Origin: Kordia zhangzhouensis
GTDB lineage: Bacteria > Bacteroidota > Bacteroidia > Flavobacteriales > Flavobacteriaceae
DNA: 64,000 nt
NCBI RefSeq assembly: GCF_001005305.1
Contig: NZ_LBMH01000004.1
Span: 186,001-250,000 of the forward strand
Direction of reading: 5' to 3'
Positions 1 through 64,000 of the stretch are shown in pieces (within the stretch, counting starts at the first letter, position 1; the number at the start of each line of letters is the position of its first letter). Made by a program: the position numbers and the translations under genes. The notes under the pieces are model-generated. The model saw nothing but the letters and a program-made list of their open reading frames with translations, had not been told where the DNA came from and made no database searches.

Positions 1-1
1 A

Positions 2-790
2 AAAGATGCTTTCAACATAAGTAATAGCAGGCTTATGAACGAAAAGGACTTAGAATTAGGGAAACTTTTAAAAGGAAACTTAGGGAAAATCACCACATTT
101 ATCTCTAAATCTGGTTCATTTATGAGCGATTTAGTTTTAGTCCCTATTTATTTGTTTTTTTTCCTGTATTACAGACGATTTTTCCGCGTATTTGCCTATA
201 AGTTATTTCACAATAAGAGTCAATCATTTGTAAACAAAATGATTAATAAAATATACAGAGTACAAAAAGATTACTTAGCAGGATTGCTCAAAGTAATGTC
301 TATAGTAGGGATACTAAACACTATAGCTTTACTCTTATTAGGAATAGAAAATGCAATCTTTTTTGGATTCTTTGCAGCAGTCTTATTGCTTATACCTTAC
401 ATCGGAGTTATTATTGGGGCGATGTTGCCAGCAGTAGTTGCACTTGCCACCAAAGATTCTATTTGGTATTCGGTAGGTGTTATAGGTATTTTTGGGTTCA
501 TACAATTTATAGAAGGAAACTTTATTACACCAAAAATAACAGGATCTAAAGTAAGTCTAAACTCTTTTATAGCCATATTGTCATTAATTGCTTTTGCAAT
601 GTTGTGGGGAATTTCAGGAATGATAGTAGCTCTTCCTATTATGGCGACACTTAAAATTATTTTTGATCACACACCAGGCTATCAAGCTTATGGTTTTGTA
701 ATGGGCGAACCAGTAGATGCATTATTGCAAAGTAAGGCTAGGCAACGACTTAAAAAGTGGAAAAATATGAGGAAGGAAAAGGCTCAATAA
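2..790 (+). CDS. AI-2E family transporter, 5' truncated
   Basis: C-terminal part of a polytopic membrane protein of the AI-2E/PerM permease family. At least five hydrophobic segments are visible, including a GIEN-type stretch followed by LIPYIGVIIG and the FIEGNFITPKI motif, both typical of the family. The reading frame is open back to base 2, so the Met at base 35 is internal and roughly the first 100 residues of a usual 350-residue protein lie outside the window. Family members are proposed exporters or ion-coupled carriers; the substrate cannot be told from sequence. The C terminus is basic. The next gene starts about 80 bp downstream on the same strand. Confidence 0.85.
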   Translation, partial: KDAFNISNSRLMNEKDLELGKLLKGNLGKITTFISKSGSFMSDLVLVPIYLFFFLYYRRFFRVFAYKLFHNKSQSFVNKMINKIYRVQKDYLAGLLKVMSIVGILNTIALLLLGIENAIFFGFFAAVLLLIPYIGVIIGAMLPAVVALATKDSIWYSVGVIGIFGFIQFIEGNFITPKITGSKVSLNSFIAILSLIAFAMLWGISGMIVALPIMATLKIIFDHTPGYQAYGFVMGEPVDALLQSKARQRLKKWKNMRKEKAQ

Positions 791-867
791 AATCCTAACT
801 TTTTTATAATTCTCCAATTCATTTTAAATTCTTGTCTATCTTTATATAAAATTTATTAAACATAAAA

Positions 868-1425
868 ATGAAGGTATTTGTAAAATTTGATTTTAACGCA
901 GTTTGTGCAAAAATACTAAGCGAAAAGCTCGACGAACTAGACGTTAAGTATAAAATTTTAGGTTTTGGAGAAGTTGAGTTTTTGGAAAAACTTTCTTCAC
1001 AGAAGTACGATACCTTTGTGCAGAGTTTGGACAATTATCACATTGAAATTGTTGAAAACCAAAAAAGTATTTTGGTACAAAAAATCAAAGATACCATCGT
1101 AGATATGGTTTTTAATGAAGATGCAAATATCAATGTTAAAACCTCTGCATATTTAGCCGATGCCTTAGGACACAGTTATGGATATCTTTCTAATCTATTT
1201 TCTGAAGTTACCTATACGTCTATTGAAAACTTTATCATATTACAAAAAATAGAATATACCAAACAGTTGATAATTGAAGGAAACTTAAGTTTAACAGAAA
1301 TTGCTTTCAAACTCAACTATTCGAGTGTAGCACACCTAAGTACACAATTTAAAAATACCACAGGAATCACACCAAGTGCGTTTCAACGGATTATTGCAAA
1401 ACGAAGAGCAATTCAAAAAAAATAA
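868..1425 (+). CDS. Short AraC-family transcriptional regulator
   Basis: A 185-aa protein with a C-terminal double helix-turn-helix of the AraC type (about residues 92-178), including the characteristic SLTEIAFKLNYSSVAHLSTQFK helix pair and a GITPSAFQ end. The N-terminal 90 residues are short for an AraC effector domain and I do not recognise them. It sits 9 bp before a response-regulator gene and a histidine-kinase gene on the same strand, so the three probably form a signalling operon. Similar short AraC proteins beside receiver genes are common in Flavobacteriaceae; the target genes are unknown. Confidence 0.85.
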   Translation: MKVFVKFDFNAVCAKILSEKLDELDVKYKILGFGEVEFLEKLSSQKYDTFVQSLDNYHIEIVENQKSILVQKIKDTIVDMVFNEDANINVKTSAYLADALGHSYGYLSNLFSEVTYTSIENFIILQKIEYTKQLIIEGNLSLTEIAFKLNYSSVAHLSTQFKNTTGITPSAFQRIIAKRRAIQKK

Positions 1426-1434
1426 CCTTACCAC

Positions 1435-1881
1435 ATGAATCAAGATTATATAAACATAGCATTGGCAGATGATGACGAAGATGATCGTTTGTTTTTTACA
1501 GATGCTTTTGATGAATTGAAAATTCAAACAAGAGTCACTACCTACAATGATGGTGTTTACTTAATGGACTATTTGAATAGTGAAGATGCACTTCTTCCCA
1601 ATGTACTTTTCTTAGACTTAAACATGCCTAGAAAAACAGGAATGGAATGTTTAAAAGAAATCAAAGCCAATCCGAAATTTAATGATATTGCTATCGCAAT
1701 CTATTCTACGTCTGCTTCTGAAGAAGACATAGAAAATACATTTATTCAAGGAGCAAATATTTATATCAAAAAGCCAGACAGTTTTAAGAAATTAAAAAAA
1801 GCATTGGCAGAAGTAGTAACCATCAACTGGCAATACCATACAAGTGGTTTAAATAAGGATAATTTTTTACTCAGACTTTAA
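1435..1881 (+). CDS. Single-domain response regulator (CheY-like receiver)
   Basis: A 148-aa stand-alone receiver domain. The acidic pocket is at the N terminus (ALADDDEDD), the phospho-acceptor Asp is about residue 61 in LFLDLNMP, followed by a Ser/Thr in YSTSASEEDI and the conserved Lys in IKKPD. No output domain follows. The gene ends 3 bp before the histidine-kinase start, which argues for co-transcription and for this protein being the direct phosphoryl acceptor of that kinase. It belongs to the Rcp1-like group often paired with CHASE3/PAS kinases in Bacteroidota. Confidence 0.9.
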   Translation: MNQDYINIALADDDEDDRLFFTDAFDELKIQTRVTTYNDGVYLMDYLNSEDALLPNVLFLDLNMPRKTGMECLKEIKANPKFNDIAIAIYSTSASEEDIENTFIQGANIYIKKPDSFKKLKKALAEVVTINWQYHTSGLNKDNFLLRL

Positions 1882-1884
1882 GCT

Positions 1885-3678
1885 ATGCCATTAAGAACAT
1901 TATATAGAGCGTCTTGGTTTGTAAAAGCATCTTTTATTATATGTTTCTTTGTGATATTTTTTGTGGCTGGAGTTACCTATAAAAATATGAGTGACTTGTC
2001 AGAATCGTCCGAGTTGGTTGAGCATAGGTATGAAATTGGAATACAATTGGAAATGGCAATGTCCTATTTGAAAGACGCTGAAACAGGGCAACGAGGATTT
2101 ATTATTACAAAAGATTCTGTATATCTTGATCCATACTTTTCAGGAAGAGAAAATATAAATAACAGTTTGGCAGCACTCAAACAACTGTTGCAGGACAATC
2201 CTACCCAAAAAAAATCATTACGAGAACTTACAGAACTTATTGATGAGCGTTTGGCAAACTTCCAAGAAGCTCAACGTTTTCTTGTTCAAAAAAATAATGA
2301 TATTGAAAGCCCAAAATTCATTCCTATATTTTCTAAAGGAAAAGTGTTGATGGATGAAATTCGTCAAAAAATAAAAGAAATGACGGATTTAGAAAGTTTA
2401 CAATTGCATGAAAAACAAAAAGAATACAAGAACAACTTAAAACTTACCCCAATATTTTTATACATAATAATACTATTAACACTCGTTATTATGGTAATTG
2501 CATATCGAAAAATTATGAATGATGTGCGAATGTTTAAAATAAAAAATGAGCAATTAGAGCTCTTTAGAGAATCTGCTAATCTTTCTGAAATTATTAGCAA
2601 ACATGGTAGATGGAAATGGGATATTGAAGATGATTCTTTTGAGTTTTCAGACAATTTATATAGACTTTTGGGAGAAGAGCCACACTCGTTTCCACCGACA
2701 GTAGAAAATTTCTTGAAATATGTTCATCCAGATGATGTAGAAAAAGTGGCTGAGCAAGTTACTCAAATGCGCGAAGAAAAAGATTTACCATTCATCTTTT
2801 ATAGAGTAGTTCATAAAAACGGAAATATACGTCATTTAAAAGCCTACGGACGAACTGTTACGAACAAGTGGGGAAAACAAAACCTTCTTGGGACAACTAC
2901 CGATATTACAGATGAAATAGCAAATTTCAAAGCACTAGAAGAGCGAAATATAGAATTGGAAAGGAACAATAGAGAGTTATCTGCTTTTAATCATGTGGCA
3001 AGTCATGATTTACAAGAACCATTGCGTAAAATACAAACATTCCTGTCGCGATTGGAAGAAAAAGAAGAAGAAAATTTATCAGCTACGGGAGTCAAATACA
3101 TGTCTCGGATAAAGAATGCGGCTACTCGAATGCGATTGCTGATTGACGATTTGTTGCAATTTTCACGAACCAACAAAGCAGATAAAATATTTGAAATTTC
3201 AGATATAAATGTGCTCTTTGAAGAAGCAATGGAAGATTTAGCAGAAAAAATTCATGAAAAGGAAGCTACAATACATGCAGATAGTTTTCCGAAAATGTAT
3301 GTAATTCCTTTTCAAATACAACAACTTTTTATAAATCTGGTAGGGAATTCTTTAAAATATAAGGCAGAAGATCGCGCTCCCAAAATTACAATTAACTATG
3401 AAAAAGTATCGGCAGAAGGCGAGTCATTACTGAGTAAAACTTCTCATGAAAACTACCATAAAATAACGTACAAAGACAATGGGATAGGTTTTGATAATGA
3501 ATTTGCAGAAAAAATATTTATTCTATTTCATAGACTTCACAATAGGAATGAATATTCAGGAACAGGAATAGGTTTGTCTATCTGCAAAAAAATTGTTCAA
3601 AATCATAGAGGATATATTTTTGCAAGTGGAGAAGAAGGTGTAGGAGCTACATTTACAATTTATCTTCCAATCACATAA
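1885..3678 (+). CDS. CHASE3/PAS sensor histidine kinase
   Basis: A 597-aa membrane kinase. An N-terminal membrane helix (about 13-32) and a second (about 188-207) flank an extracytoplasmic CHASE3 domain with the AETGQRGFII signature. A PAS/PAC module follows (about 228-345), then HisKA with the phospho-acceptor His374 in ASHDLQEPLRK, then HATPase_c with N box (NLVGNSLKY), G1 (DNGIGFD) and G2 (GTGIGLSICKK). All catalytic motifs are intact. It lies directly after the receiver gene and before a strong terminator. The ligand sensed is unknown. Confidence 0.93.
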   Translation: MPLRTLYRASWFVKASFIICFFVIFFVAGVTYKNMSDLSESSELVEHRYEIGIQLEMAMSYLKDAETGQRGFIITKDSVYLDPYFSGRENINNSLAALKQLLQDNPTQKKSLRELTELIDERLANFQEAQRFLVQKNNDIESPKFIPIFSKGKVLMDEIRQKIKEMTDLESLQLHEKQKEYKNNLKLTPIFLYIIILLTLVIMVIAYRKIMNDVRMFKIKNEQLELFRESANLSEIISKHGRWKWDIEDDSFEFSDNLYRLLGEEPHSFPPTVENFLKYVHPDDVEKVAEQVTQMREEKDLPFIFYRVVHKNGNIRHLKAYGRTVTNKWGKQNLLGTTTDITDEIANFKALEERNIELERNNRELSAFNHVASHDLQEPLRKIQTFLSRLEEKEEENLSATGVKYMSRIKNAATRMRLLIDDLLQFSRTNKADKIFEISDINVLFEEAMEDLAEKIHEKEATIHADSFPKMYVIPFQIQQLFINLVGNSLKYKAEDRAPKITINYEKVSAEGESLLSKTSHENYHKITYKDNGIGFDNEFAEKIFILFHRLHNRNEYSGTGIGLSICKKIVQNHRGYIFASGEEGVGATFTIYLPIT

Positions 3679-3703
3679 AATAGGATATCAAGAAATATAG
3701 AGA

Positions 3704-3736
3704 AAAGCTCAAAACCGCCGGTTTTGAGCTTTTTTT
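3704..3736 (+). terminator. Rho-independent terminator after the histidine kinase
   Basis: A 13-bp perfect stem (AAAGCTCAAAACC with GGTTTTGAGCTTT) around a 3-nt loop, followed by a T run. It closes the 868-3678 signalling operon. Confidence 0.9.
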
Positions 3737-3766
3737 ATATAAAAAATACATCAAAATTGAAATCCT

Positions 3767-3828
3767 ATAACAAAGTGTGGAAATCGTGTAACACGTCAAA
3801 ACCGTGTGGGCTATATCTTTGTAGTGTA
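3767..3828 (+). promoter_or_regulatory. Promoter with paired TAAC half-sites, stress-like operon
   Basis: Two TAAC direct repeats at 3768 and 3789 (21 bp apart, two helical turns) lie upstream of a consensus -7 element TATCTTTG at 3814-3821. The blocks ATAAC, AAATCGTGTAACAC and TTTGTAGTGTA recur with exactly the same spacing before the AraC gene at 6185. I infer one operator shared by the two promoters, with the AraC protein at 6185-7213 as the most economical binder. Confidence 0.65.
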
Positions 3829-3867
3829 CAAATGAAGAAAGACTGATGATAAGAAAAAACAAACAAT

Positions 3868-4446
3868 ATGAAGTTAAAATTAAATAGAAGAGTATTCACA
3901 TTTTCCCTTTTAATATTGACAATCGTAGTGTTTTCTAACCTGATTTCATGCGATTATATTACTGAAAATAACAAAGCTAAAATAGAGAAGGAACATCAGA
4001 AAGAAGAAGTGGTTACCAACATGAATGAAGCAAAAATTTTGGTACAAGCATCAGAATATAATTTGGATGTAATCGAATTATGCGAAATCATTAAAAGAGA
4101 AACCAAGGAAGATTCTATCAGAGAAATGTTGAATGGGATTCAAAACGAACAAGAAAAAATTTTTGAAAAATACAAAGAAGTTGCTTCAAACAATATCATT
4201 ACTCTGCCTAGATTTTCTGAACTAGCAACTACTGTTGAAGGAGATGTGAGTACTGATGAAGATTTAAAAGCATATTTGAATTTAATGAATTCTAAAATTT
4301 ACCATCAACGAGACCTAATTAAGAGACTTTCTGATACAACTGACAATTCATCATTCAAAACATTAGCAGATTACGCTAGTGAATCGCTCAGAAATAGTCT
4401 TAAAAAGACAAACGAAACTTTACAAGAATTAGAAAAAGATACATAA
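3868..4446 (+). CDS. Putative lipoprotein, helical
   Basis: A 192-aa protein with a lipoprotein signal (hydrophobic segment then LISC, Cys about residue 28). The mature part is charged and predicted helical, with MNEAKILVQASEYNLDVIEL near its start, reminiscent of DUF4142-type ferritin-like helical bundles, though I cannot confirm that family. It is the first gene of a six-gene operon that includes YtxH and holin-family proteins. Likely role is in envelope stress, inferred from context only. Confidence 0.75.
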   Translation: MKLKLNRRVFTFSLLILTIVVFSNLISCDYITENNKAKIEKEHQKEEVVTNMNEAKILVQASEYNLDVIELCEIIKRETKEDSIREMLNGIQNEQEKIFEKYKEVASNNIITLPRFSELATTVEGDVSTDEDLKAYLNLMNSKIYHQRDLIKRLSDTTDNSSFKTLADYASESLRNSLKKTNETLQELEKDT

Positions 4447-4473
4447 CCAATAATAACAATAAATTCAATCAAC

Positions 4474-4626
4474 ATGAGAAGTTTACTTTACATCATAGCC
4501 GTTATTTTAGTCATAGGTTGGGCATTAGGATTCTTTGTATATAGTGCCGGGCAATTGATTCACGTTTTATTAGTAATCGCCGTAATTGCCATTCTATTAA
4601 GACTAATTGGAGGCAGAAGAGTCTAA
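4474..4626 (+). CDS. lmo0937-like small membrane protein, 50 aa
   Basis: A short frame starts ATG at 4474 and ends TAA at 4624-4626. The product begins MRSLLYIIAVILVIGWALGF, contains two hydrophobic segments and ends with LRLIGGRRV. This is the pattern of the lmo0937 family of small two-helix membrane proteins, common in Bacteroidota and Firmicutes stress operons. It lies between a lipoprotein gene and a ytxH-like gene on the same strand. Function is unknown in the family. Confidence 0.85.
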   Translation: MRSLLYIIAVILVIGWALGFFVYSAGQLIHVLLVIAVIAILLRLIGGRRV

Positions 4627-4677
4627 TCTACTTTACAAGATTACCTAAATCAATTATTAATTTAAAAACAAAAAGAT

Positions 4678-4974
4678 ATGAAAGTTAACAACACAGTATT
4701 AGTATTAGGTGGCGTTGTTGTAGGCGCTGCATTAGGAGTATTATTTGCACCCAAAAAAGGTTCTGAAACAAGAAAAGAAATTGCTGACGGAACTAGAGAC
4801 TTGGCAAACTCTGTAAAAGATAATGTAGATCAAGTAATGAATGAGGTCTCTAATAAATTCAATTCTTTAAAAGAAGAAGGGAAGGAATTAATTGCGAAAG
4901 GAAAAGAAAAAATCAACACTGCTTCAAGAATTGCAAACGATGCTAAAAAAGAAGCTAAAGAAGAATTAGTTTAA
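4678..4974 (+). CDS. YtxH domain-containing protein
   Basis: A 98-aa protein with an N-terminal glycine-rich membrane helix (VLGGVVVGAALGVLFAPKKG) followed by a basic GSETRKEI turn and a long amphipathic helix. This is the YtxH family, linked in Bacillus to general stress. The tail is Lys/Glu/Ala-rich and likely coiled coil. It is flanked by small membrane-protein genes in the same operon. Confidence 0.9.
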   Translation: MKVNNTVLVLGGVVVGAALGVLFAPKKGSETRKEIADGTRDLANSVKDNVDQVMNEVSNKFNSLKEEGKELIAKGKEKINTASRIANDAKKEAKEELV

Positions 4975-4999
4975 ACCAAAGCAATATAGAAAATAATTA

Positions 5000-5398
5000 A
5001 TGGAATCAACCGCATCACATATAGAGTCAATTTACAAAAAGGCAAAGGCCTATACTGAAACTAGCATTGCATTATACAAACTCAATGCTGTTGATAAAGC
5101 AGCAGATGTTGCTTCGTCATTAGTATCATGGCTAGTTTTTGGCTCCATTGGTGTGTTGTTTCTATTATTTGTAAACATAGGTATCAGCTTTTATATTGGG
5201 CAACTGTTAGGAGCTACCTATTTAGGTTTTTTAATTGTGTCACTCTTTTATCTAATAGTAGGTATTTGCGTATACATTTTTAATAAAGACCTCATTACTA
5301 AACCAATTACAAACTTTGTAATTTCTAAATTAACAAGTGCCAATAAAGAAGAAGTTCTAATGTCTAAAAATAATAATGTAAATACAAATGAAAAATAG
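5000..5398 (+). CDS. Phage-holin-family (DUF1469-like) membrane protein
   Basis: A 132-aa protein with two closely spaced membrane hairpins (about 47-72 and 76-98) after an amphipathic N-terminal helix, matching the superfamily III holin-like proteins found in cellular stress operons. There are no phage genes around it, so the name reflects homology rather than lysis. The gene overlaps the next one by 11 bp, indicating translational coupling. Confidence 0.8.
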   Translation: MESTASHIESIYKKAKAYTETSIALYKLNAVDKAADVASSLVSWLVFGSIGVLFLLFVNIGISFYIGQLLGATYLGFLIVSLFYLIVGICVYIFNKDLITKPITNFVISKLTSANKEEVLMSKNNNVNTNEK

Positions 5399-5735
5399 TA
5401 TAGAATTAGAACAAGAAATTTTGAAACTGAGAGCGCAAAAGGCAAGAAATCTTGAAGCATTAAAATCTGATATGTCAAAAGCATATGAAGCATTTAAACC
5501 TTCAAGTATAGCCAATAGAATATTTGTAGATCTTAAAGAAGAACCCAAGTTAAAGAATAATACGTTGCAAGCATTGACAAGCTTAGCTGTTGGATATGTA
5601 TCAAAACGATTAATTGTAGGTAAATCCAATACATTCTTAAAATCTATTATGGGATACCTTGTACAAATTGGAGCTACTAAAATTGTTTCAAATCAAATCA
5701 TAACCGAAACAAACAATCATAATAACAATAAATAA
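5388..5735 (+). CDS. Conserved hypothetical protein of the stress-like operon
   Basis: A 115-aa protein with a charged helical N terminus (LEQEILKLRAQKARNLEALK) and a C-terminal half with modest hydrophobic patches (TSLAVGYVSKRLIVG, GYLVQIGATKIVS) ending in an Asn/His-rich tail. I do not recognise a named family. The start overlaps the holin-family gene by 11 bp, and co-occurrence suggests a partner of that membrane protein. Confidence 0.75.
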   Translation: MKNSIELEQEILKLRAQKARNLEALKSDMSKAYEAFKPSSIANRIFVDLKEEPKLKNNTLQALTSLAVGYVSKRLIVGKSNTFLKSIMGYLVQIGATKIVSNQIITETNNHNNNK

Positions 5736-5757
5736 TAATAATTAAAAAGTATACACA

Positions 5758-5997
5758 ATGAAAAAGATATTCGTATTAGCAATTGCATCAATTTTTACCT
5801 TCGCAACATTAACATCTTGTGAAGAGAAAACAAAAGAAGAAAAATTGATTGAACAAATGGAAGAAGATGGAGCAGAAGTGAAAATAAAAAGTGAGGGAGA
5901 TGAAACTAAAATCAAAATGGAAACTGAAGAAAAATCAGTAAAAATTAAAAAAGAAGAAGGAGAAGAATCTAAAATAAAAGTGGAAGAGAATAAGTAA
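5758..5997 (+). CDS. Small highly charged lipoprotein with KIK repeats
   Basis: A 79-aa product with a lipoprotein signal ending TSC (Cys about residue 21). The mature part is almost only Glu, Lys, Gly, Ser, Thr, Ile and Val in short repeats, with KIK or KIKxE recurring about every 9-10 residues. It is the last gene of the operon before a terminator. No family name comes to mind; an extended surface or periplasmic polyelectrolyte is possible but unproven. Confidence 0.7.
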   Translation: MKKIFVLAIASIFTFATLTSCEEKTKEEKLIEQMEEDGAEVKIKSEGDETKIKMETEEKSVKIKKEEGEESKIKVEENK

Positions 5998-6024
5998 TTT
6001 TCAATTAATTATTAGTTTGATTAT

Positions 6025-6055
6025 AAGCTATTTGAGAAATCAAATAGCTTTTTTG
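6025..6055 (+). terminator. Rho-independent terminator after the stress-like operon
   Basis: A 10-bp perfect stem AAGCTATTTG / CAAATAGCTT with a 6-nt loop, followed by TTTTTT. It ends the 3868-5997 operon before the AraC promoter. Confidence 0.88.
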
Positions 6056-6077
6056 TTTAGTACATATTTAAAATTAT

Positions 6078-6139
6078 ATAACAGTTTGAAAAAATCTTGT
6101 AACACAAAACCTGCTTGCATGTTGGATATTTGTAATGTA
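6078..6139 (+). promoter_or_regulatory. Promoter with paired TAAC half-sites, araC-type gene
   Basis: TAAC half-sites at 6079 and 6100 are 21 bp apart, and TTTGTAATGTA begins at 6129, exactly 23 bp after the AAATCTTGTAACAC block. The same blocks and spacings occur at 3767-3828. The -7 element here is GATATTTG, one mismatch from TAnnTTTG. The arrangement fits autoregulation by the AraC protein encoded just downstream. Confidence 0.65.
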
Positions 6140-6184
6140 GAAAAAAAGCTAAAAAATCAACTTATTAATTAAAAGCCTTACTTT

Positions 6185-7213
6185 ATGAAAAAGATTAAAA
6201 TCAACATCAGTACTATCAGATCGATTTTTAGTAGTTTAGAGAAAGAATGTTTAGGGAATAAGACAGAAACTACAACCGAAAGAGTGCTTGAATTTAATAA
6301 CGAGATTGGATCTGGAATTATAAAAGGATTTAATTTTAATACCAATATTTCATACATTTCGTATGATGTGAAGTTTACTGAAAATACACTCTTGATTTTT
6401 GATCAGGATACAAATAAACAAGCACTTAATTATTTTTACTGCTCAGAAGGTCAACTGAAGCATCATTTCAAGAACTCTACTGACAATGTTACATTTTCAA
6501 GCATGCAAACGGCTATTTTTTCCAATTCTGAAGGAAATGCAAACCACATCTTTATTGAAAAAGATACATGTCAAAAGTTTACGATGATTAGTTTTTTAGC
6601 AACAAAACCAATTTCAGAATCAACAGATGAATTTACAGGTCAACTCTTACAATTATTTCAATCAAAAGAAGTTGATGGTGTTTTCAATTATGTAAGTTCA
6701 TATAACTTAAAGATTCGTGAAAAATTGAATCAAATTGAAACTGTCTCAACAGACGATATTGCTAGTGAATTACTTCGTAAAGGAATGTTGCAAGTATCGT
6801 TATCAATGATTGTTAATCAATATTTTGAAGATGTAAAACGCAGTGAAGAAAATGTACACGGTTTGTCAAGAACGGAAATTCAAACAGTTAAAGAGATGAG
6901 CGAATTCATCAAAAATTACCCAGATCAGCAATTTGATTTAAATTATATCAGTAGAAAATCTGGATTAACACCGGCAAAACTTCAAGAAGGTTTCAAAGCA
7001 TTATTTGGTAGAACTGTATCAAATTTTATTAAAAACGTTCGTGTAGAATTAGCAGAAAGACTGATTAAGACTTCAGACTTGAGTATTTCTGAAATTGTTT
7101 ACACTATCGGATTCAGTAGTAGAAGTTATTTTTCTAAGATTTTTAAAGAAAAATATAACTGTAGTCCTAAGGAATATCAAGACAGAAATTCACTGCCAAG
7201 AATGACTGCATAA
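6185..7213 (+). CDS. AraC-family transcriptional regulator
   Basis: A 342-aa protein. The N-terminal 220 residues form an unrecognised sensor-like domain. The C terminus (about 233-335) is a complete AraC double helix-turn-helix, with LNYISRKSGLTPAKLQEGFK as the first and SISEIVYTIGFSSRSYFSKI as the second unit, ending CSPKEYQD. Its promoter matches that of the preceding operon base for base at the spacing-critical positions, so it probably regulates both that operon and itself. The effector is unknown. Confidence 0.9.
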   Translation: MKKIKINISTIRSIFSSLEKECLGNKTETTTERVLEFNNEIGSGIIKGFNFNTNISYISYDVKFTENTLLIFDQDTNKQALNYFYCSEGQLKHHFKNSTDNVTFSSMQTAIFSNSEGNANHIFIEKDTCQKFTMISFLATKPISESTDEFTGQLLQLFQSKEVDGVFNYVSSYNLKIREKLNQIETVSTDDIASELLRKGMLQVSLSMIVNQYFEDVKRSEENVHGLSRTEIQTVKEMSEFIKNYPDQQFDLNYISRKSGLTPAKLQEGFKALFGRTVSNFIKNVRVELAERLIKTSDLSISEIVYTIGFSSRSYFSKIFKEKYNCSPKEYQDRNSLPRMTA

Positions 7214-7330
7214 AATCATTCATTTTAAGAAAAATTAGGCCCTGAAAATATTAATAAAAATTTTTGTGAATAATACATTAATTTGTTATAGTTTAGCATA
7301 TTGTGGTACGCGAATTGCACAATATGTAGT

Positions 7331-8257
7331 ATGAAAACACGTAACAATTTTATGTATTTGAAAAAGACAATTTTTATTACAAAAATTTGTATGCTATTAA
7401 GCTTTTTAGCTTTCTCGCAACAGCCAAAATTACCGATTAACTCAAATGAAGAAATTGCTCCTATTGGAGAATTGAAAGATGTAGAACTTCAGCAGTTATT
7501 GGAAAAACAGATTAATAATAATCCGAAATGGAGAGGACTCGCAGCACGCAAAAAACTTTCTGTTGGAATTGTTGATCTAAGTGATGTGACAGATATTAAA
7601 TATGCAGGTATCAATGACAAAGAAATGATGTATGCTGCAAGCTTGCCTAAAATTGCAATTTTACTAGCAGCAATGGACGCAATTGAAAATGGAGAATTAA
7701 AAGATACGCAAGAAGTACGGAGAGATTTGCGTTTAATGATTAGTAAATCCAACAATCAAGCTTCTACAAGAATGATTGATCGATTAGGATATGAAAAAAT
7801 TGAAGCCGTTTTGAGAGCTCCAAGAACCAGGTTATACGATGAAGAAGTTGGAGGAGGTTTGTGGGTAGGAAAACGATATGCTGCTGGAGGAGAACGTTAT
7901 CCAGATCCTTTAAAAGGATTGAGCCATGCTGCAACTACCCAACAAGTATGTAGTTTTTACTATCAGCTTGCTCTTGGAAACTTAGTGTCAACGCAACGTT
8001 CTAAAGAAATGTTGGAAATTATGAAAGATCCAGCGTTGCATCACAAATTTGTGAATGTGTTAGACAGTATTGCACCAAAAGCCACTGTGTATAGAAAATC
8101 AGGTTCTTGGCAAAATTACCATTCTGACTCTGCAATGGTATGGGGACCTAATCGTCGTTATATTATAGTTGCTTTAGTTGAAGACGGAACTGGAGAACAA
8201 ATTATGAGAAAGCTAGTAAAACCTTTAGACCGAATTCTTAGGAGAACAAAAAAATAA
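7331..8257 (+). CDS. Exported class A beta-lactamase-like serine hydrolase
   Basis: About 308 aa from the ATG at 7331 (a second ATG at 7352 is also possible; the frame extends up to a TTG at 7301). A signal peptide ends near FLAFSQ. The SxxK nucleophile motif is S-L-P-K (about residues 104-107), the second motif is SKSNNQAS, and the third KSGS replaces KTG. This is the fold of class A beta-lactamases and related D,D-peptidases; without an obvious omega-loop ExxLN, true beta-lactamase activity is doubtful. The next gene, 22 bp downstream, is a nucleotide-translocase-like protein. Confidence 0.85.
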   Translation: MKTRNNFMYLKKTIFITKICMLLSFLAFSQQPKLPINSNEEIAPIGELKDVELQQLLEKQINNNPKWRGLAARKKLSVGIVDLSDVTDIKYAGINDKEMMYAASLPKIAILLAAMDAIENGELKDTQEVRRDLRLMISKSNNQASTRMIDRLGYEKIEAVLRAPRTRLYDEEVGGGLWVGKRYAAGGERYPDPLKGLSHAATTQQVCSFYYQLALGNLVSTQRSKEMLEIMKDPALHHKFVNVLDSIAPKATVYRKSGSWQNYHSDSAMVWGPNRRYIIVALVEDGTGEQIMRKLVKPLDRILRRTKK

Positions 8258-8279
8258 CAGAAAGGAAACGTACTAAATA

Positions 8280-11108
8280 ATGCTGAAAGGCTTTTTGCAC
8301 AAAACATTTGGATTAAGAGATGGCGAAATATACATCTCTTTTTTAATGCAGTTATATATCTTTTTAATTATAACTGTCTTGTTAATTGTAAAGCCTACGG
8401 TAAATGCATTATTCTTATCAAAACTAGGGTCAGAACAGCTACCTTATGGATATTTACTCGTTGCAGTAACAGCTGTAGTTACTGCTTATTTTTATAATAA
8501 AGCCATCAGAAGACTATCCTTGATAAAAGTGATCGTGTTTTCGTTGGTTTTTTTCAGTTTAGGATTTATTGGACTTAGTGCATTGTTATATTTTTCAATG
8601 CTGAACAACTGGATTTTATATATTTATTATCTAGGAGTTTCACTATTTGCTGTTATCACGACTTCTCAATTTTGGATTTTAGCAAATATTGTTTACAATT
8701 CTAGAGAAGCCAAACGATTATTTGGATTTATAGGTGCAGGTGCTATTGCAGGAGGAATTTTTGGAGGGTATTTAACAAGCATTGTAGTTTCTGCTTTCGG
8801 AAATAAAACAGTTGTATTATTGGCAGCACTACTTATACTGTGTTGTATTCCAATATTACAAAAAGTATGGAATTTGCGTTTGCGAGTCATGAACACATAT
8901 GTTCGAAACCAACGAAAGTTTAATGAAACAGAAACGAGTGAGCCTTCATTGAAAATTATCTCTAGATCCAAACATCTTACATATTTGGCACTGATAGTAG
9001 GGATTAGTGTAATTGTTGCTAAACTGGTCGATTTTCAATTCAGTGACTTTGCAAACAAAGCTATTGGCAACTCGGAAGAGTTAGCTGCATTTTTTGGGTT
9101 CTGGTTTTCAACATTCAATGTGTTGGCTTTAGTGCTACAATTGTTTTTTACAAATCGTGTATTAAGTAAACTAGGTGTGTCAAGTACTTTACTAATTCTT
9201 CCTCTAGGAATTGCCTTAGGAAGTCTCTTATTTATTACCTTTCCAGAATTATGGGTATTGGTATTAATTAAAGGAATTGATGGAAGTTTTAAACAATCAC
9301 TCAACAAAGCAGCTTTTGAACTTTCTGTAATGCCTATTCCTCTCAATATAAAAAATCAAGCCAAATCGTACATCGATGTTGTGGTAGATAGTATTGCCAC
9401 AGGATTATCTGGGTTTATTTTAATTTTTTTAGTAAAAAAACTAAATGTAGCAACAACATACATTACGGTGATTATTTTACTATTTGTACTTATTTGGATT
9501 CTCCTTATTTATAAACTTCGCGAAGCATATTACAATTCATTTCGCAAAAACATCGAAAATACGCTTTACAAAGAAGAAGATACTTCAAATGCTAAACAAA
9601 AAATAGAAACCACTGTTGCGGCAGCAAGACGCATCTTAAACGGAAACGATGAAAAGGCTATTTTAAATCTTTTACAAAAATTAAACACTTACAAATTACG
9701 TTCGCTCAAAAATGATGTAGTGCAGTTATTAAATCATGCGTCCAATGAAGTAAAAGTGGCTGCTATTGAAGAATTGCATGCATATGCTGACGCCACTGCT
9801 GTAGAAAAGGTCAAAACTCTAATCCATCAAAAAGATGACAAATTGGTTTATGCTGCGTTGGATTATATATTATTTCACTCAACATCAGAAACAGAATTCT
9901 TTGAAACTTATCTGAATCATTCGAACGATTATATTGCCAATGCTGCTTTACTGTGTTTGGCAAAGGAAACATCAAATAATAAAGACGTAGCGTCAAAATT
10001 TGAGTTAAATAACCGTATTACTGAGAAGATTAATGATTTAAAAGGAGCTGAAGTTGACATTCGTCAAGAATCCATAGCTGAATTGTTAATTACCATTGCG
10101 CATGCTCGAATGCCTGAGCATTATTTCTTCGTAGAAAAGTACTTCGAAAGCAATCAAAATTACTTGAAAACACATGCCATTAAAGCGGCAGGTATTATAA
10201 AATCAATACAATTTATTCAGCCTTTGTTTGATTGTTTAGAAGATAAAAAATATCGAAAAAAAGCAATTAATGCATTAAAAAATTACGGTACAGAAATTAC
10301 GAATACAATTATTTATCTAGAAGAATCAGAAAAACTAAAGGCAAAAGATAAACGTTTTGTACCCAGAATTATAGAATCATTTGAAACTCAAAATGCGGTC
10401 AATATTTTAATGCGATTGATGAAGAGCCGCGATTTTATCATTCGATATGAAGCAGCACGTTCGCTCTTAAAGCTACACACTCGAAAAGGCAATCTAACAT
10501 TTCATGTGCGTGTAGTTAAGAGTTTAATTTTGAAAGAAACTAAGCATTACAGACATGCATTGAAAGCTAAATTATTTTTAAGTCAATTGATTGGCGCAAC
10601 TGTTAATGCAGAGAATGAACACGTACATCTTTCTGAAATTGATAAAGCACGTCAAGAAATTGTAAATGTATTGGATGAACAAATGGATACAAGTTTGCGT
10701 ACAATTTTTAAATTACTTGCAATCATTTATAATGCAGACGATATAAAAATTACGTATTCAGGATTGTTAAGCGATGTGAAAAATGCTAGGGTAAATGCAT
10801 TGGAGTTTTTAGATAATTTGCTTAAAGGACAGTTGAAATTTCAGCTCATCACTTTGTTAGAAATGAATATTGTTGATGCTGAATCTGTACATAAATCAAT
10901 AACAAAACCTGTAATTGAAGATGAAAAAGACTGTTTGACTCTCTTAGTGAAAACAAGAGGGAAACGTATCAAGCTTTTGGTGTTGTCATTAATCAACTTG
11001 CTGAAAGACAGGCGATATGTAGCTTTGGTAAAACCTTTAAAAAAGCATAAAAATATAGAAGTTAAATATGCGGCAAAACAGACTTTAGAAAAACTATATC
11101 GCCGTTAA
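8280..11108 (+). CDS. Npt1/NTT-type nucleotide transporter fused to HEAT-like repeats
   Basis: A 942-aa protein. Residues 1 to about 420 are a 12-helix carrier with marks of the ATP/ADP translocase (TLC/NTT) family: VKPTVNALFLSKLG near helix 1, then FWILANIVYNSREAKRLFG and a Gly-rich GAGAIAGGIFGG. Residues about 440-942 are soluble and helical, built from repeated two-helix units of HEAT type (for example HASNEVKVAAIEELHAYA and RDFIIRYEAARSLLKL). NTT proteins exchange ATP for ADP or other nucleotides; in free-living bacteria the role is unsettled. It follows an exported serine hydrolase gene and ends at a bidirectional terminator. Confidence 0.8.
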   Translation: MLKGFLHKTFGLRDGEIYISFLMQLYIFLIITVLLIVKPTVNALFLSKLGSEQLPYGYLLVAVTAVVTAYFYNKAIRRLSLIKVIVFSLVFFSLGFIGLSALLYFSMLNNWILYIYYLGVSLFAVITTSQFWILANIVYNSREAKRLFGFIGAGAIAGGIFGGYLTSIVVSAFGNKTVVLLAALLILCCIPILQKVWNLRLRVMNTYVRNQRKFNETETSEPSLKIISRSKHLTYLALIVGISVIVAKLVDFQFSDFANKAIGNSEELAAFFGFWFSTFNVLALVLQLFFTNRVLSKLGVSSTLLILPLGIALGSLLFITFPELWVLVLIKGIDGSFKQSLNKAAFELSVMPIPLNIKNQAKSYIDVVVDSIATGLSGFILIFLVKKLNVATTYITVIILLFVLIWILLIYKLREAYYNSFRKNIENTLYKEEDTSNAKQKIETTVAAARRILNGNDEKAILNLLQKLNTYKLRSLKNDVVQLLNHASNEVKVAAIEELHAYADATAVEKVKTLIHQKDDKLVYAALDYILFHSTSETEFFETYLNHSNDYIANAALLCLAKETSNNKDVASKFELNNRITEKINDLKGAEVDIRQESIAELLITIAHARMPEHYFFVEKYFESNQNYLKTHAIKAAGIIKSIQFIQPLFDCLEDKKYRKKAINALKNYGTEITNTIIYLEESEKLKAKDKRFVPRIIESFETQNAVNILMRLMKSRDFIIRYEAARSLLKLHTRKGNLTFHVRVVKSLILKETKHYRHALKAKLFLSQLIGATVNAENEHVHLSEIDKARQEIVNVLDEQMDTSLRTIFKLLAIIYNADDIKITYSGLLSDVKNARVNALEFLDNLLKGQLKFQLITLLEMNIVDAESVHKSITKPVIEDEKDCLTLLVKTRGKRIKLLVLSLINLLKDRRYVALVKPLKKHKNIEVKYAAKQTLEKLYRR

Positions 11109-11171
11109 GTATATGTATATAATTTATAAATAATTAAAGATGTTATTTATTCAATTTTGTAAAGAATAAAA

Positions 11172-11202
11172 AAAACACGTTACATAGATGAACGTGTTTT
11201 TT
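11172..11202. terminator. Bidirectional terminator between convergent operons
   Basis: A 10-bp perfect stem AAAACACGTT / AACGTGTTTT with a 9-nt loop and A/T runs on both sides, so it can serve both the 8280 gene (plus) and the 11231 gene (minus). Confidence 0.85.
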
Positions 11203-11230
11203 GAATAGTAATATAGTTGACTATGGATTG

Positions 11231-12556
11231 CTAGTTTCCATCGCCATTACCACTATCATCTTCTGGATCATTATAATTTTCGTCAATTTTTAGTTCTTCT
11301 GTTTCATTATTTTTGGTAATGAGATTGTCAATTTTACTAGCTAAGTACATATGTGCACCAGCAGAATTTTTATTTAGCACATTACTCATTAAACAAACAA
11401 TATATTTTGCGCCATTAGGATGTTCAACAATAATTACGGAGTTCATATAATTGAAAACATTCCCCGCATACTTAGCACAATTAGGATTTTTTTCTCGATC
11501 ACATTTGTAATAACTCCCTGATTTAAAATACACAGCAGCACTATCTAATTTGGGCGAACGTGCGTAGCGAATCCGTCTATCGGTCAAATACAATAAACGT
11601 TTCATTTCCAAACTTGATTCAGGATCTACGACCTTTCCTTGTTCCAATTGTACCAAAAACTTCATTAAACCTCTAGGAGTTCCAATACTACCTCCTTTTC
11701 GACCAACGTATTTCCCTGCGGGTCTAGTAAACATTCCGCCTAATCGCCAGTCGTCTTCAGAAATGCCTAACTTTCGTAAAGGTTCGTTAACAACTGCATT
11801 TGCTAAATTGGTCAAAGAATCTCTAGGAGTATCTTTAAAATATTGTTCGGCTTGTTCTTCAGTCAAGTTTACATAATTTTCTTCAAATGCAGCCATGAGC
11901 ATCGCTTCTCTATACAATACACTCGCTGCACCATTATTACTCACAGAAACCATATGATCTAACCATTCAAATAATGAAAATGTATCTGTGGCACGGACTT
12001 GTCTTTTGGTGAGTTTGTCATTTTCTATATCATAAATCGGAACGGTATGATGATCGCCAGTTCCCCAATAACGCGCAGAAACTTGAATCCCTTTCAAATA
12101 AGCAATGCGTTCTTCAAAAGAATTTGGGCAAATTTTAGCCATTTGTGTAAAAATAGCATTCAATACTGCAATTTTCCCAACACTACCTGGCTGATATCCT
12201 ACATTTTCTCTGTGTGAAGCATATTTTAGATTTTCTGGATTAGTCATATCTAATACAGCAACAGAGTAATTACCTTGTGGAATTAAGCGTTTAATTTTTC
12301 GCATAAATTCATCATCATCAATGAGGATTTGATTGATACTATCTTCCTTTCTATTGCTCAAGTTTAGCTTGATTTCCTCCAACTTTTTATATGCTCCTGG
12401 CGGAATACGATTATACGGAATGCTGTCGAGCTGCATTTTGTGTAATTGATATAAACGTTTGATTCCGGTACGTTGATAACCATCAATAGGATAGGAGATA
12501 AACCCAAAAGAAATGAGGATACAACACCCTACAATTATATATAAAAGTTTTTTCAT
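11231..12556 (-). CDS. Exported serine hydrolase, class A beta-lactamase-like
   Basis: A 441-aa protein with an N-terminal membrane/signal helix (about 4-21). SxxK is S125-V-G-K128, SVSNNGAAS is the second motif and KSGSYYKC the third, so the active-site triad of the penicillin-recognising fold is present. The C-terminal tail is Glu/Asp/Asn/Gly-rich. It starts 1 bp after the stop of the dikinase-like gene and is probably co-translated with it. It is a distant paralogue of the hydrolase at 7331, with an insert between motifs 1 and 2. The substrate (peptidoglycan or other) is not determinable here. Confidence 0.82.
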   Translation of the reverse strand: MKKLLYIIVGCCILISFGFISYPIDGYQRTGIKRLYQLHKMQLDSIPYNRIPPGAYKKLEEIKLNLSNRKEDSINQILIDDDEFMRKIKRLIPQGNYSVAVLDMTNPENLKYASHRENVGYQPGSVGKIAVLNAIFTQMAKICPNSFEERIAYLKGIQVSARYWGTGDHHTVPIYDIENDKLTKRQVRATDTFSLFEWLDHMVSVSNNGAASVLYREAMLMAAFEENYVNLTEEQAEQYFKDTPRDSLTNLANAVVNEPLRKLGISEDDWRLGGMFTRPAGKYVGRKGGSIGTPRGLMKFLVQLEQGKVVDPESSLEMKRLLYLTDRRIRYARSPKLDSAAVYFKSGSYYKCDREKNPNCAKYAGNVFNYMNSVIIVEHPNGAKYIVCLMSNVLNKNSAGAHMYLASKIDNLITKNNETEELKIDENYNDPEDDSGNGDGN

Positions 12557-12557
12557 G

Positions 12558-15464
12558 TTATAGTATTGTTTTTATAGATACTGTTTGATTCGTATCTATT
12601 TTTGGTGTAATAGACATTAAATACTCAGAACTCTTGGCTTTTTTATTTTCAACGAAAGGACGAATTTGGAAGAGCCATAATTTATCATTTTTAAAACCAA
12701 ATTCTACGTCGTATGCTTGATTTTTGGAAGCAGTGTGTTCTGACATCTTTTCTCGAACTCTTGTCGCTATGCTGCGAATATCTTTAATGTTTTTTTGATT
12801 CAAGATTGGAGATTCAAAAGTGGTAAAATACTCTTTTGTTCCTCCGTATTCAGGCAATCGAATGTAATTAGGTTGTCTTGCAGGTGCTAGTAATAAATCT
12901 GTTTTTGCTGTGATTAATCGAGTTTCAGCTGATTGCCCATCAACAGCACCGCCAGCACCGCGACTAAAGGCAACTGTAAGATCATTATCATTACCCGAAT
13001 TAATTCCTTTAGTAATCATTACACCTGAATAATCTACATCTACACTTGGGATGATTAAAATAGAAGGGAAAACATTCTCAGGGTTCGATAAATACTTTTG
13101 TCGCCACTTAAAACTTCGTTCCGTATAGGCAGAAGCCCATACACGTTTAATCCCTTTAATTATTTCATCTTCATCTTTAATATTAAAAAGTGTTAAATTC
13201 AACCCAGCTCCAGTAAACTCTTTCAAGTCCTCCATATTAGTGTCACTTCGCAAAAATACTGGGACATTGCCAATTTTGTCTCCAAAAGTCTTTTTGAAGC
13301 TTTTGTAGAGGTCATTTTTAAATGTTTCATCAAGAGGAATTTCAATGATAGCTTCGTGCAGTTTTTTTAAATTCGCAAGTAAAAATGCTTCTACTTTTGT
13401 TTCAGATACATTTTCTTTTCGCATACGATTAGCATCCGCAAAAGTATTGTTTAAATACTTCCAATAGCTTATATTTTCACTAGGCATGATTTGATCCATA
13501 TGTGAACGGAAAAGTCCAAATGGAATAATCAAACCTTCTACCACGTGATTGGGAAATAGTTTTTTAAGTTCTCCTAAATTAGCCGCTTTTGGCCCACATA
13601 ATTTACCAGAATCACTAGCGTCAACTTCACGCATAGTAATCACTTTAGTAACGTCTAGTTTGATATCTTTTATAGGAACTTCAATAATGTTTTTACTACG
13701 CTCTTTTTTCTGAAACAACTCTATTTCATTTGCAGTCATATTGCTTTCGGTTTTCAATACAATATTTCCTTTATTAGAAACTGCATAAAAAACTTTTTGC
13801 CCGTTATATTTTTTGAGTGATTTTAAGTTGTCATACGATAAAACAGCATTCGGAATTCCGAGGTTTCTAGCTAATAATTGAACGTGTGATACTAAGTTTC
13901 CTTCAGAAACAGTCATAATTCCTGCTACAGGCTTTAAATCGTGAGGAGGTTTTTCAAAAATGTAAATTTTATCGGTACTTACTTCAACATGATCAGGGTT
14001 TCCATCAATTACGACCAATTCGCCAAAAGCATATCCAGGATTCAATCCACGCATAGCACTTTGATGATCAATATTCATAACTTGATTGTCGATATTGGAT
14101 AAGTTGGAAACAAAAACACCCAAATTACTTACGGTTTCACCAAGACTTAAAGCAACACTACTACGCACACGGTCGTCAATAAAGCTATAGGTTGTCGGCT
14201 CGAATTTTGAATAAATATCAACATCTTTTTGATAATTTGCTTTCACCATTGAGGTACTCCATTCTACCATACTTCTTCCGTAGTGTAAAATTGTATTTAG
14301 AGTTTCAATGTCAACTTCATCTTTAGTTAGTACTTCGTTCAATTGCGTATCGATAGCACTATATTCCCAGACTTCAATGAGTCCTGTTCCTGCTGCAGCA
14401 CATGTAAGCGTATTAATTTTATCTAAGTTATCTTCAAGCGTTTTTACGTGCCAATTTTGTACTTCTTTTAAAAGAATATGTTCTAATTCGTTTGAAATAT
14501 CTAATAATTTTAAACGATCTGTGTTTTTTTTGAACGAATTCACATTCAAACGAATGTCGTACAAAAGCTTTGAGATGTCTGTCACTAATACTTTTGAAGG
14601 AGTTTCACTTGAATTTGATTTTAAAAAAGAAATAAGTTGTGTTGTTAATGTGTGTGTTTGAGAGATAGAATTTACATCACTAAGTAGTTTATCAAAATTA
14701 ATTGGCGCATAGTAATTACGCATAGTTTGTAATAGCTTAGAAAAGTCTTGTCGCTGTTTATCCGTAAGTTTAGACTTGTGTTTTTGGATAAATTTTTCAA
14801 CTAAAGCAATATCTGTAGCTTCAGGTTGTCCATGAATTTTAATACGAACATCCATAAATGATGGAATGTCTTCTGCTAATAATTTAGATTCACTTCGCAT
14901 GTCTTGAGCTAAATTGCTATCTCCATTGTGAGGAATATCTTTGAGAGCTTGTCTTGCTAAAAAGTAATTTGAATATAGGAAATCATCATCTATAAAGAGA
15001 ATCTCAAAAAATTCTTTTCCCCAAGCTTCTTCATCTTCACTTTGAAGTGCGCCACGATAATATTGAGCACGTCTTAAAATCCAACCATTATCAATACTGG
15101 AAAGATATTTACCAATTTGATATTGTTTTAATCGACTAAAATTATTTTTGGCATCCAAAAACTCCTGAAATGACAGTGAAGCTAGAATCTCACCAAAAAA
15201 TAAATGGTTTGTCTTTCTAAGATCGATTGCACTATTTTTAAAAGCAGCATGTTGGATACCACCACCAATATCATCTGGACACGGATCTTTGGCTTCTCGA
15301 ATGCTTCCATCTTTACAAAACCATTTAATAGCATTGTAGGGACCACGTATATCTTTTTTGTATTGTTCGATTAAGTTTTTGATATACTCTGTTGATTTTT
15401 CTTGAGCTACTGAGACTATAGAAAAAGAAAGAGCACAAATAAATAGAAGAATTTTTTTATACAT
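12558..15464 (-). CDS. Exported PEP-synthase/glucan-dikinase-like phosphotransferase
   Basis: A 968-aa protein with a signal peptide ending SVAQ. Residues about 25-480 are helical and unrecognised. A phosphohistidine swivelling domain follows, with catalytic His527 in SEGNLVSHVQLLARNLGIP. An ATP-grasp PPDK_N-type domain comes last (about 640-935), with CGPKAANLGEL, VFLRSDTNMED and WLFQIRPF. The His domain lying before a C-terminal nucleotide domain, with no PEP/pyruvate TIM barrel, is the order of glucan and phosphoglucan water dikinases rather than PEP synthase. Export of an ATP-dependent enzyme is odd; see findings. It is encoded between a small membrane protein and a serine hydrolase in one tight operon. 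Confidence 0.78.
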   Translation of the reverse strand: MYKKILLFICALSFSIVSVAQEKSTEYIKNLIEQYKKDIRGPYNAIKWFCKDGSIREAKDPCPDDIGGGIQHAAFKNSAIDLRKTNHLFFGEILASLSFQEFLDAKNNFSRLKQYQIGKYLSSIDNGWILRRAQYYRGALQSEDEEAWGKEFFEILFIDDDFLYSNYFLARQALKDIPHNGDSNLAQDMRSESKLLAEDIPSFMDVRIKIHGQPEATDIALVEKFIQKHKSKLTDKQRQDFSKLLQTMRNYYAPINFDKLLSDVNSISQTHTLTTQLISFLKSNSSETPSKVLVTDISKLLYDIRLNVNSFKKNTDRLKLLDISNELEHILLKEVQNWHVKTLEDNLDKINTLTCAAAGTGLIEVWEYSAIDTQLNEVLTKDEVDIETLNTILHYGRSMVEWSTSMVKANYQKDVDIYSKFEPTTYSFIDDRVRSSVALSLGETVSNLGVFVSNLSNIDNQVMNIDHQSAMRGLNPGYAFGELVVIDGNPDHVEVSTDKIYIFEKPPHDLKPVAGIMTVSEGNLVSHVQLLARNLGIPNAVLSYDNLKSLKKYNGQKVFYAVSNKGNIVLKTESNMTANEIELFQKKERSKNIIEVPIKDIKLDVTKVITMREVDASDSGKLCGPKAANLGELKKLFPNHVVEGLIIPFGLFRSHMDQIMPSENISYWKYLNNTFADANRMRKENVSETKVEAFLLANLKKLHEAIIEIPLDETFKNDLYKSFKKTFGDKIGNVPVFLRSDTNMEDLKEFTGAGLNLTLFNIKDEDEIIKGIKRVWASAYTERSFKWRQKYLSNPENVFPSILIIPSVDVDYSGVMITKGINSGNDNDLTVAFSRGAGGAVDGQSAETRLITAKTDLLLAPARQPNYIRLPEYGGTKEYFTTFESPILNQKNIKDIRSIATRVREKMSEHTASKNQAYDVEFGFKNDKLWLFQIRPFVENKKAKSSEYLMSITPKIDTNQTVSIKTIL

Positions 15465-15467
15465 TCA

Positions 15468-15671
15468 CTAGACTTTTTTTCCTACAACCAAACCAACTAA
15501 CAAGGCTATAACGCCTAATCCAATTGTGATATATGCATTATTATTGTCTTGTACTTCAGCATTAAGCGGACCAAAACTGAAAGAGGCCTCAGGAATAATA
15601 ATAGTATATACTCCGTACCCAATCAATAAAATTCCAGCAATAAGTAATACTAATTTAATTGTTTTATTCAT
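15468..15671 (-). CDS. Small two-helix membrane protein (DUF3185-like)
   Basis: A 67-aa protein: one hydrophobic helix near the start (LVLLIAGILLIGYGVYTII), a short polar loop with FGPLNAEVQDN, and a second helix (ITIGLGVIALLVGLVVG). The layout resembles DUF3185, but I am unsure of the assignment. It is the first gene of the operon with the dikinase-like gene, whose ATG is 3 bp after this stop. Confidence 0.7.
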   Translation of the reverse strand: MNKTIKLVLLIAGILLIGYGVYTIIIPEASFSFGPLNAEVQDNNNAYITIGLGVIALLVGLVVGKKV

Positions 15672-15907
15672 GATGTTGTGTATTAGGTTATTATATAGTT
15701 ACAAAGATGTTGTAATTATACATAGCAAGTTAACTCATTTACAAGAATCTTTTGCTTAAAAATAAGTTTATTCTAAAAAAGAAAGGAATCAAGGTTTGAG
15801 TAAGAAGTAGAGTTATTTTCTTTATAGTTAACAGTAGTTTGTGATTACTCATATAAAAGTGCAAAAAGCGAGCAAAACATTTGCATTGAATCTTCAATTT
15901 CAAAGAT

Positions 15908-17131
15908 TTATGAGCAATTATTAATCTTTTCGTCTATTTGTTGTATTAAAGCCCAAAGGTAAATATGGTAATCTTTAATGTGATATCCCCAATTTGGATA
16001 ATTCGGGTGGTTTTGCTCGTTCTCTAAATCATTTGGTCGTTGGTCGTTGATAACGGGATTATATTCAATACTCAAAACTACTTTTTGTGAGTTCTCCCTT
16101 CGGTGTCTAATATTATAAAGTCCATTAAATGCAATAAAATTTACACCAGTTCCAAGATTGTAAGAATTAGGTGTAATATAATTTGTTAATGAAGATGTTG
16201 TTTCGTTGTAAAAACTAAAATCTTGTACAAACCAATCTTCATTTTCATTAAATGCTCTATAAACAAGACCGCTATTAATTAAGTAAGGATTAAATTCAGG
16301 AAGTCCATAATTAATTTCTGGGATAGACTGATTCTCGTCATAAGTGGTCCAATTATTAATACATTCACATTGAGCAGCTGTTGTGCATAGAGGAATATTT
16401 TGCCACCAACCGTTTTGATATAATCCTTGATTTGCATAAACATACCCCATACCACCAAGAGCTGCAGTCACAAGTTGTGCCCTTAAATTTTCATCATGAT
16501 CAAATAAATCTCTTAATAACATTGAAAGTAAGTAGGAGCCTTGTGAGTGTCCTGCAAGAATAATTTTATTACCATTATTATAGTTGTTAAGATAAGTAAG
16601 AAATGCAGCTTTAACATCACTGAATGAAGTGGCTATGATATTTGCTTGTAGTTCTTTATCGACATAATCTTTAAATGTTACTCCTGTTGATTGCCTGTAT
16701 CTAGGAGCGAACATTCTGCCATACTTTGAAAGTAAACCGCCTTGAGCAATAATAGTACTGTTAATTAAAAAGGAAGACTGATTCTCAATGTCAATATTTT
16801 CTGGAATGGAATTTTGGGAAAGAACAGTTGGATGAACAAAGAAAACATCTATTCCTGTGTTGATGTTTGAATTATTGTCAATTTGTACTGTCTGTTGAAC
16901 TTGTAAATTTTCATCAATGATCTCTATGTCTAAATTATAGTTTGATAAAATAGTCGTTTTATTTGGATGAAAAGCCCAATTAGTCATTGATGTGTAATCA
17001 ACTATTGAATTAGGTAGTTCGATAGTCAAAACCAAAGGATCGTCTTGTAGATCTGGGTTTTTATCTTTTGAACAAGATACGATAAATAAGACAACATATA
17101 ATAAGATGTTTTTTCTCATTAATTCTTTCAT
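15908..17131 (-). CDS. DUF3089-family alpha/beta-hydrolase lipoprotein
   Basis: A 407-aa protein with a lipoprotein signal ending IVSC (a shorter start at 17119 is also possible). The GIDVFFVHPTVL block marks the start of DUF3089, and the nucleophile elbow is GHSQGS in ILAGHSQGSYLL. A His-containing C terminus could complete the triad. The family is related to lipases and esterases; the substrate is unknown. It stands alone, with 190 bp of featureless AT-rich DNA separating it from the sigma-factor gene. Confidence 0.82.
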   Translation of the reverse strand: MKELMRKNILLYVVLFIVSCSKDKNPDLQDDPLVLTIELPNSIVDYTSMTNWAFHPNKTTILSNYNLDIEIIDENLQVQQTVQIDNNSNINTGIDVFFVHPTVLSQNSIPENIDIENQSSFLINSTIIAQGGLLSKYGRMFAPRYRQSTGVTFKDYVDKELQANIIATSFSDVKAAFLTYLNNYNNGNKIILAGHSQGSYLLSMLLRDLFDHDENLRAQLVTAALGGMGYVYANQGLYQNGWWQNIPLCTTAAQCECINNWTTYDENQSIPEINYGLPEFNPYLINSGLVYRAFNENEDWFVQDFSFYNETTSSLTNYITPNSYNLGTGVNFIAFNGLYNIRHRRENSQKVVLSIEYNPVINDQRPNDLENEQNHPNYPNWGYHIKDYHIYLWALIQQIDEKINNCS

Positions 17132-17323
17132 TTACTTTTTTTAGACTATTTTTTATCGAGAGAGTTTAATTCAGTTAGTCTGCAACGATTCTTTATAACT
17201 GTAAGCAGTGGATTATAATTGTTTGTTTTTATGATTACGTACAGATTTTAATAATTTCAATCGAATTTAGACGTAATTGAATTAGTCTAAATATATGATT
17301 ATCAATTTTTTTGTTTGATTTTT

Positions 17324-18124
17324 CTAATCAAAATTTAATATCTTTTTTGTGGTAAGTATTTTGTTTAATTGCTTAATAAAATCGGATTGACTAATGAATT
17401 TTCCATGATTCTGATAAATCCCTGCCATCGAATTTAGTTCTTCCATTTCATTATTGTAAGTTTCTACTTTGTCAGCAAACAATAGATTCTCTCTTGTAAT
17501 TCTCCCACAAGAAATTGCCGTATTTATTCTTTTGTTACATCGACAACTGTTGTTTTGATTATAAACACCGCAATGGGCATCTAAAAATCCACCGATTAAC
17601 TTTCTTGACAATTGGAGTCGTTTTCTAAAATTCTCGGGTGTTGTTTCCGTAATATATGAAGCAACATTACTCTTTATCTTCAAAACACTTCCAAGTATAA
17701 AGGCAATTCTCAAATCCCTATTCAAACACTGTAGCATTGCCAAAGTGCAACCAGTTTTCATTTCTTTTTCTAAAATATTTTTATCTGGTTGCTCATAACT
17801 TACAGGTTCCTTTATTGAATATAGGTCAGCGGAAAAGACATCAAAAGAAGTGAAAGTCTTTTCAAGTGTAGTTTTTTTTAGATTGATTAAATAATTTGTT
17901 GCAACCCGGTATGTCCAGGTTGAAAATTTACTTTGTCCATTATACTTACTTAAATTCGTAATTATTTTTATTAAAATTTCTTGTGTAGCATCTTCTGCAT
18001 CCATTCTATTCCATAAAAATCGTAGAGATATATTAAATACCAAACTTTGAATGGAATTAATTAATTTTTCCAGACTTTTTTTATTGCCTTCTAGACAGGA
18101 TTTTATTAGTTCTTTTTCTTCCAT
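17324..18124 (-). CDS. Sigma-70 family (ECF-like) sigma factor with Cys-rich C terminus
   Basis: 266 aa from the ATG at 18124; the frame continues upstream to a TTG at 18154, but that lies inside a hairpin and I reject it. Region 2 is clear (DAEDATQEILIKII and FSTWTYRVATNYLIN). Region 4 is weak. After it comes an unusual Cys cluster, HCGVYNQNNSCRCNK then SCGR, which could bind metal or sense redox state. No anti-sigma gene is adjacent; an SRPBCC gene lies upstream, separated by a 10-bp-stem hairpin. It may be cargo of an old integrated element (see the recombinase remnant). Confidence 0.78.
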   Translation of the reverse strand: MEEKELIKSCLEGNKKSLEKLINSIQSLVFNISLRFLWNRMDAEDATQEILIKIITNLSKYNGQSKFSTWTYRVATNYLINLKKTTLEKTFTSFDVFSADLYSIKEPVSYEQPDKNILEKEMKTGCTLAMLQCLNRDLRIAFILGSVLKIKSNVASYITETTPENFRKRLQLSRKLIGGFLDAHCGVYNQNNSCRCNKRINTAISCGRITRENLLFADKVETYNNEMEELNSMAGIYQNHGKFISQSDFIKQLNKILTTKKILNFD

Positions 18125-18133
18125 TTTGAAAAT

Positions 18134-18160
18134 AATGGGTTGGAATTTAACCAACCCATT
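18134..18160 (-). promoter_or_regulatory. Intergenic hairpin between SRPBCC and sigma genes
   Basis: A 10-bp perfect stem AATGGGTTGG / CCAACCCATT with a 7-nt loop lies between the stop of the SRPBCC gene and the ATG of the sigma gene. There is no U run after it on the minus strand, so it is more likely an RNA processing or attenuating hairpin than a terminator. Confidence 0.5.
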
Positions 18161-18168
18161 TCTACTTT

Positions 18169-18582
18169 TTAGTATTCTACTAAGATAGCTTGTAATTTTT
18201 GTAATTCTTCTTTCAATTGAACTATTTGTTCAGATAAAGTGCCTTCAATTTGTTCCAATGGAACTGGAGGAGCTATTAAAATAAAAGAGTAAATAGCATT
18301 ATTGTCTGATCCAATCACCACTCTTGAATATGCAACTCCAACACTTCCGTCTGGCATTGTCATATACCAGTCAATTGTTCCTAACTCTTTGTTGGTTTTG
18401 ATTTCTAGACCAATTTTCATTTCACCATTTGGTGTTATTAATAATGCTGATTTTTCGTCAGCTTCTTTAAATGCATTTGTCCACTCCGAAAGATTTGAAG
18501 GATTAGAAATATATTCAAATGCTTTGTTTTTTGATGTTTGAATGCTTACACTTTGCACATCGAAATTTTTAATTTTATTCAT
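18169..18582 (-). CDS. SRPBCC/START-like domain protein
   Basis: A 137-aa single-domain protein with the SRPBCC pattern: KAFEYISNPSNLSEWTNAF near the N terminus, central beta strands with DWYMTMPDG, and a long C-terminal helix (EQIVQLKEELQKLQAIL). Such domains bind hydrophobic ligands. It is upstream of the sigma factor and probably co-transcribed, which suggests that it modulates the same response. No catalytic residues can be assigned. Confidence 0.75.
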   Translation of the reverse strand: MNKIKNFDVQSVSIQTSKNKAFEYISNPSNLSEWTNAFKEADEKSALLITPNGEMKIGLEIKTNKELGTIDWYMTMPDGSVGVAYSRVVIGSDNNAIYSFILIAPPVPLEQIEGTLSEQIVQLKEELQKLQAILVEY

Positions 18583-18662
18583 TTTTTTATCTTTTATGTA
18601 CTCAATGAATTTTGATTACAATATGTTAGACAGGTAAAAATGTTAAGTGTGATTTTTTTTCT

Positions 18663-18770
18663 TTATTTTTTTGGCAGAAGATTGCGGTAGTAGAAGTAGA
18701 CATACCAACGTTTGGAAAGGTCTCCATCAGCATCATAAATCTTAGGTTCTGTGTACAGATTCTTACTCAA
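18663..18770 (-). pseudogene. Tyrosine-recombinase (phage integrase) N-terminal remnant
   Basis: A short minus-strand frame encodes SKNLYTEPKIYDADGDLSK then RWYVYFYYRN before hitting stop at 18663-18665. I recognise this as the N-terminal SAM-like region of Bacteroidota site-specific tyrosine recombinases (usually about 400 aa). Only about 35 codons remain; a frame break follows YYRN and no catalytic domain is present. It sits about 115 bp downstream of a tRNA-Met gene, on the same strand, the classical place for an integrated element. Confidence 0.7.
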
Positions 18771-18819
18771 GTATATGCGTTAATATATGCGTTTGTTAAA
18801 AGGAGATGTAATTTAGTCA

Positions 18820-18853
18820 TAAAAAAAACGGTTTTCCACTTTTGGAAAACCGT
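18820..18853 (-). terminator. Rho-independent terminator of the tRNA-Met gene
   Basis: An 11-bp perfect stem (ACGGTTTTCCA / TGGAAAACCGT) with a 4-nt loop, followed on the minus strand by eight T. It lies 34 bp after the tRNA 3' end. Confidence 0.92.
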
Positions 18854-18886
18854 ATAAATACTGACTTTGAGTCTATTTTATCTTAG

Positions 18887-18960
18887 TAGCGAGGACGAGA
18901 GTTGAACTCGTGACCTCCGGGTTATGAATCCGACGCTCTAACCAACTGAGCTACCTCGCC
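18887..18960 (-). tRNA. tRNA-Met (CAT), elongator type
   Basis: A complete 74-nt cloverleaf on the minus strand: acceptor GGCGAGG / CCTCGCT (first pair G-U), D arm GCTCAGTTGGTTAGAGC, anticodon loop TTCATAA with CAT at 18924-18926, T arm with GAGTTCAACTC, discriminator A. CCA is not encoded. The first pair and loop suit an elongator tRNA-Met, although a Lys-modified Ile2 tRNA also reads CAT and cannot be fully excluded. Confidence 0.92.
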
Positions 18961-18973
18961 TTGATTGCGGCTG

Positions 18974-19004
18974 CAAATATAGTAACATTTTTTTTTTGAG
19001 CAAA
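18974..19004 (-). promoter_or_regulatory. Consensus promoter of the tRNA-Met gene
   Basis: On the minus strand TTTG (19004-19001) is followed by a 19-bp spacer and TATATTTG (18981-18974), matching the Bacteroidota TTTG / TAnnTTTG promoter exactly. It ends 13 bp before the tRNA 5' end. Confidence 0.85.
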
Positions 19005-19089
19005 CAATCCACAAAAATTATTTTTTTTGTTCTTTTCTTTTAAACTTATCAATTAATGTATATATTGTCGACAACATAATTAATAAAGC

Positions 19090-19476
19090 ATGTCAGATAA
19101 AGTTAAATACGAAATAGAATTCCCTATACAATCTTCGCCACAACTGTTATTTCAATATATTTCAACGCCTTCAGGAATGTCCGAATGGTTTGCCGATAAT
19201 GTAAACTCAAGAGGAGAGTTATTTACCTTTATTTGGGACGGAAGTGAAGAAATAGCCAAGCTTTTAGGTAAAAAAAGTAATGAACGTATCCGTTTTCAAT
19301 GGGAGGATGATGAAGACACTTCCTATTATTTTGAAATGAAAATTGTGGTTGATGAAATTACAAAAGATGTTTCCTTGATTGTTACAGATCACACTGAAGA
19401 AGATGAGTTGGAAGAAGCTAAAATGCTGTGGGAGAATCAAATAGGAAGTTTAAAGCAAGTTTTAGGCTCTCGCTAA
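19090..19476 (+). CDS. START-like (AHSA1-type) domain protein
   Basis: A 128-aa protein beginning with KYEIEFPIQSSPQLLFQYIS and SGMSEWFADNV, the typical entry strands and helix of START/AHSA1 proteins. IRFQWEDDEDTSYYFEM is the beta core, and the final helix holds EEAKMLWENQIGSLKQVL. This small acidic family is conserved through Flavobacteriaceae; no function has been established to my knowledge. It ends about 30 bp before a terminator. Confidence 0.8.
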   Translation: MSDKVKYEIEFPIQSSPQLLFQYISTPSGMSEWFADNVNSRGELFTFIWDGSEEIAKLLGKKSNERIRFQWEDDEDTSYYFEMKIVVDEITKDVSLIVTDHTEEDELEEAKMLWENQIGSLKQVLGSR

Positions 19477-19504
19477 GAAAATCACTAATATATAAAGTAT
19501 ATTT

Positions 19505-19530
19505 GCCTTGATAAAAATCAAGGCTTTTTT
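19505..19530 (+). terminator. Terminator abutting the next start codon
   Basis: Stem GCCTTGAT / ATCAAGGC (8 bp) with an AAAA loop, followed by TTTTTT. The ATG of the aminotransferase gene begins at the very next base. Confidence 0.85.
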
Positions 19531-20367
19531 ATGGTTAATTTTAATGGAACTATTAGTAAAGATACAACACAAATAGATATTGAAAATAGAGGGTTAAAAT
19601 ATGGTGATGCTCTTTTTGAAACATTACGTGTTGTAGGAAATAAAATCCTTTTCTGGGAAGATCATTATTTTCGTTTAATGGAATCCATGCGCATCTTGCG
19701 AATGGAAATTCCTATGAATTTTACCATGGAGTTTCTTGAAGAAGAAGTCTTGAAAACATTAAAGACAATGAACCTGTCTAATGCACGTGTTCGATGTACC
19801 ATATATCGTGGAAATGGCGGATTGTATCTTCCCAATACTAATGATATTGCCTATATAATTACAGCAAGTGAACTTTCTTCACCATTTTATCTACTTCCAG
19901 AAAGCACGAATGAGGTTGATCTTTACAAAGATTTTTATGTAAATAAAGGCTTGCTATCTACGTTAAAAACAAATAATAAAATTATCAATGTACTAGGAAG
20001 TATCTATGCTAAGGAAAATGGACTGGATAATTGTTTGCTTGTAAATGAAGATAAAAATGTAATAGAGGCGTTGAATGGAAATATTTTTTTAGTAAAAGGA
20101 AATACAATCAAAACACCATCAATTGAAGACGGCTGCCTTAAAGGAATTCTAAGAAAGCAATTACTTGAAATTTTAGAAAAAGCGCCTAATTATGAGCTAA
20201 AAGAAGAAAGTATATCTCCTTTCGAAATTCAGAAAGCTGACGAATTTTTTATTACAAACGTGATTCAAGGTATAGTACCTATTACTAAATACAGAAAAAA
20301 ACAATTTGAGTCATCTGTAGCTAGAGATTTATTAGGGAAATTAAATCTTAAAATACGTTTGGGGTAA
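19531..20367 (+). CDS. Class IV PLP aminotransferase (PabC/IlvE superfamily)
   Basis: A 278-aa protein of PLP fold type IV. NRGLKYGDALFETLRV is the N-terminal signature. Lys146 in TLKTNNKI is the likely Schiff-base lysine, and VNEDKNVIEALNGNIFLV carries the conserved Glu of the fold, with a TPSIEDGCLKGILR end. The family includes aminodeoxychorismate lyase, branched-chain and D-amino-acid aminotransferases; sequence alone does not choose. The standard start MVNFNG directly follows a terminator T run, so this mRNA either reads through the upstream terminator or begins very close to the ATG. Confidence 0.85.
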   Translation: MVNFNGTISKDTTQIDIENRGLKYGDALFETLRVVGNKILFWEDHYFRLMESMRILRMEIPMNFTMEFLEEEVLKTLKTMNLSNARVRCTIYRGNGGLYLPNTNDIAYIITASELSSPFYLLPESTNEVDLYKDFYVNKGLLSTLKTNNKIINVLGSIYAKENGLDNCLLVNEDKNVIEALNGNIFLVKGNTIKTPSIEDGCLKGILRKQLLEILEKAPNYELKEESISPFEIQKADEFFITNVIQGIVPITKYRKKQFESSVARDLLGKLNLKIRLG

Positions 20368-20368
20368 T

Positions 20369-20938
20369 TTAATTATGACTAGGATCTTCTGGAGCGTTTG
20401 ACCAAATCAAATACTCTCCTCCAAATTCCATCATTTTATTACGCCATATTGATTTGCAAGATTTAGATATAATTTCTTTTTTAAATTCATTTTCAACAAT
20501 TATCCATGAATTTGAATTTAATTCTTCACTCAATTGGTTTGCATGCCAACCTGAATACCCCAAGAAGAACTTGATATCATCTTTTTCTAACTTGTCTTCA
20601 TCTAATAATTTCGAAATGGATGAAAAATCACCGCCCCAATAAATTCCTAAGGAAATTTCAATACTATTGGGAACTAAATGCGGGATTTTATGAATAAAGT
20701 ATAAGTTATCTTGTTCTACAGGTCCGCCATTAAAAATCTTAAAATTGGTCTTTATATGTGAAAACTGCGGAATTAGGTCAGCGAGGGTTACATTGAGCGG
20801 CTTATTCAAGATAAAACCTATAGATCCTTCATCTGTGTGGTCTGCTAGTAAAACTACTGACCTGTTAAAAGATACGTCTCCGATGATGGATGGTTCAGCG
20901 ATTAAAAGACGTCCTTTGTCAGGATTTAAGGCAATCAT
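20369..20938 (-). CDS. YqgE/AlgH family protein
   Basis: A 189-aa protein, the usual length for the family. It starts with GRLLIAEPSIIGDVSFNRSV, contains GSIGFILNKPLNV and FNGGPVEQDNLYFIH, and has the FLGYSGWHANQL motif. The family is universal in Bacteroidota and named from an alginate regulator in Pseudomonas; its biochemical role is unsettled. It lies downstream of the HU gene but behind a terminator. Confidence 0.93.
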   Translation of the reverse strand: MIALNPDKGRLLIAEPSIIGDVSFNRSVVLLADHTDEGSIGFILNKPLNVTLADLIPQFSHIKTNFKIFNGGPVEQDNLYFIHKIPHLVPNSIEISLGIYWGGDFSSISKLLDEDKLEKDDIKFFLGYSGWHANQLSEELNSNSWIIVENEFKKEIISKSCKSIWRNKMMEFGGEYLIWSNAPEDPSHN

Positions 20939-21022
20939 CTGTTATGTTATTTTTAGGTTACTTAAATCTATTAAAAAAAAATGGAATAATCAAATACACT
21001 CCAATAGACCATTTTTAAACAT

Positions 21023-21050
21023 AAAAAAAAGCGTTCAATATTGAACGCTT
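21023..21050 (-). terminator. Rho-independent terminator of the HU gene
   Basis: Near-perfect palindrome GCGTTCAA-TA-TTGAACGC with flanking A and T runs; on the minus strand it is followed by eight T. Confidence 0.9.
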
Positions 21051-21077
21051 TTGTCTAATTTATATAGTAAACTACAA

Positions 21078-21350
21078 TTAGTTAACTGCTTTTCCTAAAT
21101 CAGATCCAGCTTTAAATTTAACAACTTTCTTAGCAGCGATTTTGATAGTTTTTCCAGTTTGTGGGTTTCTTCCTTCTCTTGCAGCTCTTTCAGAAACTGA
21201 CCAAGAACCAAATCCTACTAAAGAAACTCTATCTCCTTTTTTTAAAGCTCCTTCTACATTTGATAAAAATGATTCTAATGCTTTTTTAGCTGCAGCTTTA
21301 GAAATTCCTGCGTCAGCAGCCATTGCATCGATTAATTCTGTTTTGTTCAT
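21078..21350 (-). CDS. hup: HU family DNA-binding protein
   Basis: A 90-aa histone-like protein of standard length. It begins [20 protein letters not shown] and has [26 protein letters not shown] with the beta-arm region, ending [10 protein letters not shown]. It dimerises, bends DNA non-specifically and compacts the nucleoid. It is a single-gene unit with its own consensus promoter and strong terminator, as expected for an abundant protein. Confidence 0.96.
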
Positions 21351-21401
21351 AATCGTTTAATTATTAATTGTTGGTTAAACATTATTTTTTAAAAGCAGTA
21401 C

Positions 21402-21430
21402 AAATTTATACGGATTTCTTTCCCATGCAA
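21402..21430 (-). promoter_or_regulatory. Consensus promoter of the HU gene
   Basis: On the minus strand TTG (21430-21428) and TAAATTTG (21409-21402) are separated by 18 bp. This matches the Bacteroidota -33/-7 pattern and lies about 50 bp before the HU start. Confidence 0.75.
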
Positions 21431-21533
21431 GTAATGACGCGGGAAAACCGCGTTTTTGTTGATAACTTCATGTGATTGTTAATAAACATGGCTGTTTTTT
21501 GTTGTTTTTCTCTGATGTCAGTAAATATAAGGG

Positions 21534-22481
21534 CTACGAGAATTTTGCGTCTTTTTCAAAATGAAATCCGTTTAGTAAAGCGACAATATCCATAGAACGT
21601 TTTCCTGGAAGCTGTACTACTTTAAGATGAATATACCCTTCTTTGACAGCAATTTTAGCTTCTTTTTTATTACTAATTACTTCACCAACAGTATATGAAT
21701 GTATTGTTTTCTCCTTTTCAACTTCGTATAATTTGACAGATAGTTCATCTGTTCCATTATGTAAAGTAGCCCAAGCAGCAGGGTAAGGACTTAAACCACG
21801 AATTTTATTGTAAATCGTGTCTATGGAATCATTCCAATCAATTTTACAAGTATCTCTGTGAATCTTGTACGCTGTTTTAATATCGTCTGTCTGCGGTTGA
21901 ATTGTTGTAGAAATATTATCTTCTGCGATGTGTTGAACAGTTTTGACCACTAATTTACTTCCTACATTCATAAGCTTGTCATGTAGAGAACCAGCGTTTT
22001 CGGTAGGATCAATTGGTACTTCTTCTTGAAATATCATTGCTCCAGTATCAATTTTTTCATCAATAAAGAAAGTAGTAACGCCAGTTTTGGTTTCTCCGTT
22101 GATGATTGCCCAATTAATTGGTGCTGCTCCACGATAATCAGGAAGCAACGAAGCATGTAAATTAAACGTTCCGTATGCTGGCATTTGCCATACTACTTTG
22201 GGTAGCATTCTAAAGGCTACTACGATTTGTAAATTGGCTTGTAACGATTTTAATTCTTCTATAAACGATTCTCTTTTTAGATTGGTTGGTTGCATTACAT
22301 GTAAATTGTTTGCAAGAGCAAACTTTTTTACAGCCGATTGGTTCATTTTTCTTCCACGTCCAGCAGGCTTATCAGGAGCTGTTATTACTCCAACTACATT
22401 GTATTGAGCATTTAATAAGGCTTGTAAAGTAGCAACCGCAAAATCAGGAGTTCCCATAAAAACAATTCTTAGGTCTCTCAT
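21534..22481 (-). CDS. fmt: Methionyl-tRNA formyltransferase
   Basis: A 315-aa protein. RIVFMGTPDFAVATLQALL opens the formyltransferase Rossmann domain, FNLHASLLPDYRGAAPINWAIINGE contains the catalytic Asn/His and SLLPxYRG motif, and a C-terminal OB-like domain follows (about 205-315). It formylates initiator Met-tRNA using 10-formyl-tetrahydrofolate. It starts 3 bp after the RecQ stop, in an operon with the P-loop ATPase gene first. Confidence 0.97.
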   Translation of the reverse strand: MRDLRIVFMGTPDFAVATLQALLNAQYNVVGVITAPDKPAGRGRKMNQSAVKKFALANNLHVMQPTNLKRESFIEELKSLQANLQIVVAFRMLPKVVWQMPAYGTFNLHASLLPDYRGAAPINWAIINGETKTGVTTFFIDEKIDTGAMIFQEEVPIDPTENAGSLHDKLMNVGSKLVVKTVQHIAEDNISTTIQPQTDDIKTAYKIHRDTCKIDWNDSIDTIYNKIRGLSPYPAAWATLHNGTDELSVKLYEVEKEKTIHSYTVGEVISNKKEAKIAVKEGYIHLKVVQLPGKRSMDIVALLNGFHFEKDAKFS

Positions 22482-22484
22482 ATA

Positions 22485-24383
22485 TTATAAGGTATAGGTT
22501 TGTGTTTTTGTTAATTTGATTTGATTAGATTCCAAAAGTAATTGAATAATCGCTAAAATCAATTCTTCTCGATACGGTAATACACTACAAAGCTCATTTG
22601 AATTCATTTCCTTTTTTTGAAGACATTTTAGTATATCATCTTTAATAACGATTTGCAATTCATTAGAAGGTCTTGTTATTTTTTGTGTTTTACAGACAGA
22701 GCAAATGCCACATGGCTTTTTTTCTTCCTCACCAAAATAGGAGAGAAGTTGTATGTTTTTACAAGTTTCACGATTTTTTATGTAATCAATAACTGCCTGA
22801 ACACGTGTTTTCTTTAGTTCGTTTTGTACGTTTACTTCTTTAGCAATTCTATGAATGGTTTTGTCATCTTCACGAGCTACTAGGAATGTAATTTCGGCAT
22901 CCGTCTTTATTTCTTCTAAAGAAATGATTTCATCTTTTGCCAATTGACGAATAACAGCAATGATTTTTTCTTTGGGTAATCCTAATTTCTGAGAAATAAA
23001 TGCTGTGTTGATATTTATTTTTTGCTCAAAGGCACCGCCATACATACGTAAAATGGCTTGTGAGATGAGGTTTAGGCTAGAATTAGTCTCTAAATATTCT
23101 AAAAGATTGTGTTGATCTACAATAAATTGCAGTGTTGTCTTTTTAAAGAAATTTTGAGACAATTGCACAATGCTGTGTCTGTCCAATAACTGTAAAGCTG
23201 CATACGTTTTTTGTGAAGGAAATTGATATGCTTTGCAAAATTCATAAAACGCAAAAGCATGTTTAGTATCATATCCTTCTCCGTAGGCAATCTGAAAAAA
23301 ATTGCATAATTTTCTAAACACTAATTTTAAAAATTCTACATCAGGTACGTTTTGAATAAACTGTTGTTGTAGCACACGAATGTCATCTTCATCTGTTAAA
23401 ATGATTGCATTTGCAGAATCTCCATTTCTGCCCGCACGTCCAGCTTCTTGATAATAATTTTCCAAGCAATCAGGCAACTGTACGTGAATCACATTTTTTA
23501 CATCAGCTTTATCGATTCCCATACCGAAAGCATTGGTAGCAACAATAGTTTGTACGCTACCGCTCAACCATTTTTGTAAACTTTCTTTTTTTTCTTCAGA
23601 AGAAAGACCTCCGTGAAAAAATATACTTGTAAGTCCTTTTCGAAGAAGTGCTTCATGAATAGTTGTTGTACTTTTGCGATTTCGAGTGTATATAATACAT
23701 GACTGAGGATACTTACGAAGCGTTTTTTCTATAGTTGTTATTTTATGCTCTGTTTCATACACATTATACGAAATGTTTTTGCGTGAAAACGATTGCTGAA
23801 ATTTATGTACATTTTTTAAATGTAAACTATGTATAATGTCATCTACAACGGTAGGAGTTGCCGTGGCAGTTAGTGCAATACAAGGAATGCTAGGTAAAAA
23901 CGCTCGTAGGGTATGAATGTTTTTATAAGCCGGTCTAAAATCATTTCCCCATTGCGAAATACAGTGAGCTTCATCAACAGCGATTAAATTAACGTGCATT
24001 TGACGAATACGTTCCTGAATAATTTCTTGTTGCAATCGTTCTGGAGAGATATATAAAAACTTATAATTTCCATACACACAATTGTCTAATAACGCACTAA
24101 TTTCATTACTTTTTAAGCCACCAGTAATGGCAATTGCTTTGATTCCGTTGGCTTTTAAATTGGCTACTTGATCTTGAATAAGCGCAACCAAAGGAGAAAT
24201 AACAATACAAATACCATCCATTTGTAAGGCAGGAATTTGGAAACAAATTGATTTTCCGCCACCAGTTGGCAAAAGAGCTAAAGTGTCTTGTTGCTGAAGA
24301 ACAGAGGCAATGATTTCTGCTTGCAAAGGGCGAAAAGATGTGTGTCCCCAATATTTTTCTAATAGTGCAAGCGAGTTTGACAT
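22485..24383 (-). CDS. RecQ-family ATP-dependent DNA helicase
   Basis: A 632-aa superfamily 2 helicase. Walker A is LLPTGGGKSICFQ, motif II is DEAHCISQWG, motif III is ALTATA, motif V is ATNAFGMGIDKADV, and motif VI is YYQEAGRAGR. A zinc-binding segment (CKNIQLLSYFG then CGICSVC) and winged-helix region follow. It unwinds DNA 3' to 5' in recombinational repair. It lacks a clear HRDC domain, so it is the shorter RecQ paralogue. Its ATG overlaps the stop of the upstream ATPase (TAATG). Confidence 0.95.
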   Translation of the reverse strand: MSNSLALLEKYWGHTSFRPLQAEIIASVLQQQDTLALLPTGGGKSICFQIPALQMDGICIVISPLVALIQDQVANLKANGIKAIAITGGLKSNEISALLDNCVYGNYKFLYISPERLQQEIIQERIRQMHVNLIAVDEAHCISQWGNDFRPAYKNIHTLRAFLPSIPCIALTATATPTVVDDIIHSLHLKNVHKFQQSFSRKNISYNVYETEHKITTIEKTLRKYPQSCIIYTRNRKSTTTIHEALLRKGLTSIFFHGGLSSEEKKESLQKWLSGSVQTIVATNAFGMGIDKADVKNVIHVQLPDCLENYYQEAGRAGRNGDSANAIILTDEDDIRVLQQQFIQNVPDVEFLKLVFRKLCNFFQIAYGEGYDTKHAFAFYEFCKAYQFPSQKTYAALQLLDRHSIVQLSQNFFKKTTLQFIVDQHNLLEYLETNSSLNLISQAILRMYGGAFEQKININTAFISQKLGLPKEKIIAVIRQLAKDEIISLEEIKTDAEITFLVAREDDKTIHRIAKEVNVQNELKKTRVQAVIDYIKNRETCKNIQLLSYFGEEEKKPCGICSVCKTQKITRPSNELQIVIKDDILKCLQKKEMNSNELCSVLPYREELILAIIQLLLESNQIKLTKTQTYTL

Positions 24384-24922
24384 TATTGAGTAAGCGTATT
24401 AAGAATAAATGAAATGCGTTCGTCAACAGTTCCAAAAGGTACATCAATTAATTGATAACCATAATTTTCATAAGCAGCAATTAAGTACTGCTGAATTTTC
24501 AGAGCCTGTTCAAAACTTTCGTAACGTTCATTATCTTGTTCATAAATTTCTTTCCATGGAGCAAGCATAAAAGCAACGTCGTATTTATGAGATTTACAGG
24601 CATCACGAAACAAATCAGGATATGTATCTCCAGTATAATCCATATAGGCAGCTACATCAGGAATTCCACGATCGTAGAAAGCAAAGGGAACTCTCAGTTG
24701 TTCGGCATCTTGAAATTGCTGAATTCTGCCTTTGAGTAGCAGTTCACTAAATAATAAAGGTTGTGTTAAAAATAGCTGCTCAATTCCTTTTTTTTGAGCA
24801 GCAGCAGTCACTTCACGTGAAATTTCATGAAAACAGGTATGTCCATTTTCTTCTAAAGCGGAGATTAATGTTGATTTTCCTGTACCAGGTCCGCCTATAA
24901 TCAGTATTCTCTTTGTATTCAA
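24383..24922 (-). CDS. AAA_28-type P-loop nucleotide-binding protein
   Basis: About 179 aa from a TTG at 24922, just before the NTKRILIIGGPGTGKST P-loop; no ATG exists upstream in frame, and the longer GTG start at 25003 would add a tail overlapping the divergent gene. FAFYDRGIPDVAAYMDY and the region near DVAFMLAPWKEIYEQDNERYE match AAA_28 kinase-like ATPases of Bacteroidota. The substrate is unknown. It is the first gene of the ATPase-RecQ-Fmt operon and lies divergent from the DUF493 gene. Confidence 0.82.
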   Translation of the reverse strand: MNTKRILIIGGPGTGKSTLISALEENGHTCFHEISREVTAAAQKKGIEQLFLTQPLLFSELLLKGRIQQFQDAEQLRVPFAFYDRGIPDVAAYMDYTGDTYPDLFRDACKSHKYDVAFMLAPWKEIYEQDNERYESFEQALKIQQYLIAAYENYGYQLIDVPFGTVDERISFILNTLTQ

Positions 24923-25019
24923 TCTAACTAATTTATGTGGTAAAATTACGCAAATTGAAAGGAATATGAAAGTTTTGAAAGAAGCTGTATCTTTGCAGCT
25001 CACTAAGAAAAAAGAGAGA

Positions 25020-25310
25020 ATGAGTACAAAAAACGATTCGCAAGCGTTTTATGCGAAATTAAAAACTCAATTAGAAGAAACAACGCAATTTCCAACGTTG
25101 TATATGTACAAATTTATTGTGCCTTCAAGTGAAAGTAAAATTCAACAAGTACACAAAGTATTTGATAACATGGGGGCGGTTATTGATACCAAGCAATCTT
25201 CAAAAGGAACCTATACTAGTGTTACCATTACAGTCAACATGGAAAGTGCTGATGCGATAATTGCTAAATACAAGGAAGTAAGCGTAGTGGAAGGGATAAT
25301 TTCTTTATAG
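25020..25310 (+). CDS. DUF493 family protein
   Basis: 96 aa from the ATG at 25020, preceded by an AGAGAGA purine tract; the longer frame from 24966 is less likely. FPTLYMYKFIVPSS opens the ferredoxin-like fold of DUF493 (YbeD-like), and YTSVTITVNMESADAIIAKY contains the second strand-helix pair. YbeD resembles regulatory ACT-type domains; no defined role in Bacteroidota. Confidence 0.88.
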   Translation: MSTKNDSQAFYAKLKTQLEETTQFPTLYMYKFIVPSSESKIQQVHKVFDNMGAVIDTKQSSKGTYTSVTITVNMESADAIIAKYKEVSVVEGIISL

Positions 25311-25412
25311 GAGTTACGGTATCTAGTTTTTTTTTACTATTTTGCAATCACAAAATAATCTTCTCTAGAACTTTATTTTACTTCAATATTTACCTTACAA
25401 ATATATTACATT

Positions 25413-26054
25413 TTGATTGAGCAGTTAGAGTATAATACAGAGCGACAACGATTAATTATTCCTGAGTATGGACGACATATACAAAAGATGATTAATGAGG
25501 CAGTCGCTACCGAAGATGCCGAAGAGCGAAACCAACAAGCCAAAGCCATTATTGGGGTAATGGGAAATTTACAGCCGCATTTACGCGATGTGCCTGATTT
25601 TCAGCATAAATTATGGGATCAGTTATTTATTATGTCTGATTTTAAGCTTGATGTAGATTCACCTTTTCCAAAACCATCACGTGAATTACTGCAAGAACGA
25701 CCTGACCGATTGGATTATCCGCAAAACTTCCCTAAGTATCGTTTCTATGGAAATAATATCAAACGGATGATTGATGTGGCAAATAGTTGGGATGATGGAG
25801 ATATGAAGGAAGCACTAGAATATGCAATTGCAAATCACATGAAAAAGTGTTACCTCAATTGGAACAAAGATACAGTTGAAGACGAAGTAATCTTCAAGCA
25901 TTTATACAAATTAAGTGGCGGGAAAATTGATCTTGCTTCCAATGATGAAGACTTATCTGATGCTTCAAACTTAATGAAGCAACGAAAAAAGTTTTCTAAT
26001 AATAAAAATCAACAACGTAATAATAAAAATCGCAATAACAGAAAGCGTTACTAA
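25413..26054 (+). CDS. DUF4290 domain-containing protein
   Basis: A 213-aa protein starting at a TTG (25413), giving an IEQLEYNTERQRLIIPEYGR N terminus that is standard for DUF4290; no ATG is available. The body is helical. The C terminus (after about 185) is a low-complexity Asn/Lys/Arg tail that looks nucleic-acid binding. It is conserved upstream of murA in Flavobacteriaceae, here 19 bp apart. Function unknown. Confidence 0.88.
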   Translation: MIEQLEYNTERQRLIIPEYGRHIQKMINEAVATEDAEERNQQAKAIIGVMGNLQPHLRDVPDFQHKLWDQLFIMSDFKLDVDSPFPKPSRELLQERPDRLDYPQNFPKYRFYGNNIKRMIDVANSWDDGDMKEALEYAIANHMKKCYLNWNKDTVEDEVIFKHLYKLSGGKIDLASNDEDLSDASNLMKQRKKFSNNKNQQRNNKNRNNRKRY

Positions 26055-26073
26055 ATAATCACACTACTATTTT

Positions 26074-27381
26074 ATGGGGACTTTTAAGATTGAAGGTGGT
26101 CATCAGCTCAAAGGAAGTATTCAACCGCAAGGCGCCAAAAATGAAGCACTACAAATTCTTTGTGCTGTATTGTTAACATCTGAAAAAGTTACAATCAGTA
26201 ATATACCAGATATTGTTGATGTTAATAAACTGATAGCACTTTTAGGAAACTTAGGTGTGAAAATTCAAAAAAACGGTCCGGGTTCGTACACGTTTCAATC
26301 AGATGATGTTAACTTAAGTTATTTAGAATCAGAGCAATTTAAAGAAGAAGGACGTGGTTTGAGAGGTTCTATTATGATTGTAGGCCCTTTATTAGCACGT
26401 TTTGGAAAAGGATATATCCCAAAACCTGGAGGCGATAAAATTGGGCGTAGACGTTTAGACACACATTTTGAAGGTTTTATAAAGCTTGGAGCCAAATTTA
26501 GATATAATCGTGAAGACTATTTTTATGGTGTAGAAGCCAAAAAACTTCAAGGAACATACATGCTGTTGGATGAAGCTTCTGTTACAGGAACTGCCAATAT
26601 TGTTATGGCAGCTGTTTTAGCAGAAGGAATCACTACAATTTACAACGCAGCTTGTGAGCCATACTTGCAACAATTGTGTAAAATGCTTAATAGAATGGGC
26701 GCAAAAATTAGTGGCGTTGGTTCAAATTTATTACGCATTGAAGGTGTAGAGGAATTGGGAGGAACAAACCATCGAATGTTGCCTGATATGATTGAAATAG
26801 GAAGTTGGATTGGTTTGGCAGCAATGACAAAAAGTGAACTGACAATCAAAAATGTAAGCTGGGATGACCTCGGGCAAATTCCTGATGTATTTAGAAAACT
26901 TGGTATAACGGTTGAACACAAAGGAGAAGATATTTATGTGCCAGCACATAAAGATGGATATGAAATTCAAAACTATATTGACGGCTCTATTTTAACGATT
27001 TCAGATGCACCTTGGCCTGGGTTTACACCAGATTTGTTGAGTATTGTATTAGTGGTCGCTACACAAGCTCGTGGAAGTGTATTAATACACCAAAAGATGT
27101 TTGAAAGTCGCTTGTTTTTTGTCGATAAATTGATTGATATGGGAGCAAAAATTATATTATGTGATCCACACAGAGCTAGTGTCATTGGACATGATTTTAA
27201 GTCGCAACTTAAAGCAACTACCATGGTTTCTCCAGATATTAGAGCAGGAATTTCATTATTGATTGCTGCTTTATCAGCAAAAGGAACCTCTACAATTCAC
27301 AATATTGAACAGATTGATCGTGGATATGAAAATATTGATGAGCGTTTACGCGCAATTGGCGCAAAGATTGTTCGTTTATAA
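26074..27381 (+). CDS. murA: UDP-GlcNAc 1-carboxyvinyltransferase, Asp in place of catalytic Cys
   Basis: A 435-aa enolpyruvyl transferase of full length. It catalyses the first committed peptidoglycan step, adding enolpyruvate from PEP to UDP-GlcNAc. PQGAKNEALQIL gives the conserved Lys-Asn, and the C-terminal domain carries PDIRAGISLLIAAL. The active-site loop reads KPGGDKIGRRRLDTH: residue 121 (codon 26434-26436) is Asp where most MurA have Cys. Asp-type MurA is known to be catalytically competent and insensitive to fosfomycin. It is the last gene of the DUF493-DUF4290-murA unit. Confidence 0.96.
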   Translation: MGTFKIEGGHQLKGSIQPQGAKNEALQILCAVLLTSEKVTISNIPDIVDVNKLIALLGNLGVKIQKNGPGSYTFQSDDVNLSYLESEQFKEEGRGLRGSIMIVGPLLARFGKGYIPKPGGDKIGRRRLDTHFEGFIKLGAKFRYNREDYFYGVEAKKLQGTYMLLDEASVTGTANIVMAAVLAEGITTIYNAACEPYLQQLCKMLNRMGAKISGVGSNLLRIEGVEELGGTNHRMLPDMIEIGSWIGLAAMTKSELTIKNVSWDDLGQIPDVFRKLGITVEHKGEDIYVPAHKDGYEIQNYIDGSILTISDAPWPGFTPDLLSIVLVVATQARGSVLIHQKMFESRLFFVDKLIDMGAKIILCDPHRASVIGHDFKSQLKATTMVSPDIRAGISLLIAALSAKGTSTIHNIEQIDRGYENIDERLRAIGAKIVRL

Positions 27382-27405
27382 TCGAATCATCATAATCGAT
27401 AAATT

Positions 27406-27444
27406 AAAAAAGAGCTATTGCGTATGATGTAATAGCTCTTTTTT
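27406..27444. terminator. Bidirectional terminator after murA
   Basis: A 14-bp stem AAAAAAGAGCTATT / AATAGCTCTTTTTT with an 11-nt loop; T runs on both strands serve murA (plus) and the OmpA-type gene (minus). Confidence 0.9.
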
Positions 27445-28276
27445 AATTTTTAGTGATTTTAATTTCTACACGTCGATTGGCACTGCGGTCACGATTTCCT
27501 TTTTCGGGAAAGTGTAAAGGAGTTTTAAAAGCATATCCTTTATAGCTGAGACGATCTTTATCAATACCTCGATTGATTAGATAGTTATAAATAAAGCGAG
27601 CCCGATCAACAGAAAGTGTATATGTGCCTGTGTCACTATTTAAAGCATCAGAATCATCATCGCCACCGCAACATACATGACCTTGAACTTCAATATGAAT
27701 GTTTCTGTTTTTGCGTAAAAAGCGAACTAATTTTTCCAGTTCTTTTTTAGAAGATTTGATAAGTGTAACTCTTCCTGTTTTAAAGTTAATTTTTCCTAAA
27801 GAATAAGAACTGCCCACTTTAAGTTCATTAGTGGGAACAACATAAATATTTTCTTTTCGCTCTGTTATTTTTGGTTTATGATCGTTCTTAGAAATTGTAA
27901 TTGATACTTTTCTATGTTGCTGTATACCAATTTGTTCGTTTTTTTGAGAAGTTTCATTAGGGAGTTCACCTTTGGCTTCTTTTTCAATAGAATTTATGAT
28001 TGATTCGTATTGTTTTTGAAGATAGGTAGTAACAGCATCAGCACGATCTTGAGACAGTTTAAGATTGAATGTTTCTGTATCTACAAAATCAGTATACCCT
28101 TTGATGACAAAGTTATAAGTAGTTGTAGTGTCTAAGTTTGCTAACTGTGCATCAATTTTTTTTTCATGTTTGGAAGACAAGGTGTATTTTCCTAAGTCAA
28201 AAAAAATGTCGAATTCAACTTCTTGTGCTAAACAAAAATGAATACTACCCAGAAAAATAAGAAGCAGACGTTTCAT
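27443..28276 (-). CDS. OmpA-family protein with two C-terminal-type domains
   Basis: 277 aa from the ATG at 28276 (the longer frame to 28330 adds a non-signal tail). The signal peptide ends CLAQ. Two OmpA-like peptidoglycan-binding modules are seen: the first (about 20-115) with FVIKGYTDFVDT and LSQDRADAVTTYL, the second (about 155-277) with IEVQGHVCCGGD, LSVDRARFIYNYLINRGID and RSANRRVEI. There is no beta-barrel. It probably anchors to peptidoglycan in the periplasm. A CC pair in the second module is unusual. Confidence 0.88.
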   Translation of the reverse strand: MKRLLLIFLGSIHFCLAQEVEFDIFFDLGKYTLSSKHEKKIDAQLANLDTTTTYNFVIKGYTDFVDTETFNLKLSQDRADAVTTYLQKQYESIINSIEKEAKGELPNETSQKNEQIGIQQHRKVSITISKNDHKPKITERKENIYVVPTNELKVGSSYSLGKINFKTGRVTLIKSSKKELEKLVRFLRKNRNIHIEVQGHVCCGGDDDSDALNSDTGTYTLSVDRARFIYNYLINRGIDKDRLSYKGYAFKTPLHFPEKGNRDRSANRRVEIKITKN

Positions 28277-28322
28277 GAGTTCCTTTTTCAGAGTAAAAAG
28301 GTACAAAATTCTGTGAAAACAT

Positions 28323-28350
28323 AAAGGCAACTATACACATAGTTGCCTTT
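28323..28350 (-). terminator. Terminator of the fasciclin gene
   Basis: A 12-bp stem AAAGGCAACTAT / ATAGTTGCCTTT around a 4-nt loop; on the minus strand only a short mixed T run follows, so efficiency is uncertain. Confidence 0.7.
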
Positions 28351-28385
28351 ACCAGTCTTAAAATGGTTTTGTGAATCTAATACAC

Positions 28386-29348
28386 CTAATTTAGATTCGG
28401 TAAAATAACCTTATTAACAACATGAATTACACCATTCACTGCCTGAACATCGGTTACAATAATGTCACCGGTTCTATTGTTTTGGTCGGTAAAAGTTACA
28501 CCGCCATTTGTATTTATAGTAAAGTTTGCTCCTAATGTATTAACCATCATTCCATCAGTAAGTGTTGTAGATACCACATTTGCTCCAGCAACCACGTGAG
28601 TATTTAAAGTAGCTTCCAAGGTTGCTGTAGGAATATCTGCTAGCGCATTCAACTCTAGTTCAGCTAATAAATTTGTAAATGCTTGATTGGTAGGGGCAAA
28701 TACGGTAAAAGGAGCAGGAGCAGTTTTCGTACTTAATGTTTCAACATACGTAAACGATTCTTCTCTAGTTAACGCTTGAACTAATACATTGAAAGTTGCA
28801 TCTGCAGTTGCAAAAGTAACAACTGTAGGCAAATCAATGACTGCGTTTACAGCGTGAATAATACCATTGTCTACAGGAACATTGGCTGTAGTTACAGCAG
28901 AAGTACCATTTAAAATGACTCCATTGCTAGTATTTACATGCATGTTAATTTTGTTACCAGTCGTTGCTTCTTCTGCCAACGTTTCAATATATCCTGTTGC
29001 TAAATCAGATGAGGTGTTAACTCCACTAATTACGTGGTTTAAAAGAACTTGGGTTAAAGTGTCAACTGGAACGTCATCCAAGCTAGCATATCCATTTGCT
29101 TGTAAATACGAACTAAATGCCGCATTATTTGGAGCAAAAACGGTATAGTTTGTGGTACCTGATAATACGGCTGTTAGATTGGCTCTTTCGAGTGCAGCTC
29201 CTAAAGAACTGTAATCTGGATTTGCTGCTACAAAGTCAGCAATTGTGTTGCTTTCAATTACTACATTAGTATCATCATCACTACATGAAGTGAACGCACA
29301 TAATGCAATAAATAGAACCATAAGGATGGAAGTTGTTTTCTTTTTCAT
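28386..29348 (-). CDS. Fasciclin (FAS1) domain lipoprotein
   Basis: A 320-aa lipoprotein (signal ending FTSC) with two FAS1 domains. The first (about 35-175) has LTAVLSGTTNYTVFAPNNAA and VDNGIIHAVNAVIDLP; the second (about 180-318) has PAPFTVFAPTNQAF and VNGVIHVVNKVILP. Fasciclin domains mediate adhesion or bind small ligands at the cell surface. Its upstream region carries the same 30-bp palindrome as the folE and tetR promoters, which places it in the same regulon. Confidence 0.92.
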   Translation of the reverse strand: MKKKTTSILMVLFIALCAFTSCSDDDTNVVIESNTIADFVAANPDYSSLGAALERANLTAVLSGTTNYTVFAPNNAAFSSYLQANGYASLDDVPVDTLTQVLLNHVISGVNTSSDLATGYIETLAEEATTGNKINMHVNTSNGVILNGTSAVTTANVPVDNGIIHAVNAVIDLPTVVTFATADATFNVLVQALTREESFTYVETLSTKTAPAPFTVFAPTNQAFTNLLAELELNALADIPTATLEATLNTHVVAGANVVSTTLTDGMMVNTLGANFTINTNGGVTFTDQNNRTGDIIVTDVQAVNGVIHVVNKVILPNLN

Positions 29349-29406
29349 AACAATTTATTGCTTTTAATTAATTGATATATAACAGTCTATACAAAGATAT
29401 TTATTT

Positions 29407-29436
29407 TGTTTAATATTTTTAATTAAATGTTAAACA
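29407..29436 (-). promoter_or_regulatory. Operator TGTTTAA-N16-TTAAACA before the fasciclin gene
   Basis: Perfect 7-bp inverted half-sites at 29407-29413 and 29430-29436. A consensus -7 TATCTTTG lies just downstream on the minus strand (about 29399-29392). The same half-sites with the same 16-bp gap occur before folE and tetR. Confidence 0.7.
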
Positions 29437-29489
29437 TTTCTAGTTAATTCTTTGTTAAAAATCAGTTGAAGGTTTTGGTAGCACACTAA

Positions 29490-30791
29490 TTAATTATCAA
29501 TTCCTTCTTTATAGGTTTCTAAACATCGCTCACGTGCAAATTTGTGTGCTACAATTTTATTTGGATAGGAATCTTTTTGGTACTCTGGTACCCATTTTTC
29601 TATGTATTTATAGGATTCATCATATTTTTTAATTTGTGATGTTGGATTGAAAATTCTAAAATAGGGAGCCGCATCACATCCTGTACCAGCTACCCATTGC
29701 CAATTTCCAACATTTTGCGCCAAATCAAAATCCAGTAATTTTTTAGCAAAGTACGATTCGCCCCAGCGCCAATCGATTAGCAAATGTTTACATAAAAAAC
29801 TAGCAGTTATCATACGAACTCGGTTGTGCATGTAGCCAGATTCATTAAGTTCACGCATACCTGCATCTACTATGGGATACCCAGTTTTTCCGTTGCACCA
29901 TGCTTTAAATTCTTCTTCATTATTACGCCATTTTATACCATCATATTTTGACTTGAAATTGTTAGTTACTGTTTCTGGATAATGCCATAAAATCTGCATA
30001 AAGAATTCACGCCAAATTAGTTCTTTTAAGAAAGTTTGATTGTCTGAATCTAGTCCTTTTTTAACACATTTACGAATACTTATAGTACCAAAGCGCAAAT
30101 GCGGACTCAGTTTTGAAGTGCCTTCAATAGCAGGATAATTTCGTGTGTTTTCATACTCGTCAATCATATCTTCACTAATAGAGTATGGGGCTACTTTGAT
30201 TTGAGACTCTTTGAATCCAATATCTTTAAGTGTTAGAGGAGGAAACGATTCTTTTGCAAAATTATCATAAAGGGCTGCACAGTTGACACTTTTATAATTT
30301 TCTTTTGATAGAGTGGCTAACCATTTTTTTGAATAGGGCGTATATACTACATATGGATCTCCATCATTTTTTACAATCTCATCTTTTTCAAAAATAACTT
30401 GATCCTTAAAAGTGTTAAATTTGATATTATTTTCTTCAAGAAATGCCTTTACTTCTTTGTCTCTCTGCGTTGCATACGGTTCATAATCATGATTCGTGTA
30501 CACAGCAGCGAGATTAAACGTATCAATCAATTCTTTAAATACTTTTTTTGGTTTTCCTTGTTTTACTAATAGAGAAGAACCATATTCTTGCAACGTACTA
30601 TTTATTTTTGTTAGTTCTTGATGAATAAAGGTTACTCGAGCATCGTTTTCAGGAAGTTTTTCTAAAATTTCGGTATCAAATATAAATAGTGAGATTACTT
30701 TTTTGCCTGAATTTAAGGCGTGATATAGGCCTATATTGTCTTCTATCCGTAAGTCTCTTCTATGCCAAAAAATGGTATATTTATTTTTCAT
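29490..30791 (-). CDS. phr: Deoxyribodipyrimidine photolyase, class I type
   Basis: 433 aa from the ATG at 30791, which overlaps the upstream stop by 11 bp; the 3-codon longer TTG start is unnecessary. The N-terminal antenna domain starts TIFWHRRDLRIEDN; the FAD domain has DAGMRELNESGYMHNRVRM, LIDWRWGESYFAKKLLDFD and NVGNWQWVAGTGCDAAPYFR. It repairs UV-induced cyclobutane dimers using light. It is the last gene of the operon led by folE, whose product feeds pterin/folate synthesis and so possibly the antenna cofactor. Confidence 0.95.
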   Translation of the reverse strand: MKNKYTIFWHRRDLRIEDNIGLYHALNSGKKVISLFIFDTEILEKLPENDARVTFIHQELTKINSTLQEYGSSLLVKQGKPKKVFKELIDTFNLAAVYTNHDYEPYATQRDKEVKAFLEENNIKFNTFKDQVIFEKDEIVKNDGDPYVVYTPYSKKWLATLSKENYKSVNCAALYDNFAKESFPPLTLKDIGFKESQIKVAPYSISEDMIDEYENTRNYPAIEGTSKLSPHLRFGTISIRKCVKKGLDSDNQTFLKELIWREFFMQILWHYPETVTNNFKSKYDGIKWRNNEEEFKAWCNGKTGYPIVDAGMRELNESGYMHNRVRMITASFLCKHLLIDWRWGESYFAKKLLDFDLAQNVGNWQWVAGTGCDAAPYFRIFNPTSQIKKYDESYKYIEKWVPEYQKDSYPNKIVAHKFARERCLETYKEGIDN

Positions 30792-31269
30792 AAGTGCCAA
30801 ATAATTCAGTTAGTTTTTGTGTACGATATTCAAATATTTCTTTCAGTTTGGGTTGTACCAAGATAGGGTGAATAAGCCTTCCTAGAAAACCAAAAGGAAC
30901 TTTATAATCTATGATGTCTTCCATTTCTATACCGCCAGGGATTTCTTTGATAAAGTGTTTGTGATGCCACATGGAATAGGGGCCAAAGCGTTGTTCATCA
31001 ACAAAATAATGTTTGTCTTTTACATGTGTAATTTCGGTAACCCAGTGGGTTTTTATATTTAAAACGGGTGTTACAATGTATTGAATAATTTGTCCAGCAT
31101 ACATTTTATCTAACTTTTCAGTTAAAATGTGAAACCCCATATAATCAGGTGTAATTGTTTTTAGATTTTTAGGATCTGATAAAAAATCCCATGCTTCTTG
31201 CAAAGAAATGGGAATATTTTGTTTGGCATGAAGACGATATACAATTCCTTTTGTGGAGAATGTGAGCAT
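30781..31269 (-). CDS. SRPBCC family protein (CDP-type cyclase/coenzyme Q-binding-like)
   Basis: A 162-aa protein: LHAKQNIPISLQEAWDFLSD and KNLKTITPDYMGFHI are typical of flavobacterial SRPBCC proteins found beside photolyases. Later strands hold THWVTEITHVKD and FVDEQRFGPYSMWHH. It probably binds a hydrophobic or isoprenoid ligand. The stop overlaps the photolyase ATG. Confidence 0.88.
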   Translation of the reverse strand: MLTFSTKGIVYRLHAKQNIPISLQEAWDFLSDPKNLKTITPDYMGFHILTEKLDKMYAGQIIQYIVTPVLNIKTHWVTEITHVKDKHYFVDEQRFGPYSMWHHKHFIKEIPGGIEMEDIIDYKVPFGFLGRLIHPILVQPKLKEIFEYRTQKLTELFGTYEK

Positions 31270-31275
31270 ACTTTT

Positions 31276-31737
31276 TTAATTATTTATGAGAATATAACCA
31301 TTTAACGAACAGGCAACAAGTAACCATAACAAATAGGGAAGTATAAGGATTGTGTCTCTTTTCATAGAAGCTGTATATCTAATAGTGAATAGTGTAATAA
31401 TCATTAGCAATAACACAAGAGTAATCATGCCTAAAGATACCAAGTGTTGATTAAAAAATAGGTAGTTCCAGCTCACATTAAGAATGAATTGTATAACAAA
31501 AAGTATGATAACGGTTTTTGAGTTTTTTATAAGAGTAAGCTTAGTCATATAAAAGGAAAAACAGATCATAATAGTTGTCCAAGCAAATCCAAATACCCAG
31601 CCTGGAGGAGTCCAAGGAGCTTTGCTTATTTTTATGTACCATTCGGATGTAGGGCCATTATTCATAAGGAGAGTCCCAATACCTAAAGCTCCGAAATTGA
31701 TGATAAGAAAGATGAGTAATCGCAAATAATATTTCAT
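31276..31737 (-). CDS. TspO/MBR family protein
   Basis: A 153-aa five-helix membrane protein rich in Trp. It contains the family block WYIKISKAPWTPPGWVFGFAW, then FVIQFILNVSWNYLFFNQH. TspO proteins bind porphyrins and cholesterol-like molecules and act in photo-oxidative stress. It lies 6 bp from the SRPBCC gene and 3 bp from the SDR gene in the folE-led operon. Confidence 0.95.
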   Translation of the reverse strand: MKYYLRLLIFLIINFGALGIGTLLMNNGPTSEWYIKISKAPWTPPGWVFGFAWTTIMICFSFYMTKLTLIKNSKTVIILFVIQFILNVSWNYLFFNQHLVSLGMITLVLLLMIITLFTIRYTASMKRDTILILPYLLWLLVACSLNGYILINN

Positions 31738-31740
31738 AAA

Positions 31741-32424
31741 CTATAATTTAACACTTACAATTCCACAGTCAATCGTAAAAATTTGCCCAGAAGTAGACCG
31801 CGCTTTTTCAGAAATAATGAAGTTTGCCATATCAGCTACTTCAGTTGAATCTAGAAATTTTTTCAAAGGATGTCGTTCTTTAATATTTTCAATCATCTTG
31901 TCATTACGCAGTAGTTTAGAAGCAAGTTCTGTATTGGTTACTGTTGGCGCTATGGCATTCACACGAATTGAAGGAGCGTATTCAGCAGCCAAAGTTTTGG
32001 TTAGTCCTTCCACAGCACTTTTTGCTGCCGCTATACTTGCGTGAAAAGGCATTCCTAATTGTGTAGCAACCGTACTAAAAAGCAAAATATTAGGGTCTGT
32101 TCCTTTTTTTAAAGAAGCAGTATATTTTTGAATAGCTTTTACAGCTCCAATCACATTAATTTCATAATCGCTTTTAAAATCGTTTATTGTTAAACGCCCC
32201 ATAGGTTTCAAATTGATACTACCAGGACAATATACAAGAGTGTCTACATTGTCAATGTTTGGAAGTTCTTCAGTGAGTACGTCACATGAATGATGTATTA
32301 AATTTGAAGACTCTATTTTTGGAGCAGTGCGGCTGATGTTATGTACTTTATTTTCTTGTAATTGAGATTTAAGAATGGCGGCTCCAATTCCTTTGCTACC
32401 ACCAATAATTACTATATTTTTCAT
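31741..32424 (-). CDS. SDR family oxidoreductase lacking the catalytic Tyr
   Basis: A 227-aa short-chain dehydrogenase-like protein. The cofactor motif is IIGGSKGIG (TGxxxGIG type) and LVYCPG replaces NNAG. The catalytic Ser is in LLFSTVA, but the YxxxK motif reads I-A-A-A-K (in FHASIAAAKSAVEG), so Tyr is replaced by Ile. VNAIAPTVTNTELA follows as in normal SDRs. The protein may bind NAD(P) without standard chemistry or use another acid. It sits in the photolyase operon. Confidence 0.88.
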   Translation of the reverse strand: MKNIVIIGGSKGIGAAILKSQLQENKVHNISRTAPKIESSNLIHHSCDVLTEELPNIDNVDTLVYCPGSINLKPMGRLTINDFKSDYEINVIGAVKAIQKYTASLKKGTDPNILLFSTVATQLGMPFHASIAAAKSAVEGLTKTLAAEYAPSIRVNAIAPTVTNTELASKLLRNDKMIENIKERHPLKKFLDSTEVADMANFIISEKARSTSGQIFTIDCGIVSVKL

Positions 32425-32457
32425 TTATTGAGTTATTTTAGGGTATCTATGAATACA

Positions 32458-32494
32458 TTACAATGCTAATAGTATAAGACCATTAGCATTGTAA
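32458..32494. repeat. 13-bp inverted repeat between SDR and the 67-aa gene
   Basis: TTACAATGCTAAT and ATTAGCATTGTAA are exact reverse complements around an 11-nt loop. No T run follows on either reading, so it is probably an mRNA processing or stability hairpin inside the folE-led operon. Confidence 0.6.
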
Positions 32495-32514
32495 AAAAAC
32501 ATTTTTGGGATGTG

Positions 32515-32718
32515 TTATTTTAAACGTTTTTCATATTTGCGTTTGATTGCAGTCAATCGTTTCATGATATCCATGATGGCAGGATCTTTTTTTTGTTTAT
32601 AAATTTCATTAAGACTTAAAATCAAACGTTTTGCTTCTCGTGTTGCAGTAATTTTGTCGCTTCTAGATATGAACTTCCTTTTTTCAAAGTCCATAACCTC
32701 GGAAAAAATAGGTACCAT
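32515..32718 (-). CDS. Small conserved hypothetical protein
   Basis: A 67-aa basic, helical protein (contains KITATREAKRLILSLNEIYK and MKRLTAIKRKYEKRLK). No family name is known to me. The ATG is 4 bp after the folE stop, and a hairpin separates it from the SDR gene. The frame is preferred over the overlapping one at 32622-32840 because spacing fits the operon and composition is protein-like. Confidence 0.65.
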   Translation of the reverse strand: MVPIFSEVMDFEKRKFISRSDKITATREAKRLILSLNEIYKQKKDPAIMDIMKRLTAIKRKYEKRLK

Positions 32719-32722
32719 AATG

Positions 32723-33424
32723 TTAATTGTTTAAAAAGTTTTGTAATTCTAGAATTTTTTCTGGTGTGTTGAAGGTGCCACCGTAGTAAGAAGTGATCGT
32801 AGTAGAGGAGTCGTCTTTTACTCCTCGAGAAGATACACATAAGTGTTTGGCATCTATGATCACGGCAATGTCATCAGTTTGTAATATTTCGCTTAAATCT
32901 TTTGCAATTTGATTGGTTAATCGCTCTTGTACTTGTGGGCGTTTGGCGTAATATTGTACAATTCTGTTAAGTTTCGATAATCCAATTACTTTCCCAGAAG
33001 AGATGTATGCCACATGTGCTTTTCCAATAATAGGCACAAAGTGATGTTCACAATTCGAGTAAAATTGAATATTCTTTTCAATCAGCATTTGATTGTATTG
33101 ATATTTGTTGTCAAAGAGTGCTACTTTTGGTTTGTTTTTGGGATCTAAACCAGAAAAAATCTCTTCAATATACATTTTAGCAACTCTAGAAGGAGTGCCT
33201 TTTAATGAATCGTCAGTTAAATCTAGTCCGAGAATTTCCATAATTTTAGAAAAGTGGTATGCAATTTTTTCTTTCTTTTCATCATCGGACAGGTCGAAAG
33301 CATCTGAACGCATTGGTGTTTCCATACCAGTGAGTAAATGTTCGTCACCAATCTCATCATGATGAAATCCATTTAGAGAAATTGGACTTTCATGTAGGTG
33401 GTTTAGAACGTCAGCAGTTTTCAT
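32723..33424 (-). CDS. folE: GTP cyclohydrolase I
   Basis: A 233-aa enzyme converting GTP to dihydroneopterin triphosphate, the entry to folate and pterins. Zinc ligands appear in SNCEHHFVPIIGKAHVAYIS (Cys, His) and AKHLCVSSRGVKD (Cys); the N-terminal region is longer than in E. coli. It is the first gene of an operon ending in photolyase. Its start codon lies 6 bp past the proximal TGTTTAA/TTAAACA operator, and a second copy lies 52 bp further up. A housekeeping folE elsewhere in the genome is likely but unseen. Confidence 0.96.
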   Translation of the reverse strand: MKTADVLNHLHESPISLNGFHHDEIGDEHLLTGMETPMRSDAFDLSDDEKKEKIAYHFSKIMEILGLDLTDDSLKGTPSRVAKMYIEEIFSGLDPKNKPKVALFDNKYQYNQMLIEKNIQFYSNCEHHFVPIIGKAHVAYISSGKVIGLSKLNRIVQYYAKRPQVQERLTNQIAKDLSEILQTDDIAVIIDAKHLCVSSRGVKDDSSTTITSYYGGTFNTPEKILELQNFLNN

Positions 33425-33430
33425 ATTTTT

Positions 33431-33460
33431 TGTTTAATTAATTTTATATAAATTTAAACA
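33431..33460 (-). promoter_or_regulatory. Operator TGTTTAA-N16-TTAAACA, proximal folE site
   Basis: Inverted half-sites at 33431-33437 and 33454-33460; symmetry extends to 12 bp per arm (33426-33437 and 33454-33465). It lies immediately before the folE ATG. Confidence 0.72.
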
Positions 33461-33482
33461 AAAAAGAATGAGAAATTATACT

Positions 33483-33512
33483 TGTTTATGTTTTTTAACA
33501 AAATATTAAACA
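33483..33512 (-). promoter_or_regulatory. Operator, distal folE site (one mismatch)
   Basis: TGTTTAT at 33483-33489 and TTAAACA at 33506-33512 with a 16-bp gap, one base off the perfect palindrome. It is 52 bp upstream of the proximal site, about five helical turns, which would allow cooperative binding. Confidence 0.62.
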
Positions 33513-33525
33513 AATATTCGATGAG

Positions 33526-33804
33526 TTACCTTTTGGAAATTTTATTATTGCTAATGGAGCGTTGTCGAGAACATTTAAAACGACCAGGAATGAAAGCGCG
33601 TTTCTTTTGATGTTTGGTTTTTCGTCCTGAAACACGTTTTCTCCATAGTTTAAAGCTCGAACGTTTTATATGGGTTCGCATCAACTCAATTACTTCTTGT
33701 TCTTTAAGCCCAAACTGAAATTCGATAGCATCAAATGTAGTACGGTCTTCCCATGCCATTTCAATAATTCTATCGAGTTGTCTTGAATTTAAGTGCTGTT
33801 TCAT
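33526..33804 (-). CDS. TIGR03643/DUF2805 family protein
   Basis: A 92-aa protein starting LNSRQLDRIIEMAWEDRTTF and followed by IEFQFGLKEQEVIELMR, a helix-turn-helix-like family often found beside photolyase and cryptochrome genes in marine Bacteroidota. The tail is strongly basic (RVSGRKTKHQKKRAF, then FKCSRQRS). It overlaps the upstream gene by ATGA and is the last gene of the tetR-led operon. Function unproven; nucleic-acid binding is plausible. Confidence 0.88.
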   Translation of the reverse strand: MKQHLNSRQLDRIIEMAWEDRTTFDAIEFQFGLKEQEVIELMRTHIKRSSFKLWRKRVSGRKTKHQKKRAFIPGRFKCSRQRSISNNKISKR

Positions 33805-34307
33805 TCTGCGTAATACTCTGTTGTGTTGAGAACTGTATTTTTTTGTGTTTTCAATTTTTGGATAAATGATTTGTTTTCAGCGTATAATTTGTTTTTTTCA
33901 AAGCGAACAAAGTTGCCTTCTGCATGTATGCTAAAAAATGAAGTATTATATATATGTAATTTATAGTAAGGAATAGCCCAAGAATAACTAGTAAGTTTTT
34001 TGTGAATATGAACCACAATCCCTTTTGGACGTAATTCAATACTTCCATAATTTAAATCGGCCGTTGTTTGTAAACATTGTAGCATCTTTGGGCTAATTTC
34101 TCTGATAATCATTCTTTTTGACCCAATACCTTTAAGCATGATACGTTGTCTCCACGAAAATTGTTTTCCAATATATAAATCGATTGATTTTTCGGTTTCT
34201 TTATTTGTATATGTGGTATTAACAATCATTAGGAAGTTCTTTTTCGATTGGTTGTTGTATGTTTTTCTACCAGAAGCTATCACATTGAAAATGCGCTTTA
34301 TTATCAT
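33801..34307 (-). CDS. Conserved hypothetical protein of the photo-stress operon
   Basis: A 168-aa protein without signal or membrane segments. It has a recognisable flavobacterial core, KGIVVHIHKKLTSYSWAIPY, then FSIHAEGNFVRFEKNK, probably beta-rich. I cannot name a family. An internal Met at residue 27 is an alternative start. It ends in an ATGA overlap with the TIGR03643 gene. Confidence 0.72.
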   Translation of the reverse strand: MIIKRIFNVIASGRKTYNNQSKKNFLMIVNTTYTNKETEKSIDLYIGKQFSWRQRIMLKGIGSKRMIIREISPKMLQCLQTTADLNYGSIELRPKGIVVHIHKKLTSYSWAIPYYKLHIYNTSFFSIHAEGNFVRFEKNKLYAENKSFIQKLKTQKNTVLNTTEYYAE

Positions 34308-34368
34308 GCAGACGGGAATTGCGTCTAAAGCATGATATTGATTTTTACTGTTCCTTTAGAGTTCATTT

Positions 34369-35793
34369 TTATGCATCTTTTTGAACAAGTTTATTAATCA
34401 TTCCTCTAAATATAAATCCGTGAAAAGGGAATACTGCATACCAGTATACTCGCCCCCAAATTCCTTTAGGTCTAAAAATAGCACGTTGCCACAGATAGTT
34501 TTTCTCTATTTTAAATTCAAGCCAAGCTTCTCCAGGAAGGCGCATTTCTGCAAACAGTAGTAAGCGTTTTTCTTCTCTGCTGGCATACAATACGCGCCAA
34601 AAATCTAAAGGATCGCCAGCACTAAGCTTCGTTTGATGCGTCCGACCACGACGTAAACCTATACCACCAACCATTTTATCAAGATAGCCTCGTATTTTCC
34701 ATAAAAAAGTAGCATAATACCATCCATTGTTTCCTCCAATTGCCCAGATTTTATCAAGAGTTTGCTCCTCGTCAATAATCTTTCTTTTTTTGATGTCTTT
34801 AAAACATCCATACTCAGGTACTTTAATGTAACGAGAAATTTTTTCACGAAAACGACCGCTAATTAGAGAATCTTTCCAACTAGAGATTACACTATTTTGC
34901 TCGATTTTTATAAAAGCCTTTTTAACCGCTTTTTTGTAGGACATCGGTTGAATATCTAATATTTTATTGATATTGCTCGGCTTTCCAATTACTTCAACTT
35001 TCATACTATCAACCAAGTTTTTAGCCAACTTGTATGAAGTTGTGGTGATAAAGTACAACCAATAAGAAGACAATTTAGGAGTCATCACAGGAACAGAAAT
35101 AATGGTACGTTGTAATCCACGAACTTCTGCAAATTGTGCAATCATTTCTTTGTACGTAAGTGTATCAGGACCAAAAATATCGTACGATTGATTATATACT
35201 TGATTGTTGCCAATTGCTTTGGTCAAATATTCCAAGACATTTCGAATTGCAATAGGTTGCGATTTAGTTTTAATCCATTTTGGCGCAATCATGATAGGAA
35301 GTTTTTCAGTAAGATCACGAATAATCTCAAAAGAGGCACTTCCGCTTCCAACAATAATTCCTGCTCTAAATGTTGTTAAAGCATACGAGTTAGAAGCTAA
35401 TAGTGTTTCAACATTTTTGCGTGATTGTAAATGTTTTGAAAGTTGTTGGTCGTTTACAATTCCACTAAGATAAATGACTTGCTGCACTTTGGTCTTTTGC
35501 ATGTAGGTTTTAAAATGGATTGCGCAATCACGTTCCATTTTTTCAAACTGTGTTGAAGACGACATCGAGTGAATTAAATAATAGGCAATGTCTATATTCG
35601 TTGGAATGTTGCGTAAACTTTCAGCATTTAAAAAATCAACTTCAATTAGTTCTATCGAACCATGTTCTGAGATTTCTTCTGGGACACGTTGCGTATCTCT
35701 TACACAGCACACCAAATAATGTCCCATTTCTAGCAGAATAGGAATGAGTCGTTTGCCTATATATCCTGTAGCTCCTGTAAGTAGAATTCGCAT
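34369..35793 (-). CDS. NAD(P)-binding SDR-type protein with DUF2867
   Basis: A 474-aa protein. The N-terminal extended-SDR domain starts MRILLTGATGYIGKRLIPIL and has VIYLSGIVND and YALTTFRAGIIVGSG. The C-terminal half (from about 320) is DUF2867: IWAIGGNNGWYYATFLWKIR, GDPLDFWRVLY and a final FRGMINKLV. The same two-domain protein occurs widely in marine Bacteroidota with photolyase-type genes. The substrate is unknown. It is 6 bp from the flavin-reductase gene. Confidence 0.9.
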   Translation of the reverse strand: MRILLTGATGYIGKRLIPILLEMGHYLVCCVRDTQRVPEEISEHGSIELIEVDFLNAESLRNIPTNIDIAYYLIHSMSSSTQFEKMERDCAIHFKTYMQKTKVQQVIYLSGIVNDQQLSKHLQSRKNVETLLASNSYALTTFRAGIIVGSGSASFEIIRDLTEKLPIMIAPKWIKTKSQPIAIRNVLEYLTKAIGNNQVYNQSYDIFGPDTLTYKEMIAQFAEVRGLQRTIISVPVMTPKLSSYWLYFITTTSYKLAKNLVDSMKVEVIGKPSNINKILDIQPMSYKKAVKKAFIKIEQNSVISSWKDSLISGRFREKISRYIKVPEYGCFKDIKKRKIIDEEQTLDKIWAIGGNNGWYYATFLWKIRGYLDKMVGGIGLRRGRTHQTKLSAGDPLDFWRVLYASREEKRLLLFAEMRLPGEAWLEFKIEKNYLWQRAIFRPKGIWGRVYWYAVFPFHGFIFRGMINKLVQKDA

Positions 35794-35799
35794 ATTGCT

Positions 35800-36414
35800 T
35801 TATTTGGGACGTTGGTATGAATAACGATTGTGTTTTTTGGGGATAGCATATCCATCCAATCCGTTAATTGTAGCCGTTTCTGCTTTAATCAAATTGATAA
35901 AACCATCATTTTCAAGTAGTTCATCATGAATATACAAATGCTCAATTTGTCCTACTATTAAGATTGTATCATTTTCTCTAATTAAATATTCGCTTACGAA
36001 TTGCATGCCTATTTGTACAGGGCAGCCTTTAACATAAGGTGCTGCAAAATTATCTTTGTATTCTCGTTCTAAATTCGTTTTATCAAATTCAGATATTTCT
36101 TTAGGGTATTTTGCAGATGTATGATGTGCTTCTTTGGTAATTTTATGATGGATATGATTGATTGTATATTTTCCAGTTTCTTTGATGTTTTCGTAAGTAT
36201 TTCGAGGAACAACGGCTGGTCTGGTAATGAATCCTAATAATGGAGGATTAGAGCCTAAATGTGTTACAGAACTAAACACAGCGACATTGGTCAAACCATC
36301 AACTGATTGTGTGCTGATGAGATTTGCCGATTTATATCCCGCACAACTGTTTATTAAGTTGATTCGATATAATTTGTCCATTTGATCAATATCACTGCGT
36401 GTAATTTGGGGCAT
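35800..36414 (-). CDS. Flavin reductase family (FMN-binding split barrel) protein
   Basis: A 204-aa protein with the flavin-reductase fold: NLISTQSVDGLTNVAVFSSV and LGSNPPLLGFITRPAVVPRNT, then ETGKYTINHI. It should bind FMN and reduce flavin or act as a flavin carrier. Its ATG overlaps the stop of the AarF gene (TAATG). It may support a light- or oxidation-related reaction with the SDR proteins of the cluster. Confidence 0.92.
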   Translation of the reverse strand: MPQITRSDIDQMDKLYRINLINSCAGYKSANLISTQSVDGLTNVAVFSSVTHLGSNPPLLGFITRPAVVPRNTYENIKETGKYTINHIHHKITKEAHHTSAKYPKEISEFDKTNLEREYKDNFAAPYVKGCPVQIGMQFVSEYLIRENDTILIVGQIEHLYIHDELLENDGFINLIKAETATINGLDGYAIPKKHNRYSYQRPK

Positions 36415-37724
36415 TATAAATTTTTAAAATTGTTAATTTTTACCTCTGTAGCCTTAAGGTCATGAAGCAAATTATAAAGTCCAAAAAATGTTCTATTCAT
36501 GTATATAAAGTGTTTTGAACCTCTATTTCCATTCATGCTTCTCAATTGCGTGTTTTTGGCATAGCGTTCACCAATAGCTGCTATTTTTCCAAAAAATACT
36601 TCGTCTGAAAAATCAAATGTATCTACATTAAAAGGTGTTGTAAAGAGTCCTAATAATTCATGAAACATTTCGGAAAAGAAGCTTATTTCTTCTTCGGAAT
36701 CATCTTCTCGGAGAATTTCTAATTCATATAATTTTTGCATGAACATTTTGGAATCATTCAACGTTTCTTTGTTTGCCAATTCGAAATAGGGGATGTAAAA
36801 ATCTTCTGGAATGGCTTTCATACAACCAAAATCAAGCACAATCAATTTTCCATCATCCGAAACTAGGAAGTTTCCTGGATGCGGATCGGCATGTACTTTT
36901 CGATATTCATGAATTTGGAACATGTAAAAATCCCAAAGAGTTTGTCCTAATAGGTTTGCTGTTTTTAGATCGGTATTTCTGGCGGTAAACTCAGAAAGAT
37001 GCTCTCCTTGCATCCAATCCATCGTTATGATTCGCTCTGATGAGAGCGAATCATAATAAGTTGGAAATAATATATTTGGCAAATGTCTACATGCATCAGA
37101 AACTTCTTTACTTTGTTTTATTTCAAGTAAATAATTAGTTTCTTCAGTGAGTTTTTCTTCTACTTCTTTAAAATATTTGTCAGAACCTTTTCCTGTAATG
37201 TTAAACATTCGCATAGCAATGGGTTTCACTAGAGCTAAGTCGGTAGAGATGCTTTCAGCAACTCCAGGATATTGAATTTTCACAGCAAGTTTTTTCCCGT
37301 TTTTCTCAGCCAAATGAACTTGACCTATGCTAGCGGCATTTAGAGAAGTAGAATTGAATGAATCAAAAATCTCACTTGGCGCTTTGCCAAAATATTTTTT
37401 AAATGTTTTGATAACTAATGGAGGTGATAAAGGAGGAACCGAAAATTGTGATAATGAAAACTTCTCTACATACGCTCTTGGTAGAATGTTTTTTTCCATG
37501 CTGAGCATTTGTGCTACTTTTAAGGCACTTCCTTTTAGGCTTTTAAGTCCATCATAAATATCTTCTGCGTTGGATTCATTTAAACGTTCTTTAGCTTCTT
37601 CTTCAGAATTAATGAGTTTATCACCATAATATTTGAGATAATTAACACCCACTTTAGCACCTGTAGCAACTAATTTGCTTGCGCGTTGAATTTTACCAAT
37701 AGGAATCTTGTCAATTGTTTTCAT
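36414..37724 (-). CDS. AarF/UbiB (ABC1) family kinase-like protein
   Basis: A 436-aa ABC1 protein. The Ala-rich nucleotide loop is LNAASIGQVHLAE with LAVKIQYPGVAESI; the catalytic segments are VHADPHPGNFLVSDDG and LIVLDFGCMK. The KxGQ motif appears as GSALKVAQMLS. ABC1 proteins support isoprenoid quinone synthesis or lipid handling; photo-stress links are known for plant homologues. It is coupled to tetR upstream and to flavin reductase downstream by TAATG overlaps. Confidence 0.93.
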   Translation of the reverse strand: MKTIDKIPIGKIQRASKLVATGAKVGVNYLKYYGDKLINSEEEAKERLNESNAEDIYDGLKSLKGSALKVAQMLSMEKNILPRAYVEKFSLSQFSVPPLSPPLVIKTFKKYFGKAPSEIFDSFNSTSLNAASIGQVHLAEKNGKKLAVKIQYPGVAESISTDLALVKPIAMRMFNITGKGSDKYFKEVEEKLTEETNYLLEIKQSKEVSDACRHLPNILFPTYYDSLSSERIITMDWMQGEHLSEFTARNTDLKTANLLGQTLWDFYMFQIHEYRKVHADPHPGNFLVSDDGKLIVLDFGCMKAIPEDFYIPYFELANKETLNDSKMFMQKLYELEILREDDSEEEISFFSEMFHELLGLFTTPFNVDTFDFSDEVFFGKIAAIGERYAKNTQLRSMNGNRGSKHFIYMNRTFFGLYNLLHDLKATEVKINNFKNL

Positions 37725-38383
37725 TAGGATTTGATGTCAAATTTTTCTTTAAAAATGAATTTGCCAAAATCAAACAGGCTTTTCAAAGGTGTATTGTCAA
37801 TTAAATCAAAGCTGGCGTTGACTGATTTTTCAATATACTGATCTGTTTTGTCAAAGCTTGGAGACGAATCATCTAACCAGAATTTCAGTGTGAGTAAAAA
37901 TTGTATCCAAGCAGACTCTTCGATGGCCTTATTTTGAATTTTCTCGAATCGTTCTTGATTAAGGTCTAGCGTTTTAAGATCTAAACTTTTTATGAAATCT
38001 TGAAATACTTGTTTTAATCCTTTCAATAATTTAAGTGATTGTAGTGGCTTTTTTTCTGCCGTGAGGCTATATACTACATAGCTTCTATTGGCAGTCAGTT
38101 GTTCAAAGAATGTATAGTAAAAACTTAAGAGTTTATTTCGTGCATCAAATAATAGAAACTCATCGCTTTTGGATAAAAGCGCTATTGTATTGGTTCCAAA
38201 TGTGGTAAAAATGTTTTCTTCTAAAGTTTGAAAAGATGTATAAAACGCATAAAATTTTCCTTCTTCAAAATTATTTTCTTTAGCAAAGGTATACACATTT
38301 TTAGGCTGTTCTCCGTGTTCAAGAACATAATCCATATATGCAGTGATTATAAAATCGGTAGTTATATTTTTTTTCTTCGCCAT
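37724..38383 (-). CDS. TetR-family transcriptional regulator
   Basis: A 219-aa protein. The N-terminal region (about 8-55) fits a TetR HTH with divergent sequence (FIITAYMDYVLEHGEQPKNV then AKENNFEEGKFYAFYTSFQTLEEN). The rest is a helical ligand domain. It heads the operon with aarF, and the promoter region carries the TGTTTAA-N16-TTAAACA palindrome, suggesting autoregulation and control of the folE and fasciclin units. The real binder could instead be a regulator encoded elsewhere, such as a MerR-type photoreceptor. Confidence 0.85.
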   Translation of the reverse strand: MAKKKNITTDFIITAYMDYVLEHGEQPKNVYTFAKENNFEEGKFYAFYTSFQTLEENIFTTFGTNTIALLSKSDEFLLFDARNKLLSFYYTFFEQLTANRSYVVYSLTAEKKPLQSLKLLKGLKQVFQDFIKSLDLKTLDLNQERFEKIQNKAIEESAWIQFLLTLKFWLDDSSPSFDKTDQYIEKSVNASFDLIDNTPLKSLFDFGKFIFKEKFDIKS

Positions 38384-38417
38384 GATGTATATTTTAAAAC
38401 TATGTAAAAATACAAAA

Positions 38418-38447
38418 TGTTTAACTTTTTTTAATTAAAATTAAACA
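38418..38447 (-). promoter_or_regulatory. Operator TGTTTAA-N16-TTAAACA before tetR
   Basis: Perfect half-sites at 38418-38424 and 38441-38447 with a 16-bp gap, 35 bp before the tetR ATG. It is identical in form to the fasciclin and folE sites. Confidence 0.72.
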
Positions 38448-38526
38448 AAAAGTTTTCTTAAAATTGAAGGCGAGCTTTTCTTTGTAGAAAAGTATACAAT
38501 GAAGAGAAAAAATTGAATTTTAATAA

Positions 38527-39186
38527 TTAACAGTTTGCATCACAGCATTGATCGTCTTTGACTAATTTACAACTTACTACGGCAACAAGGGCTCCCAAAA
38601 TAGGAGCTAGTATATAAAGCCATAAATCTGTTAATTGACCAGAGATTAAAGCAGGGCCAAGAGAACGCGCCGGATTCATAGAAGCTTTGGTCATAGGCCC
38701 CGCAAACATAGCTTCTAATAATACAACTCCACCTACAGCAATTCCTGCCATAGTTCCTGTTTCTTTACTTCCTGTAGATACATTGATAATAACAACCATT
38801 AGGAAAAAAGTTAATAAAAATTCTAAAATGAACGCTTTCCATGCAACAATGGAAGGAATTGTAGCTCCTAGCGTTTCACTTTGCGGCCATAATATAAATA
38901 CGAATACACTGGCTACAATAGCTCCTAAACTTTGAGCTAAAATATATTTAGGGACTTCTTTAGTGGGAAATTTTTTTGCGTACGAAAATGCAATTGTGAC
39001 AGCTGGGTTAAAATGAGCTCCTGAAATTTCAGCGAATGCGTAAATCATTCCCATTACAATTAATCCCCAAGTAATGGCAACACCAGGATGCGTTATGACA
39101 CCTGTGATGTCGTTGACAACCATAGCAGCTGTTCCACAAAAAACCATAGAAAAAGTTCCTATAAATTCGGCAATGTAATTTTTCAT
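38527..39186 (-). CDS. Aquaporin / MIP family channel
   Basis: 219 aa from the ATG at 39186; the longer TTG start at 39213 lies inside the -7 element and is rejected. Six membrane helices with the two NPA loops HFNPAVT and SMNPARS; GLIVMGMIYAFAEISG precedes the first. It conducts water or small solutes. The C-terminal tail ends DDQCCDANC, an unusual Cys-rich end. It is monocistronic and divergent from the DUF2911 gene. Confidence 0.95.
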   Translation of the reverse strand: MKNYIAEFIGTFSMVFCGTAAMVVNDITGVITHPGVAITWGLIVMGMIYAFAEISGAHFNPAVTIAFSYAKKFPTKEVPKYILAQSLGAIVASVFVFILWPQSETLGATIPSIVAWKAFILEFLLTFFLMVVIINVSTGSKETGTMAGIAVGGVVLLEAMFAGPMTKASMNPARSLGPALISGQLTDLWLYILAPILGALVAVVSCKLVKDDQCCDANC

Positions 39187-39210
39187 TATTCTAAAAATTT
39201 CAGCATTATT

Positions 39211-39218
39211 CAAAAGTA
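39211..39218 (-). promoter_or_regulatory. -7 element of the aquaporin promoter
   Basis: TACTTTTG on the minus strand matches TAnnTTTG exactly and sits 25 bp before the aquaporin ATG; no clear -33 TTTG is present at the right distance. Confidence 0.55.
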
Positions 39219-39247
39219 CGGTTTCTTATTTTAAGTATTTGTTAACA

Positions 39248-39276
39248 TTTGCACATGTGGTTTCTGCGTAAATTCG
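39248..39276 (+). promoter_or_regulatory. Promoter of the DUF2911 gene
   Basis: TTTG at 39248-39251 and TAAATTCG at 39269-39276 (one base off consensus) with a 17-bp spacer, 30 bp before the ATG. Confidence 0.6.
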
Positions 39277-39306
39277 TACCACAAAAACTTTAAATAACGA
39301 AATAGA

Positions 39307-40149
39307 ATGAAAAAACTACTTTTGGCATGTTTCTTAGCAGCAGGAATTAGTGTTCAAGCACAAATAGAAACGCCTCAACCAAGTCCAAGTGCTAAAATTG
39401 AGCAAACAGTTGGATTAACAGATGTAACTGTTGAATACTCAAGACCTTCTATGCGTGGAAGAAAAATCTTTGGAGATTTAGTGCCTTATGGAGAGTTATG
39501 GAGAACAGGAGCAAATGCAAATACTAAAATTACATTCAGTGATGACGTAACTATTGGAGGAAAATCAGTAAAAGCGGGAACGTATGCTATTTTCACTAAA
39601 CCAATGGCAAAAAGCTGGGAAGTATTATTGTATAGTGATACTTCAAATTGGGGAACACCTAGTGAATGGGATGATTCTAAAGTGGTAGCAAAAACAACAG
39701 TACAGGTTAATATGATGCCGTATGCTACAGAATCTTTTACAATCAACATTGGGAATTTGTCAAACAGAGGAGCAGATATTGAATTTAGTTGGGATAAAGT
39801 GTTGGTTATTGTTCCTTTTGCAGTACCAACAGATAGAAAAGCAACAGCTAGTATTGAAAAAATGATGGCAGGACCACAAGCAAACGATTATTTTTCAGCA
39901 GCAAGATATTATTTGCAAGAAGAAAAAGATATGTCAAAAGCAAAAATGTGGATTGATAAAGCAACTGAGATGACTAGTGACCAACCACGTTTTTGGTATT
40001 TACGTTTAAAATCGTTGATTTATGCTAAAATGGGGAACAAAACTGAAGCGATTTCTATTGCAAAACAGTCATTGAAATTAGCTGAAGATGCTGGAAATAA
40101 AGACTATGTAAAAATGAACAGAGATTCAATCAATGAATGGTCTAAGTAA
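39307..40149 (+). CDS. DUF2911 domain-containing secreted protein
   Basis: A 280-aa protein with a signal peptide ending SVQAQ. DUF2911 covers about 25-165: VTVEYSRPSMRGRKIFG, LVPYGELWRTGANANTKI and SVKAGTYAIFTKP. The C-terminal third is TPR-like helical (SAARYYLQEEKDMSKAKMWI). The family is abundant in Bacteroidota and without a proven role. A terminator follows. Confidence 0.92.
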   Translation: MKKLLLACFLAAGISVQAQIETPQPSPSAKIEQTVGLTDVTVEYSRPSMRGRKIFGDLVPYGELWRTGANANTKITFSDDVTIGGKSVKAGTYAIFTKPMAKSWEVLLYSDTSNWGTPSEWDDSKVVAKTTVQVNMMPYATESFTINIGNLSNRGADIEFSWDKVLVIVPFAVPTDRKATASIEKMMAGPQANDYFSAARYYLQEEKDMSKAKMWIDKATEMTSDQPRFWYLRLKSLIYAKMGNKTEAISIAKQSLKLAEDAGNKDYVKMNRDSINEWSK

Positions 40150-40174
40150 TTGAAAATATACTTTTACAACTTGT

Positions 40175-40210
40175 AAAGCCTTTTCAACTTGTTTTGGAAA
40201 GGCTTTTTTT
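40175..40210 (+). terminator. Terminator after the DUF2911 gene
   Basis: Stem AAAGCCTTTTC / GGAAAGGCTTT (with one G-T-type mismatch near the loop) followed by seven T. Confidence 0.85.
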
Positions 40211-40298
40211 ATAAATATGTGACTTGAAAATTATTCGTCGTTTTTGAGTGATTTTTTTAAAAATAGATTAATTTCATGCGGTAATTAAACTAACTAAC

Positions 40299-41675
40299 AT
40301 GAATCTACCATTGCGGAAACTATTTTTTCTACTTATAGCAATAGTTACGTTTGTTTCTTGTTCAGATGAACAAATTGATAACGAATTGCAACCTATTACA
40401 CCTATAACAACAGATGTCACCACTCAAGTTATCCTTGATTGGAATCAGCTTTGGTGTGAGTTAGATCGTCATGCAACAGGAATGCGACCAAATGCAACAA
40501 CACGTGCACTAGCATATATACATTTAGCAGCTTTTGAAGTTTGTGTGACCGATATGGTAGGATATTCTTCTAATAAAGATAGATATGCTGAATTGATAAT
40601 TGATTTTACCCAAAGGCAACCCGATGTCAATGTAGCCATTGCTCTCAATAGTTGTTATGCCACAGTAATGGATCATTTTATGATTAATGTAAGACCTGAT
40701 ATTGATAGTAAAATTGAAATTTTGCGTCAAGAAAAAGAAGATGAGCTTATTTCAGGAATTAGTAATGAAGTAGTACTAAACTCTCAAGAATGGGGAAATT
40801 ATGTAGCTGCGCAAGTTATTGCATATAGTCAGACAGATATAGAGGCAGAAACGCAAATTTTAAGTCCGCAACCTACGTCATATGAGCCTCCTGTAGGAGA
40901 AGGATATTGGACGTATAGTCACGAAGCAGAAAGAGGATTATTTCCCTATTGGTCATCGGTACGAACCTTTGTAATTTCTTCAAATGAAACGTCTACAATT
41001 GCGCCACCATTATTGTATAGTGAAGATTCTTCTAGTAATTATTACGCGGCGATGGAAGAAGTATATACATCTAGTGAAACGGCTAGGCTAACAGAAAATG
41101 ACGATTTATGGGTAGCTGAGTTTTGGTCAAATGATGTTGAAGGACTCATGATGAGTCCACCAGGTAGACAAATTTCTATTGCCAACCAATTGATTAAACA
41201 ATACGATGTTACACATCAAAATGCACTTGTTTTATTGTTGAAGCTAGGGTTTTCGTTGAATGATGCTGCTGTTTCTACTTGGGCAGATAAGTATCAATAT
41301 ATGGTAATGCGACCTAGCGTTTACATTCAAGAGTTTATTGATCCCAATTTTCAAACAAATTTATACCCATATATTTCATGGCCAAATCCTACGTTTCCAA
41401 GTTATCCGTCAGGACACTCTTCGTTTGCTTCGGCAGCAGCGGGCATTTTTATTCATCATTTTGGAGATGCTACTGATTTTACCGATCGTTCTCATGAGGG
41501 AAGAACAGAGTTTAGAGGAACTCCTAGAACTTACAGTACGTTTTCAGAAATGGCAGAAGAGAATGCTTTTTCACGATTGCCATTAGGTGTTCACATGCGT
41601 ATGGATTGTACCGAAGGACTGCGTTTGGGGTATGAAATATCGGATGCAGTAAATAATTTTGATCTTTCACAGTAA
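40299..41675 (+). CDS. Vanadium-dependent haloperoxidase/PAP2-type lipoprotein
   Basis: A 458-aa lipoprotein (signal ending FVSC). The vanadate/phosphate pocket is complete: KYQYMVMRP (Lys and Arg), PSGHSSF with His373, and SRLPLGVHMRMD with Arg and His432. This matches the family pattern KX6RP - PSGH - SRX5H. Members are haloperoxidases or acid phosphatases; the size and spacing suit the VHPO-related class, but halide oxidation cannot be deduced. It is single-gene, ending at a bidirectional terminator. Confidence 0.88.
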   Translation: MNLPLRKLFFLLIAIVTFVSCSDEQIDNELQPITPITTDVTTQVILDWNQLWCELDRHATGMRPNATTRALAYIHLAAFEVCVTDMVGYSSNKDRYAELIIDFTQRQPDVNVAIALNSCYATVMDHFMINVRPDIDSKIEILRQEKEDELISGISNEVVLNSQEWGNYVAAQVIAYSQTDIEAETQILSPQPTSYEPPVGEGYWTYSHEAERGLFPYWSSVRTFVISSNETSTIAPPLLYSEDSSSNYYAAMEEVYTSSETARLTENDDLWVAEFWSNDVEGLMMSPPGRQISIANQLIKQYDVTHQNALVLLLKLGFSLNDAAVSTWADKYQYMVMRPSVYIQEFIDPNFQTNLYPYISWPNPTFPSYPSGHSSFASAAAGIFIHHFGDATDFTDRSHEGRTEFRGTPRTYSTFSEMAEENAFSRLPLGVHMRMDCTEGLRLGYEISDAVNNFDLSQ

Positions 41676-41695
41676 ATTTCAACATAGAAAATATA

Positions 41696-41733
41696 AAAAA
41701 AGCCTTTCTATATACTTGTAGAAAGGCTTTTTT
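41696..41733. terminator. Bidirectional terminator
   Basis: A 15-bp stem AAAAAAGCCTTTCTA / TAGAAAGGCTTTTTT with an 8-nt loop, between convergent genes. Confidence 0.92.
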
Positions 41734-41751
41734 ATTGAGAAATACATTTTG

Positions 41752-44040
41752 TTATTGACTACAATTTCCGGCAGTAATATCTTGTGGTGTTGGATTATAG
41801 GCGTTGTTCTCAATATGAACATCGGCACTCGTTCCGTTTCCATTTATAAACACGTTTTGCAATGCACAAAAATCGCTCAAGTTACTATTTGGACTTGGAA
41901 CATACGAGCCAACATCTGTGAGTCTTGAACCAATGACGATAGAAGGAAGCGAAGTAGGCAACAAATTTGTTAAATTTTGTAAGCCATTTAAGCTTGTCAA
42001 TCCGTTATTATTGTAAATAAATAGATATCTTATTTCAGTAATTTGTTCCATTCCTTGGAGAGAAGTAATTGCATGACAGTTGTTGATGTGTAATTCTACC
42101 AACTCGGTCAAGTTGCTTAAAGGCTGCAAACCATTTATCATAGGATTATTTCCCAAAATAATTCCTCCTAAAGAGGTTATATTCTCAAGTCCGTTCAAAG
42201 AAGCTAATACAGGATTATTGATAATCCTCGTGTTGCCAAGCGAAGACAGATTGCCTAATTGAGAAATAGAGCTTAACTGGTCATTTCCAGAAATTTCAAG
42301 GTATTGAATACTTGTTAAGCCGTTCAATCCATTTAAAGAAGTGATTGAGGTATTCTCTCGGATAATAAGGTTGGTCACTTCCGTAATTTGTTCTAAACCT
42401 TGTAAGTTTTGTAAGTTATTGTTGAATTTAATTTCAAGTCTGCCTGAAATATTTTGTATGCTTGATAAACCACTAATATCAGTAATATCAGTAGTCGTTG
42501 CTGCGTCGGGATTTACATTTGGGTCTCCAATAATAAGGTTTCCACTAATGGAAGAAAACTGAATTGCGCTAAAGTTGTCCACTTCACTCTGGCTAGAAAG
42601 AATCAAATCTCCATTAAAAACGCCTCCAGAATCTGTACAAGTACTCAGGTTGCCAATATGTATAGGATTTCCATCCATTTGAATATTTTCTAAAATGGTC
42701 CATTGCCCTGTATCTAAATCGTATAGTTGAATGTCTAAATTTTCAATAATTGTTGCACATGTAAGTACATCAATATCAATCATTCCATTGGTAATACTAA
42801 ATGTATTGGTGTTGTTCAGGTAAATGTAACCGTTCGTAATCGGATTGCCATTGCAATTGGTTGCCATTCCTGAGATGGAAGTTGTGGTGAATTGTTCTTG
42901 AAACGCAATTGTTACAGACGTATCTGAACCAAAACCTCCCAATATTTCTTCGTGAATTAAGGCTGTATTGCATGCTTCTGAGTCAATGCCACCAAATACA
43001 GAAACTCTAATCTCTTCATTTATTGGAATTTGCGCACATTCTTGGATGTAGGAAGTATTCAATCCGGCATAGACCATTGCATTTGAATTTGCTGGTTGAA
43101 TAAGCACATAATAAGGTGCGTTATTCGTAGTATTTCCAGAAGCCAACGTAAAGCAAAATTCTACAGATTCAAAATCAATATCTATGTTCCACCATGTAAA
43201 GTGAGCTACTTCTCCAACATATATGTTTCCAAATTTTACAGCTTGCCCTTCTTCTTTCCAATAACCGCGTTCTTCATCAAAATACCACAAAGGAATAAAA
43301 TCTGGCGCATTGTCATTCATTATAGGAAATTCAAGGGTAGCTCTGTTTAATTCATTGATATTGATGCGTTCTCCGGAAGGAGAAAATAAATTAACAGACA
43401 TCATTCCGTACGTTTCCAAACCAACTGCTTGGTTCTCTTCAGTTTGTCCAAACAAACTTCCGGGCATTTGATCGAATGTTTGTATAGGATTTTGACCAAT
43501 GTGATGTAACACAACATCTACTTGTCCGTTGTAAGTTGTACCGTCTTGTCTCACAAACCCGCCTGTAAAGTTCACTTTGGTTCCGTTAGGCAGTGAAACT
43601 GTTGAAAATTCACCTGAATTGACAGAAGCAATGATTTCTTTTTTAAATAATATGATTTTGACTCTGTTTGTTTCACCATTTGGAATGACTGTTCTAGAGC
43701 CGTCTATATAGCCTTCTTTGGAAGCTTTGATGTATGCAAATTTTTCATAGACAGTTGCATTTTTTATTGAAAAAATACCGTTACGATCTGTTAAAGAAGT
43801 TGTATTTCCTATGGTTATGTTTACATTAGTAAGTTTAACGCCATATTGATCTTCTACAGTTCCGAAGAAATTGCCCGTAGTGAGTGCACCAAAGTTTTCA
43901 GCGATGAACATTTCATCACGTAAAATATCTTCTTGTGTTTGTGGATTTGGAATTGCTCTGGTATCAAAATCGTCTGAATCGCAATTTTGAAAACACACTA
44001 GACATAAAATTGCAATACAAAGTTGGGAAAGTTTGTTCAT
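41752..44040 (-). CDS. Leucine-rich-repeat lipoprotein with carboxypeptidase-regulatory-like domain
   Basis: A 762-aa lipoprotein (signal ending QNC). An N-terminal CarboxypepD_reg-like beta-sandwich (about 58-130; GTVEDQYGVKLTNVNITIG) is followed by an unrecognised beta-rich region. A C-terminal LRR block (about 490-720) follows, with units such as LSSIQNISGRLEIKFNNNL and ITSLNGLNGLTSIQYLEI, resembling receptor L domains. It is probably surface exposed and adhesive or binding; the ligand is unknown. Confidence 0.85.
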   Translation of the reverse strand: MNKLSQLCIAILCLVCFQNCDSDDFDTRAIPNPQTQEDILRDEMFIAENFGALTTGNFFGTVEDQYGVKLTNVNITIGNTTSLTDRNGIFSIKNATVYEKFAYIKASKEGYIDGSRTVIPNGETNRVKIILFKKEIIASVNSGEFSTVSLPNGTKVNFTGGFVRQDGTTYNGQVDVVLHHIGQNPIQTFDQMPGSLFGQTEENQAVGLETYGMMSVNLFSPSGERININELNRATLEFPIMNDNAPDFIPLWYFDEERGYWKEEGQAVKFGNIYVGEVAHFTWWNIDIDFESVEFCFTLASGNTTNNAPYYVLIQPANSNAMVYAGLNTSYIQECAQIPINEEIRVSVFGGIDSEACNTALIHEEILGGFGSDTSVTIAFQEQFTTTSISGMATNCNGNPITNGYIYLNNTNTFSITNGMIDIDVLTCATIIENLDIQLYDLDTGQWTILENIQMDGNPIHIGNLSTCTDSGGVFNGDLILSSQSEVDNFSAIQFSSISGNLIIGDPNVNPDAATTTDITDISGLSSIQNISGRLEIKFNNNLQNLQGLEQITEVTNLIIRENTSITSLNGLNGLTSIQYLEISGNDQLSSISQLGNLSSLGNTRIINNPVLASLNGLENITSLGGIILGNNPMINGLQPLSNLTELVELHINNCHAITSLQGMEQITEIRYLFIYNNNGLTSLNGLQNLTNLLPTSLPSIVIGSRLTDVGSYVPSPNSNLSDFCALQNVFINGNGTSADVHIENNAYNPTPQDITAGNCSQ

Positions 44041-44127
44041 TACTTTTTTTTTGGTTGTATATCACAGATGTTCAAAACGATAAAAGGTTGCGTATGCAAC
44101 CAAATTTTTCCTACAGCGATACTAATT

Positions 44128-45939
44128 TTAGTCAACTTTTCTTTGTAAAGATTGTGCTAAAAAAGCTAACATCATTACCAATACACAGCCAAATAAATTC
44201 AACCATAAATACGGCATGAGATCAATCCACCAAACAATAATTACAATAATTTGTGTGATAATTGCAGCAGTAAAGACGGCATTTCCTTTTACTTTTTTAA
44301 AGAAGAATGCTAATAGAAAAATTCCTAATACATTTCCGTAAAATATAGAACCAATGATATTTACTAGCTGAATTAAGTTTTCTGCTAAACTTGCAAAACA
44401 AGCAATGATGATGGCAAGAATTCCCCAGCCTAAAGTGAATAATTTAGTCATTTTTACATAATGAGCATCATCTTTAGAAGGATGAATAGAAGTTGTATTT
44501 TCTCTACTTCGTTTATACAAATCAATAGAAGTGATAGTTGCTAGAGCATTAATTTCTGAAGCTGTAGACGACATAGCGGCAGATAGGATTACTGCAAGTA
44601 ATAAACCTATGAGTCCGTGTGGTAAATACTTTAGTATGAATGAAATAAACATATAGTCTCGGTCATTTGTTTCACTGTCTTTGGCAGCTTCTTTATACCA
44701 AGTTTTTAGTTCTGCTTTCTTTTCTTTGTATGCTTCACTTTCAGGAGTTGCTTCAAGTTTGGCTAGTTCTTCAGCAAGTTCATCATATTTTTTTCCGTAT
44801 TCGGGATCAATCGTACGTTTGATTAAATATTTGGACTCTGCTCGGTATGATTTTTCAATACTATCTAAACGAAGTAATTCTTTTTTGTCACTTTCGTGAG
44901 ATGTTTTTGCAAATTGCAAACTGACTACTTTTTTCTTGTCAAACAGATTTGTTTGTTTCTCTTGCAATGTTTTGTATTGGTCACTGTATTCAGAAGCTAA
45001 TACTTTTTCTGTAGAAGCGTCAATAAAGTTTAAAGGAGCTTGGTTGAATTGATAAAAAACAAACACCATAATTCCAACAAGCAAAATAAAAAATTGCATA
45101 GGGACTTTAAGCAAACCATTGAACATCATTCCCCAACGCATTTCTTTTACTGATTTTCCTGATAAATAGCGTTGCACTTGACTTTGATCTGTACCAAAGT
45201 AGGAGAGAGCGAGGAAACTTCCACCAATGATTCCTGTCCAAACGGTGTATCGATTTTCCAAATCAAAAGAAAAGTCCAATACATTCATGCGTTCACTTGC
45301 TCCAGCAATACTAAGAGCGTTGGTAAAGGAAATGTCTTCAGGAATTAAGTTTAAAGTAATAAAGAATGCCGCAAACATTCCAGCAAAGATTACAAACATT
45401 TGTTGTTTTTGTGTCACACTGACAGCTTTAGTTCCTCCTGAAACAGTGTAAATAATTACTAAGATACCGATAATGATATTTAACGTAATTAAGTTCCATC
45501 CCAAAACAATGGATAATATGATTGCAGGAGCAAAAATAGTGATTCCTGCAGCTAATCCACGTTGTACTAAAAATAGAGCAGCAGCTAACACACGTGTTTT
45601 TAGATCAAAGCGATTTTCTAAAAATTCGTAGGCGGTATATACTTTGAGTTTATGATATAAAGGAATAAATACCATGCAAATAATTACCATTGCAATGGGA
45701 ACTCCAAAATAGAATTGTACAAATCCCATTCCGTCGCTATATGCTTGTCCTGTGGTTGATAAGAAAGTAATAGCACTTGCTTGAGTAGCCATTACAGATA
45801 AGCCAATAGTCCACCATTTGGAACTATTTCCTCCTTTTATATAATCTTCCGAATTCTTGCTTCCGCGGGTTTTCCATGTTCCGTAACCAACAATAGCAAG
45901 TAAGGTTCCGATTAATACAATCCAATCTAATGTAAGCAT
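44128..45939 (-). CDS. Sodium:solute symporter (SSS family) with charged insertion
   Basis: 603 aa from the ATG at 45939. SSS features include GGNSSKWWTIGLSVMATQAS, TVSGGTKAVSVTQKQQM and ILSAAMSSTASEINALAT. Between membrane helices (about 305-415) lies a roughly 110-residue Lys/Glu-rich coiled-coil-like insertion absent from model members. The solute is unknown. It follows a 34-aa membrane protein and a PIG-L deacetylase in one operon, suggesting uptake of a product released by that deacetylase. Confidence 0.92.
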   Translation of the reverse strand: MLTLDWIVLIGTLLAIVGYGTWKTRGSKNSEDYIKGGNSSKWWTIGLSVMATQASAITFLSTTGQAYSDGMGFVQFYFGVPIAMVIICMVFIPLYHKLKVYTAYEFLENRFDLKTRVLAAALFLVQRGLAAGITIFAPAIILSIVLGWNLITLNIIIGILVIIYTVSGGTKAVSVTQKQQMFVIFAGMFAAFFITLNLIPEDISFTNALSIAGASERMNVLDFSFDLENRYTVWTGIIGGSFLALSYFGTDQSQVQRYLSGKSVKEMRWGMMFNGLLKVPMQFFILLVGIMVFVFYQFNQAPLNFIDASTEKVLASEYSDQYKTLQEKQTNLFDKKKVVSLQFAKTSHESDKKELLRLDSIEKSYRAESKYLIKRTIDPEYGKKYDELAEELAKLEATPESEAYKEKKAELKTWYKEAAKDSETNDRDYMFISFILKYLPHGLIGLLLAVILSAAMSSTASEINALATITSIDLYKRSRENTTSIHPSKDDAHYVKMTKLFTLGWGILAIIIACFASLAENLIQLVNIIGSIFYGNVLGIFLLAFFFKKVKGNAVFTAAIITQIIVIIVWWIDLMPYLWLNLFGCVLVMMLAFLAQSLQRKVD

Positions 45940-45949
45940 GTGCAATAAG

Positions 45950-46054
45950 TTAAGAGAAAATTTTCATGATGATATAAAAAAAGAGAATGTAAGCGATGTT
46001 TGCGAGCAAAATTACCGAGTACATTTTTTTCCAAACAAATTTTTCAGAGTCCAT
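45950..46054 (-). CDS. 34-aa membrane protein of the symporter operon
   Basis: A short frame from ATG at 46054 to TAA at 45950-45952, encoding MDSEKFVWKKMYSVILLANI and then one hydrophobic helix ending IMKIFS. It begins 3 bp after the PIG-L stop and ends 10 bp before the symporter start, filling the gap neatly. It may be a small symporter subunit, by analogy with small partners of other SSS carriers. I infer this from position only. Confidence 0.75.
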   Translation of the reverse strand: MDSEKFVWKKMYSVILLANIAYILFFYIIMKIFS

Positions 46055-46057
46055 AGA

Positions 46058-48589
46058 TTAGTTTTTAAGTTCGGATTTAGTGATAATTTGAGATTTCCCT
46101 AGGGAAATCATATTTGTAAACAGTTTGTATGCTCCAGGGACACCTGCCGGCAATTCACGGAAAAAACTTAAACCTGTGTAGATGTAGTTTCCTTTACCAT
46201 ATTTTGCAACCAATAAGCTTCCTTCTTTGGCTGTTTCTCCTTTGTCATGCATTGATAGAATAGGAGTAAACTCTGAAGACCAATTACTAGGAAAATACAA
46301 TCCGCGCTCTTGCACCCAACCTTCAAAGTCTTTTTCCTCAATTTTGTTAGGAAAATTAACGATAGAATGTTCTTTTGCTAAAATTTCTACAGTAGCATTT
46401 TCATCAGTTACACGATCTCTTGAAAGTTGTAAGTTATAAGGAGCTAACTCATGGGCATCTACTTTAATGCTTCGGTTTGTATTGTATTGAACAATTACAT
46501 TTCCACCATTTTTTACATATTCTAAGATATATTTTTGTTTAAATTTAAGCTCATCGACGGTATTGTAGGCACGAATACCAACAACTACGGCATCATATTT
46601 TTGTAGTGATTCTGCATCAATAGTTTTTGGATCAATAATTTCAACATCATACCCAATTTGACGTAAACTTTCTGGAATTGCATCACCTGCTCCTTGAATA
46701 TACCCTATATATTGTCCTCCTTTTTGGATATTTAAGCGAACAACTTTAGTTTCAGAAGGAAGTAAAACCGATTGTTTTGGAATGTGATCGTATTCAATTT
46801 CACTTAGTGCCTGTGTATATTTTTTATCATTGATATATACTTCTGGGACTAAAACCCCTTCACTTTGAGTTGCAGGAGGAATGACGGTAAACATCATGGT
46901 AACTTCATCACCTTTTTGTTCTATGTAAAGTTTTTGTTTGGCAGGAAATACTTTCCAACTATATGGATGCTTTATAGAAACGTAGCCTTCAATATTGTCT
47001 TTTCCTGCTTTGATTGTTACCGGAATTTCCTTAGCTTCTTTGTTTGAAAAAATAAGTACTTTATCTTTAAAATCAGCAGTAACAGCAGGCAAAACCTCAA
47101 AAGGCTGGTACAATTCACCTTTGTCAGGTTTGGAGTATCGGTACACTACAGGTTTTGTAATACGTATTGGTTTTCCTTCAATTTCTAAATTAAAAACAAT
47201 GTTAGCAGGTCGCGGTGTTTCTGGCAACCCTCGTAATTGTTGATTTGGAACATTGTACATTCCTAAAGTTCCTTTTTCAGTTAGCCAATACGGAGCAGAA
47301 AATTGATCAGTAGCGATATTGATAGTTGTAGAAAAGTTTTCTTTTGTATTAGGTAAAAGTAAGATTCCTTTTGAAGAAGTTGTATTATCAGTGGTAGAGG
47401 TAATAGAAGTAAGCTTTATAGGAGCATTACTTCTGTTAAGCGCTTCAATATTTATTTGTACAGTAGATTTTGGAGTTGTACTAGGTGTTGCCGCAGAAGC
47501 TTCTATGTATAAACCTGCACATGCTTCAATAATAGTTTCAATTTCAGCTAATTTGATTGTTTTCCAGTGTTCGTCTTCTAAGTTTTGTATGAAACCATAC
47601 GCTTGCATTAACGCAGGAATATGTGAAGCAGGATTGACAAAATTAAAGTTTTGCTCAATTTTATAAAGTATTTCTCCAATTGCTTTTCCACCTTGTACAC
47701 GGTTCCATGAAGTGTCAATTCCAGAAAAAATATTGTTTTTATCTTCAGGGAAATCACCTTTCAAAAACTCTACATATTCTTGTTGTGTTCCACGAGTAGT
47801 TAATCGGCCAAATCCTTGACATAAGTGCTGACTGCTAGCAATAGAAGCTAGTTCGTTGTTAGATAACCCTTTTAACGGGTAATAGACACCAATATCAAAG
47901 TTTAGCATATTGCTTTTGTCAGCTTTTTCAAAATTTTCTTCACTTCCATAAAACCACCAAGAAGTATTAAAAAATAAGCGTTTAGGCTGCCAAGCGTCAT
48001 ACGTTTCAAGTTGAGAAGCGTATTTTGTTTTGTCGCCAGCAAGATCAAAAGCTTCCATACTCAACATTGCTGAGGTTGTATGGTGTCCGTGAGTTCTGCC
48101 TGGCGTTCTGTGATCAAAACGATTGATAATTACATCTGGTTTAAACTTTCGTATTGCCCAAACAACATCGCTTAATACTTCTTCTTTATTCCAAATAGAA
48201 AGAGTCTCATCAGGATGCTTAGAGTATCCAAAATCGTTGGCACGTGTAAACAATTGTTGTCCACCATCTACACGGCGAGCTGCTAGCAGTTCCTGTGTAC
48301 GAATCACACCTAGCTGTTCTCTAATTTCTGGACCAATTAAATTTTGTCCGCCATCGCCGCGTGTCAATGATAAATAAGCAGTACGAGCTTTTACATTATT
48401 TGATAAATACGCAATCAATCGAGTGTTTTCATCGTCAGGATGTGCGGCTATATAAAGAGCAGAACCTAAGAAATTCAGTTTTTGTATTTTTTCGTAAATC
48501 TGATTTGAAGAAAGTTTGTTGGGTTGTTGCGCTGCACTTTGCAATATACTAGTTACAATTGCTATAATAAACAAGGTATATGTTCTCAT
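46058..48589 (-). CDS. PIG-L family deacetylase, secreted, multidomain
   Basis: An 843-aa protein with a signal peptide ending SAAQ. The N-terminal LmbE/PIG-L domain (about 38-290) has the zinc motif AHPDDE in YIAAHPDDENTRL, plus TRGDGGQNLIG and a later HxxH-like RTHGHHTTS. A middle beta-sandwich region follows, then a C-terminal glutamine-amidotransferase-like domain (about 630-840, VVVGIRAYNTVDELK). It deacetylates an N-acetyl sugar derivative; substrate unknown. It heads the operon with the symporter. Confidence 0.92.
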   Translation of the reverse strand: MRTYTLFIIAIVTSILQSAAQQPNKLSSNQIYEKIQKLNFLGSALYIAAHPDDENTRLIAYLSNNVKARTAYLSLTRGDGGQNLIGPEIREQLGVIRTQELLAARRVDGGQQLFTRANDFGYSKHPDETLSIWNKEEVLSDVVWAIRKFKPDVIINRFDHRTPGRTHGHHTTSAMLSMEAFDLAGDKTKYASQLETYDAWQPKRLFFNTSWWFYGSEENFEKADKSNMLNFDIGVYYPLKGLSNNELASIASSQHLCQGFGRLTTRGTQQEYVEFLKGDFPEDKNNIFSGIDTSWNRVQGGKAIGEILYKIEQNFNFVNPASHIPALMQAYGFIQNLEDEHWKTIKLAEIETIIEACAGLYIEASAATPSTTPKSTVQINIEALNRSNAPIKLTSITSTTDNTTSSKGILLLPNTKENFSTTINIATDQFSAPYWLTEKGTLGMYNVPNQQLRGLPETPRPANIVFNLEIEGKPIRITKPVVYRYSKPDKGELYQPFEVLPAVTADFKDKVLIFSNKEAKEIPVTIKAGKDNIEGYVSIKHPYSWKVFPAKQKLYIEQKGDEVTMMFTVIPPATQSEGVLVPEVYINDKKYTQALSEIEYDHIPKQSVLLPSETKVVRLNIQKGGQYIGYIQGAGDAIPESLRQIGYDVEIIDPKTIDAESLQKYDAVVVGIRAYNTVDELKFKQKYILEYVKNGGNVIVQYNTNRSIKVDAHELAPYNLQLSRDRVTDENATVEILAKEHSIVNFPNKIEEKDFEGWVQERGLYFPSNWSSEFTPILSMHDKGETAKEGSLLVAKYGKGNYIYTGLSFFRELPAGVPGAYKLFTNMISLGKSQIITKSELKN

Positions 48590-48685
48590 TAGGAGCTATT
48601 TGGTTCAGTTATTTTCAAAAATAGAAAAGTTCATCTTTTAGTGCATCTTTTTAACGTTCTTTAACTTTCATTCAAAGTATTCACT

Positions 48686-48711
48686 AAAAAAGCGAACCGA
48701 AGTTCGCTTTT
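48686..48711 (-). terminator. Terminator with UUCG tetraloop after the Cys-rich peptide genes
   Basis: On the minus strand stem AAAAGCGAAC / GTTCGCTTTT closes a TTCG loop (C-UUCG-G, a very stable tetraloop) and is followed by T residues. Confidence 0.88.
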
Positions 48712-48747
48712 AGAATATTCTGTCAAAAATATTGATTGCTGTACTTT

Positions 48748-49011
48748 CTACGCTGGACAATCTTCCCAATAGCAAGAATTGGTTGAACCACAATTGACTT
48801 GTGTCTGACAATTATTGGTATTAGTTCCACCACCTCCACCAGGATATGGACAGTAGCAATCGCTCATGAAATCAGGATCATTGGATGGACAGTCTTGCCA
48901 ATAGCAAGAACCTTGTTCAGACTCATATCCTCCTTTTACTGCTGTTTTTTCTAAATTAGAAATAGACTTTTTATTGAGTCTTAGTGTTTTTAAATTTTTT
49001 TTCTTCATCAT
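48748..49011 (-). CDS. Cys-rich peptide, putative class I lanthipeptide-type RiPP precursor
   Basis: An 87-aa peptide. The leader KKNLKTLRLNKKSISNLEK followed by AVKGG is the pattern of Bacteroidota natural-product precursors (LxLNKxxISxL then GG). The core has eight Cys in pairs and a direct repeat, SCYWQDCP and SCYWEDCP at its two ends, with a Gly5 linker in the middle. No modification enzyme, protease or transporter gene adjoins. Either the enzymes are elsewhere or the peptide is secreted with disulfides. Confidence 0.7.
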   Translation of the reverse strand: MMKKKNLKTLRLNKKSISNLEKTAVKGGYESEQGSCYWQDCPSNDPDFMSDCYCPYPGGGGGTNTNNCQTQVNCGSTNSCYWEDCPA

Positions 49012-49035
49012 TAAATAATTAAATATAGTTATACA

Positions 49036-49233
49036 TTAATAACATGCGTAGCATTGTCCATTGTACCATACAATTCCATAACCAAAACAACGGTCTTGTG
49101 ACCAGCTGATTGGCATTCCTCCAGTTTCTCCACAAGGCCCTCTAGATGGTCTTGGACCTTTTCCATATAAGTTTTTTTGTGTTTGTTTAGAAAGAACCCT
49201 AGTTCCTTTTAGATTTGAAATGTGTTTTAACAT
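49036..49233 (-). CDS. Second putative RiPP-type precursor, 65 aa
   Basis: A 65-aa peptide starting LKHISNLKGTRVLSKQTQKN, then YGKG, a leader type common among flavobacterial bacteriocin-like peptides. The core has four Cys (PCGET, DRCFGYG, QCYACY) and is rich in aromatic and Gly residues. It lies 24 bp upstream of the 87-aa precursor gene on the same strand. Function unknown. Confidence 0.65.
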   Translation of the reverse strand: MLKHISNLKGTRVLSKQTQKNLYGKGPRPSRGPCGETGGMPISWSQDRCFGYGIVWYNGQCYACY

Positions 49234-49393
49234 GATTACTTTTTTTTGTGGTTAACATTTTCAAAATAAGGAAACTAAGTGAAAGCAGATTACGGAATTA
49301 CCGTACTTGTGATTTCTAAAACATTAATTAGAATATAGTTTTTGAGAATTTCCGTAGTTTTGAGGAAATCGAAACAAATTTATTTTTTAATCT

Positions 49394-51268
49394 ATGATTA
49401 ATTTTAAAAGTATAGTTTACACATTATGTATTTTCTTTATGGTGAGTTGTGTTACTGAAAAGAAAGAAACGAATGAAGAAATGATTAAAACAAATGACTA
49501 TGCCGAAGATTCGCATTCGTACGCAAAACCAAATGAAGCCGTAGCGAAACATTTATTGTTAGATATTGAAGTAAATTTTGATCAAAAAATTATTACGGGC
49601 TCCGCCACTTATACAATTGAACATGAAAACGCATCATCGATTGTGTTTGATGTTAAGAATTTAAAAATTAACAGAGTTGTTGTTGATGGGAAAGAAGTAA
49701 CTTTCAAATTAGGAGAAGAGAACCCTATTTTAGGCCAATCTTTAACTGTTCCTGTAAAAAAAGATTCTAAAGAAGTTGCGATAACCTATGAAACAACTGC
49801 TCAAACAGAAGCGTTACAGTTTTTAAATCCGCAACAAACAGCTGATAAAACCCATCCTTTTTTACTTACACAAGGACAGGCAATTTTAACACGCACTTGG
49901 ATCCCGATTCAAGACAGTCCGCAATTGCGATTAACGTATACTGCTCATGTAAAAGTACCCAAAGAGTTACTTGCGATTATGAGTGCTGAGAATCCAAAAG
50001 AAAAAAATGATAGCGGGATATATTCATTTGAAATGAAACAACCAATCTCACCATACTTAATTGCTCTAGCTGTAGGAGATTTAGTGTACAAAGAAATTAG
50101 TCCCAGGACAGGTGTGTATGCTGAAAAATCAATGATAGAGAAGGTTCATTATGAATTTGCCGATATGGAAAAAATGGTAAAAGCAGCCGAAGGTTTGTAT
50201 GGGGAATATGCCTGGGAACAATTTGATGTGGTCGTATTGCCTCCAAGTTTTCCGTTTGGAGGTATGGAAAATCCAAGGTTAACATTTGCCACGCCAACCG
50301 TAATTGCGGGAGATAGAAGTTTAACAAGTTTGGTTGCCCATGAATTGGCACATTCATGGTCTGGAAATCTAGTAACAAATGCTACTTGGAATGATTTCTG
50401 GTTAAATGAAGGCTTTACGGTGTATTTTGAAATGCGTATCATGGAAGCATTGTATGGAAAAGAATATGCCAATATGTTGGCATCTATTAGCAGGCAAGAC
50501 CTTGCTGAAGAAATAGAAAATTTTCATGATCAAGCAGAAGCTACACGCTTAAAGTTAGACCTAAAAGGTAAAAATCCGGATGATGGAATGAACAGTATTG
50601 CTTATGATAAAGGATACTTGTTTTTACGTGCCTTGGAAGAACATGTAGGAAGAGAAAAGATGGATGCTTTCTTAAAGCAATACTTTACTGAACATGCTTT
50701 TTCAACAATGACTACCGAACGTTTTGTAAATTATATGAATGAAGAATTGTTGTTGAAAAATAATATCGCTTTTAATTATGATAAGTGGATTTACAAAGCA
50801 GGAATTCCTGGGAATGCTGTAAAAATACAATCGGACAAATTTGAAAAAGTAGACAAAGTACTTGCTGATTGGCGTTATAAAACGATAGAAGCATCAGAAG
50901 TCTGTGCACAAGATTGGAACATTCAACAAAAAATACACTTTATTAGAAATATCCCCGAGGATTTGTATGATGGACTCTTTGAAAAGTTAGATGCTGCGTG
51001 TAATTATACGCACGCAACCAATTCATACATCGCAATGGTTTGGTTTGAACAAGCGATTAATCATGATTATCATGGAAATAATGTAGATGAGCAAATTGAA
51101 AATTTCTTAATGAATGTGGGACGTCGTTGGTATGTTTCTACCATTTACAAAGCACTAAAAAGAAATAATCGATTGGAAGAAGCGAAAAAAATCTATGCGA
51201 AAGCGCGCCCAAACTATCACTCAGTTACGGTAAACACTATTGATGAAATGCTAGGAGTTTCGTATTAA
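49394..51268 (+). CDS. M1 family metallopeptidase, LTA4-hydrolase-like lipoprotein
   Basis: A 624-aa lipoprotein (signal ending VSC). It has the exopeptidase loop GGMENPRL and the zinc site H316-E-L-A-H320 with third ligand Glu339 (WLNEGFTVYFE). A C-terminal helical domain of the leukotriene-A4-hydrolase type is present. It removes N-terminal amino acids from peptides at the outer or periplasmic surface. It is divergent from the Cys-rich peptide genes; a functional link is possible but unproven. Confidence 0.95.
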   Translation: MINFKSIVYTLCIFFMVSCVTEKKETNEEMIKTNDYAEDSHSYAKPNEAVAKHLLLDIEVNFDQKIITGSATYTIEHENASSIVFDVKNLKINRVVVDGKEVTFKLGEENPILGQSLTVPVKKDSKEVAITYETTAQTEALQFLNPQQTADKTHPFLLTQGQAILTRTWIPIQDSPQLRLTYTAHVKVPKELLAIMSAENPKEKNDSGIYSFEMKQPISPYLIALAVGDLVYKEISPRTGVYAEKSMIEKVHYEFADMEKMVKAAEGLYGEYAWEQFDVVVLPPSFPFGGMENPRLTFATPTVIAGDRSLTSLVAHELAHSWSGNLVTNATWNDFWLNEGFTVYFEMRIMEALYGKEYANMLASISRQDLAEEIENFHDQAEATRLKLDLKGKNPDDGMNSIAYDKGYLFLRALEEHVGREKMDAFLKQYFTEHAFSTMTTERFVNYMNEELLLKNNIAFNYDKWIYKAGIPGNAVKIQSDKFEKVDKVLADWRYKTIEASEVCAQDWNIQQKIHFIRNIPEDLYDGLFEKLDAACNYTHATNSYIAMVWFEQAINHDYHGNNVDEQIENFLMNVGRRWYVSTIYKALKRNNRLEEAKKIYAKARPNYHSVTVNTIDEMLGVSY

Positions 51269-51294
51269 TTCTATCAAAAAGGATATTAAAAAAG

Positions 51295-51330
51295 AAAGGA
51301 TAAAATGAGGGCACATTTTATCCTTTTTTA
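51295..51330 (+). terminator. Terminator after the M1 peptidase
   Basis: A 13-bp stem AAAGGATAAAATG / CATTTTATCCTTT with a 6-nt loop, followed by TTTT. The rest of the gap to 51505 holds nothing I recognise. Confidence 0.88.
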
Positions 51331-51505
51331 ATGAGATGATATCTAAGCTTTGTAGGTCAAGCGTGGAATTATAACTTAAATACGCTTAGGAAATCATTTA
51401 TCAGATTATCATTGTAAATATCGTGTTTTTTTAAAACTTACGGTTACGGTTTTACCATATACCCACTATTTGTTTGCTATTACGATCTTAGATTTTTTGT
51501 AAGAT

Positions 51506-52447
51506 TTATAATCCTAATTCTTTTCTCAAAATACTATCTTTTACACTGTTCTTAGACCAGTAAGCACTCTTTATTTGCTTGATTTTCGTAGCTTTAGTTG
51601 TCAAGATTTTCGCTGCATTTCCATAACCAGTTTGTGTGGTTTCCGTCCAACTCAAAATATCGTGAGGAAAGTAAGAATTAAAGTGAATAGCAACCGTTCT
51701 TTTTAACTCAGGATACGAAATTGTGTAAGTAGTCAAACTGTCTGACGTGTCTAACTTTAATTCTGCTTTGTAGCTTTTTAAAGGAACATGTCGCATACGA
51801 ATCATTTCAAAAGAAGGAATAATTTGATGTGTTCCTGTAGGCAAAGTATTGGGGGAAATTCGTAATTGCGCCCACAATTCATCCTCTATGATAGATTTTT
51901 CAAGATCTAATTTCTGGTCAGACTCACTTTCAAAGTAAGAATAAGATTGTACTTTAAATTTTTCTCTATTATTTAATTGCATAAATACATGTCCGCACCA
52001 TTCTTGCATTGAAGAAGTTACCTTTATAGCGTGTTGCTGATTGGTTACAGGATAAAAAGTACTTGTCATAACGGAATAAGGATATATTCCGGTATTGAAC
52101 TTTTTCGTAGCATTTAGCTTGAGGACAGATACGTTATCTGAACGTTGTGTGTCGGCTTTTACTTGTTTTGTAGGATTAAAATCTTCAGTGACATAAATCA
52201 TGACAGCTTTTCCTTTGTGAATTTCTCCGTAACGCGCTTGTTCGAGTTGATACGAAGTAATTTCGGCAGTTCCCGCATACCAATAGTTGTTAAATGCTTC
52301 TGAAGTTGGTTGTGTAGGTTGTGATGTTTCTTTAGATAGAGGCGTTGAGAGAGTTTCAGATGGTTTATCAGTTGTGTTTGAACATCCTGTAATTATAGCA
52401 ATTACAATCAAAAAGAATACTAGAAAAATTTGGGATATAAATTTCAT
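51506..52447 (-). CDS. Flavobacterial lipoprotein of unknown function
   Basis: A 313-aa lipoprotein (signal ending ITGC) with a Ser/Thr/Pro linker. It contains YWYAGTAEITSYQLEQARYG and GKAVMIYVTEDFNPTKQVKAD, a block I know from conserved Bacteroidota lipoproteins that databases sometimes label Maf; it has no Maf motifs. EWCGHVFMQLN is another conserved stretch. Probably periplasmic or outer-membrane; function unknown. Confidence 0.8.
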   Translation of the reverse strand: MKFISQIFLVFFLIVIAIITGCSNTTDKPSETLSTPLSKETSQPTQPTSEAFNNYWYAGTAEITSYQLEQARYGEIHKGKAVMIYVTEDFNPTKQVKADTQRSDNVSVLKLNATKKFNTGIYPYSVMTSTFYPVTNQQHAIKVTSSMQEWCGHVFMQLNNREKFKVQSYSYFESESDQKLDLEKSIIEDELWAQLRISPNTLPTGTHQIIPSFEMIRMRHVPLKSYKAELKLDTSDSLTTYTISYPELKRTVAIHFNSYFPHDILSWTETTQTGYGNAAKILTTKATKIKQIKSAYWSKNSVKDSILRKELGL

Positions 52448-52504
52448 CGTTTTTCTATAAAGATAATTAAAAAACGAAGATTGATTGTGTAACTTAACAG
52501 AGTC

Positions 52505-52810
52505 TTAATACAATTTTAGTGTATTCGTTTTGATACGAGAACGAATAATGAAGGCGATAATTGTGCATAAAATCAGTCCAATAACAATGACGAAAATCGT
52601 AGAAGTTTCTTCTTTTGGAGGCAGAGTAAAGTCTGTTTGGAAAGAAACCTCATTATTTTCAGATACTTCAAGATTGGCCCTGTCAAAAAAATCTGTATGA
52701 TCAGAAGTTTCAGAAACACTAGCCACAGTTTGCGAAGTTTTTTGGGCATGCATAGACCACTGCGCAACGAATAGGAAAGAAATAATAATACAGCGTATAA
52801 TTTTTTTCAC
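52505..52810 (-). CDS. Small secreted protein with C-terminal membrane anchor
   Basis: A 101-aa protein from a GTG start at 52810 (no ATG fits). It has a signal peptide ending SMHAQ, a polar acidic middle, and a C-terminal membrane helix (IFVIVIGLILCTIIAFII) followed by basic residues. No family is recognised. It stands about 60 bp before the lipoprotein gene downstream. Confidence 0.55.
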   Translation of the reverse strand: MKKIIRCIIISFLFVAQWSMHAQKTSQTVASVSETSDHTDFFDRANLEVSENNEVSFQTDFTLPPKEETSTIFVIVIGLILCTIIAFIIRSRIKTNTLKLY

Positions 52811-52917
52811 TGATTGAGTATTTTAGGGAATCACACCTAAATTTACGTAAATCTTATTAAGAAAAGTAAAATTACTTTGCAAGAACACGTTATTAGTGTG
52901 TGAATGGTCTTAAATTT

Positions 52918-52969
52918 TATATGAACGGTACGTGAAATCGTATTTGCTTGACTCACAACCGTTCATATA
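52918..52969. repeat. Long imperfect inverted repeat
   Basis: TATATGAACGGT and ACCGTTCATATA (12 bp, perfect) with an inner GTGA/TCAC pair inside a 28-nt spacer. It could be a terminator-like or cruciform element downstream of the 53002 gene; there is no clear T run. Confidence 0.5.
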
Positions 52970-53001
52970 TATAACAATTCGAAACGTAAAAACCGACATT
53001 G

Positions 53002-53463
53002 CTATTTTTTAATAAAAGGAATTGTTATTTGATTGTCCAATTTCACTAGATAATAACCACTTTGTAAATGGGATATATCTACTTGTGAATTCGCTAAAAA
53101 TAAAACTCCTTCAAGGATTTTTTTGCCTGATGTATCATATACGATATACTTTGTTTTTTTTTCCAAACCTTTAATAAATATATTCGTTGTTGCTGGGTTG
53201 GGAAATAGAACAATAGCATTAGAAGAAAGTATAGAATTTACAACAGATAGGGTTTCTAATACTAATGGATTAATAAAACCTTCTGAGACTTGAAAACCTC
53301 CTTGAAACTCCTGAATATTTACTTCTCCAACAGTATAAATAATCTGAAGGTTTGAAACGGAAACGGTTTCGCCGCCACTATCAATTGATTGATTTACTAA
53401 TTGTTGGGAAAAACTCAAGCAGCTCCATAAAAAGACAAAAAGACTAATAAATTTCATCATCAT
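53002..53463 (-). CDS. Small T9SS type A sorting domain protein
   Basis: 153 aa from the ATG at 53463 (three ATGs in tandem; the longer GTG frame to 53535 is rejected because it overlaps the upstream gene). The signal peptide ends SFSQ. LFPNPATTNIFIKG and LQSGYYLVKL are the hallmark blocks of the C-terminal secretion signal that directs proteins through the type IX system. The N-terminal part (IDSGGETVSVSNLQIIYTVG) is short. It starts 4 bp after the stop of the YadA-head gene. Confidence 0.88.
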   Translation of the reverse strand: MMMKFISLFVFLWSCLSFSQQLVNQSIDSGGETVSVSNLQIIYTVGEVNIQEFQGGFQVSEGFINPLVLETLSVVNSILSSNAIVLFPNPATTNIFIKGLEKKTKYIVYDTSGKKILEGVLFLANSQVDISHLQSGYYLVKLDNQITIPFIKK

Positions 53464-53467
53464 TTTT

Positions 53468-55645
53468 TTAGTATGTGTAATGTACTCTAACTTGTAAAAT
53501 AGCAGTGTCCTGCGTTCCAGACCATTGTCCGCCACTTACTGGTTCAACAGTTACAAAATATGCCCTGTATGTAGTTGCGCTTGACGAAATAGGAAAACTG
53601 ATATTAGCTGTTGCCACCCTATTGGTTGAAGGATAGCTATTGGTATTTAAAATAGTTCCCGCAACTGAGAAAACTTGTAAATTGTTACTTCCATTATTTT
53701 CAAATTGTTGAAATCGTATTTTAAACTCTAGAGCTTCATTAGCTTGGACAGAAGTATCTCTGTATACATATTCTACTTGGGTAATTCGTACGTTTTCCGG
53801 TAATTGAATAGGAGCGTAGATGACCGAATTATCACCTGGCGTAGCAATATAAGCACCATTTAAACCTGATTTGGTAAAATTAATACCATTATTGGTGTCT
53901 TTGACAAAATCAAAAGGAGTAATGACTAAAATGTCATTTTGTTGCGTAGAAGTAGCTAAAAGATTTCCATTAGCATCCACACTAACGTTTCTTGTTCCCA
54001 TTCCTGATAAATTATCAATGTTTACTATTCCAGAATTTGAGACTTTAAAAGCAGTTTTTCTGCCATTAAAAGAGTCGCCATTACCCACACTAAAAATAGC
54101 ATTAATGTCATCTACATTATATCTACCTACTGCCATTGAACCTAAATCAGAGGCTATTGTATTCCATCCCAATGCCGTAGCGAATGATCCTGAAGCAGTC
54201 GTATTTGATCCAGTAGCTAATGAATAATCACCACTTGCATTTGAGTTTAATCCTGCAGCAAATGAATAGTTTCCAGATGCTACAACATTAGTACCTAAAG
54301 CGATTGAAGCTTCTCCTAAAGCGGTTGTATTATAACCAGCAGCAAAGCTAAAATTACCACGAGCAGAAGAAATTTCTCCAAAAGCAACGCTGTGTGTGCC
54401 TAGTGTTGTATTAGCACTACCAAATGCAAAGGAATAATCTGCTTGTGCAATAGCGCCATTTCCACCAGCAAAGCTGTAAGTTCCATTAGCTATAGTATAA
54501 AGACCAGTAGCTAATGAGTAATTTCCTAATGCACCACGTGTTGAGCTAGTAGTGCTTGCCGATAGATCAATAGCATTAAAACCTATATTTCCATAGTTGC
54601 TTGGGTTACGCCCAATCAATCGCCAACCATTTCCGTTACCTTCATCAAGTGCCTCTAAACCGGTACTTGGTGTTCCTATATTGGCATCAACATAAGCTTT
54701 GGTTACTAATGCATTGCTTTGTGTAATTTCAGCTATACTTAAATCGTTTGCTATAATATTTCCATCCGATTTTACACTTAAAATGTTTTTACGTGTAATA
54801 TTGTCGGCTCCATTTCCAACGATGAGTAGGGCATCTGTATCTACCTCATTCCATTTTCCTAATACAGTTTGCGCATTGATCATATTACTAGATATATTTC
54901 CAAAACCTGCGACTAATGAATTGGAGCCGTTGGCAACATTTTGACGTCCTAAAGAAGTAGCTCCATACCCAGAAACTTGATTGTTTTCTCCAAATGCAGT
55001 AGAAGAAATTCCATCGGCAGTATTGTTTCTTCCTCCTGCAAAAGAATACAGCCCACGATTTGAGTCGTCCCATTGTGTCCCATCAACAGTCCCAGCTCTA
55101 AAGGCTACTTTCGTTTTGTCATAAAACATGCGGCTATCTGAGTTGATATCATTTTGATCTTCTGTACTAGTACTTCCTACAATGAAATCAGCATTGGTAT
55201 TGGCGGCAGAGATTAGATTGGGTGTAGATTCTGAAAATGGACTCGATACGCCGGCAGTTTCTGCATATAATGCATATGGAACCGTTTTGAATTCTGTTGT
55301 GCCAAAATCGTTTAAACCACTTCCAGAATCTATTTCCGTTTTTAAAAAATAAACATCATTTCCCCAATTAATCGTTTGATAACTTCCTGCAAGCAACGTT
55401 CCTTCCCCAATATTAACAATTACTATTCCGTTGGTATCTGTAGTTGCTGAGTGCGTTTCTTTATACACTTCAGTTGCTGCCATGTTTCCTTTTAAAATGG
55501 TAAATTGAAGGGTCACAACTTGATTAGTAAGAGGGCTTCCAGTGTTGTCTGAAATAAGTGCTTTATAATTAATACTTCGCACTTGAGAAAAGCTTATTCC
55601 TAAATAGAAAAAGCTAAGTATGCATACAATGTATTTGAATTTCAT
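53468..55645 (-). CDS. Secreted protein with YadA-like head repeats
   Basis: A 725-aa protein with a signal peptide ending SFSQ. The N-terminal beta domain (about 22-130, VVTLQFTILKG, VPYALYAETAG) is typical of flavobacterial tail-fibre-like proteins. Two blocks of trimeric-adhesin head repeats follow (about 195-255 and 372-510), with units such as YSLATGLYTIANGT and SFAAGYNTTALGEAS about 14 residues long. There is no YadA membrane anchor and no T9SS tail; the C terminus is a jelly-roll-like domain. It is likely a trimeric surface or released fibre. Confidence 0.85.
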   Translation of the reverse strand: MKFKYIVCILSFFYLGISFSQVRSINYKALISDNTGSPLTNQVVTLQFTILKGNMAATEVYKETHSATTDTNGIVIVNIGEGTLLAGSYQTINWGNDVYFLKTEIDSGSGLNDFGTTEFKTVPYALYAETAGVSSPFSESTPNLISAANTNADFIVGSTSTEDQNDINSDSRMFYDKTKVAFRAGTVDGTQWDDSNRGLYSFAGGRNNTADGISSTAFGENNQVSGYGATSLGRQNVANGSNSLVAGFGNISSNMINAQTVLGKWNEVDTDALLIVGNGADNITRKNILSVKSDGNIIANDLSIAEITQSNALVTKAYVDANIGTPSTGLEALDEGNGNGWRLIGRNPSNYGNIGFNAIDLSASTTSSTRGALGNYSLATGLYTIANGTYSFAGGNGAIAQADYSFAFGSANTTLGTHSVAFGEISSARGNFSFAAGYNTTALGEASIALGTNVVASGNYSFAAGLNSNASGDYSLATGSNTTASGSFATALGWNTIASDLGSMAVGRYNVDDINAIFSVGNGDSFNGRKTAFKVSNSGIVNIDNLSGMGTRNVSVDANGNLLATSTQQNDILVITPFDFVKDTNNGINFTKSGLNGAYIATPGDNSVIYAPIQLPENVRITQVEYVYRDTSVQANEALEFKIRFQQFENNGSNNLQVFSVAGTILNTNSYPSTNRVATANISFPISSSATTYRAYFVTVEPVSGGQWSGTQDTAILQVRVHYTY
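54120..54535 (-). repeat. Main block of 14-residue YadA-head repeats
   Basis: Roughly ten degenerate units of about 42 bp with recurring A-x-G-x-x-S codons, inside the 53468-55645 gene. The spacing and coding potential explain the repeats; it is not a CRISPR array. Confidence 0.75.
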
Positions 55646-55651
55646 AATGGG

Positions 55652-57313
55652 TTAGTTTTTCAATAATTTAAAATTGGAAATTTTTGAATTTGTGTTTACT
55701 TCAATCAAGTATAAACCTGCGGTAAGTGCCGAAATATCTATAGATGGGTTGATACTTTTGATATGTCCATGTTGCACTAATTTCCCAAGAAGAGAATAGA
55801 TTTTATAATCACTATTTGCTAGGATTTTAGTAAAATGAATCGTGTTTTTTGCAGGGTTAGGATACATTTGAAAATGTGTCGTTTCAAAACTATTATAGCT
55901 TAGTGTGCTATTGTCAAGCAAGCTGGTCAGTTCCATTCCGTTTCCACTTTTGTTTCCTGGAAACCAAAGTTTTCCTTGGTATTCAAGTAATGAAAATGAA
56001 GAAATCAAAATAATTTCTTCAGAATTACCTGTTAATACTTCAGTTCCTGTAGGAGTCCCATCTGTTACCCATAACTGTTGAGAATCAAAATAGAAAAGTT
56101 TGTTAGCATATACAGTTGCTTTGAGAAATTGAATAGATTCTCCAGTATCAGACGAAGTCACAACTTTTACAGTTCCTGTTTCAGTGCCATCCGTTTTCCA
56201 TAGTTCGTAATCTGAAGTAGTATTGTCTGAAGCCACAAAATATAATTCATTGTTGTAAAGAGTAAAATTTGGAATATTGAGTCCGCTAGCTAAATTATCT
56301 GTATTAATGTCTTTCACTAGACTCGAGAGAGTTCCATCCGTTTTCCACAATTCAGAACCGATAATTTCTCCAGAAGTTCCATTGTAACTGCGTGCTTTAA
56401 AAAAGAGTTCATTATTATATATAATAAGATTTGACGGATTGCTTCCAAAGCCAAAAGCAGGATTTAAATTGTTGGGAAAAATATCATGTTTGATTGTTGT
56501 TCCTGCGGAAGTTCCATCTGAAGACCATAGTTCACGCCCTTCAGGAACACTATCATCGCCGGAAACAAAATACAGTTCATTATTAAAAATAATCATGTCG
56601 TCAATGTTTTTCAATCCACTTCGTACAATCGTTGTATTGGCGGTAGTTCCATCCGTTTTCCAGAGTTCGCTGTTGCTTCCCCGATTTACAGCAAAGAATA
56701 AAAATCCGTTATATACGACTCCTAAAATATTTTTGCCTGATTTTTCTATATACGCAGGCGCACCATTGGTTGTGTCTTCAAAATTTTTCACAGAGACAGT
56801 TCCTGCAACTGTTCCATTGGTTTTCCACAGTTCAATAGAAGAGTTTGTACTTCCTCGGAAATATAATTCGTTATTGTATTCAACAAATAGTTGATTGTCG
56901 TCATTAGAATTAAAATCTAAACCGCTTGACGAACCAGGTCGAACATCTTTTAGTAAAATTGTTCCTGCGTCAGTTCCGTCAGTTTTATAGAGTTCTGTGC
57001 CAATGCCAGATACAAAGGCTGTAAAATATAACTCACCATTCAGTACGTATAATGATTCAGGAGAATACCCAGCTCCTCCGTTTAAATTTCCAGCAACAAT
57101 TTGCGTGCCGGCACTAGTTCCATTACTTCTGTAGAGTTTTTTAAAAGAAGGTGTAATGTCTATAGCTTGGAAATAAAGTTCTCCATTAAATTCCGTAATA
57201 TATCTGGGAGAGCTTCCATTACTTCCTGCCCAAATATCAATTTGATCAAAAACATATTGCGCATGTGCTTGAGTGGTTATAAAAGCTATAATTCCTAATA
57301 GTATTTTTTTCAT
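55652..57313 (-). CDS. ELWxxDGT-repeat protein with T9SS type A tail
   Basis: A 553-aa protein with a signal peptide ending AHAQ. About nine repeats of the form ELW/Y-K-T-D-G-T followed by GT (for example ELWKTDGTVAGTVSVK, ELYKTDGTDAGT) make a beta-propeller-like body (about 25-450). The C-terminal sorting domain reads MYPNPAKNTIHFTKI and LTAGLYLIEV. Secreted through the type IX system to the cell surface. It precedes the YadA-head gene by 6 bp, so the three surface proteins form an operon. Confidence 0.9.
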   Translation of the reverse strand: MKKILLGIIAFITTQAHAQYVFDQIDIWAGSNGSSPRYITEFNGELYFQAIDITPSFKKLYRSNGTSAGTQIVAGNLNGGAGYSPESLYVLNGELYFTAFVSGIGTELYKTDGTDAGTILLKDVRPGSSSGLDFNSNDDNQLFVEYNNELYFRGSTNSSIELWKTNGTVAGTVSVKNFEDTTNGAPAYIEKSGKNILGVVYNGFLFFAVNRGSNSELWKTDGTTANTTIVRSGLKNIDDMIIFNNELYFVSGDDSVPEGRELWSSDGTSAGTTIKHDIFPNNLNPAFGFGSNPSNLIIYNNELFFKARSYNGTSGEIIGSELWKTDGTLSSLVKDINTDNLASGLNIPNFTLYNNELYFVASDNTTSDYELWKTDGTETGTVKVVTSSDTGESIQFLKATVYANKLFYFDSQQLWVTDGTPTGTEVLTGNSEEIILISSFSLLEYQGKLWFPGNKSGNGMELTSLLDNSTLSYNSFETTHFQMYPNPAKNTIHFTKILANSDYKIYSLLGKLVQHGHIKSINPSIDISALTAGLYLIEVNTNSKISNFKLLKN

Positions 57314-57321
57314 TTTTCCAA

Positions 57322-57873
57322 TTATTTCATTCGTGATTCGTTTACAGAAAAAATTACAGTTACATTCGTTTGAATGGTTTGTTCGCTACCATCATCCATA
57401 CGAATTTTCAAGGTTAGTGTGTCTTCAAACTGTCCTGAGATAATCCTACGTTTTTTTACAACTCCTTCTTTCCAAGGAGTCACATGGGTAATTGTAGTTT
57501 GGGTACAACCCGTAAAATCTCCATCTATCCGTTGATATGTTTGAGAGTTGTTGAGATCAATAAAATTAAAACTTCCGCAGCCTGAGGTGCTTTTTTTAGG
57601 CGTATGAGAACCTGTGGTTGGTTCTCCTTGAAAGTGTCGATTTATGTAGTGAATTTGCAATCCGTTCTCAGAGGTTAATTTGGAAGCATTTACATTGCTC
57701 GCACCTTCAAACACTTCCAAATTTGCTTGACTCATGTAATTTCCTTTTTCAGGATAAAATGTGTGTGTGCCTTTTAGTGGACCATCACTAAATGTTACAG
57801 TAATAAAGTGTTTTTTGTTTTGCGAAAATGCAATAGCAGAACACATAGTGAATAGTATAAATAGTAGTTTCAT
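57322..57873 (-). CDS. Secreted hypothetical protein
   Basis: 183 aa from the ATG at 57873 (the frame extends to a TTG at 57912, rejected). Signal peptide ends IAFSQ. The body is beta-rich: HFITVTFSDGPLKGTHTFYP, CGSFNFIDLNNS and GDFTGCTQTTITHV, with two Cys that may pair. No family is known to me. It lies between the DUF4412 gene and the ELW-repeat gene on the same strand. Confidence 0.72.
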   Translation of the reverse strand: MKLLFILFTMCSAIAFSQNKKHFITVTFSDGPLKGTHTFYPEKGNYMSQANLEVFEGASNVNASKLTSENGLQIHYINRHFQGEPTTGSHTPKKSTSGCGSFNFIDLNNSQTYQRIDGDFTGCTQTTITHVTPWKEGVVKKRRIISGQFEDTLTLKIRMDDGSEQTIQTNVTVIFSVNESRMK

Positions 57874-57883
57874 AGCTTTCTTT

Positions 57884-58660
57884 TTACATTGATTTGTATG
57901 CGTTTGTATCAATTTTTATATCAGCATTCGTATCAACTTTGATTACTTTTACGCTGCCACTATCTTGAGAAGCTTCATACTTTAGTTCCATTACAAAACC
58001 TTCAAAAGGGCCTTCCTTTTTCATAGCGAGTATTGGTACAAATTTTCCTTTGATAGGAAAACTATTAGCTACCCATGCATAGACTTTTCCTCCATCATTT
58101 TCATATGTATATTCTTCACAAGTATATCCTAAGATTGTTTTGGTGCGTCCTGTTTTGGAGAGCTCATTGTTTTGAGGAATTTTGGAAGAATAATCCAATT
58201 GTCCTAATTGATCATTAGTCACTTTCTTTTTAATTTTCATGCCTGGCATGTTCATAAACATAGTACTTTCTGTTGGCGTGATTACGGCATAAACTTGTCC
58301 GCCGCTATTGTCACCAGCATTGTCAAGTTTCATACAAATCACATTTGGGTCATTGCTGTCAAATAGAAAATCGAGTGTAGCAGATTCATTTCCTTCGGTT
58401 TGCATTTGGATGGTTACGCTTTGATTAAAATGATACGATTTTACAGTTGTGTCCTTACTTTGTTGTACTTTTTTGTTTCCAAGCATCTTGTCAAGCATGT
58501 TATCTGCTGCTTTTTCAGCTTCTTCTATAGCTTTTTGTTCTACTTTTTCTTCGACGCGATTTTCAACTTTATTTTGAATTCGCTTTAAGAGTTGCGAATG
58601 CGTAACATGTGTTGCAAGAAGACAGCATACACAAGTACAGATTTTAAAAATTGTTTTCAT
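57884..58660 (-). CDS. DUF4412 domain-containing protein
   Basis: A 258-aa exported protein. After a signal peptide (ending VTHS) there is a coiled-coil-like segment rich in Glu/Lys (RIQNKVENRVEEKVEQKA). DUF4412 follows (about 75-245) with MFMNMPGMKIKK and GRTKTILGYTCEEYTYEN, the typical YxCxxY end motif. Family role unknown, possibly lipid binding at the outer membrane. Confidence 0.88.
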   Translation of the reverse strand: MKTIFKICTCVCCLLATHVTHSQLLKRIQNKVENRVEEKVEQKAIEEAEKAADNMLDKMLGNKKVQQSKDTTVKSYHFNQSVTIQMQTEGNESATLDFLFDSNDPNVICMKLDNAGDNSGGQVYAVITPTESTMFMNMPGMKIKKKVTNDQLGQLDYSSKIPQNNELSKTGRTKTILGYTCEEYTYENDGGKVYAWVANSFPIKGKFVPILAMKKEGPFEGFVMELKYEASQDSGSVKVIKVDTNADIKIDTNAYKSM

Positions 58661-58789
58661 GATGTATTACGTTTCGTTTCCTCTTTATATATTTACAGAG
58701 AAAAAGGTTAACATGGAGTGAGGTTATTTTTGGTAAAAAGTTGTAGAAGCAATCTTTAAATAGCTGAATATGCCTTCATTATCAAAAAA

Positions 58790-58797
58790 TAATTTTG
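58790..58797 (+). promoter_or_regulatory. -7 element of the ECF sigma operon
   Basis: TAATTTTG matches TAnnTTTG exactly, 37 bp before the sigma ATG; no clear -33 element precedes it. Confidence 0.5.
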
Positions 58798-58833
58798 CAA
58801 ATTGGTTAACCATTTGTTTTGAACTTCTACTAA

Positions 58834-59376
58834 ATGAAAGAGCAGTCACCAGATTTACAAGCACGACTTCGAAATGACGATAAAAATGCGTTAGAGGAAG
58901 TGTATCTTACCTATAAGGAAGCGTTTGTAAATTATGGTTTGCGCTTTAATTTAGACAAAGAAGATGTGATTGATGTGTATCAAGATACAGTGATAGCCGT
59001 TTATCAAAATTTTGTAATTCAGCAAAAGCACATTGACAATAGTTCTTTAAAAACGTATGTATTTAGTATTGGGAAATACAAAATATACGATCGATTGCGT
59101 GAGCAAAAACAATTTGTGACTAAAGTTGATGCGGAAGATTCGTATGAAGAGATAAAACAAGAAGAGTTGGTTCTGTCTGAAGAACAGACGCTTTTGCAGA
59201 AACATTTTCGCCATTTAGGGAAAAGCTGTCAGGAAATTTTACGTTTATATTATTATCGTAATCTTACAGTTCAAGAAATTGTAGAAAGCACGCATTATAA
59301 AGATCAAAATACGGTAAAAAGCCATAAATCACGCTGTTTAAAAAAGTTAATCGCACTTATAAAAGACAACAAATGA
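58834..59376 (+). CDS. ECF-type sigma-70 factor
   Basis: A 180-aa sigma factor with region 2 (LDKEDVIDVYQDTVIAVYQN and TYVFSIGKYKIYDRLREQ) and region 4 (FRHLGKSCQEILRLYYYRNL, VKSHKSRCLKKL). It overlaps the next gene by ATGA, so sigma and membrane partner are translationally coupled. It probably responds to an envelope signal. Confidence 0.93.
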   Translation: MKEQSPDLQARLRNDDKNALEEVYLTYKEAFVNYGLRFNLDKEDVIDVYQDTVIAVYQNFVIQQKHIDNSSLKTYVFSIGKYKIYDRLREQKQFVTKVDAEDSYEEIKQEELVLSEEQTLLQKHFRHLGKSCQEILRLYYYRNLTVQEIVESTHYKDQNTVKSHKSRCLKKLIALIKDNK

Positions 59377-60113
59377 AGCACGAAGAATTGATCCAAAAAT
59401 ATGTGCAAGAAACCTTAAATGAGGAAGAACAACAATTGTTTTCAAATTTGTTGCAACAGGACACGAACTTTGCTCAAGCAGTTGCAGAATACGAAAATAT
59501 TCATAAAGCAATCAAATTTGAAGAGAAACAGAAATTGAAGTCTCATCTTCAAAATATAGAAGCGACAGCAACTCTTGAAGCCAATGAATCAAAACCTTCT
59601 AGAAATTATAAAAAACTTGCAATTGCAGTTGTTTTAATTCTTTTCTTTGGACTGTTAGGAAATTATATTGTACAACAATCTAACAGACATGAAACGCTAT
59701 ATGCAACATATTTTGAACCCTATCCAAATGCATTGTTACCTGTCACTAGAAGTGAAACAAATGCCTCAGAACTTACCGCAGCGATTCGCTCCTATGAGGC
59801 TAAAGATTTTGAAAAAGCTATAACACAATTTGAAGCGATTTTAGCAAAACAAAACCAACCAGATGTTGAAATCTGGTTTTACAAAGCCATGAGTTTATTA
59901 AATGCAGGTAAAGATAGTGAAGCTTTGGATGCATTACGGACAATTAAGCACAGCGAGACACGATTTACGCCACAAATTTATTGGTATGGAGCGTTACTTC
60001 ATGTAAAGTTTAAAGAGAATGAAAAAGCGCTGAAAGCCTTACAATATATGGATTCAATCAATACAACATATAAAAAAGCTGCTCGAGAAGTATTAAAAGC
60101 AGAATTACAATAA
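59373..60113 (+). CDS. Membrane TPR protein, probable anti-sigma partner
   Basis: A 246-aa protein. The N-terminal cytoplasmic part (1 to about 85: IQKYVQETLNEEEQQLFSNL) resembles anti-sigma zinc-less ASD modules. A single membrane helix follows (LAIAVVLILFFGLLGNYIV), then a periplasmic TPR-like domain (SYEAKDFEKAITQFEAIL, IWFYKAMSLLNAGKDSEAL). Its position after the sigma gene suggests it controls that sigma factor; this is inference. Confidence 0.82.
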   Translation: MKHEELIQKYVQETLNEEEQQLFSNLLQQDTNFAQAVAEYENIHKAIKFEEKQKLKSHLQNIEATATLEANESKPSRNYKKLAIAVVLILFFGLLGNYIVQQSNRHETLYATYFEPYPNALLPVTRSETNASELTAAIRSYEAKDFEKAITQFEAILAKQNQPDVEIWFYKAMSLLNAGKDSEALDALRTIKHSETRFTPQIYWYGALLHVKFKENEKALKALQYMDSINTTYKKAAREVLKAELQ

Positions 60114-60114
60114 A

Positions 60115-60879
60115 TTACTCTATTTCTTTTGTGATAAGGGACAGAATTGAATTTAATTCTTTGAGCAAAGGTTTGTAATGTGTTTCTGAAGTTGAGTAAC
60201 TTACCAAATAGAACATTAATATATTATTTTCAAAAGCTACAGAATCTAACAAATTCAAATTACTAAGGTAGTTGTCTTTTTGTAAAAAAGCTGTTTCTGG
60301 AATTGGAGGCGATAATTGAAAAATAGTTTTGAGGCTATTGTTATTTGTTCTAAACATATCTAACACTCTATTTCGTTGTTCACCGAGTTCATCTTCTTGT
60401 TTCGAAATATCTTTTAAGATAGCTTCCCAATTGGTAAGTAGCTTTCGTAAGGTGTCATTTGAAATATCTTTCAAGCTTCCCGAATTAATCATTTCATCTA
60501 ATAATGAGGTGTTTGCATAAAAATAAACATCATAGGACAATGAACGAGACAATAATTCTGAGAGTTCTTTTTCTGTAATGGTATCTTTGGGATTTGATTT
60601 TAACATTAAAATCCGTTGTGCACCAAGATAGTTTTGCTTGTTTACGTCTATGAGTTCAATTAACTTGTGTTTACTCGTTTCAAACTCATCTTTCAAGCCT
60701 TTCAGATACGTTTGTTCTTTTTGTTGAAGAATACTTTGTTCTCTACTATTGTTAATAGCAACGGCAATTAAAATTCCTATAACAACCAATACAATTTCAC
60801 CGACGGCATAGATAATATACTTTCCTATTTTGCTTTTTGTGATAGAGTTCAGTCTAAATTTTCTAAAAAAGCGTGCCAT
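60115..60879 (-). CDS. DUF6090 family membrane protein
   Basis: A 254-aa protein starting MARFFRKFRLNSITKSKIGK, with one membrane helix IIYAVGEIVLVVIGILIAVAIN and a long helical periplasmic domain. This is DUF6090, restricted to Bacteroidota and of unknown function. It is convergent with the sigma-partner gene with a 1-bp gap and no terminator between them. Confidence 0.92.
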   Translation of the reverse strand: MARFFRKFRLNSITKSKIGKYIIYAVGEIVLVVIGILIAVAINNSREQSILQQKEQTYLKGLKDEFETSKHKLIELIDVNKQNYLGAQRILMLKSNPKDTITEKELSELLSRSLSYDVYFYANTSLLDEMINSGSLKDISNDTLRKLLTNWEAILKDISKQEDELGEQRNRVLDMFRTNNNSLKTIFQLSPPIPETAFLQKDNYLSNLNLLDSVAFENNILMFYLVSYSTSETHYKPLLKELNSILSLITKEIE

Positions 60880-60942
60880 AATGTAGGTTTATAGTTAGTT
60901 CATTTTCCTGAAAAACTAAAGGTATTACTATTGTGCTTTATA

Positions 60943-61536
60943 TCAAAATAAAGTAGAAATCTCAGAAAACATTTTATATACCAAATGTGTTGGTAAACCT
61001 ACTACGTTAGCATATGAACCTTCAATACGGGAAACTTTTGTATATCCAATCCATTCTTGAATACCGTATGCGCCTGCTTTATCAAAAGGTTTAAAATTGT
61101 TGACATAAAACCAAATTTCGTCATCGGTCATCTCTTCAAAATATACTTTTGTAATTTCATGAACTACTTTTTGAGCGTTTACAGTAGTAAAGCATACAGA
61201 TGTAATGACTTCGTGACTTTTTCCACGCATGGTGGCAATCATATCAAATGCTTCTTGTGCATCTTGTGGTTTTGCCAACGAAACACCTTCGTGCCAAACT
61301 ACTGTATCTGATGTGATTAAAACGTCCTTATCTTTTAATTCGTTAGTAAATACAGATGCTTTTAATTGTGCTAAATAATCTGAAATTTCATGGTGTTGTA
61401 ACTGTTCAGGATACACTTCTTCTAGAGGCTTTAGACGTACTTCAAAATCTAGTCCGAGGTCTCTGAAAAATTGTTGTCTGCGGGGAGAACCTGAAGCGAG
61501 AATGATATGGTATTTTTCTGAAATTTTAGCTAACAT
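60943..61536 (-). CDS. maf: Maf family nucleotide pyrophosphatase
   Basis: A 197-aa protein with the Maf signature LASGSPRRQQFFRDL at the N terminus and TSDTVVWHEG, KPQDAQEAFDMIATMRGKSHEV later. It hydrolyses non-canonical or excess NTPs to NMPs. It is the last gene of the conserved flavobacterial DUF2520-KdsC-UbiA-Maf operon, 6 bp from the UbiA gene. Confidence 0.95.
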   Translation of the reverse strand: MLAKISEKYHIILASGSPRRQQFFRDLGLDFEVRLKPLEEVYPEQLQHHEISDYLAQLKASVFTNELKDKDVLITSDTVVWHEGVSLAKPQDAQEAFDMIATMRGKSHEVITSVCFTTVNAQKVVHEITKVYFEEMTDDEIWFYVNNFKPFDKAGAYGIQEWIGYTKVSRIEGSYANVVGLPTHLVYKMFSEISTLF

Positions 61537-61542
61537 AATTTT

Positions 61543-62484
61543 TTAAAATAATACAAGTGAGAGTTTGTCTATTGGATCAAAATAATAAAGCACTACGGTA
61601 GATAAAATCCCGAATAACATAATCAATTTTAATAATAATGATAACATTTTGTATTCGCGTTTGGTGTCTGCTTGCCAAATTTTAATTATGAAATAGAGTA
61701 GTGGCAGTAACAAGGTAAACAATGCATAAATGGTTGTCACTGTTTTTCCTTTCAAATACATACTTGTAGCATATAAGAGAAAACAGATTAGTAAACCTGC
61801 AAAAAAAGCTACAATTTTATTGACGCGGTTTCTTCCTAAAATAATTGGTAATGTTGTAATGTTTGCATTATAATCACCATTAATATCTTCAATATCTTTA
61901 ACCATTTCGCGCATAAAATTGATTAGAAACGCAAAAATTGCATACACATAAATTGCTACAACCGAAACTGCGTCAAAAAAGTGAATATGTTTTTTACTAC
62001 TGTTGTATTTGTATTCAAACAAAATGAGGATTAATAAACTACTAGCCACGAGAGTAGAAACAATTATGTTTCCAACTAACGGAATGCTTTTGAAGTGTGA
62101 GCTGTATAAAAATAACAACAACGCAATTCCTATAAAAATCAATGAAATCCACCAGCGGTCAATCGTAAAACTAACATAACTTCCGAGTCCGATTCCTACG
62201 AAAGTGCATAAAAAATAAAGCGCATACGCGTTTTTTTGAGAAATAAATGTATCAATAAAAACTTTGTGCGGCTTGTTGATTCGGTCAGTTTTTACATCAA
62301 AAATATCATTGATGATATTTCCGCCAGCAGCAATCAAAACAGTTGCTAAGACGACACAAAAAAACAACTTCTCTTTTATATAACAATTGTCAAAAGGAAC
62401 AATCCAATAGTAATAAAATAACAATTGTGTCAGCGCCATCATGACCAAGTTAGGAAACCTAATGAGCTGTAAAAACTTTGTCAT
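61543..62484 (-). CDS. UbiA-family prenyltransferase (GGGP geranylgeranyltransferase-like)
   Basis: A 313-aa polytopic UbiA protein. Aspartate-rich motif 1 is NIINDIFDVKTDRIN and motif 2 is DIEDINGDYNANITT. Eight to nine membrane helices. The family member found in this Bacteroidota operon is usually annotated as digeranylgeranylglyceryl-phosphate synthase-like; the true acceptor is unproven. Confidence 0.92.
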   Translation of the reverse strand: MTKFLQLIRFPNLVMMALTQLLFYYYWIVPFDNCYIKEKLFFCVVLATVLIAAGGNIINDIFDVKTDRINKPHKVFIDTFISQKNAYALYFLCTFVGIGLGSYVSFTIDRWWISLIFIGIALLLFLYSSHFKSIPLVGNIIVSTLVASSLLILILFEYKYNSSKKHIHFFDAVSVVAIYVYAIFAFLINFMREMVKDIEDINGDYNANITTLPIILGRNRVNKIVAFFAGLLICFLLYATSMYLKGKTVTTIYALFTLLLPLLYFIIKIWQADTKREYKMLSLLLKLIMLFGILSTVVLYYFDPIDKLSLVLF

Positions 62485-62496
62485 GGAACTTGCTAT

Positions 62497-63027
62497 TTAG
62501 TCATATTGTGCATCAAAATCCTTGTCCCATGTGCCTTGCACTCGCATTACTTGCGTAATTACATCACGAGCAGCACCTTTTCCACCATCTACATGAGAAA
62601 TGTATTTGCAAATTTCTAAAACTTCATAAGCGGCATCTTGTGGACAGCATGACAAACCAACGCGTTTCAATATAGGGATATCAGGAATATCGTCGCCCAT
62701 ATACAATACATTTTCTAGGTTGATATTTTTTTGAGTAATGTATTCGTTTAATTGTTCAATTTTTTGGTGCGCACCTAAAAATATATCGGTAATACCTAAA
62801 CCTTCTAAACGCTTTCGAACACCTTCATTTGTTCCTCCAGAAATAATACAAACATTATATCCCTTATTTACAGCGGCTTTAAGTGCATATCCATCTTTAA
62901 TATTCATACGTCGTAACATTTCTCCTGAGGTAGTGATGGTAACGGTTCCATCAGTTAGTACACCATCAACATCAAAAATAAAAGTGGTAATATGATTCAA
63001 ATATTCTTTATAGCTTTTCTCTTCCAT
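62497..63027 (-). CDS. KdsC-like HAD phosphatase
   Basis: 176 aa from the ATG at 63027, overlapping the upstream stop by 20 bp. The HAD nucleophile motif is FIFDVDGVLTDG, motif II is IISGGTNEGV, and motif IV is YMGDDIPDIPIL. The family removes phosphate from KDO-8-phosphate or related sugar phosphates in LPS synthesis. Confidence 0.92.
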   Translation of the reverse strand: MEEKSYKEYLNHITTFIFDVDGVLTDGTVTITTSGEMLRRMNIKDGYALKAAVNKGYNVCIISGGTNEGVRKRLEGLGITDIFLGAHQKIEQLNEYITQKNINLENVLYMGDDIPDIPILKRVGLSCCPQDAAYEVLEICKYISHVDGGKGAARDVITQVMRVQGTWDKDFDAQYD

Positions 63028-63772
63028 ATGTTTTTGCAATTGATTGCGTAAGCAATGTATAAATTTCTTTGTGAATATCTTTGTCTAATTTTTCTAAATG
63101 AGCTTGAATGGTTTTATGGTCGCCACGCTTGGCAGGACCTGTTTGTGCCATATATGGTGTTACGTTTTCTATTTTTTTGGCAGTTTCTAAAATCAGTGGT
63201 TTTAAAATTTCAAAAGGCACATTGTTTGCTTCACAAATTTCATGTGCAATTCGATACATGTGATTGCTGAAATTATTCACAAATACGGCAGAAACATGCA
63301 ACGCGCGGCGTTGTTCAGAGCTTATTTTATAGGAAGTACTACCTATGGCTGTTGTGATAGATTTTAGTAAAGCAAAATCACTTTTTTCTTTTGCTTCTAG
63401 ACAAAAAGGAATCGTTGTAAAATCAACAGTAGTTCCTTTGGTAAAAGTTTGTAGTGGGTATAAAACACCTCGGCGATTCTTTTTATTCAACACATGCATG
63501 CCTGCACTTCCAGAAGTATGAACAACCAACCGATTGGAAAAAGGAAGTTTATTTGAAATGCTAGCAATGGCATCATCAGCAACGGCGATAATATAAACAT
63601 CTGCTTCAGCAAGCTGTTTAAAGTCTGTCGTGGTTTTAGCTTCTTTAAAAAACGAAAGTGCTTTTGAAGACCGATTGTATACTTGAACAACATTTAATGT
63701 TGTGGTAGCTTGCAACACTTTATACAAGTGTTGTGCTACATTGCCAGCTCCTAAAATTACCAATCGTGTCAT
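63008..63772 (-). CDS. Rossmann-like/DUF2520 domain protein
   Basis: 254 aa from the ATG at 63772, just before RLVILGAGNVAQHLYKVL; the longer frame to 63814 is rejected. The NAD(P)-binding Rossmann domain has ADVYIIAVADDAI, and the C-terminal DUF2520 has LHVSAVFVNNFSNHMYRIA and LETAKKIENVTPYMAQTGPA. Substrate unknown. First gene of the operon reading towards maf. Confidence 0.9.
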   Translation of the reverse strand: MTRLVILGAGNVAQHLYKVLQATTTLNVVQVYNRSSKALSFFKEAKTTTDFKQLAEADVYIIAVADDAIASISNKLPFSNRLVVHTSGSAGMHVLNKKNRRGVLYPLQTFTKGTTVDFTTIPFCLEAKEKSDFALLKSITTAIGSTSYKISSEQRRALHVSAVFVNNFSNHMYRIAHEICEANNVPFEILKPLILETAKKIENVTPYMAQTGPAKRGDHKTIQAHLEKLDKDIHKEIYTLLTQSIAKTYGREKL

Positions 63773-63956
63773 GTTGCAAAAATAGGGACACTTTATCTTT
63801 TTTAAAACTTTCAAGAGATACTTTTCTATGGCTTTGAAAATATCTTAAGAAAAGAAACAGCTATTCTTTATAGGAAATATGATATTTATCATGTTTTAAG
63901 ACTTAAAAAGGACGGACATTTGTACTAATGAATAATCAAATAAAACCTTTACAATC

Positions 63957-64000
63957 ATGACTTTATATACGCAATATTACAACGAGTTTCACGATAAGTA
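63957..64000 (+). CDS. Unidentified protein, 3' truncated by window end
   Basis: ATG at 63957 opens a frame encoding MTLYTQYYNEFHDK that runs off the window. Too short to identify. TTTGTAC upstream (63919-63925) may be part of a promoter. Confidence 0.4.
   Translation, partial: MTLYTQYYNEFHDK

Follow-up and report, generated by a model that had tools for sequence, protein, structure and literature searches.

The closest described systems are the CarH proteins of Thermus thermophilus, Bacillus megaterium and Myxococcus xanthus, the class II LitR proteins of Pseudomonas (PplR1 and PmlR2) and CarA of M. xanthus. CarH combines a MerR domain with a B12-binding_2 bundle carrying W-x9-EH and E-x-H-x-x-G, its gene adjoins a carotenoid gene, and its operator has been described as overlapping the core promoter and as consisting of 11-bp direct repeats with the core TnnACA. 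All but the direct-repeat arrangement recur for P0001, a 298-aa MerR gene product encoded at C33:510571-511464, adjoining crtI and 260 kb outside the window (the whole 64-kb stretch of Kordia zhangzhouensis DNA that was analysed): both domains and both motifs are kept, the candidate operator overlaps the core promoter, and each half-site, as TAAACA, fits TnnACA. P0001 differs from CarH in that tandem 11-bp direct repeats were not found, the conserved repeats being inverted with 16 bp between them (N18 when counted from the 6-bp core), in that it scores far under the NCBIfam CarH equivalog cut-off (65.9 vs 400 bits), and in a wider target set that includes proteorhodopsin and FAS1 genes. The light regulon of class II LitR likewise holds photolyase, folE and a cryptochrome-like protein, and an SDR gene lies in that region (PMC9758184); it differs, according to the portion of that paper used here, in its sites (TGTACA-N12-TGTACA), in a regulator that keeps one of two B12 domains, in the LOV partner of PmlR2 and in that no link to proteorhodopsin is described there. 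For the CarA operator two inverted repeats were once proposed, one of them over the -35 region, but the sections of PMC9304148 that report this argue for direct repeats. CarA, moreover, needs no B12. On sequence grounds the P0001 system would thus be of the CarH/LitR kind, and its new elements would be the inverted arrangement of the operator and the link to phototrophy.

The palindrome TGTTTAA-N16-TTAAACA occurs in the window at three exact sites and one site with one mismatch, all where the earlier note had placed them, and there are no other matches with ≤ 1 mismatch in the window. The four sites compare with 0.17 expected; among 100 dinucleotide shuffles the largest count was 2 and none reached four. 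Once ≤ 3 mismatches are allowed, the window holds no excess of matches (21 vs 23.8 expected), so that only near-exact sites are informative. As had been noticed before, all four sites lie upstream of minus-strand genes, with ATG start codons downstream at 29348 (fasciclin), 33424 (folE) and 38383 (tetR-like). The features of the region are (operators carry no strand and stem from the motif scan):

28386..29348, minus strand: FAS1 (fasciclin) protein, two matched domains (Pfam PF02469)
29392..29399, minus strand: TATCTTTG, a likely -7 box for fasciclin, following the operator after 7 bp and read from the sequence with the consensus TAnnTTTG as excerpted from PMC9723704
29407..29436: candidate operator of the fasciclin gene, upstream of it and matching TGTTTAA-N16-TTAAACA exactly; kept in the same-genus genome G179
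29490..30800, minus strand: DNA photolyase (Pfam PF03441, PF00875)
30781..31269, minus strand: SRPBCC-like protein (weak PF03364 match under the curated cut-off)
31276..31737, minus strand: TspO-like tryptophan-rich sensory protein (NCBIfam, below the equivalog cut-off)
31741..32424, minus strand: short-chain dehydrogenase (Pfam)
32723..33424, minus strand: GTP cyclohydrolase I, FolE (NCBIfam TIGR00063)
33431..33460: candidate operator, exact, 6 bp from the folE start codon
33483..33512: second candidate operator of folE, with one mismatch overall and an exact TGTTTA-N18-TAAACA core
33526..33804, minus strand: DUF2805 / TIGR03643 protein (Pfam and NCBIfam)
33801..34307, minus strand: 168-aa protein with no family match in Pfam or NCBIfam
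34369..35793, minus strand: NmrA-like NAD(P)-binding protein with DUF2867 (Pfam)
35800..36414, minus strand: flavin reductase-like protein (PF01613)
36414..37724, minus strand: AarF / ABC1 / UbiB-type kinase-like protein (NCBIfam UbiB, below the equivalog cut-off)
37724..38383, minus strand: TetR-type protein with TetR_C_23, no TetR_N detected (Pfam)
38405..38412, minus strand: TATTTTTA, a likely -7 box for the tetR-like operon, following the operator after 5 bp and read from the sequence; TAnnTTT stands at equal spacing in 25 of 29 tetR loci, this one included
38418..38447: exact candidate operator, upstream of the tetR-like start codon by 34 bp

Over the whole genome the exact full palindrome is found four times (reversed control: 0) and the exact core TGTTTA-N18-TAAACA six times, namely at the four window sites, at crtI (where the site, as at folE, adjoins the start codon) and at the DASH cryptochrome gene. 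With one mismatch neither the full palindrome (9 vs 12 for the reversed control) nor the core (35 vs 78) rises above the control, and such matches are therefore meaningless without context; three of them (L005, L006 and L008) were set aside as chance. Among 299 Flavobacteriaceae genomes we counted 856 exact sites against 36 for the reversed control. The same-genus genome G179 keeps exact sites at the fasciclin, folE, tetR and crtI promoters, a site with one mismatch at the DASH cryptochrome promoter and, at folE, besides the exact site one with 2 mismatches, 53 bp apart (the two folE sites in the window are spaced by exactly 52 bp). Exact sites are thus not scattered at random over the genome, all six core sites lying before genes of the set, and the orthologous promoters keep theirs. 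Random placement and a lack of such conservation had been named as outcomes that would refute the proposal of one regulon; both results favour it instead, and its suggested link to light is likewise supported. The constancy of the gap also holds: in five listed MerR-bearing genomes N16 accounts for 27 sites, compared with 38 for 30 other spacings combined. A dimeric binder contacting two successive grooves had been put forward, and a binder made of two or more subunits is supported, but the distance was understated, since the half-site centres are 23 bp apart. Where sites come in pairs, their spacing is often 34-35, 43-46 or 52-53 bp, and the pairing suggests cooperative binding.

The protein that binds the palindrome is probably the CarH/LitR-like MerR protein with its B12-binding domain, and not the TetR-type protein, as judged from how genes and sites are distributed. 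The palindrome is present in 217 of the 220 genomes with a close MerR homologue (best E 1.8e-66 or lower) and in 2 of 27 near-complete genomes without MerR. The form of the site also follows the protein: where residue 26 of the recognition helix is Lys instead of Ile, the half-site is mostly TGTC instead of TGTT with the gap unchanged, and exact TGTCTAA-N16-TTAGACA occurs in 11 of 18 K26 genomes as compared to 5 of the remaining 281. On the MerR tree K26 has a single origin and hence counts as one event in the protein; 4 of the 18 K26 genomes carry one exact T-type site, and the Ile26 relatives L145 and L149 have mixed sites at their own MerR promoters. A related repeat, TGTTTAA-N16-ATGAACA, lies over the MerR start codon in 22 of 30 MerR loci, while the MerR promoter of the genome studied here has only a site with 2 mismatches; the MerR gene is a better candidate for autoregulation than tetR, to which the earlier note had assigned it.

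Some near-complete genomes depart from the general distribution: G224 and G249 have no MerR match and one exact site each, and G020, G092 and G135 have a close MerR and no exact site. Two same-genus pairs, G020/G249 and G051/G271, are discordant.

P0001 aligns to CarH with E 3e-12 (profile 4e-22), the profile alignment spanning the E-x-H-E-I-G and LGxxxP stretches up to profile position 232. In the alignment A2 all 24 sequences have the MerR_1 DNA-binding domain and the B12-binding_2 four-helix bundle. Within W-x9-EH, W143 and E153 are invariant and H154 nearly so; within the lower axial histidine motif E/D-x-H-x-x-G, E191 and H193 are invariant and G196 nearly so. W143, E153, H154 and H193 match the cobalamin-binding residues W131, E141, H142 and H177 of CarH, and of the four CarH/LitR signature motifs given in the part of PMC11796333 consulted (GxxW, EH, GxxH and GxxxP, the residues being listed there as well) P0001 has GxxW, EH and GxxxP, with N-E-I-H at the place of GxxH. 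We hold it to be highly likely that the palindrome is the operator of P0001, as a putative adenosylcobalamin-dependent dark repressor that is relieved by light; the computed support consists of the motif, its spacing, conservation and promoter position, the co-occurrence with MerR, the presence of sites at the majority of the MerR promoters that were read, and the matched difference in half-site and recognition helix. In the dark, adenosylcobalamin-bound MerR would sit on the inverted half-sites and cover the -33 or -7 region, so that RNA polymerase is blocked; light would break the Co-C bond and MerR would leave the DNA, allowing expression of photolyase, cryptochrome, folE, carotenoid synthesis, the TetR-like/AarF operon and the FAS1 protein and, in relatives having it, of proteorhodopsin.

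Alternatively, the same MerR protein could bind without sensing light directly through B12, being B12-independent like class II LitR or CarA, with the signal passed to it by a different photoreceptor or by a redox partner. The Rossmann B12-binding domain PF02310, detected in 8 of the 24 A2 homologues at E 0.1, was not found in P0001, the CarH equivalog cut-off is missed, and the consulted part of PMC9758184 describes a LOV protein that switches a class II LitR in Pseudomonas mendocina; the cobalamin-binding positions are nevertheless kept in A2 (H154 nearly invariant, the others invariant), and we consider this alternative unlikely.

That the TetR-type protein is the regulator, repressing its own operon, folE and fasciclin, we judge very improbable. 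Its gene carries a site with ≤ 1 mismatch in 29 of 30 loci (own included, upstream of the start codon by 28-36 bp in most cases), it has a TetR C-terminal domain (TetR_C_23 in 18/18 sequences), its N-terminal half weakly resembles the TetR/AcrR regulator 5gpa (E 0.019), and close-MerR genomes with a TetR match have more sites than those without (mean 4.02 vs 2.64, the tetR site itself adding one). Against this, the palindrome persists in 44 of 45 genomes with MerR and no TetR match; of five near-complete genomes that have a TetR but no MerR match, four lack it, and these four have no site at ≤ 3 mismatches within 500 bp upstream of tetR; Pfam TetR_N was not detected in 18/18 TetR sequences at E 0.1; and the half-site type tracks the MerR type. 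On the co-occurrence and the missing TetR_N we discarded the protein as regulator; it is a member of the regulon and not likely to govern it. A single-sequence structure model of it (mean pLDDT 46) was left unused. Ten of its 18 sequences show weak similarity to COQ9 (best E 0.024; a comparison with PDB chains at E 1 gave none of COQ9), which, next to the adjoining UbiB-like gene, may serve as a lead only.

To read the repeat as an RNA hairpin, or as a core-promoter element shared by highly expressed genes, and not as a protein operator, would fit its overlap with -7-like boxes at many promoters and its place beside the start codons at crtI and folE, but is scarcely credible given that its position with respect to the commonest -7-like box depends on the gene (+35 for tetR, +15 for crtI and +14 for proteorhodopsin), so that in many cases it lies upstream of where the transcript should begin, that it is rare where MerR is absent and that its half-sites differ with the MerR type.

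Proteorhodopsin promoters carry the motif at 25 of 50 sampled loci and at 69 of 80 among named close relatives, and the shared motif may explain how flavobacteria turn these genes on in light. Proteorhodopsin is light-induced in Dokdonia MED134. That of Dokdonia PRO95 is called constitutive in the text available to us of PMC3587595, which speaks against simple light control in that strain. From the sequence comparisons we think it likely that, across the Flavobacteriaceae, a CarH-type B12 light receptor on an inverted-repeat operator directly controls proteorhodopsin, carotenoid synthesis and DNA photorepair, and that B12 supply and light jointly gate marine flavobacterial phototrophy. If true, the phototrophy of a marine group would be tied to vitamin B12; the analysis singles out one gene as the candidate regulator, its presumed 30-bp site, the promoters concerned in named genera, and a base and a residue that vary together.

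The FAS1 protein as a carotenoid binder like the algal AstaP was kept as a weak idea, the cyanobacterial homologue that was tested having shown no binding in the excerpt of PMC10147662 used. Among 60 census sites, seven are operators of relatives of the 168-aa protein in other genomes, and three are those of the NmrA-like/DUF2867 protein.

The predicted operator TGTTTAA-N16-TTAAACA (30 bp) occurs in the window at the four positions reported in the earlier note and, as claimed there, upstream of minus-strand genes:

29407-29436, upstream of the minus-strand fasciclin gene: exact site
33431-33460, upstream of minus-strand folE: exact site
33483-33512, upstream of minus-strand folE, exactly 52 bp from the other folE site: one mismatch
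38418-38447, upstream of the minus-strand tetR-like gene: exact site

The chance level for near-exact sites in 64 kb is 0.17 on average, and four were reached in 0 of 100 shuffles. The proposed scan of the whole genome (4.03 Mb, of which the window is C33:186001-250000) separated the motif from its reversed control for exact sites (4 versus 0), but not at ≤ 1 mismatch (9 versus 12, no excess); the fourth exact site lies directly before crtI, adjoining a MerR gene. The core form TGTTTA-N18-TAAACA has six exact occurrences genome-wide, one each at crtI and a DASH cryptochrome besides those four of the window, and with one mismatch it shows no excess over the reversed control (35 versus 78). In the same-genus genome G179 the promoters of fasciclin, folE, tetR and crtI each carry an exact site, as does a proteorhodopsin gene, and the cryptochrome promoter carries a 1-mismatch site. 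Two weaker matches were noted. Window positions 833-862 hold TGTCTATCTTTATATAAAATTTATTAAACA, with two mismatches to the motif and one to the core, which could be a further, weak regulon member; ORF 868-1425, AraC-like by eye, begins 5 bp after it. In addition, a one-mismatch core site (L384, G000:C5:12015-12044; such matches are not above control) lies 47 bp ahead of an ORF whose product resembles, by eye, a YceI-type lipoprotein.

A census covered all 60 exact sites of 15 listed genomes together with the flanking sequence and excluded L239, which belongs to a further genome. At 46 of these sites the downstream gene was a relative of a gene of the window/crtI set.

Genes downstream of the 60 census sites
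Fasciclin: 13 sites (two share one gene)
tetR: 11 sites
crtI: 10 sites
168-aa protein: 7 sites
NmrA-DUF2867: 3 sites
SDR: 1 site
SRPBCC: 1 site
Remaining 14, GLPGLI-like: 4 read by eye, a fifth alike in size and place
Remaining 14, DUF2452-like: 3, by eye
Remaining 14, secreted repeat proteins: 3, by eye
Remaining 14, no candidate: 3

Support is good for both the operator and its regulon. FAS1 genes, to which the window gene 28386-29348 belongs, are the most frequent target (13 sites). The TetR-type protein (37724-38383) displays weak similarity to COQ9 in 10 of 18 sequences and its neighbour (36414-37724) is of the UbiB/ABC1 type; the two may form a COQ9/COQ8-like pair within the putative light regulon.

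The candidate binder P0001, the MerR protein encoded beside crtI, comprises a MerR_1 and a B12-binding_2 domain, matches the CarH structures 3whp and 5c8d (E 3e-12, profile E 4e-22) and retains the CarH motifs W-x9-EH and E-x-H-E-I-G; it falls under the NCBIfam CarH cut-off, and a PF02310 domain was not found in it. Among the 30 closest MerR loci, 22 have TGTTTAA-N16-ATGAACA across the start codon of the MerR gene; in the window's genome the MerR promoter has no better than a 2-mismatch site, and in G179 it has a 1-mismatch site. According to PMC8156234 and PMC9304148, the DNA sites of CarH are direct repeats of 11 bp containing TnnACA; the half-site TAAACA fits TnnACA, but the repeats of the flavobacterial operator are inverted. 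In Pseudomonas, the genes under class II LitR control resemble this set (PMC9758184), and two genome notes on proteorhodopsin-bearing flavobacteria mention a MerR gene ahead of crtI or over the crt cluster. Among the open-licence papers listed for proteorhodopsin, CarH and Bacteroidetes B12 photoreceptors, none describes the regulon in its title or abstract opening.

In one set of 299 Flavobacteriaceae genomes, searches were made for the motif, for MerR and for the TetR protein, the regulator favoured by the earlier note. It contained 856 exact sites versus 36 for the control; 235 genomes carried the motif, 197 had a TetR match and 53 had no MerR match. The motif was present in 217 of 220 genomes with a close MerR (best E ≤ 1.8e-66), 8 of 21 with a divergent one (E 1e-38 to 1e-48) and 9 of 53 without a match (2 of 27, G224 and G249, among those ≥ 90% complete), an association inflated by the physical linkage between one site and the MerR gene; five further genomes had a very weak match only. 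With a close MerR and no TetR match, 44 of 45 genomes had the motif; with TetR and no MerR match, 1 of 5 near-complete genomes did. Three same-genus pairs differing in MerR agree with this pattern (G030/G256, G047/G269, G059/G276) and two disagree (G020/G249; G051/G271, with G271 76% complete). The tetR promoter is free of the linkage: a site occurs at 29 of the best 30 tetR loci (own included) among the 197 genomes with a match, whereas the near-complete MerR-less genomes G059, G180, G228 and G297 have none at ≤ 3 mismatches within 500 bp, and the best match in the incomplete G158 has 3 mismatches. Counts at N16 miss spacing variants, such as TGTTTAT-N8-TTAAACA ahead of a -7-like box upstream of tetR in G297 (L103) and TGTCTAA-N17-TTAGACA upstream of tetR in G040 (L110).

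A variant operator, TGTCTAA-N16-TTAGACA (C-type, as opposed to T-type TGTTTAA), was found in 16 of the 299 genomes. Residue 26, in the MerR recognition helix, is I in 50, K in 18, M in 4, V in 1 and A in 1 of 74 rows (own protein counted twice). C-type sites occur in 11 of the 18 Lys26 genomes (a single T-type site in 4) and in 5 of the other 281, in part of which residue 26 was read (Fisher 3e-12, genomes not being independent). Of 17 Lys26 MerR promoters, 14 have sites, 23 in total; in all 23 sites base four of the left half-site, a position left free in the scan, is C. Within the same divergent branch, the Ile26 loci L139 and L143 have TGTTTAA, and L145 and L149 have mixed sites; Lys26 arose once on the MerR tree (86/70 support, with the residue 26 column kept in the alignment). 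In genus g33, G258 (close MerR) has 6 T-type and 0 C-type sites and G032 (Lys26) 0 and 1; in g7, G006 (close MerR) has 5 and 1, and G240 (Lys26) has no exact site of either type, its near-exact sites being C-type only. Computation strongly supports MerR as the putative binder of the operator, and from conserved residues and gene content we infer that the regulon may be controlled by B12 and light.

A rhodopsin gene was found in 59 of 249 family genomes, and none in the window's genome. Of 62 listed rhodopsin loci 50 were read, and 25 had a site: 12 exact and 4 one-mismatch among the first 30, 2 and 7 among the next 20. Ten of the 50 belong to genomes with no or very weak MerR match, and three of these have a site (G147, G079 and G055, all under 90% complete); L240-L242, of a different rhodopsin type judging by their N-termini, have none. 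In named genomes, 150 bp upstream of the best 80 of 545 proteorhodopsin relatives yielded 46 exact and 23 one-mismatch sites, in a set biased toward the query (11 of its 12 sequences were taken from loci that have a site at ≤ 1 mismatch); other spacings (8-25) gave ≤ 4 and base shuffles 0.15 on average. Genera with a site in this set include Dokdonia, Nonlabens, Kordia, Maribacter, Aquimarina and Winogradskyella, and 5 of 6 Polaribacter-titled loci lack one at ≤ 1 mismatch. Two or more sites (≤ 2 mismatches) occur at 42 of 69 promoters (L270-L349), mostly 34-35 or 44-46 bp apart, distances differing by about one helical turn. The proteorhodopsin operators of G179 (L250) and Kordia periserrulae (L290) do not differ in a single letter.

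With the TAnnTTTG consensus taken from PMC9723704, TAnnTTT starts 35 bp from the site start at 25 of 29 tetR loci (nine loci have the full TAnnTTTG at +35 and eight have it at -6), and TAnnTTTG starts at +15 in 9 of 12 crtI and at +14 in 18 of 69 proteorhodopsin loci. Judging by these positions, the operator probably overlaps the -33 region or else the -7 box, which is where a repressor would be expected to bind. A search for partner sites (≤ 2 mismatches) around 210 unique exact T-type or C-type sites gave 32 at a distance of 34-35 bp, 25 at 43-46 bp, 6 at 52-53 bp and 11 at other distances; related promoters are not independent here, and a pair in which both sites are exact can be counted twice. 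When half-site gaps of 6-36 bp were allowed in 60 genomes, 27 sites had N16, against 38 with any of the 30 remaining gap lengths, in five listed MerR-bearing genomes (G027, G044, G034, G017 and G033, the last with 15 of its 17 sites listed); in MerR-less G059, among the genomes listed, 0 of 10 sites had N16. In three genomes of three genera (G044:C4:6667, G034:C1:1954820 and G017:C3:40410), the same half-sites separated by N25 make up a 39-bp element that is almost identical in all three and lies outside the regulon set.
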